From Loigolactobacillus bifermentans DSM 20003 (lineage in GTDB: Bacteria; Bacillota; Bacilli; Lactobacillales; Lactobacillaceae), in contig NZ_AZDA01000092.1 in the NCBI RefSeq assembly GCF_001434575.1, forward strand, positions 1 through 64,000: a DNA stretch of 64,000 nucleotides, written 5' to 3'. A model generated the notes under the pieces. The model saw only the letters and a list, made by a program, of their open reading frames with translations. It searched no databases and had not been told where the DNA came from. A program made the translations under genes and the position numbers. Positions 1 to 64,000 of the stretch are shown here, piece by piece (within the stretch, counting starts at the first letter, position 1; each line of letters starts with the position of its first letter).

Positions 1-18
1 AGTTTTCAAAGGTCTACC

Positions 19-39
19 AAAGCTGATAAACAGCTTTTT
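19..39 (+). terminator. possible rho-independent terminator at left edge
   Basis: A 6-bp stem (AAGCTG/CAGCTT) with a 5-base loop is followed by a short T run on the plus strand. It could end a rightward gene lying outside the window. The stem is short, so this is tentative. Confidence 0.3.
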
Positions 40-401
40 AAGTATATCAGATAAGTTACATCCTTGTCAAGAACTTTTTGAATCAATGAATGTTTATGCA
101 TTTATTGATTCGTTTTATTCATTTGACAACTTTATAAGTTTATCAAATCACTTAGTTACTGTCAAGCAAAACATTTATTTCTTTTTGAAGAACTGCTTTG
201 CTCTCAAACAACAATTAATATCATACCAACTTTCATGAACCCCGTCAATGCTTATTTCAAAATTTATTCCGGACAATTTCCAATGCGAACGTTAGCGTTT
301 TACCACTGGTTTGATTCAGGCATTTTAAAGTTAATACACGAACATTACCTGCAAAATGCAAGTGTAAAGTTGCTGTTTATTTATTCATTTCCATTATAAT
401 T
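40..401. other. AT-rich intergenic region without a recognisable gene
   Basis: No open reading frame with a ribosome binding site was found here. The only structure seen is an imperfect inverted repeat at 80-111 (arms start GAATCAAT and end ATTGATTC, 13-bp arms), which could be an operator or a weak transcription stop. Nothing else can be supported. Confidence 0.4.
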
Positions 402-448
402 GCAAAAAAATAGTCTTCCAATCATTTTGCGATTAGAAAACTATTTTG
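402..448 (-). terminator. terminator of ltaS
   Basis: On the minus strand a 17-bp stem (two G-U pairs) with a 7-base loop is followed by seven T residues. It starts 4 bases after the ltaS stop, so it ends the leftward ltaS transcript. Confidence 0.8.
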
Positions 449-451
449 TGA

Positions 452-2605
452 TTACTTACTGCTACTACTGTCGCTTGTACTTGTGCTACTGTTACTACTC
501 TTTAGTTCTGGCGCATCAGTTGTATATTCACTCAAAAGTGACTTGCCTTTATTTTTAGCCTTTAGACTTGTCGGCTCCTTCTTTTGTGCTTTTTTAAGTT
601 CTTTTAAGCCTGCTGACTTCTTATAGTTGTAAGCACTCTTAATCACCTTTTTAAAGCCCTTTGGTTGATAGAACCGCAATAGGTCACCATTGACAACTTT
701 ATCAGAAGCCGACAGTTCTGTTGTGACATGATTTTGCAATGTAGCAACAGCTGCCTTCTGGGTCGTTGTGAGATGTTTCAGTTCCTTCCCCGTTTTACTA
801 TCATAAACATCCCCACCATACTTGGTATAAGTTGGTGAGACAAAATCCCCATTCCGAAAGGCAACGGTTTGATTCCGATTCGTCGCTAGAAGATCTTGAC
901 CAAACTGGATCGTATCATTATTTTTAACACCTAACAGATTTAGTAATGTCGGTAAAACATCGATTTCACCACCATAGGTATGATTAATCCCACCCTTTAG
1001 GCCTGGCATATGAATCATAAAAGGTACTTTTTGGAAGTTTGCTAAATCATAATTTGTCACTTTCTTTTTACCTAATAATTTTGCAATAGCTGGCTTGTGG
1101 TTGTTAGAGATTCCATAGTGGTCCCCATACAAGACGATCATACTATTTTTATCAAGTCCGGTTTTCTTCAACCAACTCAGAAATTCACCCACAGACTGAT
1201 CTAAATAACGTGCCGTTTGTACATAAGGGTCCACGGTGGAATCTCCTGTATCAAATTTCTTAATGCTTTCATTTTTACTATCAATCAAATAAGGATAGTG
1301 GTTTGTGACTGTAATCAGTTTTGCATAGAAAGGTTGTGGCAATTGTTCAATATATTTTGCAGAATCTTTCAGGAAAATCTTATCCTTCATTCCATACCCA
1401 AGATTATACTTCGCCTTATCCGCATTGGCGTAATACGACTTACTAAAGAAGTAGTCATATCCCCAAGACTTATAAGTATTATCACGGTTCCAGAAACTTG
1501 GAACATCCCCATGAAATGATGCTGTGGTGTAACCCTTTTGGCTTAAAATGGCTGGAGCAGCCTGGAAGGTATTAGTAGTGCCGTCCGTTACCATGGCAGA
1601 GCCTTCTGGTAACCCGAATAAACTATTTTCCAACATTAATTCTGCATCGGCTGTTTTACCTTGGCCGACTTGATTATAAAAGTTATCAAAACTCAGCGTG
1701 TCATTTTCGTGATACAGTTTGTCTAAATTAGGCATGACCTCTTGGCCATCCCATTTATAGTCGATCATGAATTGTTGCAAGCTCTCTAAATGAATGATAA
1801 ATACGTTTTTGCCTTTTGCAACCCCACTATATTGAATGTTCGGTGACACACGATTCTTAGACAGGTAGTTTTTAACACTCGCCAAGTCTGAACTGTCTGC
1901 ATGTGCCTTTGTCGCATTATTCTGTGTGGTTTTAACCCCATCATAAACGGTGTAGGCTTCTAAGCCCAAATATTTCACAATATAGTTATTATCAAATGTC
2001 CGCGTTAATAAACCGGAACGGTCAGTTTCTGCCAAGGTCAAGTTTGCCCCAAATAGCAAAACCCCTAACAGACTAATTGTTGCCGCATACCGTTTTTTAA
2101 ATCGGTTGACATCAATTCGAATCACCTTAAAGGCAATCAGTAAAATTAAAACAACAACATCCAAAAAGACTAAAAAGTCAACGGGATGAATAATCCCTGC
2201 AATACTTTTGCCTAAGTTGTTTGAAACTGAGCTGGAGCCTTTCATTAAGGAAAAGCTAAGGAAATCTGAAAATTCACGGTAATATAAAATGTTCGCAAAT
2301 AGCCAAGTAGACATGATCGCATCAATGATGATCATGACCCAATAGGATTTACGTCCGCGTAAGTACAGTGCCAGTCCTAATAGTAACAGTGCTGCTGGTA
2401 GCGGATTGACGGCTAACAGCAACTCCTGCATACTGCCTTTAACACCTAAATTAAATTCTGTGCGATATGCAAGGTAAGACTTAACGCTAAATAGTACTAC
2501 CGTGAGAATAAAGAAGCCTAGCCGAGTATTTAAGCCCCGCTGCACTTGCTTTATGACCTGCCTCATATAAATATGCCTCCGTGATCTAATATCTCTACTT
2601 ATCAT
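452..2605 (-). CDS. ltaS: LtaS-type lipoteichoic acid synthase (sulfatase family)
   Basis: Membrane-anchored glycerolphosphate transferase that polymerises the lipoteichoic acid backbone outside the cell, using phosphatidylglycerol as donor. The first 200 or so residues hold about five hydrophobic segments. They are followed by an extracellular sulfatase-fold domain with the GKTADAE motif, whose Thr (about residue 318) matches the family nucleophile, and by YGDHYG near residue 500. The C-terminus is a Ser-rich tail. Two starts compete: the ATG at 2605 (717 residues) and an ATG at 2566 (residue 14) that has a better GGAGG at 9-base spacing; I lean to 2566. Neighbouring glycosyltransferases that make the glycolipid anchor support the role. 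The family is clear; the exact member (primase or polymerase) is not. Confidence 0.9.
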   Translation of the reverse strand: MISRDIRSRRHIYMRQVIKQVQRGLNTRLGFFILTVVLFSVKSYLAYRTEFNLGVKGSMQELLLAVNPLPAALLLLGLALYLRGRKSYWVMIIIDAIMSTWLFANILYYREFSDFLSFSLMKGSSSVSNNLGKSIAGIIHPVDFLVFLDVVVLILLIAFKVIRIDVNRFKKRYAATISLLGVLLFGANLTLAETDRSGLLTRTFDNNYIVKYLGLEAYTVYDGVKTTQNNATKAHADSSDLASVKNYLSKNRVSPNIQYSGVAKGKNVFIIHLESLQQFMIDYKWDGQEVMPNLDKLYHENDTLSFDNFYNQVGQGKTADAELMLENSLFGLPEGSAMVTDGTTNTFQAAPAILSQKGYTTASFHGDVPSFWNRDNTYKSWGYDYFFSKSYYANADKAKYNLGYGMKDKIFLKDSAKYIEQLPQPFYAKLITVTNHYPYLIDSKNESIKKFDTGDSTVDPYVQTARYLDQSVGEFLSWLKKTGLDKNSMIVLYGDHYGISNNHKPAIAKLLGKKKVTNYDLANFQKVPFMIHMPGLKGGINHTYGGEIDVLPTLLNLLGVKNNDTIQFGQDLLATNRNQTVAFRNGDFVSPTYTKYGGDVYDSKTGKELKHLTTTQKAAVATLQNHVTTELSASDKVVNGDLLRFYQPKGFKKVIKSAYNYKKSAGLKELKKAQKKEPTSLKAKNKGKSLLSEYTTDAPELKSSNSSTSTSDSSSSK

Positions 2606-2686
2606 TCATAAGTCCTCTAAATGATACTGAATTTTCAAGTAAAAAACAATTAACCACTTGAACCTTCACAAAATATTTATAATTGT

Positions 2687-2734
2687 TAAAAAAAAGTCGT
2701 AAAAGCAGGCCTCTAACGGACACGCTTTTGCGAC
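2687..2734 (-). terminator. terminator of the ykuJ-like gene
   Basis: On the minus strand an 11-bp stem with one mismatch (arms GTCGCAAAAGC and GCTTTTACGAC) is followed by an eight-T run, just downstream of the 78-residue gene. Confidence 0.8.
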
Positions 2735-2752
2735 AATAAGGAATGATTTGGC

Positions 2753-2989
2753 TTAATCGTCCAATAAATCATAAATTTCCATGGCGATTAAATCAATATC
2801 ATCGAATTCAAATTTTTGATGATTGGCTAATGCTTCCAATTCATAAGTCTCAGTCTTTGGATCATAAGTGACTAGGCCACGTTCAGCACCATCTTTTTCA
2901 AAGCGGCGGGTTTGTTCTTCGTTATCAGTTGCATCTTCTTGCATCGCTTCCAAACGATGGATAATCGCAACGAGTTGTGAGCTTTTCAT
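2753..2989 (-). CDS. YkuJ-like DUF1797 family protein
   Basis: A 78-residue acidic cytoplasmic protein. The pattern of a helical N-terminus (QLVAIIHRLEAM), a central strand region and a C-terminal FDDIDLIAMEIYDLL helix matches the small YkuJ/DUF1797 family of Firmicutes as I recall it. The function of the family is not established. The ATG has a GGGAG ribosome binding site at 7 bases. It has its own terminator and lies between ltaS and the flippase-like gene, which may be chance rather than functional linkage. Confidence 0.75.
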   Translation of the reverse strand: MKSSQLVAIIHRLEAMQEDATDNEEQTRRFEKDGAERGLVTYDPKTETYELEALANHQKFEFDDIDLIAMEIYDLLDD

Positions 2990-3091
2990 AATGAGACTCC
3001 CTTCATCCAGTTCTCAATTAAATATCATACCAGAAAACAACGCCAAATAGTGGATTTTCGTGCGACTTCTTGTAACTTTCTCATAAAAAAG

Positions 3092-4108
3092 TTATTTGTC
3101 TGTTTCAAGGGGATCGGGTTTCACGATCAAGGCAAACATCCCAATAAACATTCCCATATAGTACGTGATCAACCGCCACAAAATCAAAGCTAAGACCAAT
3201 TGACTGTTTGTCGCTAAAAACGATGTAAACAGCGTCTTAAAGCTTAATTCTGCCCCGCCAGAACCACCTGGAATCGGAAATAGCGAAATAATCATCACGA
3301 TCATAATGTGCAACACCAGCACTTGCAAAAAATTAGCAGACGCCCCAAGTGCTAATAACACAAAATAGGGCACACTATAATAGAAAAAAAGTTGAACCAG
3401 TGTTAAACCGATGGCTTGGCATAACATTTTACGATCACGCTTGATCCGCAAACTTTCTGCATAAAAGGTGTCAATTTTCTCAGCCATTTGAGTCTGCCAA
3501 CGATCCACACGCGCTGGTGCTAAAAACAATCGCAATGGCCGTAGTAATAGTTGTACCAAGCGCTTGGTCAACCGATACCAGTACATGATCATCAGCAACG
3601 CACTAATGACTGTAATGTGCATCACAAAACCAAAGATCACTAACCAGCTTAAATACGTAAATTTTCCTGCTAACCAGTGAAAGCCAAACAGTAATGCAAA
3701 AATAAAGTTCACCAACACGGCCGTTTGAAAAACCACAAACTTCATAAGCAATAGTGAACTGGCACGACCGCCTTCAACACCGGACTTCATTAAGGCTACT
3801 AGTTGTGCTGGCTGGCCACCAGATGAAAATGGTGTGATCGAATTAAACAATTGTTCGATCAGTGGAATGCGCAACGCATTTTTAAAGGAAAAGTGCCCAA
3901 CACGTTTATGCAATAACAGCCGAACAACCAGTGCTTCAAATAACCAATATAAGCACATGCACCCCACGGCTGCCGCTAACCAACCTAGTTTGAGATGCAG
4001 CAGACTATGCACTAAGACACGCAAATTTGTCTGGCGTAGCTCATACCCCATAATCCCCATGCCTACCGCTAGCATCACAATTAACATCCAAAAGTTTTTA
4101 CGTGTCAT
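3092..4108 (-). CDS. flippase-like membrane protein (UPF0104 / MprF N-domain type)
   Basis: A 338-residue integral membrane protein with about eight hydrophobic segments. It carries the family's GGQPAQLV and PIPGGSGGAE signatures, the latter typical of the lysylphosphatidylglycerol synthase transmembrane region. It lacks the soluble aminoacyl-transferase domain of full MprF, so lipid translocation is the likelier role. I place the start at 4108, whose ATG overlaps the upstream stop (ATGA) behind an AAGGGG site; a longer reading from 4153 has no ribosome binding site. Coupling to the two glycosyltransferases suggests it moves or handles the glycolipid anchor; that is inference. Confidence 0.8.
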   Translation of the reverse strand: MTRKNFWMLIVMLAVGMGIMGYELRQTNLRVLVHSLLHLKLGWLAAAVGCMCLYWLFEALVVRLLLHKRVGHFSFKNALRIPLIEQLFNSITPFSSGGQPAQLVALMKSGVEGGRASSLLLMKFVVFQTAVLVNFIFALLFGFHWLAGKFTYLSWLVIFGFVMHITVISALLMIMYWYRLTKRLVQLLLRPLRLFLAPARVDRWQTQMAEKIDTFYAESLRIKRDRKMLCQAIGLTLVQLFFYYSVPYFVLLALGASANFLQVLVLHIMIVMIISLFPIPGGSGGAELSFKTLFTSFLATNSQLVLALILWRLITYYMGMFIGMFALIVKPDPLETDK

Positions 4109-5136
4109 CGTGACCCCTTTAAGTGGCTTTGGGTTTGATAAAAAGCTTCCCAAATTTTTGCTAAATGGGCCTCGGAATACTCATCAGCTGCCAAATCTGC
4201 CTGCTGTTTTAATTGCGCTAACGCTGCAGGCGTGGCCTGTAAATGCCGCAAAGCCTGATTCATCGCCGCAAAATCCTGAGCAGGCTGGTAATACCCGTCT
4301 AAAATACCGCGATACAAGTCAAGATCCCGCAACATCACCGGGGTCCCACAAGCAAAGCTTTCCAAAACAGACATGGGAAACAGTTCATTATAAGATGGCA
4401 ACAAAAAAAGGTCTGCCATATTATAGTAAGCCATCAGTTCATCTCGAGAAACAATGCCCGTAAAGGTCAAATTTGCAGGCGGATCTGCCACAATTTTTTG
4501 ATAACGCTGATAGCCTTCCGTCATTTTACCAAACGAAAAACCACCTGCCCAAACAAACTGGATCTGCGGATTTTGCTGAGCAAGCTTCACAAAATCATCG
4601 ACCCCTTTACGTTCTTGAATCTGTCCTGCACCTAAAACAATAAAATCCTGTTGCGCAAAATCATGTTGTTGCCGCAACGCCTGGATCTGCGCTGGTGTTT
4701 CTTCAAAAAACTGGCGTTTTGAAACAAAATTCGGAATGTAAGTGATGCGTTCTTTGGGAATGTGATAGGCTTCTAGTTTCGGAATAAAACTAGGATTAAC
4801 TACCACAAGATGATCCATCCGCTTGTAAAAAGCAATCAAATAGCGATAAAAAATCCCCTTAAACGGTTGGGGAATTTTAAGACTACCTTCCATTGTTTCA
4901 GGCAGAAAATGAACATAACCAATTTTACGGCCGCGTTTTTTGGAGAACGTCGACAGAAAGAACTTAGGGTCAATCGTGTGGTAATGGCTAATATCGGTTG
5001 TTCGATATTGGTTGATCGTCACGGTAAATTCATTTTCAAAGTGAGTTTTCAATAGGCGAATCAGTTCTAAATAGGCACTGCCAACCCCTTGGCCTTTTAC
5101 CTTTGTCGCACTTGAAAACATGTTTATTGTAACCAT
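4105..5136 (-). CDS. GT4 glycosyltransferase, probable second glycolipid-anchor enzyme
   Basis: A 343-residue retaining GT-B enzyme of the glycosyltransferase 4 family. The C-terminal half carries the nucleotide-sugar site (GAGQIQERKGVDDF, then LPSYNELFPMSVLESFACGTP with the E-x7-E pattern). In lactobacilli and Listeria a pair of adjacent GT4 enzymes makes mono- and diglycosyl-diacylglycerol. By position this is the second one (LafB-like), adding a hexose to glucosyl-diacylglycerol. The start at 5136 has AGGAG at 9 bases; the longer frame from 5175 has none. Donor and acceptor are inferred from context. Confidence 0.8.
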   Translation of the reverse strand: MVTINMFSSATKVKGQGVGSAYLELIRLLKTHFENEFTVTINQYRTTDISHYHTIDPKFFLSTFSKKRGRKIGYVHFLPETMEGSLKIPQPFKGIFYRYLIAFYKRMDHLVVVNPSFIPKLEAYHIPKERITYIPNFVSKRQFFEETPAQIQALRQQHDFAQQDFIVLGAGQIQERKGVDDFVKLAQQNPQIQFVWAGGFSFGKMTEGYQRYQKIVADPPANLTFTGIVSRDELMAYYNMADLFLLPSYNELFPMSVLESFACGTPVMLRDLDLYRGILDGYYQPAQDFAAMNQALRHLQATPAALAQLKQQADLAADEYSEAHLAKIWEAFYQTQSHLKGSR

Positions 5137-5167
5137 AAATGAAGCTCCTTCATCCGAACTAAAACCC

Positions 5168-6346
5168 CTAATCACTGAGTTTGGTTGAATCTCGATTAAG
5201 TGTTTCGTAATAGATTTGCGCCGTTCGATAAAACTGGATCACACGATGACCAAAATGCGGTGCTGAAATCAATTCTAACTTACGCAGCCTTGGGCTCGGG
5301 TCGTTAAATACTTGTGGATGGGCTAAATAGCGTGTCACTTGCTGCACCATTTCAGGTTCTGATGTAAAGGTCGTTCCAATTGCAGGATCATCCAACAAAT
5401 CATTAGTATAAGGGCTGGCAGCCGCAACACTTTTTAGCCCACTGGCCATTGCTTCAATATAAGTGAGCCCTTGTGACTCTGATTCAGAGGCAGACAAGAA
5501 CAGGTCTGCCATATGATAATAAGCGGCAACATGTTCATTGGGAACTTCACCTGTAAAAATAACGTGTTCCCAAATCCCCAACGATTTCGCTTGATTTTGC
5601 AACGTTTCTCGAGCCGGACCATCCCCTACGATGACTAAAACCGTGTTCGGTACAACTGCTAAAATAGCTGGTAAGGCTGCAATGACCTCATCGATCTTCT
5701 TTTCAAAAGCGATGCGACTCAGTGATAATAAAACATTGGTCGTCGGTGCAATTTGCAACGCTACCCGTGGATCATCTAAAACGGGATGATCATATTGACA
5801 TAAATTAATACCCGTTGGAATGACTTCCATTGGCGTTTTCACCCCATAGCTACGCAACGTTTTTACAACCCGCGAACTAGGGGCAACAATCCCATGCATA
5901 TTGTGTAAGTACGCCCGCATTGCCTGCTTCACATGATAAGGCCGCACTAATTTACCATTTAAAATATAATGTAAATAATCCTGGTACATGGTATGGTACG
6001 TATGAACACAAGGAATATGTAAGTTTTTAGCCACGAATTTACCAATATACCCCATTGAAAATTCCGTTTGTGTGTGCACGATATCGAGTTCTAAATCACG
6101 TGCCACTTGATACGCTCGAAATAAACCACGAATTGCAATGCGTCGTTCTTTAAAGGAAATAAACGGCACACTGGCAAACCGGAAGATGTTGGGTTCAAAT
6201 TGATCCTTATCAACATCTGGATCAGTGGTTGTAAAGATATAAACGGTATGACCTTCCCGTTCTAATTCTTCTTTGAGGGTTTTAATTGAGGTGGCCACAC
6301 CGCTGACCTGCGGAAAATAGGTGTCTGTAAAAAGCCCAATATTCAC
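5168..6346 (-). CDS. GT4 glycosyltransferase, probable 1,2-diacylglycerol 3-glucosyltransferase
   Basis: A 392-residue GT-B enzyme. The N-terminus (TDTYFPQVSGVATS) is the acceptor-domain signature of diacylglycerol and phosphatidylinositol glycosyltransferases; HTYHTMYQDY and the C-terminal SESESQGLTYIEAMASGL (E-x7-E) complete the family pattern. It should transfer glucose from UDP-glucose to diacylglycerol on the inner membrane face, giving the first anchor glycolipid of lipoteichoic acid. The start codon is GTG with GGGAGG at 8-10 bases. It heads the three-gene unit glycosyltransferase, glycosyltransferase, flippase; the second gene begins 32 bases beyond its stop. Confidence 0.85.
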   Translation of the reverse strand: MNIGLFTDTYFPQVSGVATSIKTLKEELEREGHTVYIFTTTDPDVDKDQFEPNIFRFASVPFISFKERRIAIRGLFRAYQVARDLELDIVHTQTEFSMGYIGKFVAKNLHIPCVHTYHTMYQDYLHYILNGKLVRPYHVKQAMRAYLHNMHGIVAPSSRVVKTLRSYGVKTPMEVIPTGINLCQYDHPVLDDPRVALQIAPTTNVLLSLSRIAFEKKIDEVIAALPAILAVVPNTVLVIVGDGPARETLQNQAKSLGIWEHVIFTGEVPNEHVAAYYHMADLFLSASESESQGLTYIEAMASGLKSVAAASPYTNDLLDDPAIGTTFTSEPEMVQQVTRYLAHPQVFNDPSPRLRKLELISAPHFGHRVIQFYRTAQIYYETLNRDSTKLSD

Positions 6347-6507
6347 GTGCGGTACCTCCCTTTACCAGTTTTATTGACTTCAAATTTTGGAAACAGTATC
6401 AGATTAATTATAGTTGGCCCGTTCCTAAAGCGCAAATAATAATTCTATTCTAACAGGCCGCCTCTTAATCGCAATCCCTCTTTAGGCTGAACTTCCTTCA
6501 TTGATTC

Positions 6508-6536
6508 AAAAAAAGAGCCTCTCATCTGAGAAGCTC
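6508..6536 (-). terminator. terminator of ptsHI
   Basis: A 9-bp stem (GAGCTTCTC with GAGAGGCTC, one G-U pair) and seven T residues on the minus strand lie just beyond the ptsI stop. Confidence 0.85.
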
Positions 6537-6550
6537 TCCCACAACAATCA

Positions 6551-8278
6551 CTAATCTTGCTGCGTTGCTGCCTTCACCATGGCGATCACATCGTCGTTGG
6601 TTTCAGCATCTGCTAAAGCACGATCAGCTAATTGTTTCATTTCAGTTGTGTCTAATTTACGCATTAAGCTGCGAACTTTCAAAATAGAAGTTGCGCTCAT
6701 TGAGTATTCGTCTAAGCCTAAGCCGACTAAAACAGGTACCATAATGGTATCCCCAGCAGCTTCACCACACATACCGGCCCACTTGCCTTCTGCGTGTGCT
6801 GCATCAATGATTTGCTTGATCAAACGTAAGATTGATGGGTTATAAGGTTGATAGAGGTATGAAACGTGTTCATTCCCACGATCTGCAGCCATTGAATACT
6901 GGATCAAGTCGTTGGTCCCAATACTGAAGAAATCAGCATACTTGGCCAACTTGTCAGCAATCATTGCAGCTGCTGGAATTTCCATCATCATGCCGACTTC
7001 AATATCGTCAGCAACTGATGTACCTGCAGCAACTAGCTTCGCCTTTTCATCATCAAAAATAGCACGTGCATCTTTAAATTCTTTAACCGTTGCAATCATT
7101 GGGAACATGATGGCCAACTTACCGTAGTTAGAAGCACGTAGTAACGCACGTAATTGCGTGCGGAAAATTTCTTGTTGATCTAAGCTGATCCGGATTGCCC
7201 GGTAGCCTAAGAATGGGTTCATTTCTTCAGGTAATGGCAAGTATGGCAAGTGTTTGTCGCCACCAATATCCATTGTCCGAACAACGACTTGTTTCCCATT
7301 CATCCCTTCTAAAGCACTCTTGTAAGCTTCAAACTGATCATCTTCAGATGGCAATTCGGAAGCATTCATATACAAGAATTCTGAACGGAACAAACCAACA
7401 GCTTCAGCACCATTATCTGTTGCGCCTTGTACATCATCAGGCGTACCGATATTAGCAGCTGTAATTAAAGCTTTACCATCTTTGGTAACTGTTTGTTCGT
7501 TTTTCAGTTTTTCCCATTCTGCCTTTTGTTCAGCAAAATCTTGGGCTGCTTTGTCATACTTAGCCACATCAGCGTCACTAGGATCAATAATGGCATCACC
7601 GGTTAACCCGTCAACAATGACCATTTGATCAGCGGCAACGTCAGTTGTCGCTGTTTCACTCCCAACAATTGCTGGGATCTCTAATGAACGTGCCATAATT
7701 GCAGAATGGCTTGTCCGACCACCAAGGTCTGTGACAAACCCTTTAACGTACTTACGATTTAACTGTGCGGTATCACTTGGCGTTAAATCGTGAGCAATGA
7801 TGACGACTTCATCATGAATCAAAGCTGGGTTAGGTAAGGTAACCCCTAACAAATGGCTCATGATCCGCTTAGTAACGTCGCGTACATCGGCAGCACGTTC
7901 TTGCATATATGGGTTATCCGTCATGGCTTCAAACATTGCAACAAAGTTAGCTGATACGTCATGTAAGACTTGTTCAGCGTTGACCTTATCATTTTTGATG
8001 CCGGTTTCAACCGCACCAACAAATTCTGGATCAGCCAAGATCATCATATGAGCATCAAAAACCTGGGCTTCTTCTTCGCCCAGGCTTTTGGCTGCTGTAT
8101 CACGAATCATTTGTAATTCTTTGGTTGAAGCATCAACGGCATCTTTTAAACGTGCTGTTTCAGCATCAGCATCCGTGATGGACTTTTTAGAAAATGATAA
8201 ATCAGGCTGAACAAGCAAATAGGCTTTTGCTCGTGCAATGCCGTCAGAGGCGGCAATCCCTTTTAACACTTTCGTCAT
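6551..8278 (-). CDS. ptsI: phosphoenolpyruvate-protein phosphotransferase (Enzyme I)
   Basis: Cytosolic Enzyme I of the sugar phosphotransferase system. It takes phosphate from phosphoenolpyruvate and passes it to HPr. All landmarks are present in 575 residues: the phospho-His motif GGRTSHSAI (His near 191), the PEP-site blocks [10 protein letters not shown] and [12 protein letters not shown], the Mg-binding [10 protein letters not shown] and the catalytic Cys in [10 protein letters not shown]. Length is that of the family. Its ATG overlaps the ptsH stop by one base (TAATG), so the two genes are translationally coupled in the usual ptsHI operon. Confidence 0.97.
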
Positions 8279-8544
8279 TAGTCTGATAATCCTTCTTTCT
8301 TCATCGTATCAGCGATGGCTGCAAGTGCATCTGCTTCATCAGCACCTTCTGCGGAGATCGTAACATCAGCGCCTTGGCCAACACCAAGTGACATCACACC
8401 CATGATAGACTTCAAGTTAACTGATTTGCCTTTATATTCAAGGTTAATGTCAGCGTTAAATTTGCTGGCAGCTTGTACTAAAAGTGTTGCGGGACGTGCA
8501 TGGATCCCAGTTCCTGCAGTGATATGAAAATCGCGTTTTTCCAT
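8278..8544 (-). CDS. ptsH: phosphocarrier protein HPr
   Basis: An 88-residue phosphocarrier. His15 in GTGIHARPA accepts phosphate from Enzyme I. Ser46 in [10 protein letters not shown] is the regulatory site used by HPr kinase in Firmicutes, where P-Ser-HPr is the co-repressor of CcpA. A strong AAAGGAG precedes the ATG. First gene of the ptsHI operon; a promoter and a cre-like site lie about 100-140 bases upstream. Confidence 0.97.
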
Positions 8545-8648
8545 AATATAATCATGCTCCTTTAGAATATATAGTTAAGTATTAGGGTTTTCCTTTTCAC
8601 CCGACGTGAAATGACAATTTACTCAATAAGTTGCCCTTTCATTTTAAC

Positions 8649-8677
8649 AGAATATCATTTTTCTGCCAGTTCGACAA
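8649..8677 (-). promoter_or_regulatory. predicted ptsH promoter
   Basis: On the minus strand, TTGTCG and TATTCT are separated by 17 bases and lead towards ptsH. The match is moderate; no start site is known. Confidence 0.5.
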
Positions 8678-8686
8678 GCGCTTACT
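8673..8686 (-). promoter_or_regulatory. weak cre-like site at the ptsH promoter
   Basis: AGTAAGCGCTTGTC has the AAGCGCTT core of CcpA sites and overlaps the -35 element, but three positions of the usual 14-base consensus do not match. It could mediate carbon control or be a chance palindrome. Confidence 0.3.
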
Positions 8687-8740
8687 ACTGATTTTAGTAA
8701 ATTAGTCTAGACGACTTCAAATGATAAGTTTAGGCTAAGT

Positions 8741-8920
8741 CTAATTTTGTTCATAATGGTATGTGATCGCACCACCGCGGTGTGCGGCCCCAACAATACT
8801 TTGATGTTTGGGAAAATCTAACCAGGCTTGCCGAAACGCCATAAAGTCTTCGGCCGGCACTTCGATGGTCTTCTGCTGACCTGCCACTAATGCTTCAAGT
8901 GCTGCTTGATAATCCGTCAT
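8741..8920 (-). CDS. small conserved-looking protein of unknown function (59 residues)
   Basis: A 59-residue soluble protein beginning MTDYQAALEALVAGQQ and ending ITYHYEQN. The ATG has a good GAGGTGAG site. The reading frame is well coded and sits alone between ptsH and clpE, reading away from clpE. I do not recognise a family and see no membrane segment or metal motif. Confidence 0.7.
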   Translation of the reverse strand: MTDYQAALEALVAGQQKTIEVPAEDFMAFRQAWLDFPKHQSIVGAAHRGGAITYHYEQN

Positions 8921-9015
8921 CTACTCACCTCATTTCGCAAAAGTTCCCTATCAATCGTACCACATCTTAATTTTAGCACTCTCAAAAAAAACTGCTAAAA
9001 AGCAGACCTAAATGC

Positions 9016-9044
9016 TTGCATCCCAGAATATTAGTTTGTATAAT
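9016..9044 (+). promoter_or_regulatory. clpE promoter
   Basis: TTGCAT (9016-9021) and TATAAT (9039-9044) are separated by exactly 17 bases, an excellent sigma-A promoter. The CtsR box begins 11 bases downstream of the -10 element. Confidence 0.85.
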
Positions 9045-9054
9045 GCACGTAAAA

Positions 9055-9071
9055 GGTCAAAGAAAGTCAAA
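9055..9071 (+). promoter_or_regulatory. CtsR operator of clpE
   Basis: GGTCAAAGAAAGTCAAA matches the CtsR direct-heptad consensus RGTCAAA-NAN-RGTCAAA. Its place at the transcription start predicts CtsR repression of clpE, relieved by heat or protein stress. Confidence 0.9.
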
Positions 9072-9126
9072 CAAAGCTTTGATCTTTACAAGGAAGTTGT
9101 TTTCCTAGAAAGGTTGTGAATTACAC

Positions 9127-11367
9127 ATGCTATGTCAAAACTGTCATAAAAACGAAGCAACCATTCATTTATATACCAACGTGAATGGTTCCCGGCAGCA
9201 AATCGACCTTTGTCAAAATTGCTATCAATTGTTAAAACAACAGCAAGGACAACCAAGTAATGGTGGTCGACCTACCAATGCGAGTGTGGATCCATTTGGC
9301 TTTGGTAACCTTGATGAAATTTTCCGCGCCATGGGCCAAGGAACACCACCTGATAACGGTCAAATGAATTTTGAACAAGGCCCACAAACACAAATGGGCA
9401 GCGGCAACGGTCGTGGTGGTCGTAACAATGGTGGCAAAGGCTTGTTAGCACAATTTGGGATCAATTTAACCAATTTGGCAAAACAAGGCAAAGTCGACCC
9501 TGTCATTGGACGGGACAAAGAAATCTCACGTGTGATCGAGATTCTAAACCGTCGGACTAAGAACAACCCTGTTTTGATTGGTGAAGCCGGTGTTGGTAAA
9601 ACAGCCGTTGTTGAAGGATTAGCACAAAAAATTGTAGCCGGTGAAGTACCTGCTAAATTACAAGATAAAGAAGTCATTCGCTTAGACGTTGTTTCCTTGG
9701 TTCAAGGAACTGGTATTCGTGGCCAGTTTGAACAACGGATGCAACAATTAATGGATGAAGTTCGTAAAAATGAACATGTGATTCTATTTATTGACGAAAT
9801 TCATGAAATCATGGGTGCCGGAAACGCTGAAGGCGGGATGGACGCTGGGAACGTTTTGAAACCAGCCCTTGCTCGTGGTGATTTCCAATTATTAGGTGCA
9901 ACGACTTTAAATGAATATCGTAAGATTGAAAAGGATTCTGCGCTTGAACGGCGTTTCCAACCCGTTCGGGTGGACGAACCAACGGTTGCTGAAACAGTTC
10001 AGATCTTAAAAGGCTTGCAGAAGAAGTATGAAGACTATCATCACGTGACGTTTACAGACGACGCCATTGAAGCCGCTGCGACCCTTTCCAACCGCTACAT
10101 TCAAGACCGGTTCTTACCAGATAAAGCCATTGATTTGATCGATGAAGCGGGCTCTAAGAAGAACTTGACCATTGACACCGTTGATCCTAAAGTGATCAAA
10201 GAAAAAATGGATCAGGCTGAGGCACAGAAGCAACAAGCCTTGAAACAAGAAGATTATGAAAAGGCCGCTTATTACCGTGATCAACTGGAGAAATTGACCA
10301 AAATGAAAGACTCCGGTGCGGATGCCGAAAAGACACCGACTGTCACTGAAAAAGACTTGGAAAAGATTGTTGAAGAAAAAACCAACATCCCAGTTGGGGA
10401 TCTACGTTCTAAAGAACAACAACAATTAAAGACTTTGGCAACTGATTTGGATAGCCAAGTCATTGGTCAAACACAAGCTGTTGATAAAGTGGCACGGGCG
10501 ATTCGCCGCAATCGGATCGGGTTTAATAAGTCCGGCCGACCAATTGGTTCCTTCCTATTTGTAGGCCCAACTGGTGTTGGGAAAACAGAATTAGCGAAGC
10601 AATTAGCAAAAGAGCTTTTCGGTTCTGAGGAAGCGATGATTCGCTTTGATATGAGTGAATACATGGAGAAACACTCAGTGTCTAAATTGATCGGTTCGCC
10701 TCCTGGCTATGTTGGCTATGAAGAAGCCGGCCAATTAACTGAAAAAGTGCGCCGGAATCCTTATAGTTTAGTCTTATTAGACGAAGTTGAAAAGGCCCAT
10801 CCTGATGTCATGCATATGTTCTTGCAGATCTTAGATGATGGTCGTTTAACCGATGCTCAAGGCCGAACTGTTAGCTTCAAAGACACCATTATTATTATGA
10901 CGTCTAACGCTGGCCAAGGTGACGCCGAAGCCAATGTTGGGTTTGGGGCCGCTGCTAGTGGTAATACCCATTCCATTTTGGATCAGTTATCCAACTACTT
11001 TAAACCAGAATTCTTAAACCGTTTCGACGATATTGTTGAATTCAATAGCTTAACCAAGGATAATTTGTTGAAGATCGTGGACTTAATGTTAAACGATGTC
11101 AACAAGATGATTGCTGACCAAAACTTAACGATTGCTGTTACGAAAGCGGCTCGGGAAAAATTAGTTGAATTAGGCTTTAATCCTGCGATGGGCGCACGGC
11201 CATTACGGCGTGTGATCCAAGAGCAAATCGAAGATCGCGTGGCAGACTTCTACTTGGATCATCCTGATGTTCAGGATTTACAAGCAGACGTGCTCAAAGA
11301 TCAAATCGTCATTGGTGCAAAACCAAAAGCTGCGCCAACAGAAACCAAACCTGAACCAACTAAATAG
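9127..11367 (+). CDS. clpE: ATP-dependent Clp protease ATPase subunit ClpE
   Basis: A class I Clp ATPase that unfolds proteins for the ClpP protease. Order of parts: an N-terminal four-Cys zinc finger (CQNCHKNEA, then CQNC), diagnostic of ClpE; AAA-1 with [13 protein letters not shown] near residue 152; a UVR-type coiled coil near 367-390 ([18 protein letters not shown]); AAA-2 with [13 protein letters not shown] near residue 480; and the C-terminal D2-small domain. The 746-residue length fits ClpE. Expression should be controlled by CtsR through the box upstream. The ribosome binding site (AAAGG) is rather far, 13 bases, from the ATG. Confidence 0.96.
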
Positions 11368-11374
11368 CATTTTA

Positions 11375-11403
11375 AGATGAGGCTGATTGCCTCATCTTTT
11401 TTT
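11375..11403 (+). terminator. clpE terminator
   Basis: A perfect 8-bp stem (GATGAGGC/GCCTCATC), 5-base loop and seven T residues directly after clpE. Confidence 0.9.
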
Positions 11404-11416
11404 GTGTTTTTAGAGT

Positions 11417-11452
11417 AAAGCGCTACCATCTTGACAGCGCTTTTACTATAAT
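11417..11452 (+). promoter_or_regulatory. inverted repeat and -10 element before the DUF1827 gene
   Basis: AAAGCGCT (11417-11424) and AGCGCTTT (11436-11443) form a perfect inverted repeat, followed by TATAAT at 11447-11452. TTGACA is present at 11431 but only 10 bases from the -10, so it is not a normal -35. TGACAGCGCTTTTA within the repeat matches the cre consensus at all but two fixed positions, so CcpA control is possible. Confidence 0.4.
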
Positions 11453-11503
11453 GAAGATAGTGAAACGAGAAACAAGCATTCTTTTCAGAAGGGAATTGAT
11501 TTT

Positions 11504-11797
11504 ATGCAATTAACCAATACAACCGACCGCTATCAAAGCTTTATTCAAAATATGGCTACCGCAACTGCTGCTAAAACCATCACGACTTATCAACTTGATG
11601 CCATCAATGTGGTGTTTACCGAAACACCGACACAAAAAGAAGTCCTATTGATCAGTCAAACCCAAAACATCGCGCCTGAAGTCATTGACTTTGTTTTGGC
11701 TGAATTATGCCATACTACTCGAGAAAACTGTGATCTGGTGTTAACGGAACGTTTGGCTGAAATTGTCACGCCGAGTGTCAACCGTGTCGCTTCTTAA
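11504..11797 (+). CDS. DUF1827 family protein; prophage insertion target
   Basis: A 97-residue cytoplasmic protein (MQLTNTTDRYQSFIQNM start, GAAGGG ribosome binding site) that I recognise as the DUF1827 family of lactic acid bacteria, function unknown. Its stop codon lies inside the phage core site (11793-11813), so the coding sequence is left complete by integration; only the 3' flank is changed. In the uninfected chromosome it would be followed by the gene now at 54446. Confidence 0.8.
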   Translation: MQLTNTTDRYQSFIQNMATATAAKTITTYQLDAINVVFTETPTQKEVLLISQTQNIAPEVIDFVLAELCHTTRENCDLVLTERLAEIVTPSVNRVAS

Positions 11798-11813
11798 TTG
11801 CACTTTAAGCTTT
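11793..11813 (+). repeat. attL core
   Basis: 21 bases identical to 54368-54388, containing TTAATTGCACTTTAAGCT. It covers the stop codon of the DUF1827 gene, which is therefore unchanged by insertion. Confidence 0.9.
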
Positions 11814-11856
11814 GAACACGCTCAAATGCCGACATACCAAGATAACTAGAAAAAAT

Positions 11857-11877
11857 TCCGCCATTTTTCCGCCATTG
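11857..11877 (+). repeat. integrase arm-type sites, left arm (two copies)
   Basis: TCCGCCATTT at 11857 and TCCGCCATTG at 11868, spaced 11 bases start to start. The same decamer occurs three times beside attR. On the excised circle both groups flank the core, as arm sites of tyrosine integrases do. Confidence 0.7.
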
Positions 11878-11920
11878 ACATCTGGGCTAGGTCTTTTTTA
11901 GAAGAAAAAGCACACATATA

Positions 11921-11947
11921 AAAAGGCTACCACAATTGTGCGGTAGT
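11921..11947 (-). terminator. probable terminator of the attL-proximal leftward genes
   Basis: On the minus strand a CTACC/GGTAG stem with a bulged inner part is followed by a TTTTTAT run. It would stop transcripts of the accessory cassette before they enter the host DUF1827 region. Confidence 0.5.
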
Positions 11948-12012
11948 CTCTTTATATATTACTTACTGATTGGATGAGCCTCAGGCATCCAAAATGTACT
12001 TGAGGCTTCTTA

Positions 12013-12120
12013 TCAAACGCCAGAGTGCATCTTGATGTTGATAAGAATCACAGCGAATAGGACACCGAGACTTGACACAGTCATCAGTGCAAAAATTAGT
12101 AATTTATAAAAAAACAACAT
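12013..12120 (-). CDS. 35-residue hydrophobic peptide (possible toxin or phage membrane peptide)
   Basis: A 35-residue peptide with one membrane segment (LLIFALMTVSSLGVLFAVIL) and a short polar tail IKMHSGV. A nearly perfect AGGAGG stands 7 bases before the ATG. A TATAAT box at 12198-12203 (minus strand) and a leader of roughly 70 bases with a small GCCT/AGGC hairpin precede it. TTCTTATCAA and TTGATAAGAA form an inverted repeat around its 3' end. Size and topology recall type I toxins or holin-like peptides, but I see no Fst/Ldr signature and no proven antisense RNA. Function unknown. Confidence 0.6.
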   Translation of the reverse strand: MLFFYKLLIFALMTVSSLGVLFAVILINIKMHSGV

Positions 12121-12277
12121 AGTATCGCCTCCTACAAGCACAATGCTACTACAGGTGCATCGAAATCGCCTAAAAACTAAACAGGCAGGTCTCTACCATT
12201 ATATGAGTTATATTTAGATGGTATTGGATTAAAAAAGCGATCAAAATCAATAATTGTGTTTTTATTATAAACTTAGC

Positions 12278-13366
12278 CTACTTCACTAATTTAAGCTCGG
12301 AATCCTTTTTTCTACCAATAATATGATAAACATAATCTATTAATTCTTCCGAATTAGTGGCCTTATACTCTAATGCACTCCTCAAGAAGGACGGTTGCTC
12401 AACTTCAATTGAATCATCATAAGGTTCAGAAACACGCCAACCCTTTCTCGCAATAGTTTGTCTTAAAAACAACGCTTGCTGATCAGTTATTAAACCAATC
12501 TGACATCCACGATAAATCATCGCTTGTATAGAAACTTTCCAATGACGTTTTAGGCTCACCAGATATTCCATGTTCGTTGCGGCCATATCCATTGCTAATC
12601 CTTCCGCTGGCATCAATAACGCTCCTGCAAAATGATTTGCCTCCGCCTCAATAAACTTATGGTTAGCCTTTTTTGATACTTCTGATTGAGGATAATGTGA
12701 ATGTAATAATATATGTCCTAATTCATGAGCTAAATCAAATCGAATTCTAACACTAGGCCTTCTTGAAGTATTAACAGTGATATAGAAATGATTATCTAGT
12801 TGATCGGTTAATGCATCAATATGCTCTGATGATAAATCAGAAAACTGAACCCGTATTCCCAGTCGCTCCACGAGTAAAGTCACATTTCTAATAGGCCCTA
12901 CACCAAATTTAAAATGCTTTCGAACACTGGTTGCCATATCTTCAATATATTGTTCATCTAACATTTCAACATGATTACTTTTGTTGGCAAAATCAGGCAG
13001 TTGACCATGCCCAACTCTTAATTCAGTACTAAGTAACTGATCAACAATAGAAAACCACTTGGTTTGCCTTTCTGCCTGAACATATTTTTTCTTAGGAACT
13101 TTTTGTAACTTCCGATAAAAAGTCGCCCCTGTATTTTCAGGAATACTAACGTCGTTTAGAAAAAAAGTATGTTCCACATTAAAAAAGTTTGCTAATCTAA
13201 TAATCTGTTCAAAGTTAGGACGCCTGTCACCATGCTCAAACTGAGAGATGTACTGAACACTCAAAAAAGTACTTTCTGCTACTTGTTTTAGAGTTACATC
13301 ATTCAATTCCCTTAAATATAATAACTTTTTAGGGTTAAATCCCCTAGACATGGATATAACTGCCAT
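12278..13366 (-). CDS. XRE regulator fused to ImmA/IrrE (M78) metallopeptidase
   Basis: A 362-residue protein: an N-terminal XRE helix-turn-helix (residues about 10-65, with LKQVAESTFLSVQYISQFEHG), a linker, then an ImmA/IrrE zinc-peptidase domain with the intact motif AHELGHILLH near residue 212 and the downstream EAEANHFAGALLMP. Family members cleave or derepress partner regulators. The ATG has AAGGATGA 6-8 bases away and lies 12 bases after the stop of the 232-residue gene, so the two form an operon with its own promoter. The position beside attL, outside the lytic gene order, is typical of lysogenic-conversion cargo. The pair resembles regulator/toxin-type defence modules; that role is inferred. 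Confidence 0.8.
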   Translation of the reverse strand: MAVISMSRGFNPKKLLYLRELNDVTLKQVAESTFLSVQYISQFEHGDRRPNFEQIIRLANFFNVEHTFFLNDVSIPENTGATFYRKLQKVPKKKYVQAERQTKWFSIVDQLLSTELRVGHGQLPDFANKSNHVEMLDEQYIEDMATSVRKHFKFGVGPIRNVTLLVERLGIRVQFSDLSSEHIDALTDQLDNHFYITVNTSRRPSVRIRFDLAHELGHILLHSHYPQSEVSKKANHKFIEAEANHFAGALLMPAEGLAMDMAATNMEYLVSLKRHWKVSIQAMIYRGCQIGLITDQQALFLRQTIARKGWRVSEPYDDSIEVEQPSFLRSALEYKATNSEELIDYVYHIIGRKKDSELKLVK

Positions 13367-13378
13367 AAATGATCATCC

Positions 13379-14077
13379 TTACTTATGTTCTTCCATGAAG
13401 TCCTGGAAATCCGAAAGATTAAAATTACGTAAATCCTCAGCCGCTGTCCGTGTATCATCTGCCTCCGATTTAGGAAGCAATTGAATTTGTCCCAATAACG
13501 ATAATTGACCTAACCATCCATTTTGAGCAGCAGGTTTACCAACAACTGCAAATAGGGGCGTTTCCGAACGATAGCCATGATTTATTTCACAGTAATAAGC
13601 AAAATCTGGTTCCACAATAAATTGATGTGTATCATCATTTGGAAATAAATTCAATGAAGACTGAAATGGTAAATCTAGTTCCTCACGAAATTTTGCATGC
13701 CTACTTCTTTTCCCGGCACAACTGGTTTGATTAACCGTAAAAATGCATTTTCCATCTAACGACTTCAACTTTAAGTACTTCAATGCGATATTATTTGTCT
13801 GTTCAAGACTCCACTTTAGCGGAATTAACTGTTTATTGCAAGCTTGCATTAAAGCATATTCCACTGCCATATTTTTAATTTCTGGAATGAGTTTACTAGC
13901 TCGTTCCATTTTCAAAAATAAAGGTATTTTACTGCTCTGCATAAAGTCATTACAGCTTTGATAACCTACCTGAATAACATTACCTAAAATAACACGCTGT
14001 ACCATCGAAAATTCTTTCATCAACAATTGTTGCGCCGAAACTTTTTGAATTGTGAATGTTTCATCTGATTCCATCAT
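13379..14077 (-). CDS. protein of unknown function, partner of the XRE-ImmA/IrrE gene
   Basis: A 232-residue soluble protein that I do not recognise. The N-terminal 120 residues look largely helical (QQLLMKEFSMVQRVILGNVIQ). The C-terminal half is strand-rich, with PDFAYYCEINHGYRSETPLFAVVGKPA, and ends in an acidic tail. No membrane segment, nuclease or kinase motif is visible. It is the first gene of a two-gene unit with the XRE-ImmA/IrrE protein, behind its own promoter. The pairing suggests that one member is the effector and the other its controller; which is which cannot be read from the sequence. Confidence 0.65.
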   Translation of the reverse strand: MMESDETFTIQKVSAQQLLMKEFSMVQRVILGNVIQVGYQSCNDFMQSSKIPLFLKMERASKLIPEIKNMAVEYALMQACNKQLIPLKWSLEQTNNIALKYLKLKSLDGKCIFTVNQTSCAGKRSRHAKFREELDLPFQSSLNLFPNDDTHQFIVEPDFAYYCEINHGYRSETPLFAVVGKPAAQNGWLGQLSLLGQIQLLPKSEADDTRTAAEDLRNFNLSDFQDFMEEHK

Positions 14078-14107
14078 TAATCATTCCGTTCTTTATTAGT
14101 TTCCTAT

Positions 14108-14136
14108 ATATTACAACTTTTATACGGTTTTTTCAA
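14108..14136 (-). promoter_or_regulatory. promoter of the accessory cassette
   Basis: TTGAAA and TAATAT on the minus strand, separated by 17 bases. Two exact copies of GTGCAATA with a 9-base period (14143-14150 and 14152-14159) lie just upstream of the -35 and could bind the cassette's XRE protein. An independent promoter fits expression from the lysogen. Confidence 0.55.
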
Positions 14137-14210
14137 CAAATTGTGCAATACGTGCAATAATAGTTATTTTAACTAATTTTATTAATTGATTTAATCATTA
14201 AAAGGCGAAC

Positions 14211-14247
14211 AAAAAAAGCGCCCGCACCTCATCAGAGATACGAGCGT
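14211..14247 (-). terminator. late operon terminator after the endolysin gene
   Basis: On the minus strand CGCTCG pairs with CGGGCG and is followed by seven T residues. It ends the leftward structural/lysis transcript and separates it from the accessory cassette. Confidence 0.7.
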
Positions 14248-14264
14248 CATTTGAAGCTATACTA

Positions 14265-15206
14265 TTAAATTTCAGAGAAAAGCCCCCAGGATGATGTGCG
14301 TTTGACACCGTTACTAGTGCCACTGGCTAGATAGCCGTACTTACCATTGCCACGCGGCTGACGCAACCAGACATACCCATTGTGATGGCTAAACGCGTCG
14401 TACTCAATTGTTGAGCCCGATTTAAGCGTAGCAATCAATGAGGACGTTGTTTTTGCACCATAACGCAGGTTGATATCTTGTGCCAGCTTGAATTTACCTT
14501 TTTCGTTGTACCAGGTATCACCCAGTGCGTCCTTCCAGCCCTTGGCAACTGTTTCCTTTTTGGAAATAGTTGGTTTAGCTGCCGGTTTCGGTACTGGTTT
14601 AGCAGCGGCCTTTTTGCCAGGATTAGCAATTTTCTTCCAACCAGCTGCATCAACAGCGGCAATTTCACGATCCAATACACCGCCAGATGATGTAAATTGC
14701 CATAAAGTGTATGACTTCCATGGACTGATATTGTAATTAAATCCAGGAACGTTCCAATTGGCACGATTATCAGGATAGCCGGCGAACCATAGCCCACATT
14801 TAGCTGCTAATCTTGTATTTTGATCGACGCCCTCGTCTCCGGTATACAGCAATGGCCATACGCCAGTTAAGTCGTGAATTCTGCTCATAAACCGTTCACA
14901 CCAAGTTGTGCTTCCCCATGCAGAATTTTGGAACTCCTCCCAGTCTAGACACGGAACAGCCTCATAGAAGTAGTTCTTAGCATTTGCGTAAAAATAATTA
15001 GCTTCAGCAACAGGATCGCCACCGCCGGCGTAATGGTAAAAACCTAATAGCCGTTTCTTCGATTTAGCTAATTGATACTGTGGATCGCCATCAGGATTGA
15101 CATAGCCGGTTCCTTGAGAGACTTTAACAATTACACCATCTACGCCATCCATCCCGGCAGTTGCGATGGAATTGTTTGATGACACATCAATGAATTTTAA
15201 ACCCAT
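14265..15206 (-). CDS. endolysin: GH25 muramidase with C-terminal SH3-type wall-binding domain
   Basis: A 313-residue peptidoglycan hydrolase that lyses the host at the end of infection. Residues 1-190 form a GH25 lysozyme-like barrel with the acidic active-site residues in FIDVSSNN (Asp7) and CLDWEEF. A Lys/Pro/Ala-rich linker (about 197-215) leads to an SH3b-type domain of about 90 residues that should bind the cell wall. There is no signal peptide, so export depends on the holin encoded just upstream, whose stop overlaps this start. Length and layout are standard for Lactobacillus phage lysins. Confidence 0.92.
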   Translation of the reverse strand: MGLKFIDVSSNNSIATAGMDGVDGVIVKVSQGTGYVNPDGDPQYQLAKSKKRLLGFYHYAGGGDPVAEANYFYANAKNYFYEAVPCLDWEEFQNSAWGSTTWCERFMSRIHDLTGVWPLLYTGDEGVDQNTRLAAKCGLWFAGYPDNRANWNVPGFNYNISPWKSYTLWQFTSSGGVLDREIAAVDAAGWKKIANPGKKAAAKPVPKPAAKPTISKKETVAKGWKDALGDTWYNEKGKFKLAQDINLRYGAKTTSSLIATLKSGSTIEYDAFSHHNGYVWLRQPRGNGKYGYLASGTSNGVKRTSSWGLFSEI

Positions 15207-15433
15207 TATTTTGCCCCCTTATCTGTAATACCAGTTGTTGTTGGATCAGCAATAATACCTAGAATCACCAACACGCCGAATACCGCATTAATGATGCCCA
15301 AAAGTTGTTTGCTCAAAATAACAATATCAAGCTTATACCCAAACGGCACCGCGATAACTTGCAACAACAACAGCACTGCTGGCACTAATGCTACCCAAAA
15401 CGTTTTGTTTTTGACTCGTGCTTTCCAATCCAT
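15206..15433 (-). CDS. phage holin, phi LC3 type
   Basis: A 75-residue membrane protein with two hydrophobic segments (FWVALVPAVLLLLQVIAVPFG and LGIINAVFGVLVILGII) joined by a short turn and ending in a charged tail. It matches the phi LC3 holin family. It forms the membrane lesions that release the endolysin. It overlaps the endolysin gene by one base and the upstream gene by one base, a compact lysis cassette. Confidence 0.9.
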   Translation of the reverse strand: MDWKARVKNKTFWVALVPAVLLLLQVIAVPFGYKLDIVILSKQLLGIINAVFGVLVILGIIADPTTTGITDKGAK

Positions 15434-15714
15434 TATTCAGCCTCCTTGTTCCGTTGATTAAACAATGTTTTAAATTTTTCATCGTGACGATCTAACAATC
15501 TATCGTGTGTTTCTAATCGCCTTTCATGTTCATCCAGTCTCTCATCAATGTGGGAGATGCGATCATCCTGATGCTTCAGCGTGTCAGTTAAATTCTTGAT
15601 GCTACGGACCATATCAGCCGTAGCAAGCTTAAACACAAATCCGATAAAAGCACCGGTGACTCCCGCCATCGTACAAAGAGAACCAATCTCTTGAAAGGTA
15701 TAGCCCAAAATCAT
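15433..15714 (-). CDS. small membrane protein with coiled coil, XhlA-like
   Basis: A protein with one N-terminal membrane segment (about residues 8-28) followed by a charged heptad region (DRISHIDERLDEHERRLETHDRL). This is the topology of XhlA/hemolysin-type phage proteins that act with holins. I take the ATG at 15714 as start (93 residues). A TTG four codons upstream would put the GAGGTG site almost on the start codon. Confidence 0.7.
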   Translation of the reverse strand: MILGYTFQEIGSLCTMAGVTGAFIGFVFKLATADMVRSIKNLTDTLKHQDDRISHIDERLDEHERRLETHDRLLDRHDEKFKTLFNQRNKEAE

Positions 15715-15747
15715 ATGTGGCCCCAATCACCTCATCTTCTTTCGTAC

Positions 15748-15777
15748 AAAATAAAAACACTCCGCTAAGAGTGCTTA
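15748..15777 (-). terminator. internal hairpin with T run in the late operon
   Basis: On the minus strand CACTC/GAGTG with a 6-base loop is followed by TTTTTATTTT. It overlaps the 3' end of a decayed gene and may be a partial terminator before the lysis genes. Confidence 0.5.
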
Positions 15778-16146
15778 TCAATAGTATTCTGTTTTATCCA
15801 AGTTTCACGAATTAAAATCGTACTACCGTTTAATATTTTTCTATTGTTTATAAAACTAATTTTGCCATCTTCAACACTTACCGTTACCCATTCATTTGAT
15901 GTTTGAACAAAAGCTGGATAGATTCCATTTATATCAAAATCGTTCAAATTATTAGGTATGATGGCAAAATCTCCAAAAATTAAACGATCTTCATTAGTAA
16001 CTATTTCAATGTTCAATTTCAAAATTGAAAGTTCTACAAAATTATATTGTAATACGCTACATAATGTTTTTCCCAACCATTCACGAAAACAGTTGGAATA
16101 TCAGTTATTTTTGCTTTTAGTTCATTAACTTTAAATTGAAACTCAT
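15765..16146 (-). pseudogene. frameshifted remnant of a phage protein of unknown function
   Basis: The 3' part is an open frame of 103 codons that begins with a TTG lacking a ribosome binding site. Just upstream, another frame reads smoothly through VNELKAKITDIPTVFVNGW and then stops, at the point where the downstream frame continues with FVELSILKLNIEI. The natural reading is one gene split by a frameshift. A further shift seems needed to reach the ATG at 16146. Domain unknown. A sequencing error could give the same picture. Confidence 0.55.
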
Positions 16147-16154
16147 TTTATATC

Positions 16155-16235
16155 TTAAACAAGAAATAAAACAGCTAAAACTAAAAACCCCATCGCAAAA
16201 AAGAAAATACTGAAAATTTTCCAAAACGCACCCAT
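16155..16235 (-). CDS. 26-residue hydrophobic peptide
   Basis: The reading frame starts MGAFWKIF and is almost wholly hydrophobic through FFFAMGFLVLAVLFLV. A GGAGTG site stands at good spacing before the ATG, just after the XkdX-like gene. Too short for family assignment; it may be a membrane peptide of the lysis region. Confidence 0.45.
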   Translation of the reverse strand: MGAFWKIFSIFFFAMGFLVLAVLFLV

Positions 16236-16251
16236 TGATTACACTCCCTTA

Positions 16252-16383
16252 CTATGCACTGTAAACGCCACCCGTTAGATCTTGGAAATCAGCAGTAGTA
16301 ATATAACCCGCCTGAACAAACACCTTTAAATTGTCGTTTGTGTAAAGCCCTAATTTGTAATAGTTTTTAACCATATCTGCCAT
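16252..16383 (-). CDS. XkdX family protein
   Basis: A 43-residue protein with the typical XkdX pattern: NYYKLGLYTNDNLKVFVQAGYIT, then an acidic DF motif. XkdX-like proteins are tiny, common near the tail-fibre and baseplate genes of Gram-positive phages, and of unknown role. Its ATG overlaps the stop of the preceding 124-residue gene (TAATG). Confidence 0.75.
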   Translation of the reverse strand: MADMVKNYYKLGLYTNDNLKVFVQAGYITTADFQDLTGGVYSA

Positions 16384-16757
16384 TATTTTGTACCTCCATT
16401 AATTTGTGATGTTGCGGTGGCTAGTAGTAATTGAGCGTTAGCTTTGTCTTGATCAGTTTTATTTTGCGCCACTACCAAGGCTAATTGGGCTAGCGCCTGC
16501 TGGTCTGCACTTGGTTTTGGAGCCTCTTCTGGGTGTGCCTTGATATAAGCCTCGTAGTCAGCTTTTTGTTGTGTTTCCCAGTCAGCTTGCGGCGTTCCTA
16601 CCCAAGTGCCGTTAGAAAACTTGATCGGTTGATACAACCCATCAGTTGGCTGTAACGTAGTTTCGCCTTCTTGTACTTGGTATCCATCATCTACCAACTT
16701 AGACCCAGTAAATACGAATGTGCTTGGATCATACATATATACTGCTGTTTGTGTCAT
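16383..16757 (-). CDS. baseplate-region protein, tail-fibre accessory type
   Basis: A 124-residue protein: a strand-rich N-terminal half (YMYDPSTFVFTGSK, then PTDGLYQPIKFSNGTW), followed by a helical Ala/Gln-rich C-terminus. Such proteins sit immediately before XkdX in many Lactobacillus and Lactococcus phages. Precise role unknown. AAGAAGG ribosome binding site, ATG start. Confidence 0.6.
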   Translation of the reverse strand: MTQTAVYMYDPSTFVFTGSKLVDDGYQVQEGETTLQPTDGLYQPIKFSNGTWVGTPQADWETQQKADYEAYIKAHPEEAPKPSADQQALAQLALVVAQNKTDQDKANAQLLLATATSQINGGTK

Positions 16758-16775
16758 TTTTTTACTACCTTCTTT

Positions 16776-17231
16776 CTAAAGTTTGGTGCAAATGTAAGCT
16801 GAATCCAAATAAACATTATCTGACATGCTTGCTGGTGCCCCCATTGGCCACACTGACAGCGAACCATCCGATGCAAAATCAACACGAATAGCCACGTTAG
16901 AGCCGCCAAATGTCCACCGCCCGAGAACTGATCCAACATAATAATTAACATCATCAATAAAATTTGTCATATTTGTCGGGAGCTTGCACACTGCCGTTGG
17001 TGTCGAGAAATTTTTAACGCCCTTGATATATCCTTTTAGCCAAAACATTACTACTGGCCCAAAGCTAAGCACCCTATACTCAACAGGATCAACAGCATCT
17101 TTTGTAAACCCATTTAAATACGTCACACCAGCCGATTGCCAACCGGTATCTGTGATAATGTTATCTGCCATAAAATTATTGATTGGTGTTTGCCAATCAG
17201 GTTGTCCTTTTACAATTTCGTATTTTGTCAT
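16776..17231 (-). CDS. tail-tip/baseplate protein, paralogue of its neighbour (copy 2)
   Basis: A 151-residue protein beginning MTKYEIVKGQPDWQTPINNF. It is clearly related to the gene just upstream: KGxPDWQxPIN, then a TGW or WSTTG stretch followed by YxNGF. The strand-rich composition suggests a jelly-roll-like carbohydrate-binding or decoration module at the tail tip. Start at the ATG at 17231 behind AAGGAG. Receptor binding is inferred from place and fold only. Confidence 0.6.
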   Translation of the reverse strand: MTKYEIVKGQPDWQTPINNFMADNIITDTGWQSAGVTYLNGFTKDAVDPVEYRVLSFGPVVMFWLKGYIKGVKNFSTPTAVCKLPTNMTNFIDDVNYYVGSVLGRWTFGGSNVAIRVDFASDGSLSVWPMGAPASMSDNVYLDSAYICTKL

Positions 17232-17264
17232 TTTTAGCACTCCTTAGTTAGGAATGCCAGATTG

Positions 17265-17717
17265 CTACCAAGTAACGGAATAATTGATTTCCAGTCCACC
17301 AGCTCCAAAGGCACCAGTATCTCGTGTAGCTCGATTTTGAAAGCTAAATTCACCCGTTGCTGGGTCAATACCAACAGCCACCTGTAAGTCACTCCAGGCT
17401 TGTGCGTAGCGTTCATATTGCTGAATCAACCCTGTATATCCTTTAAATAGGCTAACGGGAATACTAGCGAATGTAATTTTTTGGCTCTTCACTAAGGCTG
17501 GATTTTTAATCCATCCAGCAAATTGGATAGTTCGCTGTGAGCCTTGATCTACGGTGCGATAGTGCAATGCATTTGCTGTGTCGCTATCTGGCCCAAAGCC
17601 ATTTGTATACGTGATGCCTGTTGTACTCCATGGACTAACAACAATTGCATTTTTGGCTGCAAAATCGTTAATTGGTTTTTGCCAATCTGGCATTCCTTTT
17701 GTAATTAAATCTGCCAT
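17265..17717 (-). CDS. tail-tip/baseplate protein, paralogue of its neighbour (copy 1)
   Basis: A 150-residue protein beginning MADLITKGMPDWQKPINDF, the paralogue of the next gene downstream. Beyond the shared first 45 residues the two diverge strongly, as expected of receptor-binding parts under selection. The ATG follows an AAGGGGGG site, and the stop of a short interrupted frame upstream would overlap it if that frame were restored. Confidence 0.6.
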   Translation of the reverse strand: MADLITKGMPDWQKPINDFAAKNAIVVSPWSTTGITYTNGFGPDSDTANALHYRTVDQGSQRTIQFAGWIKNPALVKSQKITFASIPVSLFKGYTGLIQQYERYAQAWSDLQVAVGIDPATGEFSFQNRATRDTGAFGAGGLEINYSVTW

Positions 17718-17762
17718 CAAAAAAGCCCCCCTTCATTTTGAAAGGAAGCTAAAACCGTGTCA

Positions 17763-17819
17763 TCAGAGGGCGCTAGCTCCCCCCCCCAGAATTTCTAAAT
17801 TAATTTTGCGATTTGTCAT
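17763..17819 (-). pseudogene. short frame interrupted at a nine-G tract
   Basis: An ATG with an excellent AGGAGG site opens MTNRKINLEILGGG and stops after 18 codons, just past nine consecutive G residues (17779-17787 as C on the plus strand). With one G fewer the frame continues as ELAPSDDTVLASFQNEGGLF and ends in TGATG, overlapping the next gene's ATG. The restored 33-residue peptide is therefore probably the real product. Slippage, phase variation or sequencing error are all possible. Confidence 0.5.
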
Positions 17820-17830
17820 TATTTTACCTC

Positions 17831-18922
17831 CTAAATTTTAAATGCCGAATCAACTGTGAATCCTGTAACTGCCGACCCTTTAGCCTCAATTGCCAATCCA
17901 TAAGATCCCGATGTGATATAAGCAAAGCTGCCATCGACACTAACTTCCGGATTATCGACCATAGAAAAACCGCTAAATAATTTTTTAGCGGCCTCTGAAT
18001 CAATATAAATATTAATAGATGTTGGCGTTAGCCGCTCAGCTCGCACGGGAATGTCGTAAACTGTTGAACCACCGCCAATGTCAATATTTGCTTGTGCAAC
18101 ACCAGCGCCATACTGATAAATGTATGCATGGATAGTTGGGTAAATATTGTCACTATCTGCCAATGTCATGCGCCCGACTTTAAGGGTTGTCAACACATGC
18201 ATATTTGCAATTATATTTGCGATTTTATCTATCCAGCCTTGCATCATTGGGATAGTCACAATCTGATCTGACTTGATTTCTGCCGTTAAAACTTGCAGTT
18301 GCGTTTGCAAATTGGTGACGGTGTTTTCAATAGATTTATAATCACTCGTCCATTTGTCAAAGGCATCGCCAATAGTCTTTTCCCATTTTGTCTTAATTGC
18401 TAAAATATCAGCATCAGCATCTGTATATTTCTTATAGTATTGCTCCAAAATATCGTCCAATGGAGAAATATACGTGCTTGGCACAATTCCAGAAATAACC
18501 ATATCTGATAGCACGGTCATATCGAATTCAAGAGTTGTAACACTTTGGCCGTCCTTCATAAGCCGGAAAAATGCTTGCTTATAACTGCCAGCCGTGGCAA
18601 ATGCCTGCTTTGGGAAATCAAATCGAAACTGTCCATTAACCGGGTCTACTGCAATGCCATGCTTGGAATCATAAATACGGTGTGTTCCATCTGGCGTGAA
18701 TCCTTCAAAAATATAATTAAATCCCGTTAGGTTATAAACAGTGCCATCGCTATTAAGCACATTAACCAATACCTGTCGTAAGCCTTCTTCATATTGACGG
18801 CCTTGCACCCACAGATTATCTTGAGAGCCAGACCAATTAAGCACATGATCTGACGTAATAGAATCGCTTGGGCCAACCAGGCTACGCTTATCCTTTCCAA
18901 TGCGATAAGTTAACACTTCCAT
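17831..18922 (-). CDS. BppU-type baseplate upper protein
   Basis: A 363-residue structural protein. The N-terminal 140 residues (LVNVLNSDGTVYNLTGFNYIFEG, then GQFRFDFPKQAF) fit the BppU N-terminal domain, which links the baseplate to the tail tip. A long helix with coiled-coil character (about 165-230) and a strand-rich C-terminal domain follow, the layout of a trimeric host-recognition fibre. The ATG stands behind GGGGG. Confidence 0.8.
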   Translation of the reverse strand: MEVLTYRIGKDKRSLVGPSDSITSDHVLNWSGSQDNLWVQGRQYEEGLRQVLVNVLNSDGTVYNLTGFNYIFEGFTPDGTHRIYDSKHGIAVDPVNGQFRFDFPKQAFATAGSYKQAFFRLMKDGQSVTTLEFDMTVLSDMVISGIVPSTYISPLDDILEQYYKKYTDADADILAIKTKWEKTIGDAFDKWTSDYKSIENTVTNLQTQLQVLTAEIKSDQIVTIPMMQGWIDKIANIIANMHVLTTLKVGRMTLADSDNIYPTIHAYIYQYGAGVAQANIDIGGGSTVYDIPVRAERLTPTSINIYIDSEAAKKLFSGFSMVDNPEVSVDGSFAYITSGSYGLAIEAKGSAVTGFTVDSAFKI

Positions 18923-18925
18923 TCT

Positions 18926-19192
18926 TTAAAGCCCCCTTTCTTTTAATGCTGCTTCAACTTTGGCTTCAATTGTTGGCTCATCAGTACCCAAAGTAACGCG
19001 CTGAATCATCGCTTTAAGATCGGTAATATCTTGCTTGGTCGCAAGATTGCTAAGATCATTCTTCTTTGCATAGTCAGTAAGATAGCCTGGATTGTCGCAA
19101 TAATCTTCTAGCCATTTAAAATTTTCAATGAGTTCTTTTCTGAAATCACGGTCAAGTGCATTTGAAAAATCGTCAGTGTGTAGTTTTAACAT
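18926..19192 (-). CDS. small baseplate-region protein of unknown function
   Basis: An 88-residue acidic protein, mostly helical, with NLATKQDITDLKAMIQRV as a coiled-coil-like centre. It lies between the collagen-like and BppU genes and has a strong ribosome binding site (GGGGGG). It may be an assembly or adaptor factor; no family recognised. Confidence 0.55.
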   Translation of the reverse strand: MLKLHTDDFSNALDRDFRKELIENFKWLEDYCDNPGYLTDYAKKNDLSNLATKQDITDLKAMIQRVTLGTDEPTIEAKVEAALKERGL

Positions 19193-19205
19193 TATTTGAC
19201 CCCCC

Positions 19206-19877
19206 TTACCACGTAGTCATTAGCTCCCAAGCCGACCAGGCTGTGTCGGACGTGCCAACACGGATAAGCACAACCGGACGCGTTTGATTAATCAACTTGG
19301 CTGTCTGAAATACTGATCCGCCACTAGAATCACTCCAAGGAGTCTCAGTTGTCAAACTACAATAAGTACCAAGTGTTTGACCAGATGGCATTAGCGCTTG
19401 TGTAATCCCAATAGCAGCTGTCTGTTTAAATTCAGTGACAACTTTTTTAGGGTTATTAGTATGATACCAGCCAGGCAATTGATTAGTTGATCGCGTATCT
19501 AAGATTTGGCTAACTGCATCTTTACCGGCCGGACCCTGCGGACCAGTGGCTCCGGTTGGTCCTTGAGGTCCAACTGCACCAGTGTCACCTTTAGCGCCCT
19601 TCAGGCTAGCCAGCCACTGGGTTTCCGTACCATTAAAGCCATTATCAACGGCTAAATCATACGCTGATTTGCCATCAGCACCATTTTTTCCGGCCGCACC
19701 AGGCTCACCCTGTAATGTCGGTATTAAATCCTTGATTGCATTGAAGATAAATGGTCCGTGAGTACTGACAAAATTTTGTAGTGACTCCGTGTAATGCAAA
19801 ATCGCAGTGTCGTCAGCAATTGTAAAAGCAAATGCTGGGTTATTCGACTTGTCCGGATACTGGACTACCTTCGTCAT
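19206..19877 (-). CDS. collagen-like tail/baseplate protein
   Basis: A 223-residue protein. After an N-terminal adaptor domain comes GTETQWLASLKGAKGD and a run of seven or eight Gly-X-Y triplets (GAVGPQGPTGATGPQGP), then a C-terminal strand-rich head ending WSAWELMTTW. Collagen-like shafts in phage tails carry receptor-binding heads. ATG at 19877 behind AGGTGA; it overlaps the upstream tail protein gene by about 38 bases. Confidence 0.75.
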   Translation of the reverse strand: MTKVVQYPDKSNNPAFAFTIADDTAILHYTESLQNFVSTHGPFIFNAIKDLIPTLQGEPGAAGKNGADGKSAYDLAVDNGFNGTETQWLASLKGAKGDTGAVGPQGPTGATGPQGPAGKDAVSQILDTRSTNQLPGWYHTNNPKKVVTEFKQTAAIGITQALMPSGQTLGTYCSLTTETPWSDSSGGSVFQTAKLINQTRPVVLIRVGTSDTAWSAWELMTTW

Positions 19878-21030
19878 CGATTTCACCTACTTCCCACATA
19901 TTTGCATTCATACTTTGAAGCAAATTAATTTGTTGTTGTAATTGAGTAGCCTGTTTGTTGATAATCTTCAAAACGTTATCACTGGCCTTATTAGACTTTA
20001 GTCTTGCAATTGTAGCGGCAAAATTTCCAATAACATTGCCAATTGTTACCTGCGGAGTCTTACTAGTTCCAGGAAAAAGCACCATAGCTGTAATCCGAGA
20101 CTCTACATCTAATCCTGACCGAGATCGAATAAAACCACTATTGCCTACAGATACACTCTCATTAAATCTTGAACCAATTGAACCTTTTCTAAACTGGTGG
20201 TAATCCATACTCAATTGTAATAGTGGGTAATCTTGTAGCTTAGTCTTTGCTTCGGTCAATAATTGATTTTTATCAGTACAGTTTTCATTACTATATTCTT
20301 CGGCAGCAATTTCTGGATATCCATATTGCTTAACTGCCGGGGATTCATAATCAACATCGATTGTGGGTTTCTGTGTTTTATCGTCTGTTTTACCGTCAGC
20401 ATGAATGGTCGTCGTGATTGTTGTATCATCGTAATGCCGTGTAATTGGTCCTACATTTGCGCCTTCCAAGAAAACAAATGATTTTGTTTTTCCAATTTTA
20501 TGGTAAATGTCGATATGATAATTACTGAAAGCATACTCAACATCAAACGCGCCAGGGATAGTGTTTGACAGTATATCTAATGCAGTACCTGTTACAGCAT
20601 CTGAAAAGTAGTGTGAGTGATTGCCGTAATCATCGTGAATCGTATACGTAAATTTTGTATTCTCCACTAACTTTTTCATCATGTCATCCAATTTCAATGT
20701 CACTGTCTGATTGGTATCATCTTTCGTATTATTCGAGAAATCATTTTTGATACGTTTAAATGCTAGATCATGCAAAACGCTCAACGCTGTAATTTGGCAG
20801 GTCTGAATATTCCCAATTTTCACATATGAATGATCTGTTTCCCGATACCATTCACCATCCAATTGAAATAGGCAGAGTTCACTAATCATCGAAAATCCAG
20901 TTAAGTTTTCTGGCCATTCATAGGCAGTAAACTGTAGCTGAGTCGGTTGCATTAGATCAACGTTCAATTGCTGACTGCCATTTTTAATCAGCGGCGCCTC
21001 ATTGCCTAACAAATCCTTAATCACAATCAA
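19840..21030 (-). CDS. tail-associated protein (Tal/gp18-like, prophage endopeptidase tail family)
   Basis: A 396-residue protein following Dit in the usual order Tmp-Dit-Tal. The sequence (SVLHDLAFKR, ALDILSNTIPGAFDVEYAFSNY, then SVSVGNSGFIRSRSGLDVESRI) fits the prophage tail endopeptidase/hub family at the tip of the tail. It is shorter than enzymatic Tal proteins and no separate hydrolase domain is visible; the peptidoglycan-degrading domains of this phage are in the tape measure protein. The start codon appears to be TTG, 8 bases after GGAGG. Confidence 0.8.
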   Translation of the reverse strand: MIVIKDLLGNEAPLIKNGSQQLNVDLMQPTQLQFTAYEWPENLTGFSMISELCLFQLDGEWYRETDHSYVKIGNIQTCQITALSVLHDLAFKRIKNDFSNNTKDDTNQTVTLKLDDMMKKLVENTKFTYTIHDDYGNHSHYFSDAVTGTALDILSNTIPGAFDVEYAFSNYHIDIYHKIGKTKSFVFLEGANVGPITRHYDDTTITTTIHADGKTDDKTQKPTIDVDYESPAVKQYGYPEIAAEEYSNENCTDKNQLLTEAKTKLQDYPLLQLSMDYHQFRKGSIGSRFNESVSVGNSGFIRSRSGLDVESRITAMVLFPGTSKTPQVTIGNVIGNFAATIARLKSNKASDNVLKIINKQATQLQQQINLLQSMNANMWEVGEIDDEGSPVSGQVE

Positions 21031-21042
21031 TTTACATCCCTC

Positions 21043-21864
21043 CTATCCGTTGTAATAAAAACGGGTATCAATCGAGACGTCACAGTCCCCTTGATACCCG
21101 CTTAACTTAAATGTATTCCAGCCTTTAGCCAGATCAATCATGGCATGATTACCATTGGCAAAATCCGGCGTATTGTTCAGCAGTGGCCATGCACCAAATA
21201 ACTCAAACGTGTCGTCAATAGCCGCATTGTAGACAAACGTCTGGCTCGTCGTTGTGTTTTCAATTGTTAACTTACTAGCCTTGCCTTTAAAAGTAATATG
21301 CACCGGTCGCTCCTCGGCCAGTAATGGAATACTGCTAGGATTCAGCACCTTAAACGTTGCTTGATTGTGCCAACTGTACGGTAGTGCCACATTATCAGGT
21401 AGGCCCATACCAAAACCCCACCCAGTGTTACTACCATCAAAAGCATTCAACGATGTGGCCGCTGTTTCAGCGTAGCCATCATTGCAGATTAGATTAAAAC
21501 TAATGTCACCACCCATATAAAAATTGTCGTAAAAGCCAAACGGCTGCTGTTCGGCTTTAACCTTCCAGCGCAAAGCTAACTGCCGGCAATCGTAAATATA
21601 GAACGGATCCATGCTACTAAAAACTTCAAAAAAAGCCCGACGTTGCAAAATCACGTCATAACGATCTTCTGCGAAAACGTCCAGCTTAAATGGTATTTGT
21701 AAGGCACCAACTGTGGTCCCTGTATCAACGACGCCATAAGTTCCAATGGCCTCACTGGTGTGTTGATAATTGGCACTAGGGGGCTCAAATTGGATCACGC
21801 GCATGCCTAATTTGTTTAAGTCGTAGGTTATCCCATCAGACCGTTGCACGATTACTGTTCCCAT
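21043..21864 (-). CDS. distal tail protein (Dit)
   Basis: About 273 residues. The N-terminal half (VGALQIPFKLDVFAEDRYDV, then DPFYIYDCRQLALRWKVKAE) matches the hexameric ring domain of SPP1-gp19.1/Dit proteins. The C-terminal half is a galectin-like sandwich. It joins the tail tube to the baseplate. The ATG at 21864 overlaps the tape measure stop region; the start a few codons upstream is a possible alternative. Confidence 0.85.
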   Translation of the reverse strand: MGTVIVQRSDGITYDLNKLGMRVIQFEPPSANYQHTSEAIGTYGVVDTGTTVGALQIPFKLDVFAEDRYDVILQRRAFFEVFSSMDPFYIYDCRQLALRWKVKAEQQPFGFYDNFYMGGDISFNLICNDGYAETAATSLNAFDGSNTGWGFGMGLPDNVALPYSWHNQATFKVLNPSSIPLLAEERPVHITFKGKASKLTIENTTTSQTFVYNAAIDDTFELFGAWPLLNNTPDFANGNHAMIDLAKGWNTFKLSGYQGDCDVSIDTRFYYNG

Positions 21865-21869
21865 TATCA

Positions 21870-24800
21870 TCACCACCCATTTCTTGTTTGTTGGATTCGT
21901 ACTGACTTATTCAATAATAACTGCATCTTCGGAAACGTTTCACTAGCAATCACACCACTATCCAACGTCATATTGACCGTTACATCGCCGGATAAAGCTT
22001 CACTAAACGCATTCAGTGCACTGGTCAGCTTATCCGTCACAGCTTGGCCAGTTGCTGAATTACTTGATGTGTTGCTACTATTTGTTACACCAGTTGGCGC
22101 TGTCGCTTGTACTGCGCGAAATCCGGAAGCCGCTTCCGGTGTTACCGTGCTAATCACAGTACCAGTCGGATCTACTTCGGCCCCAGGTAATTTCAACTGA
22201 GGCACGGCCGCCGGCTGAACTTGTTGCATGCGCTCCAGTAGCCCATTGGTCAAACTAATCGCTGATGGTCGCCAAGGGTTAATGACAAATTCGTCTTGCC
22301 CAGGCACTTCACCAATCAACGCCTGTGTTGGTCGAGTCACATGCATCCCTTCAGCCATTCGCCGATGTCCAGTTGGTCCCCAACCATGGTAGGCAATGTC
22401 GCTACGCCAATTACTATCGTTAAAGAAAGCTTTGAGCGCTGACATAGGGTCCATACTGTTACCACCAACTGAATAAGCACGGAAGGTTGAATCTTTAAAC
22501 TGTAGAATCCCTTTGGCAGGGCCAGTACCATCATGATCATCAATTCCATACTGGCTAACCCCACCAGATTCGCCTTGAATCAAGCGCTGAATCCGTGCAA
22601 TGTCGCTCGACGTGACATGAACGTGCATTGCTTCGGCAGCCTCTTTGATCATGCTCTCGTTGTACTTGCCACCTTTTGAACCATCATTCAGTTCTTTAAT
22701 GCGCCGCAAACCGGCAAATGGCAAGTTATTATGCAACGCTGAATAACCCACACCGGTAGCGGGGTCCCGCGCGGCAAAAGTCTTGTTGCCACCAATAAAC
22801 ATGGCCACGTGCTCAATCCCACCAGGTCCGTAAAATGCTAAGTCCCCAGTCTTGGCCTCTTTTTCAGAGATAGATTGTGAGCGGGCGAATTGCGCGCCAG
22901 AAAAGTGAGGATAGGTGACCCCAACCTGTTTCAAGGCCCACATAATCAGGCCGGAACAGTCAAATGAGTTTGGCCCCGTGGCACCCCAAACATACGGTTT
23001 ACCTTCCTGAGCCTTGACCTTTCTAACAAATTCACCACGTGAACCAGAACCGCTGGAACCCTCAGACATCAGTAAGTCAATCAGCGTCTTTAGCCAATTT
23101 GTTTGTTTCTTTTCAAATCCCTTAGCTGCCTGTCCATTTGCTGTACCTGCAGAACCTGAAAAATCACTCATATTAAATGATTTATCGACAAACTTATTCC
23201 AGTTTTCAAATGGATGTGTCATGAACTTGTAGGCATCCCCAAATAAATTGGTGATCCAGTCTATTACACTTGCACCAGTTCCTTTCGCGTAAAGTGGCAT
23301 GCCAACCTTGCCCATCATATCTGATATTTGTTTCGTTTGAGATCCAGAGAACACACGTGCACCTTCAGGTAGTTGTGTCATCGTTGGAATAGATGGCGAC
23401 ATTGCCAATGCACCATTACCGTAGTCAATTAATTCAGGCATATACCCATCACCAACAATCGCCGTTTCCGGAGCTGATAAAGTACCAACGGTTCCGTGGG
23501 CATAACCGCCAAATGCGCCACCGAATCCTGAAACGCGTCCTGATTTGGTTGAAACGGTATTATTAGAAACATTACCTTTTCCGCCTAGCTTATTAGATAG
23601 ATCATTCGATGTTTTGATGCCTTCGTTATAGTTGGAGTTCACACCCGCAACAATTGCTCCTGCTATATTGATTGGTAAGTAACTGTAATCATAAATCCCT
23701 TGTCCGTATCTTTTAGACGTTGTACTACCGTGTTGATGAGGTTCATCAGTCGGCGTTAATGCATGTGCTGCATTGTTTCTAACAGTGGTTGCATTACCAG
23801 AAGCTAACCCATTTTCAGCTAAAATACCGGCACTAAAATCACTACCATGTTTCTTACCATGGCTATAGGGTTGACCATCTGGTGTTAGATGTTGTGTAGC
23901 TGCATTGCGAACGGTATCTGCTGCACCTTGTGCTTCACCTTTTTTACTCTTCATCCCACTATTATAGCTATCAATGGAACTCTTACCTGATTTACTGTTA
24001 TCGCCTTTAAGTTGTTTTTTGATGAGATCTGTTAGAGCCTTATCAAATTGGCTTACTGATATTTTTCCGGATTCTAATCCTTTAACCAAGCTGGCAATGT
24101 TAACCTTACCAACACCTTTTAAGTTGACCGTGGCCTTAGTTCCAACCATTTTTGAAATAGTGGCCATTGCTGACTGCGCTTCTGGCAAACCGGCCTTTAG
24201 GCCATTGGCTAAAGTTGTAATATTCGCTTTACCAAGTTTCGTCAAATCGGTTTTAAAGATTTTCTCAAACTGCGGTCCATATTTCTTTTTCAACTCTTCA
24301 GGTTGGATTGACCCATTTTGCAGGCCATCGTGAATTGACTTCAATTCGGACTTGCTTAGGGACGATAAATCGTCTGGAAAGATTTTAGTAACATCCTTGC
24401 CGTACTTCTTCTGTAAATCAGCGGTGCTGATTGTGCCATTACGCAAGCCATCTTGTAAAGTTTTAATTTCTTGCTTGCTCAACGAAGACAGATCACTAGG
24501 AAATAAATCATAAATAGCATCCCCAAATCGGTTCTTTAAAACTTTGAGAGAGACCGTTCCAGATTCCAAGCCAGACTTTAGGGTCGCAATTTCTTGGTCA
24601 CTGGCTTTAGACAAGTCTTTAGGGAACAGGCTTAAAATCTGGTTGCCAAATACTGGTTTCAATTGGGCTAAAGTAACAACCCCTGCATTTAAGCCAGCTT
24701 TCAATTGAGCAATACCAGACTTGCCAATATCTTTTAACTTGTCATTTTCACCTTGCCAGCCTTGTAGCTGCGATTCAAAATAAACCTTTGCTTCTTCATA

Positions 24801-27800
24801 GCCCGTTTGAGAACCGGAACTAAAATCATTCCAAAAGTCTTGAGCTGTCTTGGTACCGTACTTACCGAGATCAACCTTTTGAGTAGCATTGGTAATATCA
24901 AGACCCCACTGTTTTGCAATTTGAGTGGGATTACCAACTGTTCCATTTTTTAAGCCTTTAATAAAGGAATCGTGGATGCCGGCAGCTGCTTTGCTAACTT
25001 CAGACCCAGTTTTTGTCATTTGAGCAGCTAAGTTATCCGCATCAACCTTTGCCTGGGCTTCAGCGGCTATATCAGTAAGCCCCATTTGTTGGTAGGCTTT
25101 CTTTTGATCAGTTTGAAACTGTTCTAGTTGCTTTTTGATCGTACCGTGGGCTTTTTCTTGGTCTTCAATGTATTTGGCGTTGTCCTTTTTGTGATTTTCA
25201 ATCCACTCGGCCGCACTAACCTCGCTTTGAGTAACGTCATCCCAGTAAAGCTTTTCCTTCTTACCATTTGCATCGGTAATTTCACGGGTAAATTCATCAT
25301 CCATAGACTTATGCAGTCGCAGACTCTCTTTACCGTTGTTATTGTAATGATCGTAAATAGACTTTTGTGTGTTGACCCATTCCAGGCCAGCCTTTGTTTC
25401 CTGTTCATTACGCTTAGCATCTAATAAAGATTTGGCTTGATTATATTGTTCATCAGTAATTTCCTGGTTTTTACGGGCGTCTTTTAATGTCTTGAGTTGA
25501 CTGCTGTAACTTTTTTTAGCCGCAGCAGTCGTATCATTATATGAATCTTTTGACTTCTTCAAGTCAGCTTTTAGCATTTTTTCGGTCAAATCACCATGCT
25601 GATCAGCGTAGGCTTGCTGTAGTTTCAACTGGTCTTTGTAAGCCAATCCGAATACAGAAGTCTCTTGATCAATGGTGTTTTCAGCATCTTGCAGTTGCGT
25701 CTTCTGTTCATTGGTCAGTTTGCTGAAATCACCACCAACTGATGCAAGCAAATCCGACATCATTTTCTTAGCCTTTTGCAACTTAGAAACGGTGTTATTA
25801 GTTTGTGCATTCATTGAAGTTGTGACATTGGATAGCCATGCAGACCCAGCAGGTCCAAATGATGCGGCCAATTCATTAAGCGCTGTTTGGCCTTTTGTTT
25901 TGGTCTCTTCAAACTTAGCAATCACTTTGTCTGCCATCTGACCGTATTTACTAACAACATCAGCAGAAATCTTTTGTGACTGACTAACTGTAGCAGTATC
26001 TAGCTGCGCCATATCATTAACGGCCGTTTGATGTAAATCATTGTATGACTTAATGGCCTTTTGTGAGCTGGCACTAATATCAACGCCGAATTCATCAACT
26101 GACTTCTTCGTCTTTTCGACAGCAGCCTCATGCTTTTGCGCCGACTTGTATAATTCATAGCCGGCAATTGAAACACCACCAATGGCCAAAACCGCAGGTG
26201 CAGCCGCTAACGCTAATGACCCTAATCCAGAAACTGCTGCGCTAAACGAACCACCTAACCCCAATAGTTCAGGTGTTGCACCAGCGGCGCCTTCAGCCAC
26301 TTCTCCAATGGCACCAGCTGCTTTAGGCGCTGACTTTAGACCTACATTTTCAAGCAAAGCTGCTAACGGTGTTCCGGCAGTAGTAGCTCCTTTGAAGCCT
26401 GGGCTCAATTGTGCTAACCAAGTTAACAGTTTAGGCCCATTTTCAATTAGCCCATCCATAGTAACTGTCAGCTTACTCGTCATTGACAAAACAGGCCCCA
26501 TTGCGGCAGCTGTTAAGGCCGCGTTGATAATCATCTTCTGGGTGCCTTTATCCAGACTGTTGAACCAATCAACCAGCTTCTTAGCATCATTCAATAGATC
26601 AGTGGCTAGCGGTAGCAGCTGCTGACCGGCATCAATTGCTAACACATGCAGTGACTGTTGAAATTTATCCACATTGGCCTTAGCTGTGTTGTTCATAGTG
26701 TCAGCCAGTTTCTTTGTGTATCCAGTAGCGCCTTTAGTTTGCGCAGTTAAATCACGCAACTTGTCGCCACCTTCTTGAATTAAGATGTTCATTCCAGCCT
26801 GAGCTTCGGCACCAAAAGCCTGTGATAAAGCGGCCTGCCGATTTTCAGCCGTCCAGCCCTTGGTATTGTTCTTAATCTTGTCCAACATATCAGGCAACGT
26901 CAGTGTGCCTTTCTTAAAATCTTCAACGCTAACGCCCATTTTCTTGAAGGCCGCTGTGTTCTGTGCGGTTGGATTCATTAATTGATCTAATGCACCACGT
27001 AACGCAGTCCCAGCTTTCTGGCCTTCAATCCCTTGGTTAGACATTAAGCCAATGGCCGCAGAAGTTTGTTCCAGGCTCATATTCAAGCCATGCGCTACTG
27101 GCCCAACGTATTCCATGGCTTCACCCATGTCACCGAAGCCTGCTGACGTTTTGTTAGCCACATAGCTTAAACTGTCGGTTACTCGCTGCGTGTTCTGAAT
27201 CATTTTGGCCGTATTATTCGACTTCAGACCAAACTGTTCTAGCGTGGCGGTGGAAACCTTCATCACTGAATTAAAGTCTTCTCCGGAAGCTTTAGACGCA
27301 TTGAGGATTGACCCCATAGCGCCTAATACTTGGTTGTAAGAATAACCTTTCTTCAGTAATTCGGTCATCCCGTTGTTGATGTTCGTGGTGGAAATACCAT
27401 ATTCAGTGGACCACTTCTTGCTGGCCGCACCTAAGCTATCCAGCTGCTTGCTCATTTGAGCTGCACTGGTATGCCCATCATCAAGCAATGCACCCATGGC
27501 CTTGATCTGGCTATCGAAATCAATAAAGGCTTTAGTAGCCGCGCCGGCGGCTGTGACGATTGGCACTGTCATGGTCATGGTGGCCTTAGAGCCAACTTCA
27601 CCCATCTTGGTGCCAACGTCCTTCATCCGCGTACCTAACAGCGTTACCTTGTCAGCGGCCATTGCCATTTCTGGCGATAATCCACCAACTGCCTTTTCAA
27701 GGTTTCTGGATTCGGCTACCAGTTTAGTTTGTTCCGATACAAGTTCCGCATACTTACCTTTAGCTTTTGCCACCGCTTGGGACTCTGCACCATGCTCTTC

Positions 27801-28469
27801 GGTGAGTTTGACAATGGTTGATTGTTGTTCTTTCATCTTGGCACTGTTTAAGGTTAATTCCGTGCGCAAACTAGCCAGCTTGGTAACTTGGCTAGATAAT
27901 CTAAGCCCCAGCGTTTCTTGAGCGGTAGCAACGTTTCGATAAGCCGTAACCTGTGAGGTAAGTTCAGTACGCGTTTTGGCCAATGCCTGGGCTTGCTTTT
28001 CAGTGCTATTGGTATTGCGTTGCCCCTGATCACCTTCACCTTTTTCAGCATCAGTTAATTTTTTGGTGCTGTCAGTAGCGGTCTTAGACTCATCGCCTAG
28101 TTTCTTAGTGGCGTCAGCTTGTTTCTTGGTGCTATCCGCGCCTTTTTTAGCCTGATTTGCTTGTTGCTCCTCGTTATCGGCTAACTTCTTGGTCGCTTCG
28201 GCGACGTCTTCTGTTTGACTAGCGGACTTCTTAGACTCATCCCCAGATTTCTTAGTCGCCTCAGTTTGTTTCTTTTCTGCTTCGGTTAACTTCTCCGTAG
28301 ATTCAGTAGCCTCTTTGGACTTCTCACCTAACTCATCAAGTCCCTTGCCAGCGCCAGAGCTGGTGGTGTTGCCAATCTTCTCAAAGGCTTTAGCTAAATC
28401 ATTAGCGCCCTTCAGCGCATCCTTAGTCAACGCCTCAACCTTGATTGTTACAACGTTATCTTCTGCCAT
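21870..28469 (-). CDS. tail tape measure protein with repeats, NlpC/P60 and lytic transglycosylase domains
   Basis: A 2199-residue protein that sets tail length and opens the cell wall during DNA entry. Residues 1-160 are a Lys/Ser/Thr-rich quasi-repeat coil. The TP901-type tape measure core follows (AMEYVGPVAHGLNMS, EAQAGMNILIQEGG), with hydrophobic stretches near 690 and 760. Residues about 1240-1490 hold six 41-residue repeats (DLSSLSKQEIKTLQDGL type). An NlpC/P60 domain has its Cys in NSFDCSGL near 1838 and a His in GIEHVAMFIG. A transglycosylase (SLT-like) domain has GESGG near 1965 and KGILQF. Strong AGGAGGTGAG site. Confidence 0.93.
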   Translation of the reverse strand: MAEDNVVTIKVEALTKDALKGANDLAKAFEKIGNTTSSGAGKGLDELGEKSKEATESTEKLTEAEKKQTEATKKSGDESKKSASQTEDVAEATKKLADNEEQQANQAKKGADSTKKQADATKKLGDESKTATDSTKKLTDAEKGEGDQGQRNTNSTEKQAQALAKTRTELTSQVTAYRNVATAQETLGLRLSSQVTKLASLRTELTLNSAKMKEQQSTIVKLTEEHGAESQAVAKAKGKYAELVSEQTKLVAESRNLEKAVGGLSPEMAMAADKVTLLGTRMKDVGTKMGEVGSKATMTMTVPIVTAAGAATKAFIDFDSQIKAMGALLDDGHTSAAQMSKQLDSLGAASKKWSTEYGISTTNINNGMTELLKKGYSYNQVLGAMGSILNASKASGEDFNSVMKVSTATLEQFGLKSNNTAKMIQNTQRVTDSLSYVANKTSAGFGDMGEAMEYVGPVAHGLNMSLEQTSAAIGLMSNQGIEGQKAGTALRGALDQLMNPTAQNTAAFKKMGVSVEDFKKGTLTLPDMLDKIKNNTKGWTAENRQAALSQAFGAEAQAGMNILIQEGGDKLRDLTAQTKGATGYTKKLADTMNNTAKANVDKFQQSLHVLAIDAGQQLLPLATDLLNDAKKLVDWFNSLDKGTQKMIINAALTAAAMGPVLSMTSKLTVTMDGLIENGPKLLTWLAQLSPGFKGATTAGTPLAALLENVGLKSAPKAAGAIGEVAEGAAGATPELLGLGGSFSAAVSGLGSLALAAAPAVLAIGGVSIAGYELYKSAQKHEAAVEKTKKSVDEFGVDISASSQKAIKSYNDLHQTAVNDMAQLDTATVSQSQKISADVVSKYGQMADKVIAKFEETKTKGQTALNELAASFGPAGSAWLSNVTTSMNAQTNNTVSKLQKAKKMMSDLLASVGGDFSKLTNEQKTQLQDAENTIDQETSVFGLAYKDQLKLQQAYADQHGDLTEKMLKADLKKSKDSYNDTTAAAKKSYSSQLKTLKDARKNQEITDEQYNQAKSLLDAKRNEQETKAGLEWVNTQKSIYDHYNNNGKESLRLHKSMDDEFTREITDANGKKEKLYWDDVTQSEVSAAEWIENHKKDNAKYIEDQEKAHGTIKKQLEQFQTDQKKAYQQMGLTDIAAEAQAKVDADNLAAQMTKTGSEVSKAAAGIHDSFIKGLKNGTVGNPTQIAKQWGLDITNATQKVDLGKYGTKTAQDFWNDFSSGSQTGYEEAKVYFESQLQGWQGENDKLKDIGKSGIAQLKAGLNAGVVTLAQLKPVFGNQILSLFPKDLSKASDQEIATLKSGLESGTVSLKVLKNRFGDAIYDLFPSDLSSLSKQEIKTLQDGLRNGTISTADLQKKYGKDVTKIFPDDLSSLSKSELKSIHDGLQNGSIQPEELKKKYGPQFEKIFKTDLTKLGKANITTLANGLKAGLPEAQSAMATISKMVGTKATVNLKGVGKVNIASLVKGLESGKISVSQFDKALTDLIKKQLKGDNSKSGKSSIDSYNSGMKSKKGEAQGAADTVRNAATQHLTPDGQPYSHGKKHGSDFSAGILAENGLASGNATTVRNNAAHALTPTDEPHQHGSTTSKRYGQGIYDYSYLPINIAGAIVAGVNSNYNEGIKTSNDLSNKLGGKGNVSNNTVSTKSGRVSGFGGAFGGYAHGTVGTLSAPETAIVGDGYMPELIDYGNGALAMSPSIPTMTQLPEGARVFSGSQTKQISDMMGKVGMPLYAKGTGASVIDWITNLFGDAYKFMTHPFENWNKFVDKSFNMSDFSGSAGTANGQAAKGFEKKQTNWLKTLIDLLMSEGSSGSGSRGEFVRKVKAQEGKPYVWGATGPNSFDCSGLIMWALKQVGVTYPHFSGAQFARSQSISEKEAKTGDLAFYGPGGIEHVAMFIGGNKTFAARDPATGVGYSALHNNLPFAGLRRIKELNDGSKGGKYNESMIKEAAEAMHVHVTSSDIARIQRLIQGESGGVSQYGIDDHDGTGPAKGILQFKDSTFRAYSVGGNSMDPMSALKAFFNDSNWRSDIAYHGWGPTGHRRMAEGMHVTRPTQALIGEVPGQDEFVINPWRPSAISLTNGLLERMQQVQPAAVPQLKLPGAEVDPTGTVISTVTPEAASGFRAVQATAPTGVTNSSNTSSNSATGQAVTDKLTSALNAFSEALSGDVTVNMTLDSGVIASETFPKMQLLLNKSVRIQQTRNGW

Positions 28470-28483
28470 GTCTTACTCACCTC

Positions 28484-29155
28484 CTAATAGCGTCCGGCTT
28501 CACGGAGCTCCTTAATCTTCAACATCTTATGTGGCATATCCAAAGGCGCCACGATTGCGCCAACTTCAGCGTCCGTTAGCTTACCTTCCTTTTTCAACGG
28601 ATCCAAGCTGTACAGCAACTTCATCTGTCGGATATAGTCCTGGTACTTCTTGGTCTGTCGCTTGGCATCATCACTGGCGTCATCCGGCGCATCTTTAGGA
28701 ATGTCCATCACCCGATAATTGACCACCTTCCGGAAAAAAGTATCGTCATTCAAACCGTCCAACATGGCATTAAAGGCCTGCCACGTTAACGCATCTGTCT
28801 TTAAGTCAATCTGATATTGTTGCAAAAAGGCGGCATAAATTAAACCAGCGTCCTGATCAAAGTCGAATACCTGTTTTTTACTAGGCATTAACTCTGATCG
28901 ACGCTGGTCATTATTGGTATAAATATAAGTGCTGAATATCAGTTGTAACAATGCATCTTGATCCAGCAATGAAAGCTGACTAGTTGAATCTGTAACTAGC
29001 ATTTTTAGCGCTAATTCGAGCTTTTCTGGTACGGTTAGGCCCTTATCACGCATTAAGCTAAAGTATTCCAACACCAGCCGATAATCCAGGTCAAGATGGT
29101 ACAGCTGGCCCTTATAAGTAATTGTGTCATCGTCTAGTGCTGTGAGATTCATCAT
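28484..29155 (-). CDS. phage Gp15 family protein, tail assembly chaperone
   Basis: A 223-residue helical protein with the Gp15-family pattern LDLDYRLVLEYFSLM, then DFDQDAGLIYAAFLQQYQIDL. Placed directly before the tape measure gene, it is the second of the two tail chaperones that coat the tape measure during assembly. It starts 9 bases after the preceding stop in the same frame behind AAGGA, so no frameshift is needed for the pair here, unlike many phages with a G/GT slip. Confidence 0.8.
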   Translation of the reverse strand: MMNLTALDDDTITYKGQLYHLDLDYRLVLEYFSLMRDKGLTVPEKLELALKMLVTDSTSQLSLLDQDALLQLIFSTYIYTNNDQRRSELMPSKKQVFDFDQDAGLIYAAFLQQYQIDLKTDALTWQAFNAMLDGLNDDTFFRKVVNYRVMDIPKDAPDDASDDAKRQTKKYQDYIRQMKLLYSLDPLKKEGKLTDAEVGAIVAPLDMPHKMLKIKELREAGRY

Positions 29156-29164
29156 TATCAGTCC

Positions 29165-29758
29165 TTACTTGTTATTGTCGCGCTGCTTTTCAGATTCTTG
29201 TTCTTCCTTTACCGCCTTGAGCTTAGCAATTTTACTGAGATATGCAGTTCGATGATCCGTAATATTCGTTTGATTTTTCAGTTGAATCACAATTTCAGTG
29301 ACCAACTTAGCTAGGGCATTAGTGGATTGATGCAGCTGGTTAAATAGTTTTGTTCCGGAACCAGCACCAAAGGCCTTATCCAAAAATGGTGAGTAGTGTT
29401 GAATAGCGTATTCATTGGCCTCTTTCTCAGCCTGATAGATGGCCTGCCGGCACTTATTATCCAACTCATGAGAGTCTTTCATCATCTCCTGATACGGATA
29501 AGCATTGGTTTCAGCATCCCCATTTTGTACCGCTTCTTCAGCCTTAATGGCCCGCTGATGCAGGTCATCCTTTTGCTTGGTGAGCTGAGCAGCCATTTCA
29601 GCCATTTTCTGTTGGTTAGCAATTTCGTTACTTTCAATGATCTGTAAGTCGCCAGTAACACTGGCCATACTCTTATCAGCCAGTGACATGGTGTAGATTT
29701 GACCACCGATGTTGAATTTAATGCGTGTTGCAGGTACTTCTAATTTAATGGGTTGCAT
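29165..29758 (-). CDS. tail assembly chaperone
   Basis: A 197-residue protein. The N-terminal RIKFNIGGQIYTMSLADK is a strand-rich domain resembling the first tail chaperone (G-type) of Gram-positive siphophages; the rest is a charged helical region. Its position between tail tube and Gp15 supports this. The ATG stands behind AGGAGG. Confidence 0.65.
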   Translation of the reverse strand: MQPIKLEVPATRIKFNIGGQIYTMSLADKSMASVTGDLQIIESNEIANQQKMAEMAAQLTKQKDDLHQRAIKAEEAVQNGDAETNAYPYQEMMKDSHELDNKCRQAIYQAEKEANEYAIQHYSPFLDKAFGAGSGTKLFNQLHQSTNALAKLVTEIVIQLKNQTNITDHRTAYLSKIAKLKAVKEEQESEKQRDNNK

Positions 29759-29798
29759 GGTTGATTCCTCCTAGATTGTTATTGTGGTGCTATGTATT

Positions 29799-29814
29799 GG
29801 CCGGTCACCCGGCC
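29799..29814. other. GC hairpin between tail genes
   Basis: GGCCGG/CCGGCC with a 4-base loop in the 83-base gap before the first chaperone gene. It has no T run. It may affect mRNA decay or lower expression of downstream genes relative to tail tube. Confidence 0.35.
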
Positions 29815-29841
29815 TAGCTAGTGCTTATGTGTTATGTGTTA

Positions 29842-30114
29842 CTACTTAGAGGCGTCGGAAGTTACAGTAGCGCCATCATCAGTTGGTGCTGCATTGACTT
29901 TATCAGGATCTTCAGGTGGTGTATTGACTGTAAAGCCAGGCACATCCACCATCGCTGATTCCTCTTTAGTATCAGCGTCGTAGCGTGAAATCTGGTAATC
30001 ACCGGCGGCTACGACCGTCCCAGCTGTTAGGCCAGTAATTGTAACCGTTGTATCATCCCCAGTAAACGCTACATCAGTTGTACCTTTCTTATAAATCCGT
30101 AAAACTTTTGCCAT
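29842..30114 (-). CDS. small tail-region protein with the shared C-terminal peptide
   Basis: A 90-residue protein. Residues 1-65 look like a small beta-sandwich (TVTITGLTAGTVVAAGDYQIS). The C-terminus VNAAPTDDGATVTSDASK repeats, in frame, the peptide added by -1 frameshifting to the capsid and tail tube proteins of this phage. It follows the tail tube gene with its own AAGGAAG site. It may be a minor tail or decoration protein; family not recognised. Confidence 0.65.
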   Translation of the reverse strand: MAKVLRIYKKGTTDVAFTGDDTTVTITGLTAGTVVAAGDYQISRYDADTKEESAMVDVPGFTVNTPPEDPDKVNAAPTDDGATVTSDASK

Positions 30115-30147
30115 AATAATGACTTCCTTTCGTATTCAACCAAATAA

Positions 30148-30219
30148 CTACTTAGCAGTAACAATGGCCCCTTCATCGGTTGGTGCTGCCTGCACGTCCG
30201 TTGGGGCTACTGTTTTGGG
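30148..30219 (-). other. programmed -1 frameshift and 21-residue extension of the tail tube protein
   Basis: The zero frame reads C-CCA-AAA just before CAG-TAG (heptamer at 30213-30219), a canonical X-XXY-YYZ slippery site. The -1 frame then runs TVAPTDVQAAPTDEGAIVTAK to a TAG at 30148. The extension matches the ends of two other structural proteins of this phage. The same heptamer is reported to give long tail and head proteins in Lactobacillus phage A2 (from memory). Confidence 0.8.
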
Positions 30220-31052
30220 TCCGTTTTAGTATCTCCAGTGGTGCCTGTACTGTCGGCTGGTGGATTAGACCCATCATTGCTTTGAGTCACACTTGGATCG
30301 GGTATTGAGCTACCTACCGATTGCATAGCGGCAACAGCAGTCATGCCTAAACGACCTTGCAATTCTTTAAGTGTTGCAGGACGGCTGTTAGCAACATCAC
30401 CATCAAGAGAAGCAGATGCTGCAGCAACCGGTTCATATGTTTTAATGGTGCCGTCTTCTTGTGGTTGACGTAATGGCACGCCTAAAATACCTGAGTTCTG
30501 ACAAGGTGTCTGGGTTAGGACTTCATTAAGTCCTGCCAAATCCGTTTTGGAGTCTTGCGCTTGCAAATACGTAGCAGTCGCTTTGAAACTCCCATTATCA
30601 TCGGCAGTACCACCACCATCATCAATATCACTCATGGTGGATAAGCCGCTTTCGGTAGTGGCTAAAGTCAAAGAATTATCATTGTTCTGAATATAATGAT
30701 TCTTCCGGAACCACATTTCACGCTGAGAACCTACCTTAGACTTCAGTGATGCAATCAAATCTTGGGCCATACCACCGATAGAACGATCACCGGTAATGTC
30801 ATAACTTTCAGTAACACCAGTTACGGTGGTTTGTTCATTACCACCACCATCTTGATAGGCAGCGGTTTTCTTTTTATCGGTGTATTTGGGTGTGACACCA
30901 GTAATCCCATCCCCGAGGTAAGCCCATAAGATTGGGTCACCAAGTTGTAGCGGCTTAAGGCCCACCCAGTATTCATCCAGAAAGTTTGGTGCAATATTCC
31001 CTCGGAAATCGACGTTATCCGTAGGGCCGTACTTTGTTTGTGTATCAACCAT
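30207..31052 (-). CDS. major tail tube protein
   Basis: A 281-residue tail tube subunit of the TP901/phage-tail-tube type (LDEYWVGLKPLQLGDPILWAYLG, ITGDRSIGGMAQDLI), located between the head-completion genes and the tail chaperones. The C-terminal 50 residues are low-complexity Ser/Thr/Asp/Pro. It ends at DPKQ after the slippery heptamer CCCAAAA; a -1 slip there gives a 301-residue long form (see 30148-30219). The ATG stands behind AGGAGG. Confidence 0.88.
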   Translation of the reverse strand: MVDTQTKYGPTDNVDFRGNIAPNFLDEYWVGLKPLQLGDPILWAYLGDGITGVTPKYTDKKKTAAYQDGGGNEQTTVTGVTESYDITGDRSIGGMAQDLIASLKSKVGSQREMWFRKNHYIQNNDNSLTLATTESGLSTMSDIDDGGGTADDNGSFKATATYLQAQDSKTDLAGLNEVLTQTPCQNSGILGVPLRQPQEDGTIKTYEPVAAASASLDGDVANSRPATLKELQGRLGMTAVAAMQSVGSSIPDPSVTQSNDGSNPPADSTGTTGDTKTDPKQ

Positions 31053-31063
31053 GTTGGTTCCTC

Positions 31064-31498
31064 CTAATTAATAATGATGTCGACACGAAAGACCGCACGA
31101 ACCACAGAATAAATATCAGATGTGGTCTGCTGATCATCCATGTCTTGTACATTGGCCACATCGGCCGGTGTTGCAATCATTTCAGCGCGTTGAAATTGGA
31201 ACGACTTGTTCCGGCTGCTAATGGCAAAGCCTGTTGCTCGTTCCATGACGGTCATCATCTGGCTAAGCGTATCCGTTGCGATTGGTTCACTGAGATGCTT
31301 GGCGTCAATCGTAAACGAATAAGAACGCTTCACACGCCCATTCAAATACCGTTGCCGACCACCAGTAGGCGACATGATATAAGTGATCGTATTGCCGTTC
31401 TCATAGACACCAGCTTTACGAATCGGTGCATACAAAGAGACGTGATCCGTTAGGTATTGCAATACCGCCTGGTCCACGTCTAACGTTTTCGTATTCAA
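31064..31498 (-). CDS. minor capsid protein 3-type / tail terminator
   Basis: A 144-residue protein (DQAVLQYLTDHVSLYAPIRKAG, then RSYSFTIDAKHLSEP), third of a set of three small head-completion proteins before the tail tube gene. This matches the minor capsid 3 family, whose place corresponds to the tail terminator that caps the tube. It starts with TTG behind GAGGTG. Confidence 0.7.
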   Translation of the reverse strand: MNTKTLDVDQAVLQYLTDHVSLYAPIRKAGVYENGNTITYIMSPTGGRQRYLNGRVKRSYSFTIDAKHLSEPIATDTLSQMMTVMERATGFAISSRNKSFQFQRAEMIATPADVANVQDMDDQQTTSDIYSVVRAVFRVDIIIN

Positions 31499-31504
31499 TT
31501 ATGC

Positions 31505-31921
31505 TCACCTCACAATTGTCGCAGTTACTTGGTGATTAACGTAAGCAGCACCTGATTTACTGGCCAAAGCTACCTGGTCCCATCGTGCACTGGCATTTGG
31601 GTGATAGGTCTTGGTGTAGTTCAAGCCTTGTTCAGTCGCTACCTTCTTGACGCCCTTTTTAGCCTGCCAACCGTATGGCGTACCTACTGGATAAACCATT
31701 GTTTTGCCAGCGTAGACATAGCGAGCATAAGGACGGTCCCAATGTAAATAAACAGCATTGGTATCTTGCGTTTTAGTATGACTCTTTGCCAGGTCACCCG
31801 TTAATTGCGGCACATACTCTTCTGACACTACCAATACAGCATCCGCCGCAACATTAGCCACCGTTAAGGGATTAAACGACGCTGTAAGTGCACCAAAATC
31901 CACAGCAACATTAATGATCAT
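31505..31921 (-). CDS. minor capsid protein 2-type head-tail completion protein
   Basis: About 138 residues with the family signature TGDLAKSHTK, HWDRPYARYVYAG and YPVGTPYGW near the middle, typical of the minor capsid 2 / tail completion family. I use the ATG at 31921 (GGAGG 10 bases upstream). It lies between two other connector genes with short spacing. Confidence 0.75.
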   Translation of the reverse strand: MIINVAVDFGALTASFNPLTVANVAADAVLVVSEEYVPQLTGDLAKSHTKTQDTNAVYLHWDRPYARYVYAGKTMVYPVGTPYGWQAKKGVKKVATEQGLNYTKTYHPNASARWDQVALASKSGAAYVNHQVTATIVR

Positions 31922-32304
31922 TCCAGCGTCACCTCCCAATGATGTGGTTGCGTTGGGTTAAACGTATAAATCGGGACTACTTCAGATACCTTAAACGTTT
32001 GACCAGTCTCTAACCAAGTCACTGCATCTTGTAGTTGTAATGCCTGGGCTGGGTCAGAGTTAACACGATCAATAAACAACGTATGCACATTAACACTCGT
32101 GTACACATTAGTATTATTCGAAGCGTTCGCCAACACCTTCTTGGTATCCGGTTGAATCAAAACATGCTGAATCGTGATCTCATCACTGTCAGCAGTCGCC
32201 ACGGCCGTCCCCGCAGGCGCATAATCGCCAGTTTGCCAGTTGGACTTCGCCAGCGATTGATACGGCTTGACCTTGATGCTATGAATCAACATCTCTAATG
32301 GCAT
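31918..32304 (-). CDS. minor capsid protein 1-type head-closure protein
   Basis: A strand-rich protein (SIKVKPYQSLAKSNW, then VHTLFIDRVNSD and WLETGQTFKVSEV) in the head-closure position. Start is uncertain: the open frame reaches 32358, overlapping the upstream gene by 44 bases, but ATGs at 32304 or 32292 fit better. It ends overlapping the next start. Confidence 0.7.
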   Translation of the reverse strand: MPLEMLIHSIKVKPYQSLAKSNWQTGDYAPAGTAVATADSDEITIQHVLIQPDTKKVLANASNNTNVYTSVNVHTLFIDRVNSDPAQALQLQDAVTWLETGQTFKVSEVVPIYTFNPTQPHHWEVTLE

Positions 32305-32314
32305 TGCTTCAATA

Positions 32315-32722
32315 TCATCCAAATTGTCCAACTCCTCTAAATAGCAAACCAGTATCACGCAATGCGTTGATAGCCTCTAGCGAGTTCGTGGCAGTAGCTC
32401 GGCTTGGTCGGGAGCCACTATCCTTCGAATAGCTAAACTTACCCGCAGACGCTGTTTTAATGGCCCCAGCTTGCCGGCCAAGTTCATTGATATCGCCAAG
32501 TGTGATAAAATACTCGATTTGCAAGCACAACGCCTGCTTCACAGCTTCACGGTCTGACTCGTAGCGCAAATCAGCTAATGTGTGCTGGCTAAAATAATGC
32601 TGCGTGTACTCATTCAACTTCAATTCAGCACGATATTCTAAACGGTCCCAGTCCATTTTGCCTGGATCCAGGCCGTGGAATACATTGTCGTAGTATTTAC
32701 GCTCAATTAACGGCTCTGCCAT
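32315..32722 (-). CDS. head-tail connector (adaptor) protein
   Basis: About 135 residues, mostly helical (DRLEYRAELKLNEYTQHYF, then VKQALCLQIEYFITLGD), as in DNA-packaging adaptor proteins that dock below the portal. The ATG at 32722 has GGAGGG at 5-6 bases. First gene after the capsid gene. Confidence 0.75.
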   Translation of the reverse strand: MAEPLIERKYYDNVFHGLDPGKMDWDRLEYRAELKLNEYTQHYFSQHTLADLRYESDREAVKQALCLQIEYFITLGDINELGRQAGAIKTASAGKFSYSKDSGSRPSRATATNSLEAINALRDTGLLFRGVGQFG

Positions 32723-32737
32723 TGTCATCCCTCCTTG

Positions 32738-32809
32738 TTACTTTGCGGTGATCAGCGCCCCTTCATCAGTCGCCTGCGCTGCTATGGCTGACGGGGCCGT
32801 TATTTTGCC
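32738..32809 (-). other. probable -1 frameshift and 21-residue extension of the major capsid protein
   Basis: The zero-frame capsid ends GCA-AAA-TAA. From the last A the -1 frame reads ITAPSAIAAQATDEGALITAK to a TAA at 32738, the same length and nearly the same peptide as the tail tube extension. The slip site is GGCAAAA, weaker than CCCAAAA because the first triplet is not uniform, but A-AAA allows tRNA-Lys re-pairing. Confidence 0.65.
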
Positions 32810-33834
32810 GGTGCAGAACTTGAATCTGGTGCAGCAGAGCTAGCAGGTGCGGCGCTTGATTGAGGTGCTGCTGGATCACCCTTCTTGGTTACTTTACGAC
32901 GGGCTGGGTTTGCATTGGCCTTACCAGTGGTTGTCGCTGGCGTAATAGCTGCTACAGCTTCATCCCGAATCACCATAAAGGCTGGGGTAAAAGTTGCCTT
33001 AATAGCAGCCATATCACGTTCAGCCAAGTTGATTGGTAAACCATCTTCACCAAGGACTGTGGTCAAAGTAGCTTCAGTTAAGATTTCATATTCAATTCCA
33101 GATAAGATACCGTAATAAACGCTGTTCCAATCGGCTAGGATTTCACTGGCGGCTGTTTTATCCCAGGAGCCTTTAGCAGCCCAAGCAATTGGTAATCCTA
33201 ACACGTCGGCCACTGTGTTACTGTGCGCATCGTTGAAGATAGGTTGACCATTACCATCTTTACTGGAACGATATTTCACACGTTCCGAACGTGGTGCAGC
33301 AATCCCATTAGCATCCAGGTCCTGTGCTTCAAGAAAGGCCATGGCATCCGATACATCATCATATTTGTTATCCGTTTCTGTCAGTGTTTGCTTCGTCAAC
33401 AACGCTGAACCAATCACGCTTTGACGGAAAGGTGTATCTGAACCACCAAATAATGCGGATTGATCGAACTTCTTATAAAATGCTTCAGCAATTTCAGCCT
33501 TCATCATGTTAAAAAAGTTGGTCACGCTATACTTTAAATTTTCTTTAGTGGTCGGGATAATAACAGCCATCTTGTGTGCTTCCATCCAAGCCTCCATAAA
33601 GGTTGGTTTAGACGTTTGGATCTTCTGACCTTCATCAACCCAGTAAGCCCCGACACCAGACATAAATGTGAATTTTTCACGCTCTTTCGTCATGGGTTGT
33701 GCTTTGGCCAACCGCATTAATTGCGAGCCAGTTTTTACATCAGTGATAATCTGGTCTGAAATAACATTAGGAATTTCACCAGTACGCGCACTTTCAATTG
33801 TTACGTTATCTGGATCAAAGTTTGGATCTGCCAT
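32800..33834 (-). CDS. major capsid protein (HK97 fold)
   Basis: A 344-residue protein after the scaffold gene. The sequence pattern (SRTGEIPNVIS-type start, FTFMSGVGAYWVDEGQKIQTSKP, MAVIIPTTKENLKYS, then MVIRDEAVAAI) is that of HK97-fold coats. Residues after about 300 are a flexible Ala/Ser/Pro tail (RRKVTKKGDPAAP onward), likely exposed on the shell. A -1 slip at the end would add 21 residues. The ATG stands behind AGGAGG. Confidence 0.85.
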   Translation of the reverse strand: MADPNFDPDNVTIESARTGEIPNVISDQIITDVKTGSQLMRLAKAQPMTKEREKFTFMSGVGAYWVDEGQKIQTSKPTFMEAWMEAHKMAVIIPTTKENLKYSVTNFFNMMKAEIAEAFYKKFDQSALFGGSDTPFRQSVIGSALLTKQTLTETDNKYDDVSDAMAFLEAQDLDANGIAAPRSERVKYRSSKDGNGQPIFNDAHSNTVADVLGLPIAWAAKGSWDKTAASEILADWNSVYYGILSGIEYEILTEATLTTVLGEDGLPINLAERDMAAIKATFTPAFMVIRDEAVAAITPATTTGKANANPARRKVTKKGDPAAPQSSAAPASSAAPDSSSAPAK

Positions 33835-33847
33835 TTATATTTCCTCC

Positions 33848-34459
33848 TTAGTGTGTAATGCGGTGTTCGTTTAATTTTTCAACATCCGTCATGGTCGTCT
33901 GTTGTTGGCCACCAGTACCGCCTAAATTATCATTCACTGCTGCGGCTGGCACTTGCGTGCTACCGGTGTAACCAGGGTTTGACTTAACGATTGCAGCAAT
34001 CGCTTCATCGAACGTCTTAGCTGGATTGTCCTTGTTGGCAATGTAAGCCTTGGCCAAGATCATAGCATCCGATAGATGTTCATTGGTAACCCCAGCCTTC
34101 AGTGCGGCTACAGTAGCCTTGAGTTCTGTATTATTGGTGGTTAAATCAGCATTGGCCTTCGTTGCCTTGGTTAAATCACCCTGGGTCTTCTCCAGTTCAC
34201 CTTTGTTCGCTTCAACTTGTTTGTTGTGAGCCTCAATAATTGCCTTTAAGCTGTCTTCGTCTTCAAAGCCTAAAGATTTGAGCATGTCCGACTTGGCGTT
34301 TGCAGCTACTTGCGTGACATCAACTGGTGGCGTTGCAGGCGGTGTGTTTTGGGCGCCAGTATTTCCTTCTGTCCCTGCAGCGCCAGTACCACCTTCACCA
34401 GCACCGCCGCCATCATTGCTTTCAAATAATTTCATTCCGATTCGGTTTTTAATCCACAC
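33848..34459 (-). CDS. capsid scaffolding protein
   Basis: A 203-residue protein: a Gly/Thr-rich start, then a long helical coil (HNKQVEANKGELEKTQGDL through TELKATVAALKAG) and a C-terminal part ending DVEKLNEHRITH. This is the usual build of Gram-positive phage scaffolds placed before the coat gene. The start is GTG (MWIKNR), 8 bases after a perfect AGGAGG; the ATG eight codons later lacks a site. Confidence 0.8.
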   Translation of the reverse strand: MWIKNRIGMKLFESNDGGGAGEGGTGAAGTEGNTGAQNTPPATPPVDVTQVAANAKSDMLKSLGFEDEDSLKAIIEAHNKQVEANKGELEKTQGDLTKATKANADLTTNNTELKATVAALKAGVTNEHLSDAMILAKAYIANKDNPAKTFDEAIAAIVKSNPGYTGSTQVPAAAVNDNLGGTGGQQQTTMTDVEKLNEHRITH

Positions 34460-34523
34460 GTTACATCCCTCCTAATTTGGGCATAAAAAATAAGCCTTTT
34501 TTCTTCGGCCGTGCTTAGGGCCG

Positions 34524-34781
34524 TTACTCACGATCATCTTCAATTTCTAAGCTTTTGATCCAATCAACTGGATAACCATTACCACCCATAACAACTGAGC
34601 CATCTGGTGCTTTACTGCTGCCTGTCCAATAGATAATAAGGTCTTTGCCATTAAATTCGGGATTATCATCTCCTACAATATCTTCCTCATAGTCTAGTAA
34701 CCACCAATGTTTGATGGTGCCATCTTTAAGTGTTGCCTTAACATGATGCTGAAGATATTGCATACATTCAGCTAATTCCAT
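34524..34781 (-). CDS. small acidic protein, candidate immunity protein for the Ntox50 domain
   Basis: An 85-residue acidic protein (about 19 Asp/Glu against 7 Lys/Arg) beginning MELAECMQYLQHHVKATL and ending DWIKSLEIEDDRE. It follows the MuF-Ntox50 gene directly, with AGGAAG at 8 bases from the ATG. In polymorphic-toxin loci the gene after the toxin usually encodes the inhibitor, and acidity fits inhibition of a basic nuclease domain. No family recognised; it could instead be an ordinary small phage protein. Confidence 0.55.
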   Translation of the reverse strand: MELAECMQYLQHHVKATLKDGTIKHWWLLDYEEDIVGDDNPEFNGKDLIIYWTGSSKAPDGSVVMGGNGYPVDWIKSLEIEDDRE

Positions 34782-34786
34782 TATTA

Positions 34787-36244
34787 TCACTTCCTTTTCT
34801 TGGGTACCCCAGGTGGTGCAGGTACAATATGCGCGCCTTTATTACTATGATGAATCTTTAATCGTGTTGTTTCGACTAAGTTACCTTCTACATCCTTATA
34901 GTAACCAATTGGCCCACCAGCATCAACAAATTGAAATTGTCCCGTTATTTTACTTGGATCCGCTTGTTGATAGATAACTTTCTGTAGCTGATCAAGATTT
35001 ACGTCTGAATTAAGATAACTGGGGCCTTTATTGCGACCTTTAGCCAAATCCTGCTTCAAACGTTCTTCATACTGCTTTGTCCCTTTAATGTGACGTTGCT
35101 GACTATCTTGATTAATCGTGATACGAGTACGTTGCTGGGCTAGCCCTTTACTGATCTGCTCACGACTATACTCACGAGGCATCCCACTACGGCCAATAAA
35201 GTCACGCATTTGGGCTTGCGCGTTTAGAACGGTTGTTCTTGTTGCCTTTCGGTCACCACCAATATGGTTAGCAACGTAATCCTCACGCTTAGCCGCTCGA
35301 ATATTCCGCTCAAGTCGACGCTGTTCTTGCGTTTGGCGGTAAACAAAAGTATTGTGCTCATCATCTGGAATCGGGTCAGGGCCGCCTACACCGTCAACAG
35401 TTGGTATTAAATAATGCTTGCAGTTGATACCTAGAATACCGGCTGGGTCACCATAACTGGTATCGCTAAATGGCGGATAGTCACCACTATTCTTGCTACC
35501 ATCCATGCTGTAAACACGCCCTTGATACGGTGCACAGTGAGGTCGTGCGCCAACGTGTTGGGAAATACGCACTAATGACCCATAGCTGCTCATACGTGCC
35601 AGCTCAACGGCATTAGCCGATTGATTGACCTGGCTATTAATAACGGTCCGCATATACACATCTGGCGACCAATGCTTACCTGCACGATCAACCAACGCTG
35701 GCAGTCCCTGTTCAGCATATTCATCAGCTGCTTTAACGGCAGCGTCAATATAAGATTGACCACCACGAGCAGCGACTTCGGCCCGATTTACAATGTCCAT
35801 CATCATTTCATACTGATTTTGGGTCATATTGCGTCGAGCCATGGCCATATAGCGCTCTAGTTCCTTCTGCTGATCACTAACAATCTGTCTGACAGCACGA
35901 TCTTCTTTGAGGGATGCTGGGTTGTTCAACTTACCAGTCTTGGCTAACTGTTTCAGCCACTCCTCTGACTGTTCTGCGTTATCTAAGGTGGCCTTGCTGA
36001 GATTTTGCTTCAACTTAGCATCTGAACCATGTCCTACCTTAGCCAGCACACGCTGCGCATATTCACGCAACTGATTCGCTGCTACAATCTTACCTGTTCG
36101 CCATCCCTCAAAGTCGTCATCATCAATCTCATTAATATCCTGTAGCTGGTCTACCATGTGACGGAAGATCATATCAGCAATGTCAGCATACAAATAAGTG
36201 TACTCAACTGACAGCTTATCTAGGTCTAACGGACTTAATGTCAT
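34787..36244 (-). CDS. phage minor capsid protein (MuF type) with C-terminal Ntox50-like domain
   Basis: A 485-residue protein. Residues 1-340 form the portal-associated minor capsid (SPP1 gp7/MuF-like) part, with ISQHVGARPHCAPYQGRVY and GILGINCKHYLIP. Residues about 372-480 match the pattern I recall for polymorphic toxin 50: QQRHIKGTKQYEE, a FVDAGGPIGYY segment, and the end motif IHHSNKGAHIVP. A toxin riding on the minor head protein would be carried in the virion and injected with the DNA. Enzyme activity of the domain, probably nuclease-like, is inferred. Its ATG overlaps the portal stop (ATGA). Confidence 0.8.
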   Translation of the reverse strand: MTLSPLDLDKLSVEYTYLYADIADMIFRHMVDQLQDINEIDDDDFEGWRTGKIVAANQLREYAQRVLAKVGHGSDAKLKQNLSKATLDNAEQSEEWLKQLAKTGKLNNPASLKEDRAVRQIVSDQQKELERYMAMARRNMTQNQYEMMMDIVNRAEVAARGGQSYIDAAVKAADEYAEQGLPALVDRAGKHWSPDVYMRTVINSQVNQSANAVELARMSSYGSLVRISQHVGARPHCAPYQGRVYSMDGSKNSGDYPPFSDTSYGDPAGILGINCKHYLIPTVDGVGGPDPIPDDEHNTFVYRQTQEQRRLERNIRAAKREDYVANHIGGDRKATRTTVLNAQAQMRDFIGRSGMPREYSREQISKGLAQQRTRITINQDSQQRHIKGTKQYEERLKQDLAKGRNKGPSYLNSDVNLDQLQKVIYQQADPSKITGQFQFVDAGGPIGYYKDVEGNLVETTRLKIHHSNKGAHIVPAPPGVPKKRK

Positions 36245-37794
36245 TCAGCCCCACCGCCGATGTCCTCTAATGTCCCTTGGTCGGGTTGCTGCGCCTGAAT
36301 CTTATCGTAGATTTCTTGGGCTTCTACGTCCGTCACATTATTCACCCGCTTAATGGCAGCAATCTGGTCCATTAACGGCTTGCCACCACTGGCGGTCATG
36401 TAATAGGACAGGTTCTCACTACGGTCCTTAGCAATGCTATCGTCAAAGTTAACCGTAACATCTACATCAGTCTCATCAGAGTAGTTCACCTCAGGGTCAG
36501 CTTTGGCTAATTCAAGGATGCGAATCACCAACTGCTTTAGCGCCTCTTCGATAATCGTTTCATGGCTATTCTTAGTCTGATACGTATCCGAGTTCTCACT
36601 GACCACTTCGGTTGCGGTCTTCATCCCATCACCACCAGCGTCATAGCTAAAGGTGCCCGCGCTAAAACCAACCTGGGATGCAAACAACTTAAGCGTTGTG
36701 TTAATGGTGTTCAGATAGGATTCCGCCCGAAGCGATTGTGTGACATCCTTGATGGTCTCATTGCTAGACCCGCTGATGCTGTCATAATGGAACATTCGAT
36801 AAACTTCTTCAGCCTCATCAAAATAAAATTGTGGTTGGCCGGTCATACGATCAACCCCACGCTTCATCATTGAATCGGGAACCATTAACGTCTTCTTGCT
36901 CAGCTGAATCTCCCGCATTAATGCATCATAAGTCTCATCCAATATCCGCAACGTGTCTAACGCATTGGCATAAATTGGAATACCTAACGGGGATGAAAGA
37001 TTAAGGTTGTTAGCCAAGTTAGGCTTAAGATAGATGAACGTCGGGCCGCTGTATTCTGTTTTTGAGTAACGTGTTTCTTCGGCCAAATCACTATATAGCT
37101 TTGTCAGTGGCACCTTGTGACCAAGATCATCAGCAGTAGTTGACTCATACAACTCATTGCTCACCACATAGGCCGTGTCGTCCTCTGTGTGCCATTCTAA
37201 CAGCGTGTAATAACTGTTATTACTTTGGAAGTTAGACGCAATGACACACTCTGTCACGCCGTTAGCATCCGAACTAATTGGGAAGAATACATCAGCTGTT
37301 GCAAAACGAATCTTGACTTGGCCCCGATACGTGTACAAGCGAATGCACATCCCACCTTCAGCGAACATATATTCTAGATAACGTTCAAAGTTATCATAGA
37401 AGTGGTTCTCTTCGAAGACCTGATGAACAAATACATTGCTGGCCTGCTTCATATCATCTGGGGATGTTGGTTGTGGTGCATTAAGCTTTTTAGTGGCAGT
37501 GAGGACAACCTTCTGACTGAATGTCAGCGTGGCCATCTTCTTAACCGCAATCTGTGGCATATTTAACGACAACAATTGCCGGCCACGCTTATGGCTAGCC
37601 GAATTAAGATAACTGTGTTCAACAATCCATTTGGCACGACCTTGATAGATAGCCAACCACTGCTGAATGTTAGCGTAGTCCTTGCTATCCGACATGATGC
37701 GCTTATGATCATTCGTTGATTCAAGTTTTTCGACAATACCCATACGACCAAACACCCCCTTTAATTTAAGCCACATATTTTTCCAAAGACCCAC
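36241..37794 (-). CDS. portal protein
   Basis: A portal of about 517 residues, SPP1/A118-like. It contains QWLAIYQGRAKWIVEHSY near the N-terminus, FAEGGMCIRLYTYRGQVKI, and the clip/stem region with AGTFSYDAGGDGMKTATEV. It forms the dodecameric ring for DNA entry and exit and sits between terminase and minor capsid genes. The start may be ATG 37800 or GTG 37794; the latter has the better distance (7 bases) from GGAGG. Confidence 0.88.
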   Translation of the reverse strand: MGLWKNMWLKLKGVFGRMGIVEKLESTNDHKRIMSDSKDYANIQQWLAIYQGRAKWIVEHSYLNSASHKRGRQLLSLNMPQIAVKKMATLTFSQKVVLTATKKLNAPQPTSPDDMKQASNVFVHQVFEENHFYDNFERYLEYMFAEGGMCIRLYTYRGQVKIRFATADVFFPISSDANGVTECVIASNFQSNNSYYTLLEWHTEDDTAYVVSNELYESTTADDLGHKVPLTKLYSDLAEETRYSKTEYSGPTFIYLKPNLANNLNLSSPLGIPIYANALDTLRILDETYDALMREIQLSKKTLMVPDSMMKRGVDRMTGQPQFYFDEAEEVYRMFHYDSISGSSNETIKDVTQSLRAESYLNTINTTLKLFASQVGFSAGTFSYDAGGDGMKTATEVVSENSDTYQTKNSHETIIEEALKQLVIRILELAKADPEVNYSDETDVDVTVNFDDSIAKDRSENLSYYMTASGGKPLMDQIAAIKRVNNVTDVEAQEIYDKIQAQQPDQGTLEDIGGGAE

Positions 37795-37806
37795 TAACAT
37801 CCCTCC

Positions 37807-39138
37807 TTACCAATTGACATAGGTTAGATAGTTCGCATAGAAGTAATTCACCGAATAACGAAATTCATCCATGGCATGGTTAAACGCATCGACTGGCTTC
37901 TTGGACTGTGGATCACGTACGTACATACCCAGTTCCTTTAAAAAGTTACGATGATCATAGCTCAAATCAGGAATGCCGCTATCCGGCGTTTCTACTAGTC
38001 GGAACATCCCTTGCTCAATGACGTTTTGACAACGCTCAATCCCCACCTCAATACCTTGTGTACTGCGTAAATGCTCATGCGCATTGTTATTGGCCGTCTC
38101 AGTCATGATTCCTATCTTTTCCAGCTCAGCACGCAATGACTTGGCTGCAGGGTCAATAATGACAGTTGAATGATGTACTTGGTATTGACGTTCACACCAT
38201 AGAATGAATCGGCGTAACTCAACCGCATACGTAGACATAGCACGTGCTTCCTGTGTTGCAGATCCTGAATGATAGAAATTAGCAACTCTGTTTAATCTGT
38301 AACCCATTTGTCCGTTTTCATCCCTGACATTGGTAATGATATTGCAGCTAAGTGTTGTTGCATCATTCTGGCCAGCATCGCCGGCAAAATACATTTCAAC
38401 AATCTGACCGTGCAAAGTAGCATCAATCATCGTCTCGTGATCAAACATTACATAGATTGCACCTTCAGGCATTACCCTTAGGCCTAACCAGTCACGTTTA
38501 TATCGATATGGATTAGCCTTTAGTTCAGCTTCGACCTCGGTCAAACGTTGCTCAGTCATTGTCGGATTATCACGCATATCCCAGTGCAACCAATGTGCCT
38601 TGTAATCATCAAAGAGATCAATAACGGGATGATTAGGCGCCGGCGGATTTAAATCAGCGAGATGATACCGATACTTTGCCTTAATCGTTCGGCGAAATGA
38701 CTCGTCAATGAACTCTTTATTCATCAAATCAATTTCAGAATAAGCGACTGAACCAAGCGACATCCCACGAATTGCATTGGCCGAGTTAGACTTACCGCCA
38801 CCTTTAAAATAAATCCGTTTATGGCCACTTGGTAAATCGATGGCCAAGTGATCACCACCGCGGTCTCGACGCAACTCACAGCAACCATCAAAAATATACG
38901 CTAATCCAAGTCCATCACCCTCAATAAACAGCGTATACGCCAATGCTTGGTTGTAGGCGCTAACAAGATGATTCTCATCAGGAGACAACATATAAAACAT
39001 AGCAAGCCTAGCATCATCGGCCGCTGTCTTGCCGCTACGAATTGCACCCTCATTAACGTCAAATAAGTGATCAAACGGGGATGCTAGGAAGGATGCTTGC
39101 TTAGGCGAATACTCAACTTCCTTAAGATTCGTTTTCAC
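37807..39138 (-). CDS. terminase large subunit
   Basis: A 443-residue packaging motor. The ATPase part has a Walker A-like NEGAIRSGKTAADD near residue 30 and a Walker B-like VAYSEID near residue 132. The nuclease part has FAGDAGQ near 255, VIIDPAAKSL near 330 and a terminal VDAFNHAMDEFRYS. It follows the small subunit, overlapping it by 17 bases, and starts with GTG behind AGGGG. Confidence 0.92.
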   Translation of the reverse strand: MKTNLKEVEYSPKQASFLASPFDHLFDVNEGAIRSGKTAADDARLAMFYMLSPDENHLVSAYNQALAYTLFIEGDGLGLAYIFDGCCELRRDRGGDHLAIDLPSGHKRIYFKGGGKSNSANAIRGMSLGSVAYSEIDLMNKEFIDESFRRTIKAKYRYHLADLNPPAPNHPVIDLFDDYKAHWLHWDMRDNPTMTEQRLTEVEAELKANPYRYKRDWLGLRVMPEGAIYVMFDHETMIDATLHGQIVEMYFAGDAGQNDATTLSCNIITNVRDENGQMGYRLNRVANFYHSGSATQEARAMSTYAVELRRFILWCERQYQVHHSTVIIDPAAKSLRAELEKIGIMTETANNNAHEHLRSTQGIEVGIERCQNVIEQGMFRLVETPDSGIPDLSYDHRNFLKELGMYVRDPQSKKPVDAFNHAMDEFRYSVNYFYANYLTYVNW

Positions 39139-40075
39139 TATGTTTATCCCCTTCCTGTGATTCTTGACGCTGTGCTAACGCTTGAGAAATGGCTGCAATG
39201 ATTGGATTGTCTTCGCCGGCACCTTCAAGTGCATCGGCTTGATGCTCAAGAATACGAGCCTTAGCCTCAGATTGACGCTTATCAGATTTCAATTTCAGCA
39301 GCTGTTCTTTGACAATATCATCACTGTTCGGATAACGTTTCAGCAATTCAAGCAGTGCACGCTGCTTATCATACGTTTCAACAACAGCATCCCCTTCATC
39401 AATCCGAATGGACTTCAACAGGGATGTATCGCCTTCACCAGTGAACTCAACCACGTTCTCATAATAGACGCCTTGTTCCCCAGTATCAGGATCAATAAAC
39501 GGTAGCCATTCATAATGCTTACCGTATTCTGAAATGAAGGGACCGCCTTTAATGAAATGTTTGGTCCAGCGCTTGTGCTTTACCCGTTTGACTGTAACGT
39601 AATCACCAATATCAACAAAGGCCTGCTTCTTTAACTCATGAATGATATCTTCAGCAGTAATCGCTTCTGCTTTTTGGCGAGCCTTTTTTAAGCGTTCAAT
39701 TTCATTTTGCACACCAGCATTCACCAGCATCCTCGGGCCATTTGTATTGGCTGTTTTCCAGCTGCAATTGTAGGCTTTACGATATGCTTTAGTGGCGTTA
39801 AAAGACTGTAGGTAAAGGATACAGAAGAGCTTTTGTTTTTCCGTTAGATCCTCATTATTGGCTAAATCATCAACCATTTTATCTGCAACGCGTTGCGTTT
39901 TTGTTGCAACGTTTTTAACGTGTTGCGTTGCAGGTTTATCATCCCAATTGTGCCGAGATTTCCAAGCCCGAACAGTACCAGTTGACACGTCATACTTAGC
40001 AGCAATATCCTTATACGCCATCCCCGCTAAGTAATCCTTTTTAGCCTGCTCAATTCGCTCTCGATTAGCAGCCAC
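39122..40075 (-). CDS. terminase small subunit
   Basis: A 317-residue protein. The N-terminal 45 residues are a helix-turn-helix (YKDIAAKYDVSTGTVRAWKSRHNW). The terminase_2 core follows (LTEKQKLFCILYLQSFNATKAYRKAYN, AEDIIHELKKQAFVDIGDYV). The C-terminus is a charged helix. It recognises the packaging site on phage DNA. Six 11-bp repeats just upstream (40180-40245) are a plausible target. It seems to start with GTG. Confidence 0.9.
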   Translation of the reverse strand: MAANRERIEQAKKDYLAGMAYKDIAAKYDVSTGTVRAWKSRHNWDDKPATQHVKNVATKTQRVADKMVDDLANNEDLTEKQKLFCILYLQSFNATKAYRKAYNCSWKTANTNGPRMLVNAGVQNEIERLKKARQKAEAITAEDIIHELKKQAFVDIGDYVTVKRVKHKRWTKHFIKGGPFISEYGKHYEWLPFIDPDTGEQGVYYENVVEFTGEGDTSLLKSIRIDEGDAVVETYDKQRALLELLKRYPNSDDIVKEQLLKLKSDKRQSEAKARILEHQADALEGAGEDNPIIAAISQALAQRQESQEGDKHSENES

Positions 40076-40179
40076 TACATATCACCACACCTCCATCGTT
40101 GGATACAAAAAGGACGCCCACATAGACGTCCTCGGGAAACACTTTATTATTTTCTACTTTATCAATATACCACCGAAAC

Positions 40180-40245
40180 AGTCCCATTGTAGTCTGATGT
40201 TAGTCCCATAAAAGTCCGCTCCCAGTCCGATTTCAGTCCGATTTT
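40180..40245. repeat. six direct repeats with exact 11-bp period (candidate packaging site)
   Basis: AGTCCCAT, AGTCTGAT, AGTCCCAT, AGTCCGCT, AGTCCGAT and AGTCCGAT begin at 40180, 40191, 40202, 40213, 40224 and 40235. The array lies between the end of the ArpU-like gene and the start of the terminase small subunit gene. One repeat per helical turn is the layout of a site wrapped by a ring-shaped small terminase or bound by a regulator. Confidence 0.85.
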
Positions 40246-40658
40246 CGAACATACACATGAAGGTCGAACGTATTTTCAAACGCATCAGCGAACCATCGTA
40301 AGGCCTCGGACTTGAGCCGATAGTACTGACTTCGCTCGTATGGTACCTGTTCAATGATTTCATCATCAGTTAATTCCAATATGTATGCCATATAGAGGAT
40401 TTTCTGGTATTTATCAGGGCATCTTCTAATGGCATTAACGGCAGCCGTCACAATTCGGGGCGCGTCAGCATGTTCTACCAGTGCATCCTCAATGCCGTTC
40501 CCAACAGGTTCCGACTTAGGCAGTGCCGAAAATCTAGGTGATTTGACATCAACCATACTGTAACCGGCCTTAACCACGAACCGTGGAAACTCATTGATCA
40601 AGAAATTGCGCACGTTATCCTCTGTTTTATTTGTATTCAAGACCGGTAATAGTCCCAC
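40233..40658 (-). CDS. ArpU/RinA-type late transcription regulator
   Basis: About 141 residues. The C-terminal half (CPDKYQKILYMAYILELTDDEIIEQV, then ERSQYYRLKSEALRWFADAF) is a sigma-like helix-turn-helix as in ArpU-family phage regulators, which activate packaging and structural genes. The position directly before terminase fits. The start is probably GTG at 40658 behind GGGGA; the GTG three codons earlier overlaps the site. The last repeat of the 11-bp array covers its stop codon. Confidence 0.8.
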   Translation of the reverse strand: MGLLPVLNTNKTEDNVRNFLINEFPRFVVKAGYSMVDVKSPRFSALPKSEPVGNGIEDALVEHADAPRIVTAAVNAIRRCPDKYQKILYMAYILELTDDEIIEQVPYERSQYYRLKSEALRWFADAFENTFDLHVYVRKSD

Positions 40659-40674
40659 GTTCAGCACTCCCCTA

Positions 40675-40728
40675 TGATATAATGTTGATGGTGGATAGGG
40701 GCTGGCACGGTAACGTGTCGGCTTTTTC
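40675..40728 (+). ncRNA. plus-strand promoter/terminator unit, possible short antisense RNA
   Basis: An extended -10 promoter (TATGATATAAT, 40673-40683) reads rightward, against the operon. It is followed by a strong hairpin (GCTGGCACG, loop, CGTGTCGGC) with five T residues at 40723-40727. A transcript of about 40 bases would result. No plus-strand gene lies nearby, so the terminator has no other obvious client. Confidence 0.35.
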
Positions 40729-40730
40729 TT

Positions 40731-40868
40731 TTACCAAAAAATGAACATAAACAATGTTAGAACCGCCTTGATTGTTAGAAACACCATTACCATACTGATC
40801 AGCACGGCGCCACATAAAGCCGCTACCGCACCGACTAAGTAATAACTGTCACTTATTTTTAATTTCAT
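40731..40868 (-). CDS. 45-residue membrane protein
   Basis: A peptide with two hydrophobic stretches (YYLVGAVAALCGAVLISMVMV, then AVLTLFMFIFW). The ATG overlaps the stop of the ORF6N/ORF6C gene (ATGA) behind AAGGTGG, so it is translationally coupled. Function unknown. Confidence 0.6.
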   Translation of the reverse strand: MKLKISDSYYLVGAVAALCGAVLISMVMVFLTIKAVLTLFMFIFW

Positions 40869-41593
40869 CCCTGAGCCACCTTATCACCAAGCTGCTTAAC
40901 GATAGTCGTTGTTGCAACCGATGGCACCCACGCTTCGATAAAATCACACACCGCATCAAAACTCTTCTTTCGAACTTGAATACGTGTTCGAACATTCGCT
41001 ACCTCGTTTATCCCGGTACTGATGTCCTTAAATAGCCGTGCCCGTTGCTCACGATTTAGCTTCATATTATGCATTTCAACGTACTCTGCAACTTTATGAT
41101 TAACACGACGGCTTAGATAACTATATTCACTAGGTGTCAATGACTGATCATCTTCCAGAGCTTTTACTCGCTTATCAACTAGCTTGAGTTTTTTGTTAAC
41201 ATTGCCACTATTTTCTAGCAATACTTGAATTTTTTCTTCCGGAGTTTCTGGCAATCGAAATTGAGGACGGTTGAAATAGTTTTCCTCTAGCGCATCATAC
41301 ATATCCCAAGCACGATCCGTGCCAAGCATCTTCGAATGGCGGCTAGCCCCGCGCTTAGTCCAAAGATATAGATGAGCCGTACGTTCAGCGACCAAGTCGG
41401 AATTTCCTACCTGGTTCTTAAACCTTTTCAATTCACTACCCTCTAATAAAAAGTAGTGCTTGCCTTCTTCAAATTTATCTTTGTTGTAAGCAAAATTCTG
41501 TTTGATGCGGTCAGCTGTTGTGTCGTAAAATTCGGCCAATTGTTCAGTAGTCAAAATCAACTGATCAGCATATTTAATTTCTGATAATTTCAT
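40865..41593 (-). CDS. ORF6N/ORF6C-domain antirepressor-like protein
   Basis: A 242-residue DNA-binding protein. The N-terminal ORF6N domain (LILTTEQLAEFYDTTADRIKQNF, GKHYFLLEG, then LYLWTKRGASRHSKMLGTDRAW) is that of phage antirepressors. The C-terminal ORF6C domain follows a coiled linker. Such proteins counteract CI or act late in early transcription. The gene overlaps its upstream neighbour by one base. Confidence 0.85.
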   Translation of the reverse strand: MKLSEIKYADQLILTTEQLAEFYDTTADRIKQNFAYNKDKFEEGKHYFLLEGSELKRFKNQVGNSDLVAERTAHLYLWTKRGASRHSKMLGTDRAWDMYDALEENYFNRPQFRLPETPEEKIQVLLENSGNVNKKLKLVDKRVKALEDDQSLTPSEYSYLSRRVNHKVAEYVEMHNMKLNREQRARLFKDISTGINEVANVRTRIQVRKKSFDAVCDFIEAWVPSVATTTIVKQLGDKVAQG

Positions 41594-41916
41594 TACCGCG
41601 TACCACCTTTCTCAATTCTGACAAGCTCACCCGTGCTATCAAAGTAATATCGCTTTGATGATCCACAAAATTCCAATGCCGTTACTTCATCCGGAAACTC
41701 TCCCGGCTTAAAGACTGGCGTTAAATGAGCCAGCTCTCTCCCAATTAGCCGCAACCGTAGTCGCCATCTAATATTGCCGTTAACATTTGGGTACTTTGGC
41801 CTAAACTCCTGCTTAAAGCGCCGCATATCGCAAAAATAGTGTCGGCTTAGCGGTATTTCCTGTACATCGAAATCCAGTGTTGCAACAAATTGCTTACGTC
41901 TCGTTCGTTTATTCAT
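41593..41916 (-). CDS. basic phage protein of unknown function
   Basis: A 107-residue, strongly basic protein (MNKRTRRKQFVATLDFDVQ start, GNIRWRLRLRLIGREL centre). No domain recognised. It sits in the middle-gene cluster, overlapping the ORF6N/ORF6C gene by one base. Nucleic-acid binding is possible given the charge. Confidence 0.55.
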   Translation of the reverse strand: MNKRTRRKQFVATLDFDVQEIPLSRHYFCDMRRFKQEFRPKYPNVNGNIRWRLRLRLIGRELAHLTPVFKPGEFPDEVTALEFCGSSKRYYFDSTGELVRIEKGGTR

Positions 41917-41928
41917 CCCTGCACCCCC

Positions 41929-42117
41929 TCAAAACGGTAAATGATCATGCTGTGCAGCACTCATCTGCTTCTTCAGCTCTTCAGTATATTGGCCAAGATA
42001 TGCGTTAAAACTGGACATCGACATCGGAAATTTGCTGGTATCTAGCTCTGGATTTTGAATGCCAAACCACTCAGACAATGCCTTTTTAGCTTGGCGATAC
42101 GTCACTTGCTGTTCCAT
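41929..42117 (-). CDS. small phage protein of unknown function
   Basis: A 62-residue protein beginning MEQQVTYRQAKKALSEWFG; the ATG at 42117 follows AGGAGG at 8 bases. A longer frame from 42171 would overlap the neighbour more deeply and lacks a site. No family recognised. Confidence 0.55.
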   Translation of the reverse strand: MEQQVTYRQAKKALSEWFGIQNPELDTSKFPMSMSSFNAYLGQYTEELKKQMSAAQHDHLPF

Positions 42118-42292
42118 TTTGTGCTTCCTCCTTTTCGTAAACGCTGGTATCCATGTGCCGCAACTGCTCATCAGTAAAAGCAGTCCTTAATTTCGCAGTG
42201 TTGCTGTACTCTGCCTGGCAAATACCGTCGTCATACAGATAAACTTGCTCTCTAACGGCTGGATTCCAGCGATGCAAATACCATCTAATCAT
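42086..42292 (-). CDS. small phage protein of unknown function
   Basis: A 68-residue protein (MIRWYLHRWNPAVREQVYLYD start). Its ATG overlaps the upstream stop (ATGA), and its 3' end overlaps the next gene by 32 bases. No motif seen. Confidence 0.5.
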   Translation of the reverse strand: MIRWYLHRWNPAVREQVYLYDDGICQAEYSNTAKLRTAFTDEQLRHMDTSVYEKEEAQNGTASDVSPS

Positions 42293-42552
42293 GATTTTCC
42301 TTCGAGTTTGAATATATATCTGACCATTTGTCGAAACGCAGTTTGGTTAGTATAAATTGCTTGCCCTACCAAAGTTAGGTCAGTAGCCAGTCCGTACATG
42401 CAAGCCCAATTGGCATGATCAGTATAACCAATGATTTCCATCGCCACTTCATCCGCTGAAAGCTGGCCGCTTAAACCCAGCACCGGATCAGTTAGCAGAT
42501 CTTCGGTGATATACCGCTGCACTGCAACACGCTCTTTTTCAGTCATACTCAT
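42289..42552 (-). CDS. small phage protein of unknown function
   Basis: About 87 residues, helical (MSMTEKERVAVQRYITEDLL start). ATG at 42552 behind GGGGGA; the open frame extends to 42573 without a better site. It lies in the dense middle-gene run between replication and ORF6N/ORF6C. No family recognised. Confidence 0.5.
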   Translation of the reverse strand: MSMTEKERVAVQRYITEDLLTDPVLGLSGQLSADEVAMEIIGYTDHANWACMYGLATDLTLVGQAIYTNQTAFRQMVRYIFKLEGKS

Positions 42553-42563
42553 TTTCCGTCCCC

Positions 42564-42767
42564 CTAATTCCAACCGGCATTGTAGGGCCGATCTAAACTT
42601 TCAATTTCATCAATTGCCACGCTTAAGCCCCTAAGTGCATATTCGGCCTGTACCGGAGTAATACGTCCCAGCGTTCTCAAATTAATAATTCCACGGGAAT
42701 CAGCTTTCAGCCGCTCTTTCAGTTCCAATAGTTCCGGACTGTTCAAATTCAATTTTGTTTCAATCAT
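42564..42767 (-). CDS. small phage protein of unknown function
   Basis: A 67-residue acidic/basic helical protein (LNSPELLELKERLKADSRGI), 26 bases after the DnaD-like gene. In place of a helicase loader only small genes like this follow the replication gene. Function unknown. Confidence 0.5.
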   Translation of the reverse strand: MIETKLNLNSPELLELKERLKADSRGIINLRTLGRITPVQAEYALRGLSVAIDEIESLDRPYNAGWN

Positions 42768-42793
42768 GCGTTAGCAACTCCTTTGTTTGTTCG

Positions 42794-43654
42794 CTAAATT
42801 CCATGTTCTTGCCTCAATTTCTTTAACCCCGCCAACGAAGCCTTTAACCCACCATCAGGTTTGCTTGCAGGGTCTTGCTCTGGTGTATAACCAGGCTGCG
42901 CCCAATCTGGTAGTGTTTCCTTTTGAACTGGTTGCTGTGCCTGAAAATTAGAACGTTTGGCCTGCTTTTTAGCTTGCCGTTGCTGTTCGTAAATATTGAC
43001 ATCACTAACAGACTTGAAGCCTTTAGACTCCCAGTCTTGCAAGATTTTTGACATGTATTTATAACTACGAACGTTGTTATCCAGCATAGTTTTCATCGCT
43101 AAAATAACCAGCTCATCATTGCCAGCAAAGTCTTGGACCCACTTGTCGATATTTTCGAGCACAATTGGGCTTTCCATGATCTGGACATTTTTAGTCCAGA
43201 ACGTTCGTGCACGCTCGTGGTCGTTGTTGTTATTATTAGTTAAGTTAGGTGTAGTTAAGTTAAGTGATAATGCACTACTGTTTCCACTACCGTTCCCTAT
43301 ACTGTTGTCGTTACTGTTTCCCATACCGTTGTCACTACTGTTGTCTACACTATATATAGACAAATCATATAAGACCTTCATTTGATAAGTAGCAGCCGTG
43401 GAACCTTTACCAGATTTAACGATCACTAAGCCTTTCTGATTGAGGCTATTTCGGGTTTTGAAAAAATTAGCTTCTTTAAGTCCTGACTTTCTTGTAAGAA
43501 CAGATGATGCAACTCTGAACTCTTGTAAACCCCTCGCTTTATTGTTTATGTGTGCTAACGCGCACCATAGAGCAACCTCGGAGTTGTTTAGCTGGTACAA
43601 CTCGGCAACATCATTCTCGAAGAAAGCATTCATTTGCTTAAAGTAGTCAATCAT
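42794..43654 (-). CDS. DnaD-like phage replication protein with internal iterons
   Basis: A 286-residue replication initiator. Residues 1-95 form a winged-helix replisome-organiser domain (YFKQMNAFFENDVAELYQLN, EANFFKTRNSLNQKGLVIV). A low-complexity linker of six tetrapeptides (DNSS, DNGM, GNSN, DNSI, GNGS, GNSS) follows near 103-126. A DnaD-like C-terminal domain ends with YKYMSKILQDWESKGFKSV. It should bind the phage origin, probably the 12-bp iterons inside its own gene, and recruit host helicase. No separate DnaC-type loader gene is present. Confidence 0.85.
   Translation of the reverse strand: MIDYFKQMNAFFENDVAELYQLNNSEVALWCALAHINNKARGLQEFRVASSVLTRKSGLKEANFFKTRNSLNQKGLVIVKSGKGSTAATYQMKVLYDLSIYSVDNSSDNGMGNSNDNSIGNGSGNSSALSLNLTTPNLTNNNNNDHERARTFWTKNVQIMESPIVLENIDKWVQDFAGNDELVILAMKTMLDNNVRSYKYMSKILQDWESKGFKSVSDVNIYEQQRQAKKQAKRSNFQAQQPVQKETLPDWAQPGYTPEQDPASKPDGGLKASLAGLKKLRQEHGI
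43238..43267. repeat. two tandem 15-bp repeats beside the iterons
   Basis: AGTTAAGTTAGGTGT (43238) and AGTTAAGTTAAGTGA (43253), identical at 13 of 15 positions and six bases from the iteron array. They are probably part of the origin. Confidence 0.6.
43274..43345. repeat. six 12-bp iterons, candidate phage replication origin
   Basis: ACTACTGTTTCC, ACTACCGTTCCC, TATACTGTTGTC, GTTACTGTTTCC, CATACCGTTGTC and ACTACTGTTGTC follow one another without gaps (consensus NNTACYGTTNYC). An AT-rich stretch containing CTATATATAG adjoins at 43346-43373. Iterons inside the initiator gene are a known origin design in lambda-like phages. Confidence 0.75.
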
Positions 43655-43705
43655 TTTCTCACCCCTTTCTGTTACTTATTCCTACCCACCCACCACATCA
43701 AGTTA

Positions 43706-44578
43706 TTACTTAAGATTATTCTGTAAAAATTTATCTTCAGGACTGGTACCTTTAGGCTTGTCGCTGGTGTCTTTAGGAGTTGGTTCCTCGTTACCCTCGG
43801 TGGCCTGTACTTCTTTAGCAGCTTCATAATCCGTCATTGGATTACCATCTTCATCAAACGTTTGTGGCATTTCATCTTTGGTAATGGCATTCTGCATTTG
43901 AACAGATAAGATGCCCCATTTTGACAGCATATTGCGAATAACAGTCTTTTTGGCCATTGCATCAAAGTTAGATTTCCAAACACCGCTCGGATTATGGCCA
44001 CTCGACATTTTGCTGAATTTTTGACGATGCTCATTGATCTCATCAGTCGTCCAATAGACTTTCTTTTCAAAACCATTGACCAATCTGAAATAGCCAAAAT
44101 AACCAACAACTTCATCTGATCGTTTGCCTTCCGGATTCAATTCGATTTCTTCAGTGAATCTATTCCAGGACTTTAATTCACCTTCATAGACAACCTCGGC
44201 ATTCAGCGCCTTATACTGTCCTGAACGAAGTGCTAATTGAATGTAGCCTTTATACCCCATTTGAGGGGTTGCGTTACTGCCATATGGCACGATCCACATA
44301 TATCCAAGATTCTGATCAATGGGCAGGTCCATCGTGGCAGCAACCATTGCTGATGAAATGACGGACATTGCATTAACTGATTGGAGTTTCGCATTAGAGT
44401 TCACTACATTTACAATTGACGACATAAATTGAGGTGCCTTGTCTTTAAGAATCTCTCTAAACCGTCGTTGAATGGCATCCTTGCCCAATTCTTGCTTAAT
44501 TAAAGATGAGGCGCTAGGTATTTTCGCTCTACGACTTGCTGCTGTAATTTGATTACTTAAATTAGAATTAGTTGCCAT
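43706..44578 (-). CDS. recT: RecT family single-strand annealing protein
   Basis: A 290-residue recombinase (QFMSSIVNVVNSNAKLQSVNAMSV-type helix, then MWIVPYGSNATPQMGYKGYIQLALRSGQYKAL in pieces, and GVWKSNFDAMAKKTVIRNML), all classic RecT blocks. It anneals single strands after resection by the nuclease encoded just upstream. The ATG at 44578 follows AAGGAGG; the genes overlap by 11 bases. The C-terminal 50 residues are acidic and disordered. Confidence 0.93.
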   Translation of the reverse strand: MATNSNLSNQITAASRRAKIPSASSLIKQELGKDAIQRRFREILKDKAPQFMSSIVNVVNSNAKLQSVNAMSVISSAMVAATMDLPIDQNLGYMWIVPYGSNATPQMGYKGYIQLALRSGQYKALNAEVVYEGELKSWNRFTEEIELNPEGKRSDEVVGYFGYFRLVNGFEKKVYWTTDEINEHRQKFSKMSSGHNPSGVWKSNFDAMAKKTVIRNMLSKWGILSVQMQNAITKDEMPQTFDEDGNPMTDYEAAKEVQATEGNEEPTPKDTSDKPKGTSPEDKFLQNNLK

Positions 44579-45446
44579 AAGTTGCAACCTCCTTGATATT
44601 TAATGTGCGTACACCACGTTTATTAGTGCGGTATAAAACCTTGAACTGGCCAAGCTTAGCGGTATCACCATTACGCATGGCCGATCTAACTTGATTTTCA
44701 ATTCGCTTTTTATCGTCAGTCAATTCATTGATTTGCTGAATAACTTTTTTACGAATTTTCAGCTGCTGTTCAAGATAATCTGGTATCTCAACTTCAATGT
44801 GTTTATCCGGATAAAGCAGCTGCAATGTCTGCTTAGTCCAATCACTGCCATCAACTGCTGGCGGAACGTCCTTTTCAATATGATCATGCCACCATCTGAC
44901 AAGTTTGGTCTGAACCTGATCAATCACTTCTTGATTACGATCCACTCGCTTATAGATGAAACGGTGACCGCCAATCAAGGTTGCAAAATAACAATATGGG
45001 CGATCTAAAACATTCATGTAATGCTGAACTTGCAGTAAATAAGGAGCTGGCACTTCGTCTTCAACCCACTCACTTGTTTTATATTCCATGGCCGTCTTAA
45101 TCTCTAGAAAGCCAGGCTCGCCAGCAATATCACGATCAATATTTGCTCTTAAAAAATCATATTTAGAATGACAGTACGTTTTGTTCTGACGATAAACTTT
45201 TTTACCAGTCGCATCCTCAAACTCGCGTGCCAGAATCGGTTCCATAATGTTGCCCCAATGCGTAAACTCGTTGCCAGTATCATCAATGGGCAAACGGCCT
45301 GTTTTATCAGCCCAAACTTGATACGGCGACCGCCAAGGAGACATTCCTAAGATTGCGGCTACATCTGAGCCACCGATACCACCACGACGGCTTAAAAGCC
45401 ATTCCTCGCGCGAAAACTCTTTGGTTGGGATAATATGTTGTTTCAT
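44568..45446 (-). CDS. YqaJ-type viral recombinase (5'-3' exonuclease)
   Basis: A 292-residue lambda-exonuclease-fold nuclease. WLLSRRGGIGGSDVAAILG near residue 20, the acidic catalytic residues in RANIDRDI and GFLEIKTA near 105-120, and LLQVQHYMNV near 140 are the family motifs. It works with RecT in phage recombination. ATG overlaps the 59-residue gene's stop (ATGA). Confidence 0.92.
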   Translation of the reverse strand: MKQHIIPTKEFSREEWLLSRRGGIGGSDVAAILGMSPWRSPYQVWADKTGRLPIDDTGNEFTHWGNIMEPILAREFEDATGKKVYRQNKTYCHSKYDFLRANIDRDIAGEPGFLEIKTAMEYKTSEWVEDEVPAPYLLQVQHYMNVLDRPYCYFATLIGGHRFIYKRVDRNQEVIDQVQTKLVRWWHDHIEKDVPPAVDGSDWTKQTLQLLYPDKHIEVEIPDYLEQQLKIRKKVIQQINELTDDKKRIENQVRSAMRNGDTAKLGQFKVLYRTNKRGVRTLNIKEVATYGN

Positions 45447-45622
45447 TTTGTATCTACCTCAATTTCTAACTGTTGCAAAATCAATTGACCAAAAGCCCGT
45501 TCTTGATCAATCCGTTTATGGGACTGGCGATAAACCTCATCATAATTAACCGTCTCATCTTTAAACGTCGCTTCTGCGGCCTGATCACTGATTTTTAAAT
45601 CATGTTTAGATAACTGTTGCAT
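45443..45622 (-). CDS. small acidic phage protein, 59 residues
   Basis: A helical protein (MQQLSKHDLKISDQAAEATF start, RIDQERAFGQLILQQLEIEV end) coupled to the YqaJ gene by an ATGA overlap. A GAGG site lies upstream. Small acidic proteins beside YqaJ-RecT are frequent in phages; role unknown. Confidence 0.65.
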   Translation of the reverse strand: MQQLSKHDLKISDQAAEATFKDETVNYDEVYRQSHKRIDQERAFGQLILQQLEIEVDTK

Positions 45623-45720
45623 TTGAAATACCTCTCATTTCTGGTAGAATTGAGGTGTTAAATATCGTCGAAAATAATTAACACCGAAGTCGTTGATGCG
45701 CCAACATCAGCGGCTTTTTT
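45623..45720 (+). ncRNA. plus-strand promoter, inverted repeat and terminator: possible small RNA
   Basis: TTGAAA (45623-45628) and TAGAAT (45645-45650), spaced 16 bases, read rightward. An inverted repeat GGTGTTAA/TTAACACC lies at 45654-45685. A terminator with a 10-bp stem and six T residues ends at 45720. The predicted RNA is about 60 bases and antisense to the leader of the 59-residue gene. The T run works only on the plus strand. Confidence 0.4.
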
Positions 45721-45948
45721 CTATGCAGCGTTTTTGTTTTGATTACGATCATCTGCTTTACACTGATCGACCCAACTATCAAACACACGATTCTGCTTGG
45801 CTGTTGGTCGAATCTCTTGGGCCCGTTTATCGGCTACTTTTAACTGCTTATAGCGGATATAACCGTAAACACCTAACGCCATCATCAAACTAATAATCAA
45901 CACTGGTACGGGTATATAAGCCGCTTTGCCGCCACCTGTAATCCACAT
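45721..45948 (-). CDS. membrane-anchored phage protein of unknown function
   Basis: A 75-residue protein: one membrane segment near residues 12-32 (YIPVPVLIISLMMALGVYGY) and a charged cytoplasmic tail (KVADKRAQEIRPTAKQNRVF). No family recognised. Confidence 0.6.
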   Translation of the reverse strand: MWITGGGKAAYIPVPVLIISLMMALGVYGYIRYKQLKVADKRAQEIRPTAKQNRVFDSWVDQCKADDRNQNKNAA

Positions 45949-45965
45949 AACTCATTCCTCCTATC

Positions 45966-45992
45966 AAAAATTACCTAGCCCGGTTAATTTTT
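45966..45992 (-). terminator. terminator in the early operon
   Basis: AAAATTA-ACC pairs with GGT-TAATTTT around a 6-base loop; T runs follow on both strands. It lies just after the 102-residue DNA-binding-like gene and would reduce leftward read-through into recombination genes unless antiterminated. Confidence 0.6.
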
Positions 45993-46299
45993 AATATTGT
46001 TCACGAATCCACTTCTTGACTGCCTGTAACGAAAACAGTGGGTTCTTGTATTTACCGATTTGATATTTTGGGAAACCTGGTGTCCTAACCAAACGAGCCA
46101 TTTTTTCATGGCCTATTTGCAGACCCTCTTTTTTTAATTCCGATTCCAACTGAGTTTGATTTAGAATTCTGTCTTCTGAGTCCTTAGACTGATCCAAGGT
46201 TCGTTTAAATTCGCTGATTATAAACTGCGCAAATTCTTTTTCATGCGCTGTTAGCTTCAATTCCTTTTCAGAACTGCCATTGATCACTGTTAATGCCAT
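45991..46299 (-). CDS. excisionase-like or HTH phage protein
   Basis: A 102-residue protein (MALTVINGSSEKELKL start). The C-terminal part KMARLVRTPGFPKYQIGKYK, then LFSLQAVKKWIREQY resembles the wing and final helix of small DNA-binding proteins of the excisionase/MerR-like kind. ATG at 46299 behind GGGAGTG. Excision role is only a guess. Confidence 0.5.
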   Translation of the reverse strand: MALTVINGSSEKELKLTAHEKEFAQFIISEFKRTLDQSKDSEDRILNQTQLESELKKEGLQIGHEKMARLVRTPGFPKYQIGKYKNPLFSLQAVKKWIREQY

Positions 46300-46304
46300 A
46301 TTTC

Positions 46305-46838
46305 TCACTCCCGTTTCATTAAGCCTGCCTTTACCCAGGCACGATGCCGTTCCCTAATCAGTTTGGTTAGCGACTCATGCAAAAACGTTCTAGCTAAGAC
46401 TGTTACTAACTTGATTTCCGTAATGATTTCATCAAGCATTTGGAAAACATACTCCTGTATCCGATCATATTGTTCCGGATTTAAAGGCCGCTGCGTACTT
46501 GCCAATATTCGATTGAGCTCAACTGAGCTAATGGACTGCTGACGTTCTAATTCTTCCGCCTCTTGCACATCATGAAGCTCACTGGGCCGTTGCCCATAGA
46601 TTGGACTATCCATGCCCTTTAACGTCCCATACTGCTTGTTAGCCAGGGATGCGCTAAAGTCGTAGTCATCCACAAACTTCGCTAAGTCCGTCATAACGTC
46701 TTCTGGCGTATCACGGGCCCCTGTTGCGTATGAATTAATTGATGACTTACTGCGATGCAATGCATGGGCAACTTCAGCCTGTGTAATATGGTGCCGAACA
46801 AATGTCTGTGTGATCAAACTGCCAATTTCAAAACTCAT
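46305..46838 (-). CDS. phage regulator with N-terminal helix-turn-helix
   Basis: A 177-residue protein. The N-terminus (QTFVRHHITQAEVAHALHRSKSSINSYATGAR) is a Cro/XRE-like DNA-binding fold. The C-terminal half is a long helix ending in basic residues. ATG at 46838 behind GGAGG at 7 bases. Probably an early regulator; partner DNA unknown. Confidence 0.6.
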   Translation of the reverse strand: MSFEIGSLITQTFVRHHITQAEVAHALHRSKSSINSYATGARDTPEDVMTDLAKFVDDYDFSASLANKQYGTLKGMDSPIYGQRPSELHDVQEAEELERQQSISSVELNRILASTQRPLNPEQYDRIQEYVFQMLDEIITEIKLVTVLARTFLHESLTKLIRERHRAWVKAGLMKRE

Positions 46839-46901
46839 AGTGATTCCTCCAATTGAGGACATCCCCGTGAGCAATCCACAAGGGATGCCCGTAAAATTAA
46901 G

Positions 46902-47207
46902 TTAAGCCATAAACTGCTTATACTGATTAAACAACTCACGTGCTTCTGGAACTTGATCATCAGTTAGTCCGTTCATTGACTTAAGCTTCAGCTTGGTTCT
47001 TAAAACACCGTACAGACCATTTTGAATTGCAGTGAAATTCGTATGCGTCTCCGCTGCCATCTCCTTGGTCCACTTGGCAACATCCCGTTTAAAGGTTCTA
47101 ACCGCCATAGTCTCACGGGATGATCGTGTATCGCGCGCAATCTCTCGTACAGCTTCAATGACGTCCGGGTCATTTGACAAGAGACTGAGCAATTGCTGTC
47201 TGTCCAT
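46902..47207 (-). CDS. early phage protein with ORF6C-like helical region
   Basis: A 101-residue, helical, basic protein (TFKRDVAKWTKEMAAETHTN, then YGVLRTKLKLKSMNGLTDDQV). This loosely resembles the C-terminal domain of phage antirepressors, here without its DNA-binding half. It overlaps the Cro-like gene by one base. Assignment tentative. Confidence 0.5.
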   Translation of the reverse strand: MDRQQLLSLLSNDPDVIEAVREIARDTRSSRETMAVRTFKRDVAKWTKEMAAETHTNFTAIQNGLYGVLRTKLKLKSMNGLTDDQVPEARELFNQYKQFMA

Positions 47208-47413
47208 TATTTAGCCACCTCCTGCGTGCCGATCAACTCATCAGTTGTTGTGTTCAACGCCCGAGCAAATGCTGCAATAATACTAGATTTAGGTTCGTAA
47301 CGATTGTGCTCAATGTCACTGAGTGTGGATTGAGCAACTCCTGTTAAACTGGCCAAATCTTTTTGTGACATCTTACGTTCTAGCCGAAAATCATGAATTC
47401 TAGATCCAATCAA
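47207..47413 (-). CDS. Cro-like XRE repressor (switch 1)
   Basis: A 68-residue single-domain XRE protein (RIHDFRLERKMSQKDLASLTGVAQSTLSDIEHNRYEP). It is first gene of a leftward early operon behind a strong promoter (TTGACA, 16 bases, TATAAT) with operators TCGGAAATCCGA in and beside it. It is divergent from a plus-strand XRE gene, so it is the Cro member of a complete switch of its own, separate from the one at 49.9 kb. Confidence 0.8.
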   Translation of the reverse strand: MIGSRIHDFRLERKMSQKDLASLTGVAQSTLSDIEHNRYEPKSSIIAAFARALNTTTDELIGTQEVAK

Positions 47414-47433
47414 AAAATCACCTTCTTTTCACT

Positions 47434-47502
47434 TATCGGATTTCCGATAATTTATAGTTTTATTATATCGGAAATCCGAAATGTGTCAACGGAAATCCGA
47501 AA
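47434..47502. promoter_or_regulatory. operators of switch 1 (three copies)
   Basis: TATCGGATTTCCGATA (47434-47449), TATCGGAAATCCGAAA (47466-47481) and CAACGGAAATCCGAAA (47487-47502). The common palindrome is TCGGAAATCCGA. Centres lie 32 and 21 bases apart, so the last two face the same side of the helix. Confidence 0.85.
47462..47489 (-). promoter_or_regulatory. early promoter of switch 1
   Basis: Minus-strand TTGACA (47489-47484) and TATAAT (47467-47462) with a 16-base spacer that contains the second operator. Both hexamers are perfect consensus; repressor binding would block it. Confidence 0.85.
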
Positions 47503-47561
47503 CTTTTTTTCGGTTATTCGTATATCTTTGAAGTAGTAAATAATTCAAAGGATTGATTTTT

Positions 47562-47798
47562 TTGGAAAACGATACGAAGATCATTGGCGCCAGAATTATG
47601 GAATTCATTAATGCCCGTGATACCACTATTCATCGAACAGCTGTTAAGGCTGGCATCCCTAATACCACTCTTGTTGATCTAATTAGCGGGACTACCAAAA
47701 ATGCTCGCGTTTCAACCGTGAGAGCGGTTTGTGCTGCATTAGATATTTCTGTCCACGACTTCTTTGATTTCGCACCATATAATGAGGTGGAAAAATGA
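47562..47798 (+). CDS. XRE-family regulator (switch 1, repressor side)
   Basis: A protein of about 78 residues with a helix-turn-helix (IGARIMEFINARDTTIHRTAVKAGIPNTTLVDLISGTTKN in pieces). The start seems to be TTG at 47562, nine bases after AAAGGA; the TTG three codons earlier touches the site. It is divergent from the Cro-like gene and coupled by ATGA to the membrane-protein gene downstream. It lacks a CI-type dimerisation domain. The promoter on this side is weak (TTATTC, 17 bases, TAAATA). Confidence 0.7.
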   Translation: MENDTKIIGARIMEFINARDTTIHRTAVKAGIPNTTLVDLISGTTKNARVSTVRAVCAALDISVHDFFDFAPYNEVEK

Positions 47799-48337
47799 AA
47801 GGCTGGTCGTTATTCGCAATCTTGGCGCCTAATATAACCGCTCTTGTATCTCTGGCAGCTCTAGCTTTCAATATTCATACTCAAAGACAAACCAATAAGC
47901 GTCTTGAACGTGAACAAGCATCCAACGTTACTATTTACGGTTATTTGAACGATCACGCCGTATTTATTCTTGAAAATGCTAGTAACGTTCCAATTTATAA
48001 TGTCTTTGTTATGGGAGTTTCAAACAACAAACAACTGCCTCTTCAAGAAGACCTGACGAATTGTAAATTTAATCCTGCAATCTATGGATATGAGTATATT
48101 GAAGTGCTTCCAAAACTAACGCTAAATATAGACTTTACAAAACGATTTAGTACTTCCGATGATGGTGAACACACAGTTCCAAAATTATTATTTACAGATT
48201 CTCAAAATATTCAGTGGCGTCGTTTACCCAATGGACATTTAGAAAAATGCAAATACGTTAATCAACTTAAGAAGTATGGATTCTCATTTACAGATGCTGG
48301 GAGTAATCAAAAGCATCTGGATGAAGTCACTGATTAG
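47795..48337 (+). CDS. membrane-anchored protein of unknown function, coupled to an XRE gene
   Basis: A 180-residue protein with one N-terminal membrane segment (residues about 4-26, LFAILAPNITALVSLAALAF), a charged stretch and a strand-rich soluble domain (HAVFILENASNVPIYNVFVMG). It is translated with the XRE gene through an ATGA overlap. Architecture resembles the plus-strand protein at 48675. The position inside the early region but on the opposite strand suggests a lysogeny-expressed cargo gene, perhaps exclusion or sensing. No family recognised. Confidence 0.6.
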   Translation: MKGWSLFAILAPNITALVSLAALAFNIHTQRQTNKRLEREQASNVTIYGYLNDHAVFILENASNVPIYNVFVMGVSNNKQLPLQEDLTNCKFNPAIYGYEYIEVLPKLTLNIDFTKRFSTSDDGEHTVPKLLFTDSQNIQWRRLPNGHLEKCKYVNQLKKYGFSFTDAGSNQKHLDEVTD

Positions 48338-48341
48338 TATC

Positions 48342-48587
48342 TTAAGCTTCTTCAACAAACGGCATATTCCACACAATTGTGCTGGAATGCGTATTGACTT
48401 GAATCACTTCATAGTCAGCCGCTTGAAGATTAGCTTTGATTTCTGGGAACTGATCAATATCAAAATTAAAGGTCGCTGTATTATGGCCGTTTAACATGCG
48501 GTGCTTGAGCTTGCTACAAATAATGTCCCAGGCACGTTGCTGTACGCTATCAGTGCGTAACTTAACGAGCTGCTCTGTCATGTCCAT
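48342..48587 (-). CDS. small early phage protein of unknown function
   Basis: An 81-residue protein beginning MDMTEQLVKLRTDSVQQRAW; ATG at 48587 with AAGGAGG at 8 bases. The last part (LQAADYEVIQVNTHSSTIVWNMP) looks like a strand pair. It lies between two plus-strand membrane-protein genes, so it must be read through from the 49.9-kb promoter or have its own. Confidence 0.6.
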   Translation of the reverse strand: MDMTEQLVKLRTDSVQQRAWDIICSKLKHRMLNGHNTATFNFDIDQFPEIKANLQAADYEVIQVNTHSSTIVWNMPFVEEA

Positions 48588-48674
48588 GCGATTCACCTCC
48601 TTTCGTTCCTTGAAATCTAAATGTATTTTCCATCCTTAAAATGCAATAATCATTGTAAAAAGGGATGTGAAAAT

Positions 48675-49238
48675 ATGAATCAATTAACCATTTCAAATTG
48701 GATTGAAATTATCAGTATCATTGCTTCATTGACTGTGTCGTTTGCCTCTATTTGGATTGCTTTAAAATCTTTCAGCCGGGCAGAAAAATCTGCAAAGGCA
48801 CTTGAAGTATCAAATTTTAATGCTGAAAGACCATACGTTACGATTTACTCAACCGGGCTTAATACAGGTGTCATGTCATTTCACAAGTTTCTTATTATTA
48901 AAAACTTTGGTAAATCGGCCGCAAAAGTAAAATTAATCACCTATACCGGCGAGCTTGATACCAACAATCAGTCCCGTAATTTGACTTCACTGCATGATTT
49001 CGTACTCGCACCAGGAATGTCCGTTCGCAGTAATATCGATGCAGCATTTGAAAACACTGTAAAATTCCACGTTGACTACTCAGATTTACAAGGGAATGCA
49101 TTCAGCGAAACCTTCAATGTTAACTTCGGATTTGGGAACACTCTTGTTTATGCCGAAGCTTCAAAGGGTGATATGCCAAAGGGCTACAACGAATTAATCG
49201 CTGCATTACATATCATTGCTCAGCAACTTCAAGATTGA
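48675..49238 (+). CDS. membrane-anchored protein of unknown function
   Basis: A 187-residue protein with a membrane segment at about residues 8-32 (ISIIASLTVSFASIWIALKSF) and a soluble strand-rich domain (KFLIIKNFGKSAAKVKLITY, FHVDYSDLQGNAFSETFNV) that recalls immunoglobulin-like folds. ATG at 48675 behind AAAGGGATG. Shares the layout of the 47795 protein but little direct identity. Function unknown. Confidence 0.6.
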   Translation: MNQLTISNWIEIISIIASLTVSFASIWIALKSFSRAEKSAKALEVSNFNAERPYVTIYSTGLNTGVMSFHKFLIIKNFGKSAAKVKLITYTGELDTNNQSRNLTSLHDFVLAPGMSVRSNIDAAFENTVKFHVDYSDLQGNAFSETFNVNFGFGNTLVYAEASKGDMPKGYNELIAALHIIAQQLQD

Positions 49239-49253
49239 TGCTTTCCAATTTGT

Positions 49254-49355
49254 CTAATCTTCGTCTTTACCGTGAATAATGTTATAGGTAACTACTGTTC
49301 CAACTAAAATACCAAACAGAAAAATGATTAAACCAAATGCAATGTAACCAGCCAT
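49254..49355 (-). CDS. 33-residue membrane peptide
   Basis: Reads MAGYIAFGLIIFLFGILVGT, then VVTYNIIHGKDED: one membrane segment and an acidic end. GGAGG stands 8 bases before the ATG. It is part of the early leftward transcript; role unknown. Confidence 0.5.
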   Translation of the reverse strand: MAGYIAFGLIIFLFGILVGTVVTYNIIHGKDED

Positions 49356-49374
49356 CTGTGTCGCCTCCTTGCTA

Positions 49375-49617
49375 TTATTCGGAACCCTGATTGGTACTTG
49401 GATCATTAAGTAACGCTTTGCCGTACAGATTGCCTTCTAAAAATGATTCAACGTTAATCCGCATATTCAACACTGCATGCGTTGCCGACACCCGAACATG
49501 GCAACTGATAACGCCTGATGAGCAATCCTGCCCATCAACAATAATGGAACTGCCATGCTTACCATGTGTAACAGTGAATTGATGCTGAGCAGTATCGATC
49601 GAAATAAACCTGTTCAC
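49375..49617 (-). CDS. small early phage protein of unknown function
   Basis: An 80-residue protein, strand-rich (RFISIDTAQHQFTVTHGKHG). Starts with GTG seven bases after GGAGG, and lies directly behind the Cro-like gene of switch 2. No family recognised. Confidence 0.6.
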   Translation of the reverse strand: MNRFISIDTAQHQFTVTHGKHGSSIIVDGQDCSSGVISCHVRVSATHAVLNMRINVESFLEGNLYGKALLNDPSTNQGSE

Positions 49618-49629
49618 TTCTTCGCCTCC

Positions 49630-49866
49630 TTACTGGACTACTTTTTCATCAGTTTTAGCATTTTCACTCTCCGTGTTTAGCGATGAGAAAAAAAGAGAAT
49701 CTACTGACTTATGATAAAAAAGTGAGAACTTTTCCATCGTATTGTGCGAAGCTCCTCGATAGCCGCTTTCAAGTTTGGTCAGTGTAGAATAGCTAACACC
49801 AATCTGTTTTGCAGCTTCCTTTTGAGTCAAGTTGCGCGCTTCTCTTTCCGTCTTTAAAGAAACCAT
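49630..49866 (-). CDS. Cro-like XRE repressor (switch 2)
   Basis: A 78-residue XRE protein (REARNLTQKEAAKQIGVSYSTLTKLESGYRG), first gene of the leftward early operon and divergent from the CI-like gene. The promoter TTGACT, 16 bases, TATAAT and four YCACT-NNN-NGTG operators lie between them. Strong AGGAGG site. Confidence 0.8.
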   Translation of the reverse strand: MVSLKTEREARNLTQKEAAKQIGVSYSTLTKLESGYRGASHNTMEKFSLFYHKSVDSLFFSSLNTESENAKTDEKVVQ

Positions 49867-49881
49867 TATTCACGTCCTCCT

Positions 49882-49974
49882 TTCACTCTACGTGTATATA
49901 TTATAACCACATAGAGTGAAAGTCAACACTTTTAGTGTAAATTCCGCTATACGCTTAACTTTCACTATTAGTGA
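49882..49974. promoter_or_regulatory. operators of switch 2 (four copies)
   Basis: TCACTCTACGTGT (49882), CCACATAGAGTGA (49906, reverse orientation), ACACTTTTAGTGT (49926) and TCACTATTAGTGA (49962). The last two are perfect palindromes around three bases. The sequence is unrelated to switch 1 operators. Confidence 0.8.
49899..49926 (-). promoter_or_regulatory. early lytic promoter of switch 2
   Basis: Minus-strand TTGACT and TATAAT with a 16-base spacer carrying the second operator; it drives the Cro-like gene. Confidence 0.8.
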
Positions 49975-49983
49975 TAGTATATT
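49955..49983 (+). promoter_or_regulatory. lysogeny promoter of switch 2
   Basis: TTAACT and TATATT with a 17-base spacer that contains the fourth operator; reads towards the CI-like gene 26 bases downstream. Confidence 0.65.
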
Positions 49984-50008
49984 AAATTTATACACAGGTG
50001 GTGAAAAT

Positions 50009-50344
50009 ATGACTCAAGGACAGCGCATTGCTGAATTAAGAAAAAGTAAAAAAATGAGCCAAAGTGAATTATCTAAGGCCATCCATGTCAGCCCAAGCAC
50101 GATTGGAATGTGGGAAACAGATAATCGCGCCATTAAAGATGATGATCTTGTTAAACTTGCTGACCTCTTTAACGTCACAACGGACTACTTGCTTGGTCGA
50201 ACAGATAATCGCCATGAAGATATTTTGGCTGCTGCTCACTTAGACGAAGACATTAATAAAATGTCTCCTGAACAGCGCAGAGCCATTTATGACTTTATCG
50301 AATTTCAAAAGCAAAAGATTGACGAAGATAACAAAAAGGATTGA
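50009..50344 (+). CDS. CI-like XRE repressor of the prophage
   Basis: A 111-residue protein: an N-terminal helix-turn-helix (RIAELRKSKKMSQSELSKAIHVSPSTIGMWETDNR) and an acidic helical C-terminus (MSPEQRRAIYDFIEFQKQKI). It is the likely maintenance repressor, since it is nearest the integrase and is followed by an ImmA-like peptidase. ATG at 50009 behind AGGTGG. It lacks a LexA-type self-cleavage domain, so induction probably goes through the peptidase. Confidence 0.82.
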   Translation: MTQGQRIAELRKSKKMSQSELSKAIHVSPSTIGMWETDNRAIKDDDLVKLADLFNVTTDYLLGRTDNRHEDILAAAHLDEDINKMSPEQRRAIYDFIEFQKQKIDEDNKKD

Positions 50345-50748
50345 TGCGTATGGATCGAATCGATTCGATCATGAAGGATTATCCTGAACTACAAATTAAA
50401 TACGTTGATATGCCGGATAAACTCGGCGGCTTTATTTACGGTACTACTATCTTCCTAGATAAAAATAGGTCTGAAGATGAACTGATTGCAATTTTATACG
50501 AGGAAATCGGCCACTATAAGACAACCGTCGGGAATATCATCAAAGATGGTCTGGGCTGTGCTAAACAGGAGCGTACAGCCCGCGTTTGGGGTATGAAACA
50601 ACATCTATCGCCGGAAACGTTGGAAAAATATTCGGCGCAAAATATTGATAGCGATTACGAAGTCGCTAATGAACTTGGGGTTAAAGTTAGCTATCTACAT
50701 GACATTGGGGCCGTGTACGGCTATAAATATAAGCATTTAGCTTACTAA
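50344..50748 (+). CDS. ImmA/IrrE-like peptidase (anti-repressor)
   Basis: A 134-residue protein. YEEIGHYKTT near residue 57 is the phage ImmA form of the zinc motif, with Glu in place of the first His. The remainder (DYEVANELGVKVSYLHD) is the usual C-terminal helix pair. It is translated with the repressor (TGATG overlap) and should promote its cleavage or inactivation upon induction, as ImmA does for ImmR in ICEBs1. Confidence 0.82.
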   Translation: MRMDRIDSIMKDYPELQIKYVDMPDKLGGFIYGTTIFLDKNRSEDELIAILYEEIGHYKTTVGNIIKDGLGCAKQERTARVWGMKQHLSPETLEKYSAQNIDSDYEVANELGVKVSYLHDIGAVYGYKYKHLAY

Positions 50749-50763
50749 TTGGAGGAGTTAATT

Positions 50764-51666
50764 ATGAAGAAGCTTATGGGGTTATTAGGCGTGGGCATTG
50801 TTTCACTTTCACTTGCTGGTTGCAGTAATTCTGCTAACAATTCTGGTAGCACAAAAGATACTGCCGTTAAATTAACTAAGCAAGACTTACGCGACAAATA
50901 TGCTAATACAAGTGATGCACAAGCAAATGCTTATAATGCCATGTTAGACAATGCCGAGAACAAAATTTCAGATTCAGAATACTCAACAAAATTGCAGACA
51001 GCTCTCGAAAAAATTAATAAGCAAAACGAAAATTTGGATGCAACATCAACAAACAAATCGGCTGCCAGAGACCTCAAAAAGTTTAACGACTTTGGAGCTG
51101 ACACCATAATTGATTTGAAAAATAATAATGGTGAAGAATTTAATAAAGATGCTAAAGCCCAAACTAAGGTAAATAACAAAGTTCGACCTGAAATTAACGC
51201 TCCTCACCCTGCAAACTTTAACAAGACAATTAAGCGTTGGCATAAGTACGCTTCTAATCAACCACATACTACTAAAAATTCAATTGTAACTCCGGATTAC
51301 ACGATTACAATAACGAAAACAGAAACTACGCCTCACTTTGAAAGTGGCACTGATCTTGTAATTTACTACGACTTTAAGAACACATCATCTGATCAAAATA
51401 TTGAACCAGAAGATGAATTCATGAACGGTGAAATCACTCAAGAAAATGACACATCTATCGTAACTTTAAATACTGGCAACCCAGATAACAGTGATCCGTT
51501 CGCATCTTTGGAAGAAGCGTCTCAACAAAAAGTTAAGCCTGGTGCTACGGTTCAATGTGCTATCGATTATGAACTAGACAATTCGGATAACGTTGTTAAA
51601 ATGACAGCCAAAGATGAGAATCTCAACAAAATAGGTTCATTAACTATTTGGAATCCAAACGACTAA
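50764..51666 (+). CDS. prophage lipoprotein, candidate superinfection-exclusion protein
   Basis: A 300-residue lipoprotein: signal peptide (KKLMGLLGVGIVSLSLAGC) with lipobox LAGC and Cys near 19, a Lys/Asn-rich coiled region (about 35-150), and a C-terminal DUF5067-like sandwich (YTITITKTETTPHFESGTDL, then TDYDFKNTSS-like and GATVQCAIDYEL). A lipoprotein gene between repressor and integrase is the site of exclusion proteins such as Ltp of phage TP-J34. GGAGG before the ATG. Exclusion is inferred from position. Confidence 0.75.
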   Translation: MKKLMGLLGVGIVSLSLAGCSNSANNSGSTKDTAVKLTKQDLRDKYANTSDAQANAYNAMLDNAENKISDSEYSTKLQTALEKINKQNENLDATSTNKSAARDLKKFNDFGADTIIDLKNNNGEEFNKDAKAQTKVNNKVRPEINAPHPANFNKTIKRWHKYASNQPHTTKNSIVTPDYTITITKTETTPHFESGTDLVIYYDFKNTSSDQNIEPEDEFMNGEITQENDTSIVTLNTGNPDNSDPFASLEEASQQKVKPGATVQCAIDYELDNSDNVVKMTAKDENLNKIGSLTIWNPND

Positions 51667-51710
51667 CCGGGGGCGCGCAATGAAAAAATGGGTAAGTTTG
51701 GGGGTGCACT

Positions 51711-52145
51711 ATGTATAAAGAAAAGATTGCTGCATTTTATCCAGTACGTATTGATCGTTCCGATGAACATCTTGTGTACTACACAGCACCAAGATTTCCT
51801 AGTGATATTCGAATGATTCTAAACGCGACCCTCTTCAATCTTGTGCCAGATAAGGGATACCTGCTAAAATATAAGTTTTTTGATTACAGTGAAACCCTAT
51901 TCTATCATTTCGATGTTCACTATAAACTCCTCTCTGAAACTATTACTGAAGACCAACGTTTTGGTGATTATGCCAGCGCTATTCAGCAGCTGGCCACGCC
52001 GTTCATTCGCATCATCGAAACGGCCCGACAATTTCGCATTGTCATGGAACTTTGGGATTTAGATGAGACCCAGGACAAAGAGACTGTTAAATTAGATGAT
52101 GCTGTCTGCTACACCGCAGTTAGACAGGAGGAACACAATGAATGA
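51711..52145 (+). CDS. protein of unknown function in the lysogeny module
   Basis: A 144-residue soluble protein (MYKEKIAAFYPVRIDRSDEH start, FDYSETLFYHFDVHYKLLSE centre, acidic tail). Ribosome binding site GGGGGTG. It overlaps the next gene by eight bases. No family recognised. Confidence 0.55.
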   Translation: MYKEKIAAFYPVRIDRSDEHLVYYTAPRFPSDIRMILNATLFNLVPDKGYLLKYKFFDYSETLFYHFDVHYKLLSETITEDQRFGDYASAIQQLATPFIRIIETARQFRIVMELWDLDETQDKETVKLDDAVCYTAVRQEEHNE

Positions 52146-52431
52146 GTCACCGAATGCCCCCAAGAATCATGAACCTTCTACGCTTATTGACCTTTCATCA
52201 AGGACAAATATAGGCCATAATAGCAATGGAGGTGAACCACCTATGAAAAAAGATTATGTAACGCATCAAGAACTGGACCAAGCTACTGATAAACTGAACC
52301 ATCGAATTGATCTGTTAGAGGCCCATATTGATACTAAATTTGAATCAATAAATACCAAGTTCTCTGATATGAAGGTTTGGTTCCTAGGTATCGTAATCAC
52401 AATTATTTTAAGTGGCCTGTTTTTCAAATAA
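52138..52431 (+). CDS. coiled-coil membrane protein with a second in-frame start
   Basis: A 97-residue protein: a polar N-terminal 35 residues, then a coiled coil (LDQATDKLNHRIDLLEAHID) and a C-terminal membrane segment (FLGIVITIILSGLFF). XhlA-like shape. The first ATG follows AGGAGG; an internal ATG at 52243 (MKKDYVTHQEL) also has GGAGGTG in front, so a 62-residue short form is likely made too. Function unknown. Confidence 0.6.
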   Translation: MNESPNAPKNHEPSTLIDLSSRTNIGHNSNGGEPPMKKDYVTHQELDQATDKLNHRIDLLEAHIDTKFESINTKFSDMKVWFLGIVITIILSGLFFK

Positions 52432-52434
52432 GCA

Positions 52435-52472
52435 AAAGTGCCCTCACTCCGCCGCCACGGAATAAGGGCACT
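52435..52472 (-). terminator. hairpin between convergent lysogeny genes
   Basis: AGTGCCCT/AGGGCACT with an inner CCG/CGG pairing. On the minus strand a TTTT run follows; it ends the leftward 52-residue gene and may also stop the rightward genes. Confidence 0.6.
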
Positions 52473-52496
52473 CGCCTCGTTACAAAAATAATCAAT

Positions 52497-52655
52497 TTAT
52501 TTCTTACGGTTTAGCAATTCTTTATAAGAATCTGCTGCCACGCCAGGAATGCCACGGCTATGATAGTCTTTTCCCTCAAGAATGAAATGAATCTTCTGCA
52601 ATTCAAATAATATTTGTGTTAGTAAGCTTAATTCTTGTTCCGAGTGGTTGTCCAT
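52497..52655 (-). CDS. small protein of unknown function
   Basis: A 52-residue helical protein (MDNHSEQELSLLTQILFELQ start). ATG at 52655 behind GGAG; longer frames upstream lack a site. It opposes the integrase and may belong with the next membrane peptide. Confidence 0.5.
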   Translation of the reverse strand: MDNHSEQELSLLTQILFELQKIHFILEGKDYHSRGIPGVAADSYKELLNRKK

Positions 52656-52689
52656 GTAAAACATCTCCTTATAAATATAGGTAAACAAT

Positions 52690-52860
52690 TTATTGGTGCT
52701 GTTTTACCATAGATTCTCTTAAGTTTAGTTTGCGGTCAAATCTATCTTCCGTCTCAGATAAAAATTTAGTTATAAAATCACTATTTATCTTCATTGCAAA
52801 AACAACAATAACAAGAGTCACGATAACGTTGATGACTACAGAAAGAACAAACCAAAACAT
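52690..52860 (-). CDS. 56-residue single-pass membrane protein
   Basis: The N-terminal membrane segment (FWFVLSVVINVIVTLVIVVF) is followed by a charged helix (LSETEDRFDRKLNLRESMVK). GGAGT stands 8 bases before the ATG. Possibly co-transcribed with the 52-residue gene downstream. Unknown role. Confidence 0.5.
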   Translation of the reverse strand: MFWFVLSVVINVIVTLVIVVFAMKINSDFITKFLSETEDRFDRKLNLRESMVKQHQ

Positions 52861-53041
52861 ATAAACTCACTCCTTAATCGAACATTTGTTTCTTACAGAA
52901 TACCACACAAAAGTCTGGAAAACACCAGGCTTTGCTTTAGCTCTTAAAAAGAACGTTAGTTGCCCTATTTTGAAAGGAGGTGTTGCCCACTTTCTCCTAA
53001 AAAATCCTAGCCCGGTTAAAAGAGAAAGGATCATATCAAAA

Positions 53042-54196
53042 TTGAAATACATCAACGACACAAAATTAAAGTCGGATTCTCGCATTCATTCATACGAGAC
53101 TGCAACCAAGAAACGAGTTTACCGAGTGGCATTTAAGCGCACCATTATGGGCGTGGTAAACCGTTTTGAGCGTCAAGGATTTGAGACCAAGGAAGATGCC
53201 GCTATTTGGGCAGACGAGACTTTACGGCAGGCCATACTGATGAATGGGAAGGCCAAAAATGTAACTGTACAAGAGTACTATGAAGCCTGGTCAAAAAAGA
53301 ATATCAGCACTGGTCGCTGGGCCAAAGATTCTGAAAGAACCTATGGGTTTATTTTTCGGACGTACATTTTACCCAGATACAAAAACATCAGACTGATTGA
53401 TATTAATCACCAAGAATTTCAAAACTATCTTAATTGGCTGGCCACTGTTGAACGTCCAAACGGTTTGATTGGCTACTCATCATCAACACTGCACACAGTA
53501 CACAATATGTTTTCGGTATTGATCAACGACGCCGTGCAAAATGAAATAGTAGCCGTCAACAAGATCAAGCGTATGCAGATTCCCAGCGGTCAGCACAAGC
53601 GCAATATTGAAATCTCAAAGGGAAATTACGACAAAGCCATTGCTTTGGCCAGAGTAATGCTATCACCGCTTGAACTGGGCGCATTTTACCTAAGTTTATA
53701 CGGCTTACGCCATTCTGAAATTTTAGGAATGCAGTTTGAAAGCGTCCATCAAGATCATGTATTTGTCAAAATGACCCGTACCAAAGCTGTTAGTGAGGGG
53801 CAAGAGAAAACAAAAACCGACTTATCGCGTCGCGTTGTGCCAATATCACTAAAGACTGCCAACATATTAGCTGCCGCCATGCAATACTCTAAAAAGGTCT
53901 GTGAGAGTACGCAGCATGAATGTAGCCCTAACAGTTTTATCTTTGTCAACGATTTTGGTAATCCGGCCGGTTATGGCTGGATCAACAAATGCTTCCAACG
54001 AATCTCAAAAAAATTAGGATTTTACATTTATCCGCATTTGATGCGTCACGCTTTCGCAACGTTCGCCATGCCAGGCGCTGACGATCAAAAAGACGTATCT
54101 AATATTTTAGGTCATAAAAATTTAGAAATGACCATGGCCTATGATACCGGCACAAAAGAAGGACAACGCAAAGTGATCAACTTCTTAGATTTATAG
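53042..54196 (+). CDS. int: tyrosine-recombinase integrase
   Basis: A phage integrase of about 384 residues. An arm-binding/SAM-like N-terminal part is followed by the catalytic domain, with the Arg in YGLRHSEIL, the HLMRHAFATF box (His-x-x-Arg), LGHKNLEM and the nucleophile Tyr in AYDTG. It should recombine attP with the DUF1827 3' end. The open frame runs back to 52886, but no good start exists there; the TTG at 53042 behind AAAGGA gives a standard length. Arm-type repeats begin right at its stop codon. Confidence 0.92.
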   Translation: MKYINDTKLKSDSRIHSYETATKKRVYRVAFKRTIMGVVNRFERQGFETKEDAAIWADETLRQAILMNGKAKNVTVQEYYEAWSKKNISTGRWAKDSERTYGFIFRTYILPRYKNIRLIDINHQEFQNYLNWLATVERPNGLIGYSSSTLHTVHNMFSVLINDAVQNEIVAVNKIKRMQIPSGQHKRNIEISKGNYDKAIALARVMLSPLELGAFYLSLYGLRHSEILGMQFESVHQDHVFVKMTRTKAVSEGQEKTKTDLSRRVVPISLKTANILAAAMQYSKKVCESTQHECSPNSFIFVNDFGNPAGYGWINKCFQRISKKLGFYIYPHLMRHAFATFAMPGADDQKDVSNILGHKNLEMTMAYDTGTKEGQRKVINFLDL

Positions 54197-54238
54197 TCCG
54201 CCATTTTCGGTATACAGTCCGCCATTTGTCCGCCATGC
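54197..54238 (+). repeat. integrase arm-type sites, right arm (three copies)
   Basis: TCCGCCATTT at 54197 and 54218 and TCCGCCATGC at 54229, spaced 21 and 11 bases, that is two and one helical turns. They match the pair beside attL. Confidence 0.75.
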
Positions 54239-54278
54239 TTTGAGAAAGCAAAAGAAACTACAAGAAAATAAATCCCAT

Positions 54279-54316
54279 AAGTGCCATTGATTATTGCTGA
54301 TTAATGGCACTTTTGT
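54279..54316 (+). terminator. integrase terminator
   Basis: A perfect 10-bp stem (AAGTGCCATT/AATGGCACTT) with a 14-base loop and a TTTTG tail, between the arm sites and attR. Confidence 0.75.
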
Positions 54317-54367
54317 TCGTATGGATTCTTGCCCCTTCTTGTCGTTTCCTGTCAAAAGTAGGGCTAG

Positions 54368-54388
54368 CTTAATTGCACTTTAAGCTTT
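54368..54388 (+). repeat. attR core
   Basis: Identical over 21 bases to attL at 11793-11813; flanking bases differ on both sides, which fixes the repeat ends. Confidence 0.9.
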
Positions 54389-54445
54389 TCCTGCTAAACT
54401 AGATAACAAGAACTATTATTATTTAGCGAAGGAATGGTGAGCGTT

Positions 54446-55546
54446 ATGTGGCATTTTTTAAAGCGATTACGCCAATTACTCAATCCAAATCAGTTGCCAC
54501 ACTCAAATCAAGCTCGACCCCAGACCACTAAGGCGCAACCGCGCCCTGCCACCGATCAAGCACAGTGGGCTTACCTGCCACCTGTTTATATTCCAAAAGA
54601 CATTCAGCCCTATCAAGAAGATGCGCTGGTGGTTGTGTCCTACCTAGACGAAACCGGCGCAACGCTAAAGAAGTCGGATTTGATTGCTGGGCAAGTTGGT
54701 CAGGCCTTTCAGTTAACGATTCCTGAATTTCCAAATCATTATTTAGCACGGCTAGTCAACTACCACCGTTATTTTTTACATGCGCGCGCCAATATTCAAC
54801 TGGTCTATGCAACACAGTTGGCAGCCCCTGTGATCGTTTATCATTATGATGAACAGCACCATTTATTAAAGGCACCACAATATTTATTAGGCCGCCCTGG
54901 CGATGCTTATACCACCGACTCACTTGATTTACCACAATATCGTATTTTACGTGCGTCAGTGAATCGCACCGGGCAATTCAATCAGGAAGTTCAGGCAGTG
55001 GTGTATCTTTATCGGAATTTAACTTTCCGGTGGCAAACCCGCTACTTGAAAACTCGGATCCAAGTACTGGCCACGAAACAAACCTTTAAAGCCCCTAATG
55101 ATACGCCACTACCAGCGCCACTACCGGCCCAATCCATTTGGCAAGTTTTTCGTAAGGTTTGTGCCGCTGATGGCAGTCTTTGGTATGACCTTGGTGGCCA
55201 GTGGATCACCACAAGTGCCACCAAGCGCGTCCAACAACAGCCGCGCTTTAATCCTAAGGCCTTGCCGAGTGCAAAACCCCTTTACCAACAAACCGCTTTG
55301 ATTCCTGGTCAACGCCGTGGCGCAGTGGATTTTGTACCTGGCAAACGTGTCCAAACTTGGAGTCGTCCTTATGGTGATTTCCGAACCCGATTGGCCAATG
55401 GTCAGATCGTCAATATCGTAAAAGGCGTTATTTTAGAAAACAACACGGTTTGGTACCAGCTCGAAGACGACAGTTGGCTGGAAGAAACTTATTTACGACT
55501 GCTGCCACCTACTGGTGAATTACAAGCACCGATTCCGCTAACCTAA
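54446..55546 (+). CDS. host protein with MucBP-like and SH3-like repeats, function unknown
   Basis: About 366 residues. After a basic N-terminus come two MucBP-like modules (DALVVVSYLDETGATLKKSD near 60 and PVIVYHYDEQHHLLKAPQYL near 135) and two SH3-like modules containing TFKAPNDTPL and VQTWSRPYGDFRTRLANGQ. There is no signal peptide or LPxTG anchor, odd for MucBP proteins, which are usually surface-bound; it may act inside the cell or be exported otherwise. It lies just right of attR and would follow DUF1827 in the uninfected chromosome. Confidence 0.6.
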   Translation: MWHFLKRLRQLLNPNQLPHSNQARPQTTKAQPRPATDQAQWAYLPPVYIPKDIQPYQEDALVVVSYLDETGATLKKSDLIAGQVGQAFQLTIPEFPNHYLARLVNYHRYFLHARANIQLVYATQLAAPVIVYHYDEQHHLLKAPQYLLGRPGDAYTTDSLDLPQYRILRASVNRTGQFNQEVQAVVYLYRNLTFRWQTRYLKTRIQVLATKQTFKAPNDTPLPAPLPAQSIWQVFRKVCAADGSLWYDLGGQWITTSATKRVQQQPRFNPKALPSAKPLYQQTALIPGQRRGAVDFVPGKRVQTWSRPYGDFRTRLANGQIVNIVKGVILENNTVWYQLEDDSWLEETYLRLLPPTGELQAPIPLT

Positions 55547-55590
55547 AAAGCTCACGTTCATTGCAACTTGCAATTGAACGTGAGCTTTTT
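55546..55590. terminator. bidirectional terminator
   Basis: A 16-bp perfect stem with AAAAAGCTCACGTTCA as one arm, flanked by A and T runs on the two sides. It serves the rightward gene ending at 55546 and the leftward EamA transporter gene ending at 55589. Confidence 0.92.
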
Positions 55591-56479
55591 AGCGTCGTGG
55601 TAGCTGTATTTTTTTAAAATCAAGTTGTGTCAATAATAAGGCACTAATAATCAGTGCGCCACCAATCACCAAATTCGCAGTGATCGGTTCAAAGCCTAAC
55701 AAGACTGAGAAGAAACTACCAAACATGGCCTCTGTCATTAAAATCAAGCCTGCTGGTGTCGGATCTGTAAACCGTTGGCCCACCACTTGTAAGGTTTGCG
55801 CCCCAAATGAGGACAGTACGCCCAGTACCAGTAATGGCATGATGGCTTGCGGCCAGTTAATCGCATGATACGTGGGAATTTCAAAACAAACGGACCAAGC
55901 GAGCCCGCCGACCGCCTGCGTCAACCCTAGCATAAATGAAATCACCCACGGGCTGGCATCGGCCGCACTAGAGCCAAAATAAACAATTTGTGCAGCATAG
56001 ATAAAGGCCGAAACCACCGTTAGCAAATCGCCTAATTGAAAGTGCAGTCCCACCTTGATCATGTTTGTCAGAAACACCATGCCTAATAAGCACAATGCAA
56101 TGGCAATGTAACTGCGCCGTTCCGGGCGTTGCCGTTGCCAAAGCCACATGATAAACGGGACGATCACCACATAGATCGCCGTTAAAAACGCATTATTACT
56201 CGGTGTGGTATATTGTAACCCAATCGTTTGCACCAAATAGGCGACAAAATTCACTGCTCCTGCAATAAAGCCCACCCAAAAGTCACGTTTCTTCATGTGG
56301 TTGATTGCCTGATGGAAGCACAAGTAGGCGAGCCCCATATAGATCAACCCACGAATTCCAACCATTAACCCAGCCGGCACATGGGCATTGATTGCTGCTT
56401 TCACCACCACATAACCAAAACCCCAAATCACGGCACAGGCCAATAGCATTAAATTAGCCTGCATTTTTGATAACCGCAT
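55589..56479 (-). CDS. EamA/DMT family transporter
   Basis: A 296-residue membrane protein with about ten hydrophobic segments and two EamA repeats (LLACAVIWGFGYVVVKAAI, then QLGDLLTVVSAFIYAAQIVY). It probably exports a small metabolite; substrate not predictable. ATG at 56479 behind GGGGG; the open frame to 56536 would collide with prfC's 3' flank and lacks a site. Confidence 0.85.
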   Translation of the reverse strand: MRLSKMQANLMLLACAVIWGFGYVVVKAAINAHVPAGLMVGIRGLIYMGLAYLCFHQAINHMKKRDFWVGFIAGAVNFVAYLVQTIGLQYTTPSNNAFLTAIYVVIVPFIMWLWQRQRPERRSYIAIALCLLGMVFLTNMIKVGLHFQLGDLLTVVSAFIYAAQIVYFGSSAADASPWVISFMLGLTQAVGGLAWSVCFEIPTYHAINWPQAIMPLLVLGVLSSFGAQTLQVVGQRFTDPTPAGLILMTEAMFGSFFSVLLGFEPITANLVIGGALIISALLLTQLDFKKIQLPRR

Positions 56480-56545
56480 GCTTACATCCCCCTTTTCCAA
56501 AAAGAAAGCGCCCAATTCGTTTGAATTGACCGCCAACTTCTGTTT

Positions 56546-58138
56546 CTACAATTCTGTTGATAATTTTGCCGTTAGTTCGACATCTGGATACTTTTGTTGG
56601 AACCACCGTTCGGCAAAGGTGTTTTCAAATAAGAATAAGGGTGCGCCACTGCGATCGCGTACCAACAAGTTACGCGAAGACGACATTTTTTCGTCTAATT
56701 GTTCTGGTTTGATCCAACGGGCAATTTTAGAGCCCATGGGTTCCATGACAACATCGGAATTGTACTCATTTTTCATTCGGAATTGGAACACTTCAAACTG
56801 CAATTGCCCAACTGCGCCAAGAACGTAATCGTTGGTCAGCACCGTACGATATAATTGAATCGCACCTTCTTGTACCAGTTGATCCATTCCTTTGTGGAAG
56901 GATTTCTGTTTCATCACGTTTTTAGCGGTGACCTTCACAAAAAGCTCTGGGGTAAATTGAGGTAACTTTTCAAATTGCAGGGCTTTCTTACCCGCATAAA
57001 TGGTATCTCCAATTTGAAAATTCCCAGTATCGTACAAACCGACAATATCCCCCGCAACAGCTTTCTCTACGGTTTCACGGGTATCTGCCATAAATTCAGT
57101 CGAATTGGAGAGCCGTAATTTGCGCTGCGTCCGTTGTAACGTGACATCCATGCCTCGGTCAAACTCCCCTGAACAGATCCGAACAAACGCGATCCGATCA
57201 CGGTGGTTCGGGTTCATATTCGCTTGAATCTTGAAAATAAACCCAGAAAATTCTTCATCTGTTGGTTCAACCTGTTGATCATCTTGCGTTTTATGCGGAC
57301 TAGGTGCCGGTGCATATTGCAAGTAAGTATCTAAGAATGTTTTGACCCCAAAATTAGTTAAGGCAGAGCCAAAGAAAACTGGGGTTTGGTCCCCGGTGGC
57401 AACCTTTTGCGGATCAAAATCATTGCCTGCTTCCAACAATAATTGGACGTTTTCCAACGCTTGTTGATACAAACTATCTTGTTGAATCGGATGTGGTTGC
57501 TGCAAATCACCAGTTGTTGCATCCAACGGTAAATACGCTGCTTCATCCGCTTTCGGATGGTAAAGTTCCACCCGTTGGTGATGAATGTCATACAATCCTT
57601 GCAAGGTTTTCCCCATGCCGATTGGCCAGTTCATTGGATAAGCCTCAATTTTTAAGGTCTCTTCTAATTCGGCGATTAAATCCAAAGGCTCTCGGGAATC
57701 CCGATCCATTTTATTCATAAACGTAAAAATCGGAATCCCGCGCATCCGACAAACTTGGAATAATTTCTTTGTTTGTGGTTCGATCCCTTTCGCGGCATCG
57801 ATCACCATGACAGCTGAATCCACTGCCATTAAGGTCCGGTAAGTATCTTCTGAAAAGTCCTCATGCCCAGGGGTATCTAAAATATTGATTCGTTTACCTT
57901 GATAATCAAACTGTAAAACCGAACTGGTAACGGAGATCCCACGTTGCTTTTCAATCGCCATCCAGTCAGATTTAGCAAATTGGCCACTTTTTTTCCCTTT
58001 AACCGTGCCGGCTGAACGAATGACCCCGCCAAACAAAAGTAATTGTTCAGTCATGGTGGTTTTCCCAGCATCAGGATGTGAAATAATGGCAAAAGTGCGC
58101 CGTTTGTTAACTGCCGTTGCTAAATTTTGTGCTCCCAT
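56546..58138 (-). CDS. prfC: peptide chain release factor 3
   Basis: A 530-residue translational GTPase that recycles RF1/RF2 after termination. G motifs: [12 protein letters not shown] near residue 20, [20 protein letters not shown] near 90, NKMDRD near 143. The RF3-specific domains include [15 protein letters not shown] and [14 protein letters not shown] near the C-terminus. Length is standard. Confidence 0.96.
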
Positions 58139-58153
58139 ACTTAGATCCTTTCT

Positions 58154-59428
58154 CTATTCCGCTGACTGTTTTTCAGGCAACGTGACCCATAAATCGACCA
58201 ACCGTGACCCAGCCATGGCCCCTGTTTCTAACACCAAACCATTGGCAAGGGTCAAGCTTAGATGCTGACCGTCCTCAGGAATTCGGCCTAACTTGGTTAA
58301 AACATATCCTGCAATCGTGTCCACATCCGCACTTTCAAGCTGCGTTCCGAACAAATCGTTAAATTCATCCAATGCAAACTTGCCTTGAACAGCATAATGT
58401 TGGGCATCGATCTTACGATAATTAACATCTGCTTCGTCTGTTTCATCGTCGATTTCACCAACGATTTCTTCCAATAAATCTTCAATGGTGACTAACCCGA
58501 CTAACCCGCCGTATTCATCAAGTAAAATACTCATTTGGTTTTGGGATTTTTTCATTTCATATAATAAATCATCAATCATAATGGTTTCTGGCGCAAAAAG
58601 GGGTTCTTGCATCAAATCCGCTAAATGAACCTGGGCAAAGCCCACAGCATGTGCCCGTTTTAAAACATTTTTAATGTGCACAACGCCTAACACTTTATCT
58701 TTATCATGCCGATACACTGGAATCCGTGAATAGTTTTGTCGTAATATTTCATCAATGTTGGCTTGATCATCATCTTCCAGATCCACCATAAAGGCATCGG
58801 TGCGCGGCACTGCCACTTCTCGAGCCATTTTACGGCGCATTTGAATAATGCCTTCAAACATTTCAAACTCATCTGATTCGATCACGCCATTTTTTTGGCC
58901 ATTTTCCATCATGTCCAACATTTCCTGGCGCGTTAAATCAGGTTGAAAAGTGGTTGAATCGGCTGTCCCAGGGCTTAAGATTGCTAACAAGTGGCTCACC
59001 AACCAAGTCAGTGGTGAGAGAACCCACTTAAAGAGCCGCATCACCGGTGCCAGGCGCAGGCCTAATTGAGCGGCATGGCGCCGTCCAACGCGACGCACCA
59101 GTTGGTCCGCAAAGACTAACCAGCACAAATACCCGATCACTGCCACCAATAATTGAAACCCAGTCGGCTGTGTGCGCAACAATAAGAACAAGCTTCCAAC
59201 TAGAAAACCGTCACTTAATAGCTGTAAACTTTCTAAACTGATCTCAACCTGTGGCGCTTGATCCAACAATTTTAAAAAGCGCTGCGCTGGTTCTGACTTC
59301 ATTTCTAACAATTGTTGGCGCGATGCATTGGTTAACACCGACATTAATAACGCAAAAAAGGACCGTAAAATCAACATACCTAATGCTAAGACGCCCAGCC
59401 ATATCTGACTATCCGGGTCAGCACCCAT
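58154..59428 (-). CDS. CorC/HlyC-type membrane protein with CBS pair
   Basis: About 424 residues: an N-terminal membrane domain with four hydrophobic segments (CNNM/DUF21-like region, reduced), two CBS domains (EVAVPRTDAFMVDLEDD at 205 and MSILLDEYGGLVGLVTIEDL near 310) and the C-terminal CorC/HlyC domain (LDEFNDLFGTQL, IAGYVLTKLGRIP). The family is linked to Mg or Co efflux. Start uncertain between GTG 59440 and ATG 59428. Confidence 0.85.
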   Translation of the reverse strand: MGADPDSQIWLGVLALGMLILRSFFALLMSVLTNASRQQLLEMKSEPAQRFLKLLDQAPQVEISLESLQLLSDGFLVGSLFLLLRTQPTGFQLLVAVIGYLCWLVFADQLVRRVGRRHAAQLGLRLAPVMRLFKWVLSPLTWLVSHLLAILSPGTADSTTFQPDLTRQEMLDMMENGQKNGVIESDEFEMFEGIIQMRRKMAREVAVPRTDAFMVDLEDDDQANIDEILRQNYSRIPVYRHDKDKVLGVVHIKNVLKRAHAVGFAQVHLADLMQEPLFAPETIMIDDLLYEMKKSQNQMSILLDEYGGLVGLVTIEDLLEEIVGEIDDETDEADVNYRKIDAQHYAVQGKFALDEFNDLFGTQLESADVDTIAGYVLTKLGRIPEDGQHLSLTLANGLVLETGAMAGSRLVDLWVTLPEKQSAE

Positions 59429-59498
59429 GAAAACATCCACTCCGTTCTATTAAACCATGACAATCACTGACAAATAGTACCATTAAATCTAAGCCATT

Positions 59499-60644
59499 TC
59501 AATTTTTACTTTCGTCATCAGGCGGCTGCGGTGCCGCTGGCAGCGGTAATGTTTCGGCTGCCTTCTGTCGCAGCTGATAAATATTCCAAAAATAAGTGAC
59601 AATTGTTTTCGCAATCGCGTAAACCGGAATGGCCAAAATCATCCCCATAATACCGGCTAAGTTTCCAGCAACCAGTAATAGCACAATAATGGTTAAAGGA
59701 TGGATTGCCAGCGTCCGCCCAATCACGTTAGGGTAAATCAAATTACCATCTACCTGCTGAACAACGATCACCACGATGATCACCAAAACAGCTTCCATTG
59801 GTGAAACTGTAATGGCAATTAACAAGGCCGGTGCAATGCCAATATAAGGGCCGACGTAAGGAATGATATTACAAATACCGGCAATAAAGCCTAGCAAAAA
59901 GCCATACGGCATTTGAATCAATAAGTAACCTAAAAACGTAAAGGTGCCCACGAATAAGCACTCGATCAACTGCCCTGCAATATAACTGGAGATCGTATTG
60001 CCCATTTTCACTAACAGATCCGTGGCTTCTGCTCGATACCGTTGGGGCAACAACCGTTGCACGTTGGGAATCAAGCGTTCCCCATCCCGTAACATGTAAA
60101 AGAGCATCACCGGTACCGTGATTGCCGTGACCACGACGCTGGTAATCGTGCCAACCACTGACCCAATGCTATTGGTTAGCGAGCTTAAAACTGATTTTAA
60201 AATATCGCCAAAGGATAAATTAAGCTGATCGATGTACTGCTGAAAATCAATTTTACGCAACCAAGGGTTATGGATCTCCTGCCGCACAAAGCGTTCCATT
60301 TCTGAAGCAAATGCCGGCAATTGTTGAATCAACTGGGTAATTTGTTTGATCAAATTGGGAATCACTGCTAAGATGATCAACACCAAGCCACCAAAAAACA
60401 GCAAAAATACCAGCATGATCGCCCAGCTGCGTTTAATGCGAAAGCGACCTAAAAACTTGATCAGTGGGTTGAATAAATAAAATAAGAAACCGGCAATGAC
60501 AATGGGAATAAACAGCGTCGACACAAAGGTCCCAATCGGTGAGAAAATGAAACTGATGCGCGTGCAAACAAAAATAATGGTTGCCACTAGCAGAATCTCA
60601 ACCGACCAAAAGAACAGTGCCGAGCCGTGAAAGCGTTCAAACAT
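59499..60644 (-). CDS. AI-2E family (PerM-like) membrane permease
   Basis: A 381-residue protein with about eight membrane segments and the family motif GFIAGICNIIPYVGPYIGIAP near residue 260, plus NVIGRTLAIHPL. Members transport different small molecules or ions; AI-2 itself should not be assumed. Pro-rich C-terminal tail. Confidence 0.88.
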   Translation of the reverse strand: MFERFHGSALFFWSVEILLVATIIFVCTRISFIFSPIGTFVSTLFIPIVIAGFLFYLFNPLIKFLGRFRIKRSWAIMLVFLLFFGGLVLIILAVIPNLIKQITQLIQQLPAFASEMERFVRQEIHNPWLRKIDFQQYIDQLNLSFGDILKSVLSSLTNSIGSVVGTITSVVVTAITVPVMLFYMLRDGERLIPNVQRLLPQRYRAEATDLLVKMGNTISSYIAGQLIECLFVGTFTFLGYLLIQMPYGFLLGFIAGICNIIPYVGPYIGIAPALLIAITVSPMEAVLVIIVVIVVQQVDGNLIYPNVIGRTLAIHPLTIIVLLLVAGNLAGIMGMILAIPVYAIAKTIVTYFWNIYQLRQKAAETLPLPAAPQPPDDESKN

Positions 60645-60750
60645 GTTATCACATCCATTTTTCAGCGCGCATAGTCACGCGATTTGTTATAATCATTTTA
60701 TCAGACTTTTAAAGCCAGCTTACGTTTAACCTAGAAAAAGAGTGATTTTT

Positions 60751-61185
60751 ATGAATTTCAAACATACCCACCAGCTTAACAGTCAAATTTATCGCGACGC
60801 CTTAAGCGTGCGCCAAGCTGTTTTTATTGAAGAACAACAAATTGATCCGACGCTGGAGATCGACGCTAATGAAGCACAAGCCATTCACTTTGTCGGTTAC
60901 CAAGCTGCACTGCCGGTGGTCACAGCACGGTTATTAACTGAACCTGGTGGCTACCACGTGCAACGGGTGGCCACGTTAAAGGCTTATCGTCATCAACAAC
61001 GGGCGAACGCTTTATTTCGCGAACTGATTGCCTATGCGCGGACGCACCAGCAACAGTACTTGATTCTTGGCGCCCAAGACCACGCGTTAGGGTTTTACCA
61101 ACAACTGGGCTTTCACCAGACAAAACGTCCTGGCTTTTTAGATGCCGGTATTCCCCATCACGAAATGCGCTTAGATTTGGTTTAA
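60751..61185 (+). CDS. GNAT family N-acetyltransferase (ElaA-like)
   Basis: A 144-residue acyltransferase. RQAVFIEEQQIDP near 25, AARLLTEP-type strand, then VQRVATLKAYRHQQRANALF as the acetyl-CoA loop (RxxGxx-type, here RHQQRA), and the C-terminal ALGFYQQLGFHQT are typical. Target unknown. ATG at 60751 behind GAGTG. Confidence 0.85.
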   Translation: MNFKHTHQLNSQIYRDALSVRQAVFIEEQQIDPTLEIDANEAQAIHFVGYQAALPVVTARLLTEPGGYHVQRVATLKAYRHQQRANALFRELIAYARTHQQQYLILGAQDHALGFYQQLGFHQTKRPGFLDAGIPHHEMRLDLV

Positions 61186-61192
61186 TGCCAAC

Positions 61193-61234
61193 AAAATACC
61201 CGTCACCTTTCAATTGGAAGATGACGGGTATTTT
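61193..61234. terminator. bidirectional terminator
   Basis: AAAATACCCGTCA pairs with TGACGGGTATTTT around a 16-base loop, between the convergent GNAT and DUF402 genes. Confidence 0.88.
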
Positions 61235-61267
61235 ATTTGGTCGTTTGAACGGCCGAACACACGATGA

Positions 61268-61801
61268 CTACCGGTGGGCGAGTTCTAAGTAACGATTGTA
61301 CCAAATATCAATGTATTCCTTTGAAAAAGGACCCTTATGGTGATCAGACCAGTCAACCAACACGTTGACATTCGCCTTTAAGATCTTATCTGTTGCGTTT
61401 GAGTAGTGCCAACGTTTACTGTTGACCTCATATTCATCCACGTCTAATAACTTCCGCTCGCCATCTGGAAAGACTTTGACATCTAGATCGTAATCGATAT
61501 ACTTTAAGGCTTCGCGATCCAAAACATATGGTGAGGCTAAATTACAATAATACGACACACCATTTTCTCGAATCATGGCCACCACATTAAACCAATAATG
61601 CTTATGAAAGAAAATAATCGCCGGCTCACGGGTCAGCCAACGACGGCCATCAGACTCCGTCACTAAAGTATGATCATTACAACCAATAATTTCGTTCTCC
61701 GAGGTTTTTAAAACCATCGTATCACGCCACGTCCGGTGTAAACTGCCATCATGTTTATAACTTTGGATCGCGAACGATTCCCCTTCTTTTGGAATACGCA
61801 T
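61268..61801 (-). CDS. DUF402 family nucleoside phosphatase-like protein
   Basis: A 177-residue protein of the Ntdp/UPF0374 kind. Markers: [17 protein letters not shown] near residue 12, [26 protein letters not shown] and the metal-binding acidic cluster [15 protein letters not shown] near 102-116. Relatives hydrolyse nucleoside tri- and diphosphates. Length is that of the family. Confidence 0.88.
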
Positions 61802-61881
61802 GCGTCACCCTACTTTCTAAAGCTGTGAACACCGAATTATCACTACACATTATAGCAAAGTTTCAGGAAGATGACGAAAAA

Positions 61882-62991
61882 TTATTTACTGTCTTTCAGA
61901 AAGCGTTGCTGCAGCTTCTTTTGCACGGTTGGCACTGCCAACTGATCATAGTCTGCTGCGGCAACCAATTGACCTGGGAAAAAGGCCAAATCAGTTTTTG
62001 CTGGTAACTTGGCTTGATACAGGTCGATCGTCCATTTTAAGTGGGTAAATGTATGGGTCACCGCCCGCCCCTTCACCGGCGTGATATTTAAATCAAGTTG
62101 GTAGGTTTGCGCCACATATTGGGTCAATAATGCGGACCAATCTGCCGGCAGTTTATCATTTTCATCCGATTGTAAATCAGCTGCACTTACCAGCGGATAC
62201 GTCCAGAGATTTGCCAATAACCCTTGCCCTGGCCGTTGTTGCATCAACCACTGTTGCGGGTCCCCAATCACCAAAGCGGCTAAGTGAACGGGCTTGGGTT
62301 TTGGCTTTTTCGTTTTCACTGGATAATCAAGCTGCGTCCCAGTTTGATACGCCTGACAATATTGTTGCACCGGGCATAACAAACACGCTGGATCCTTAGG
62401 CGTACAAATCGTCGCGCCAAGATCCATGGTCGCCTGATTAAAATCACCAGCGCCTGTAGTGGGTAGCAACGGCCGAATCGCCGCTGCAAAAATCCCACGG
62501 GTTTTTGGCTGGGCCACATCGGCCTTAATTTGGAGCAACCGCGCAAAAACGCGGTACGCATTGCCATCCACCGCCGGCTCAGGAGCATCAAAGGCAATGC
62601 TGGCAATTGCGGCAGCCGTATACGGTCCAATCCCAGCCAGCTTTTCCAATTCAGTAGCCGTTTGCGGCCACACCCCTTGATAATCGGTACAGATCTGTTG
62701 CGCTGCCCGCTGCAAGTTGCGCGCACGTGAGTAATAGCCTAGCCCTTCCCAAGCCTTAAATAAAGTGGCCTCATCGGTTGCCGCTAAGTCTGCAATCGTT
62801 GGAAAGGCCTTTAAAAAACGCTGATAATACGGAATCACGGTGTGAACTTGCGTTTGTTGCAACATGATCTCTGACAGCCAAATATGATAAGGGTCATGAA
62901 AATGTCGCCACGGTAGATCCCGTTGATTTTGCTGGTACCAGTTTAAAAAATCTCGTTGAAATGCTTGCTGTTTTTTAGTCGTCCAATTCAT
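61882..62991 (-). CDS. mutY: A/G-specific adenine glycosylase
   Basis: A 369-residue repair enzyme removing A paired with 8-oxoguanine. Helix-hairpin-helix LEKLAGIGPYTAAAIASIAF near 115, catalytic Asp in VDGNAYRVFAR, a four-Cys iron-sulfur cluster (CTPKDPACLLCPVQQYC near 195) and a C-terminal NUDIX-like recognition domain (WLMQQRPGQGLLANLW). Its start overlaps the recX end by 17 bases. Confidence 0.95.
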   Translation of the reverse strand: MNWTTKKQQAFQRDFLNWYQQNQRDLPWRHFHDPYHIWLSEIMLQQTQVHTVIPYYQRFLKAFPTIADLAATDEATLFKAWEGLGYYSRARNLQRAAQQICTDYQGVWPQTATELEKLAGIGPYTAAAIASIAFDAPEPAVDGNAYRVFARLLQIKADVAQPKTRGIFAAAIRPLLPTTGAGDFNQATMDLGATICTPKDPACLLCPVQQYCQAYQTGTQLDYPVKTKKPKPKPVHLAALVIGDPQQWLMQQRPGQGLLANLWTYPLVSAADLQSDENDKLPADWSALLTQYVAQTYQLDLNITPVKGRAVTHTFTHLKWTIDLYQAKLPAKTDLAFFPGQLVAAADYDQLAVPTVQKKLQQRFLKDSK

Positions 62992-63790
62992 CCTGCTGCT
63001 CCTTTAAGGCCAAAAAAGATTCAATCAAATCAAAGGCAAAGCCCTTTTGATAAAGTTTCTGTTTGACCTTTAACCGGCGCTGTTGGCCGGTATAACGCGC
63101 CGTTTGCCGCCATGCTTTTTCAGCTTGCAGGTTAAAGGCCGTCTGTTCTTGCGCTGTATCCGGCTGCAAATCAAGTTGGGCCATGATCAACGTGATCAAA
63201 TCGCCGTTAAAGCCTTTTTGGCGTAAGCCCGTTTTCACCTTTTGTTGCTGCTGTTGAAAACTTTGACGGTGATAATGCTGCGCTAGTTTTTGCGCAACTT
63301 TCACCCCATTTTCAATCAGTTCTGCTTGGGTGTATTGTGCTAACGCCGCTTCGATCTGTAAATCCGCAACCCCTTTTTGTTTTAGTTTTTGACGAATCAC
63401 GATTGGCCCTTTATCCGTGGTTAATTTAGCGGTCCGCACATAGCTGTCCGCATAATTTTGATCATCCAATAAATGTAATTCCTGTAGCCGTTTCACCACC
63501 GAATGCCGCACCGGTAATGGAATATCATGTTCTTTTAAATAATGGCGAATTTCAAATTCAGTTCGCAACTGATGTGATAAGTAATTAAGCGCCAGCTGAT
63601 AAGCTTGTGAGGCCTGATCTGCTGCGCCGATCTGTGTTTGTTGTTGATCTGACAGCAGCATCCCTTTGGCCAGCCGAAACTGTACCAACACGGCCTCACT
63701 GACTGGAAAAGCATATTGGCCATCTAAATAAATGTTATAGCGTCCCCGACGCTTTTGGGCTTCAATTTTTGTGATCTCTGCATCTGCCAC
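62975..63790 (-). CDS. recX: regulatory protein RecX
   Basis: A 271-residue three-helix-repeat protein that binds and inhibits RecA filaments. YNIYLDGQYAFPVSEAVLV near the N-terminus, then repeats with LNYLSHQLRTEFEIRHYL, ADSYVRTAKLTTDKGPIVIR and LKVKQKLYQKGFAFDLIESF. I take GTG at 63790 (AAAGGAAG upstream) over the TTG at 63823. Coupled to mutY. Confidence 0.92.
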   Translation of the reverse strand: MADAEITKIEAQKRRGRYNIYLDGQYAFPVSEAVLVQFRLAKGMLLSDQQQTQIGAADQASQAYQLALNYLSHQLRTEFEIRHYLKEHDIPLPVRHSVVKRLQELHLLDDQNYADSYVRTAKLTTDKGPIVIRQKLKQKGVADLQIEAALAQYTQAELIENGVKVAQKLAQHYHRQSFQQQQQKVKTGLRQKGFNGDLITLIMAQLDLQPDTAQEQTAFNLQAEKAWRQTARYTGQQRRLKVKQKLYQKGFAFDLIESFLALKEQQDELDD

Positions 63791-63870
63791 TTTTGTATCT
63801 TCCTTTCTAATCGAATCGGACAATGTGCTATGATAGGTGGGACAAAATAAGAAACGAGGGCTTGTACGTT

Positions 63871-64000
63871 ATGCATACAGCACAACCACATTATCAACAT
63901 CACATTAAACGGGGTCAAAAAATGACCCTGACGATCAAACGTCTCGGGATCAACGGTGAAGGCATCGGCTATTTTAAACGGACCATTGTGTTTGTTCCCG
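63871..64000 (+). CDS. TRAM-domain 23S rRNA (uracil-5-)-methyltransferase, 5' part
   Basis: The first 43 codons only; the gene runs off the window. After [20 protein letters not shown] comes [14 protein letters not shown], the TRAM domain start of RlmD/RumA-type methyltransferases. ATG at 63871 behind GAGGG. Divergent from recX, as in many lactobacilli (from memory). Confidence 0.8.

Follow-up and report, generated by a model that had tools for sequence, protein, structure and literature searches.

The three genes considered here belong to a lactobacillus prophage and lie on the minus strand of the window, i.e., of the whole stretch of 64,000 nucleotides that was analysed (Table 1), and one peptide of about 20 residues forms the C-terminus of each product: of the capsid protein and of the tail-tube protein in the -1 frame, and of the protein P90 in the normal frame. 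The capsid gene (Pfam Phage_capsid, 1.5e-29; phrog_10, 6.5e-53), which shows up to 63% identity to the capsid of Listeria phage A118, has its stop codon at 32802-32800, and past A_AAA_TAA its -1 frame reads ITAPSAIAAQATDEGALITAK and then a stop. The tube gene (phrog_820, 7.7e-20; tblastn matches in 22 phage records) has its stop codon at 30209-30207, and past CCCAAAA its -1 frame reads TVAPTDVQAAPTDEGAIVTAK, again followed by a stop. At the end of both genes, an open out-of-frame stretch directly follows the slip-prone site, and this arrangement is kept in relatives. CCCCAAAAGCG also precedes the stops of the capsid and tube genes of phage A2. RNA folding 3' of the capsid and tube slip sites was not above that of shuffled sequences (z of 0.67 and -1.0, respectively). 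P90 possesses its own ATG with AAAGGAAG, a ribosome-binding-like site, upstream of it, and ends with DPDKVNAAPTDDGATVTSDASK.

Table 1. Features of the three genes and their C-terminal peptides (positions in the window)
Feature	Position	Strand	Remarks or basis
Major capsid protein gene	32800..33834	-	344 aa; low-complexity spacer at C-terminus (by eye)
Candidate slip-prone site A_AAA_TAA at capsid stop	32800..32806	-	Sequence
Capsid -1 frame extension with its stop, 21 residues, putative plug (FN3 strands A-B)	32738..32803	-	
Major tail (tube) protein gene	30207..31052	-	281 aa; flexible spacer at C-terminus (by eye)
Candidate slippery heptamer CCCAAAA upstream of tube stop	30213..30219	-	Sequence
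Tube -1 frame extension with its stop, 21 residues, putative plug (FN3 strands A-B)	30148..30213	-	
P90 gene, putative socket protein, 90 residues	29842..30114	-	phrog_341, 3.8e-14
P90 core (about residues 1-64), predicted FN3 strands C-G	29923..30114	-	AlphaFold, VIA-align, family alignments
P90's own C-terminal plug, outside the first domain in the model	29845..29910	-	AlphaFold, VIA-align

The first-pass annotation had claimed one peptide common to three virion-related proteins, which is confirmed by the sequence and by profile scores: the likeness of the three ends exceeds chance. With a leave-out profile of 10 tags from other loci, from which the window tags were excluded, the tube end scored 29.2, the P90 end 23.6, and the capsid end 12.5 bits; 40 Markov-random versions of the window supplied 118,964 C-termini, the best of which scored 10.8 bits. 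A further profile of 16 rows, which included the tube and capsid tags of the window and in which the P90 tag was absent, was run against the 3.13-Mb host genome and gave three matches at E up to 5 (5.6e-5, 3.8e-4, and 0.09), exactly at the three sites in the window.

Relatives of P90 were drawn from viral contigs, from genomes, and with more divergent core queries; tblastn of the window P90 against the named phages gave no match even at E 10, and 578 phage records, which were not each checked, match one enterococcal core member at E 1e-3. Independent variation of the three ends was looked for in relatives and the opposite was found: capsid and tube -1 tags are both present in all of the 35 viral-contig loci L008-L042, and P90 ends with the motif in the same 35 of 35, a stricter motif pattern having missed it in L026 and L041. 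The capsid tag was not seen in L007, nor the tube tag in L303, and some capsids carry an HeH-type extension in place of the tag. Depending on the locus, the tags are reached by a -1 shift, by a +1 shift, or by in-frame reading, and they are found on tubes, internally in sheath proteins (L264 sheath: phrog_205), and on capsids of three tested PHROG families (phrog_10, 544, and 29); the PHROG searches covered the window, L008, L307, L295, L299, L264, L247, and L283, the identity of capsid, tube, and sheath in relatives being taken mostly from size, position, and likeness. Capsid and tube tags resemble each other more within one phage (0.58) than between phages (0.30; permutation P 5e-5, nine phages), in a sample of 12 phages whose two tags had been noticed, of which the permutation excluded three near-duplicates.

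Concerning the fold, the tube tag of the window, the linker, and P90 were given to AlphaFold as a single chain, with the two stops read as residues. The resulting model (pLDDT 83.7, pTM 0.68) matches single FN3 domains over its residues 1-100 (7jgt: Z 10.4, rmsd 2.2, 85 aligned; 1k85: Z 10.0, rmsd 2.1), and 214 of 999 chains reached Z 8 or more in VIA-align. In this predicted model, tag and P90 core together exhibit the seven-strand FN3 topology A-G. The tag forms the strands 6-13 and 16-22, in the place of FN3 strands A and B, i.e., the strands that the cores do not possess; according to the family alignments, there is no A-B hairpin N-terminal of the P90 core. Among the alignments, A4 replaced A3, where MAFFT had misplaced the L283 hairpin. 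At the C-terminus of L279/L283, hairpin and core are naturally fused, and the same fold is predicted there (pLDDT 80.1; 1k85, Z 10.0). Other comparisons gave less: with a limit of E 10, Pfam had no match for tag plus P90, and P90 of the window, of L008, and of L007 was not recognised by Pfam either; the Foldseek matches of the model did not reach E 0.001 (best 2.4e-3), and a profile search of solved-structure sequences gave nothing beyond weak matches to fibronectin (1fnh, 1.9e-4). P90 looks, in the model, like strands C-G of an FN3 fold with a further copy of the peptide, and the peptide is probably not a free-standing tag.

Genes with a P90 core are common in Lactobacillales phages, and some of the cores may carry cargo (Ig, FN3, carbohydrate-binding, CotH). 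Among 60 distinct core loci, to which 139 core loci were collapsed at 85% identity of one core, 51 carry a tag outside the core ORF. Since the threshold of 9 bits was set by us and the profile consisted of 22 tags chosen by eye from the same loci and relatives, the weight of this count rests on controls and on the leave-out test; with the same profile, there were two hits in 79 Pseudomonas loci and one in 11 coreless phage loci. The Pseudomonas loci (79 of 80) had been tried as relatives; in four of them, inspected by eye, the match is situated in an apparent substrate-binding protein, and the 79 served solely as a negative control. Two outside hits are found in 32 loci, including L007, where one is weak and short, and L188, where both are in one ORF. 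The outside tag remained below threshold in nine of the 60 core loci, and none was seen in L258, L265, L280, L281, and L282.

That P90 contains both parts raises the question of whether it closes upon itself, as a circularly permuted FN3 domain with its own hairpin at the position of A-B; the tags of capsid and tube would then bind the host surface or another virion protein. An own hairpin is indeed present in 27 of the 60 cores, and the outside tag of some contractile-tail phages has an internal position and a lower score. However, 33 of the 60 cores are without an own hairpin at threshold, and 29 of these 33 are accompanied by an outside tag. The stretch that separates strand G from the following hairpin is as long as the linker of tandem FN3 domains, and L016 has four residues fewer there; judged from FN3 geometry, it seems too short for folding back. 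Furthermore, where two hairpins are available in one chain, it is the N-terminal tag that takes part in the FN3 matches (model residues 1-101), and P90's own hairpin (strands 106-112 and 115-121) stays outside. Self-closure is therefore unlikely.

Another reading, towards which the first-pass annotation leaned, regards the peptide as an independent ligand of cell wall, mucus, or another surface that has been copied onto several virion proteins. It would agree with the display behind flexible spacers on outward-facing proteins and with the proposal that Ig-like and FN3 extensions which arise by frameshifting elsewhere bind to cell surfaces. That the peptide itself contacts the cell surface is nevertheless not supported, as its counterpart in an FN3 domain is the A-B hairpin: the peptide is modelled as part of such a domain together with P90, it accompanies core genes, and it differs between phages (e.g., STPPVVGQVTTTETSASIELS) whereas it matches within a phage, so that we regard a ligand of this kind as very unlikely. 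Partner binding, one of several guesses in the same annotation, fares better: since the peptide corresponds to the A-B hairpin, and P90 appears to supply the remaining strands and to add a further hairpin, P90-type proteins are the predicted partner.

It is hardly credible that tag and P90 are joined covalently by a second shift or by stop read-through, as in SPP1 gp17.1*: the tube tag and P90 of the window do share a frame with two stops between them, and L279/L283 present a natural covalent form, but among the loci whose tag is adjacent the frames mostly differ, no core is situated behind the capsid tag of the window or behind the tube tag in L008-L042, and P90 is equipped with a start and a ribosome-binding-like site of its own. 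Scarcely tenable, too, is the idea that the tags have no function today and are what decay or truncation has left of full Ig-like extensions, for although A2, A118, and A500 have full Ig-like domains at the same places, length and motif are constant across host families, on different capsid families, and in -1, +1, and in-frame forms, and the core gene is retained alongside the tags.

We consider it likely that the elements described constitute a natural split-FN3 plug and socket by which decorations dock on head and tail. A -1 frameshift in a minority of capsid and tube subunits would add a 21-residue plug, the A-B hairpin of an FN3 domain, behind a flexible spacer, and copy levels differing between head and tail are plausible from such frameshifting. 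P90 would be the separately translated socket, consisting of strands C-G of the same domain, and uptake of the plug would complete its fold and thereby fix it to head or tail. The own terminal plug of the window P90 could then dock the next P90 head to tail, so that a chain arises, and P90 relatives without an own plug may serve as caps or cargo carriers; the presumed purpose would be the display of adhesive or enzymatic modules. L271, which has two cores and a hairpin at threshold in neither, counts against this pattern of extender plus cap. We are also inclined to see here a widespread natural tag-and-catcher standard, in which one hairpin plug is placed on an outward lattice protein (capsid, tube, or contractile sheath) and an FN3 socket carries swappable cargo. 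Extender units (socket and plug) and caps (a socket with or without cargo) would form chains by exchanging hairpins, and the frameshift rate would determine how many docking points there are.

Concerning other phages, the enterococcal phage vB_EfaS-271 carries tags on its capsid and tube genes, and Table 2 of its description lists the core protein gp11 as detected in CsCl-purified particles (PMC7503890). As the same proteome table also names lysin and a DNA polymerase (PMC7503890), it is no proof of attachment to the virion. When Staphylococcus phage SEP1 was scanned with the tag profile, the own hairpin of gp162 was the sole hit.

It is well known that phage capsids and tails can bear Ig-like and FN3 extensions produced by frameshifting. 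For the placing of the same item on head and tail in some phages, a split domain offers a testable reason: a single accessory protein would dock on either, with frameshifting setting its dose. If plug and socket do click together, a virus may hang accessory parts on its surface. A large group of proteins, to which the label 'major tail protein' is often given at present, would thereby acquire a role; the split domain would also explain short, overlooked out-of-frame peptides and would provide an evolved tag/catcher pair for the decoration of phage particles.

In chaperone-usher pili, an incomplete Ig-like subunit is completed by a segment of another chain (donor-strand complementation), and head-to-tail chains are possible; the arrangement proposed here differs in the two-strand hairpin of an FN3-like fold, in its occurrence on phage virions, and in its dosage by frameshifting. 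In SpyTag/SpyCatcher, a domain has been divided by engineering between a short peptide and its larger counterpart, whereas tag and P90 are natural and presumably non-covalent. TpeX on the major tail protein of 936 lactococcal phages displays frameshift-dosed carbohydrate-binding modules along the tail (PMC6669499). The frameshift-dosed display, putative in our case, is shared, whereas TpeX is covalent and confined to the tail, and a separate socket protein and a shared capsid tag are not reported in the parts of that publication concerning it (PMC6669499). Also close are the frameshift-encoded Ig-like and FN3 extensions of A2, PSA, A118, A500, T3, and SPP1 (gp17.1*), where capsid and/or tube occur in a minor form with a longer C-terminus that arises by -1 or +1 slipping, as is predicted here; Ig/FN3 folds, likewise predicted in our case, and gene positions are shared. 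In those phages a whole domain is attached covalently, whereas the extensions of the window measure 21 residues, compared with 81-87 in A2, A118, and A500, and comprise, instead of a complete Ig-like or FN3 domain, only its predicted A-B hairpin; the remainder of the domain would be the product of a separate gene, which itself ends in a hairpin or bears cargo.

The minus-strand genes of the window belong to a siphovirus prophage and encode a scaffold, a capsid protein resembling that of Listeria phage A118, connectors, a tail tube protein, a 90-residue protein (P90), a Gp15-type protein and a tape measure. The capsid gene ends in GCA AAA TAA and the tube gene in CCA AAA CAG TAG; in the -1 frame, 21 further residues follow on each (ITAPSAIAAQATDEGALITAK and TVAPTDVQAAPTDEGAIVTAK, respectively), and in both proteins a low-complexity spacer precedes the slip site (by eye). 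The end of P90, DPDKVNAAPTDDGATVTSDASK, is reached in the normal frame. Taken whole, the RNA folds of both window extensions are no stronger than those of shuffled sequences. The likeness of the three ends (the tag, about 20 residues long), which the first-pass annotation had read as one motif, is not due to chance: with a tag profile made from other loci they score 29.2 (tube), 23.6 (P90) and 12.5 bits (capsid), against a maximum of 10.8 bits among 118,964 random C-termini, and a second tag profile has three matches in the 3.13-Mb host genome, exactly these ends.

The core of P90 resembles strands C to G of a fibronectin type III (FN3) domain, and its end the opening hairpin of a further domain. 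Tube tag and P90 lie in one frame in the window, and thus form one chain if two stops are read as residues. In the AlphaFold model of this joined chain (19 sequences; pLDDT 83.7, pTM 0.68), the tag forms strands at residues 6-13 and 16-22. In VIA-align, single FN3 domains match the model over residues 1-100 (7jgt with Z 10.4, rmsd 2.2 over 85 residues); with the joined model, 1k85 gives Z 10.0 and rmsd 2.1 over 85 residues, 214 of 999 chains reach a Z of at least 8, and P90's own hairpin (model strands 106-112 and 115-121) lies beyond most FN3 matches. Among the distinct core ORFs inspected by eye, no hairpin stands ahead of the core, with the sole exception of the C-terminus of a phage protein seen in L279 and L283, in which a single chain runs from hairpin into core. 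This protein, 569 residues from stop to stop, has a core also at its N-terminus and contains a CotH kinase domain (PF08757, 6.3e-16); the model of its natural fusion (pLDDT 80.1) matches 1k85 with Z 10.0 at residues 5-95. P90 is not recognised as FN3 by sequence profiles, and Foldseek finds no match reaching E 0.001 (best 2.4e-3); the FN3 fold predicted for tag and core therefore rests on the models.

According to the proposed mechanism, ribosomes translating the capsid and tube genes would make mostly plain protein and, via -1 slipping, some protein with the tag as a plug tethered by a flexible spacer. P90, made from its own start, would accept this plug as its own strands A and B and would be held in this way on head and tail, and its own plug could accept another P90.

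A related tube protein was found in forty viral-contig loci, one of them the window's own phage (L003). In 35 loci (L008-L042) the window capsid finds no match, the sole capsid tested (L008) being of the TP901-1/A500 type, and P90, which ends in the motif, is encoded behind the capsid gene and not behind the tube gene as in the window; nevertheless, all 35 carry a -1 tag on both capsid and tube, such that the tag persists while capsid family and P90 position change. The tube tag is read in frame in L006 and L007, and neither L004 nor L005, where the search for P90 found nothing, shows a tag on any of the genes examined. Capsid and tube tags are both +1 in Latilactobacillus phage TMW 1.2272 P1 (KPQTATVETTDTTAVFTIA and KPQTATVETTDTTAKFTIS; its P90-like protein is without tag) and in EfaCPT1, both -1 in iLp84, and -1 and in frame, respectively, in phiEf11. 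In L195, two proteins, of 484 and 241 aa, end in frame with the same tag, PVVGTITPTGDGATIELS, so that neither requires a frameshift. In L256, L257, L259, L283, L046 and L047, the usual tag place, either following the capsid gene or within it in a different frame, is taken by a HeH/LEM-like stretch; the corresponding capsid stretch is annotated as HeH/LEM in A118 and A500.

A tag outside the core ORF occurs in 51 of 60 distinct core loci, with two matches in 32. The core has its own hairpin in 27 and none in 33, of which 29 possess outside tags. Concerning the nine loci without outside match, the contig ends within or just before the core in L181 and L187, the in-frame tube end of L277 (PTNVNVTNEGAVTAE) stays under threshold, L279 has a weak +1 peptide (seen as L283), and no outside tag was seen in L258, L265, L280, L281 and L282. 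The same profile and threshold gave two matches in 79 Pseudomonas loci (1.25 Mb), one in 11 coreless phage loci and, in 139 core loci, 308 sense (the cores' own counted in) versus 16 antisense matches. Likeness between capsid and tube tags is 0.58 within a phage versus 0.30 between phages (n=12; permutation P 5e-5 with nine phages, the minimum possible for 20,000 shuffles). It would be expected from a shared partner, and also from shared descent of both tags within a phage.

Within the host's family, 46 of 397 genomes match the P90 profile, the host among them; across the order, 22 of 395 genomes match the core profile, and 12 of these 22 belong to other families. By eye, 11 of the regions from these 12 genomes have a capsid tag (the L296 stretch shows no capsid gene) and 11 have a tube tag, which L303 lacks and L301 carries in frame; at threshold, all 12 cores are without a hairpin of their own. 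Contractile-tail prophages carry the tag internally, around residues 90-115 of a 364-402-residue protein (L247, L256, L259, L260, L264, L267 and L271; weaker in others). This protein is a tail sheath in L264 (phrog_205, 2e-31), its identity in the other loci being judged by likeness. Because of this internal tag, L259 and L264, with hairpinless cores and no capsid tag seen, have a plug after all.

Enterococcal phage vB_EfaS-271 has +1 tags on its capsid (STPPVVGQVTPSETSATIELS) and tube genes (STPPVVGQVTPAETSATIELT), and the 66 residues of its gp11 make up a hairpinless core (E 9.2e-23). In the particle data of PMC7503890 (Table 2), gp11 (7.0 kDa), named major tail protein by the authors, is listed from CsCl-purified particles with 5 peptides and 93.94% coverage. 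As lysin and a DNA polymerase appear in the same table, presence alone does not prove attachment. Extensions are not mentioned in the cited passages.

The sequence after the core differs between loci: it may be absent, or be a hairpin, Big_2, FN3, a carbohydrate-binding domain, a CotH kinase or a Ser-rich stretch. The segment linking strand G to the following hairpin has the length of a tandem-FN3 linker (four residues shorter in L016). A hairpin-ended unit is paired with a hairpinless one in the two-core loci L181, L188, L257, L260 and SEP1 (gp162/gp164), as an extender (socket, i.e., P90-type core, plus plug) and a cap (socket alone or with cargo) would look; against this pattern, neither of the two cores of L271 passes the threshold. 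In the SEP1 record, only gp162 is hairpin-ended and no further tag was found; Staphylococcus phage records matching the core number in the hundreds.

Positions of features in the window and in compared loci
Sequence	Position (strand)	Feature
Window	29842-30114 (-)	P90 gene
Window	32720-32800; 30130-30209	GCCCC just 3' of the stop can pair with GGGGC inside tag codons (DEGA), both extensions
Window	21870-28469	Tape-measure protein, 2199 aa; NlpC/P60-like and lytic transglycosylase-like stretches near C-terminus (by eye)
L188	1507-2145	CBM_4_9 behind core (4.7e-5, slightly short of Pfam's cut-off); locus also holds second core, with plug
L279; L283	8284-9990 (-); 4684-6393	Core, CotH kinase and terminal hairpin-core fusion, behind lactobacillus prophage tube gene
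Staphylococcus phage SEP1 (L308)	5591-5932; 6998-7276	P90-core proteins gp164, gp162, both annotated major tail protein
Lactobacillus phage iLp84 (L309)	4974-5351	Long threonine-rich tail after core; capsid and tube spacers also threonine runs

In the open-access literature searched, subscription papers being mostly outside it, no account was found of a domain of which a virion protein carries one part and a separate socket the other. Capsid and tail proteins bearing frameshifted Ig-like domains are described for A2, PSA, A118 and A500 (PMC5009743), an FN3 extension at 3:1 for SPP1 (PMC8718954), and a CBM on the tube extension for the 936 phages (PMC6669499). In all of these the extension domain is covalent, whereas the FN3 domain proposed here would be divided between two proteins.
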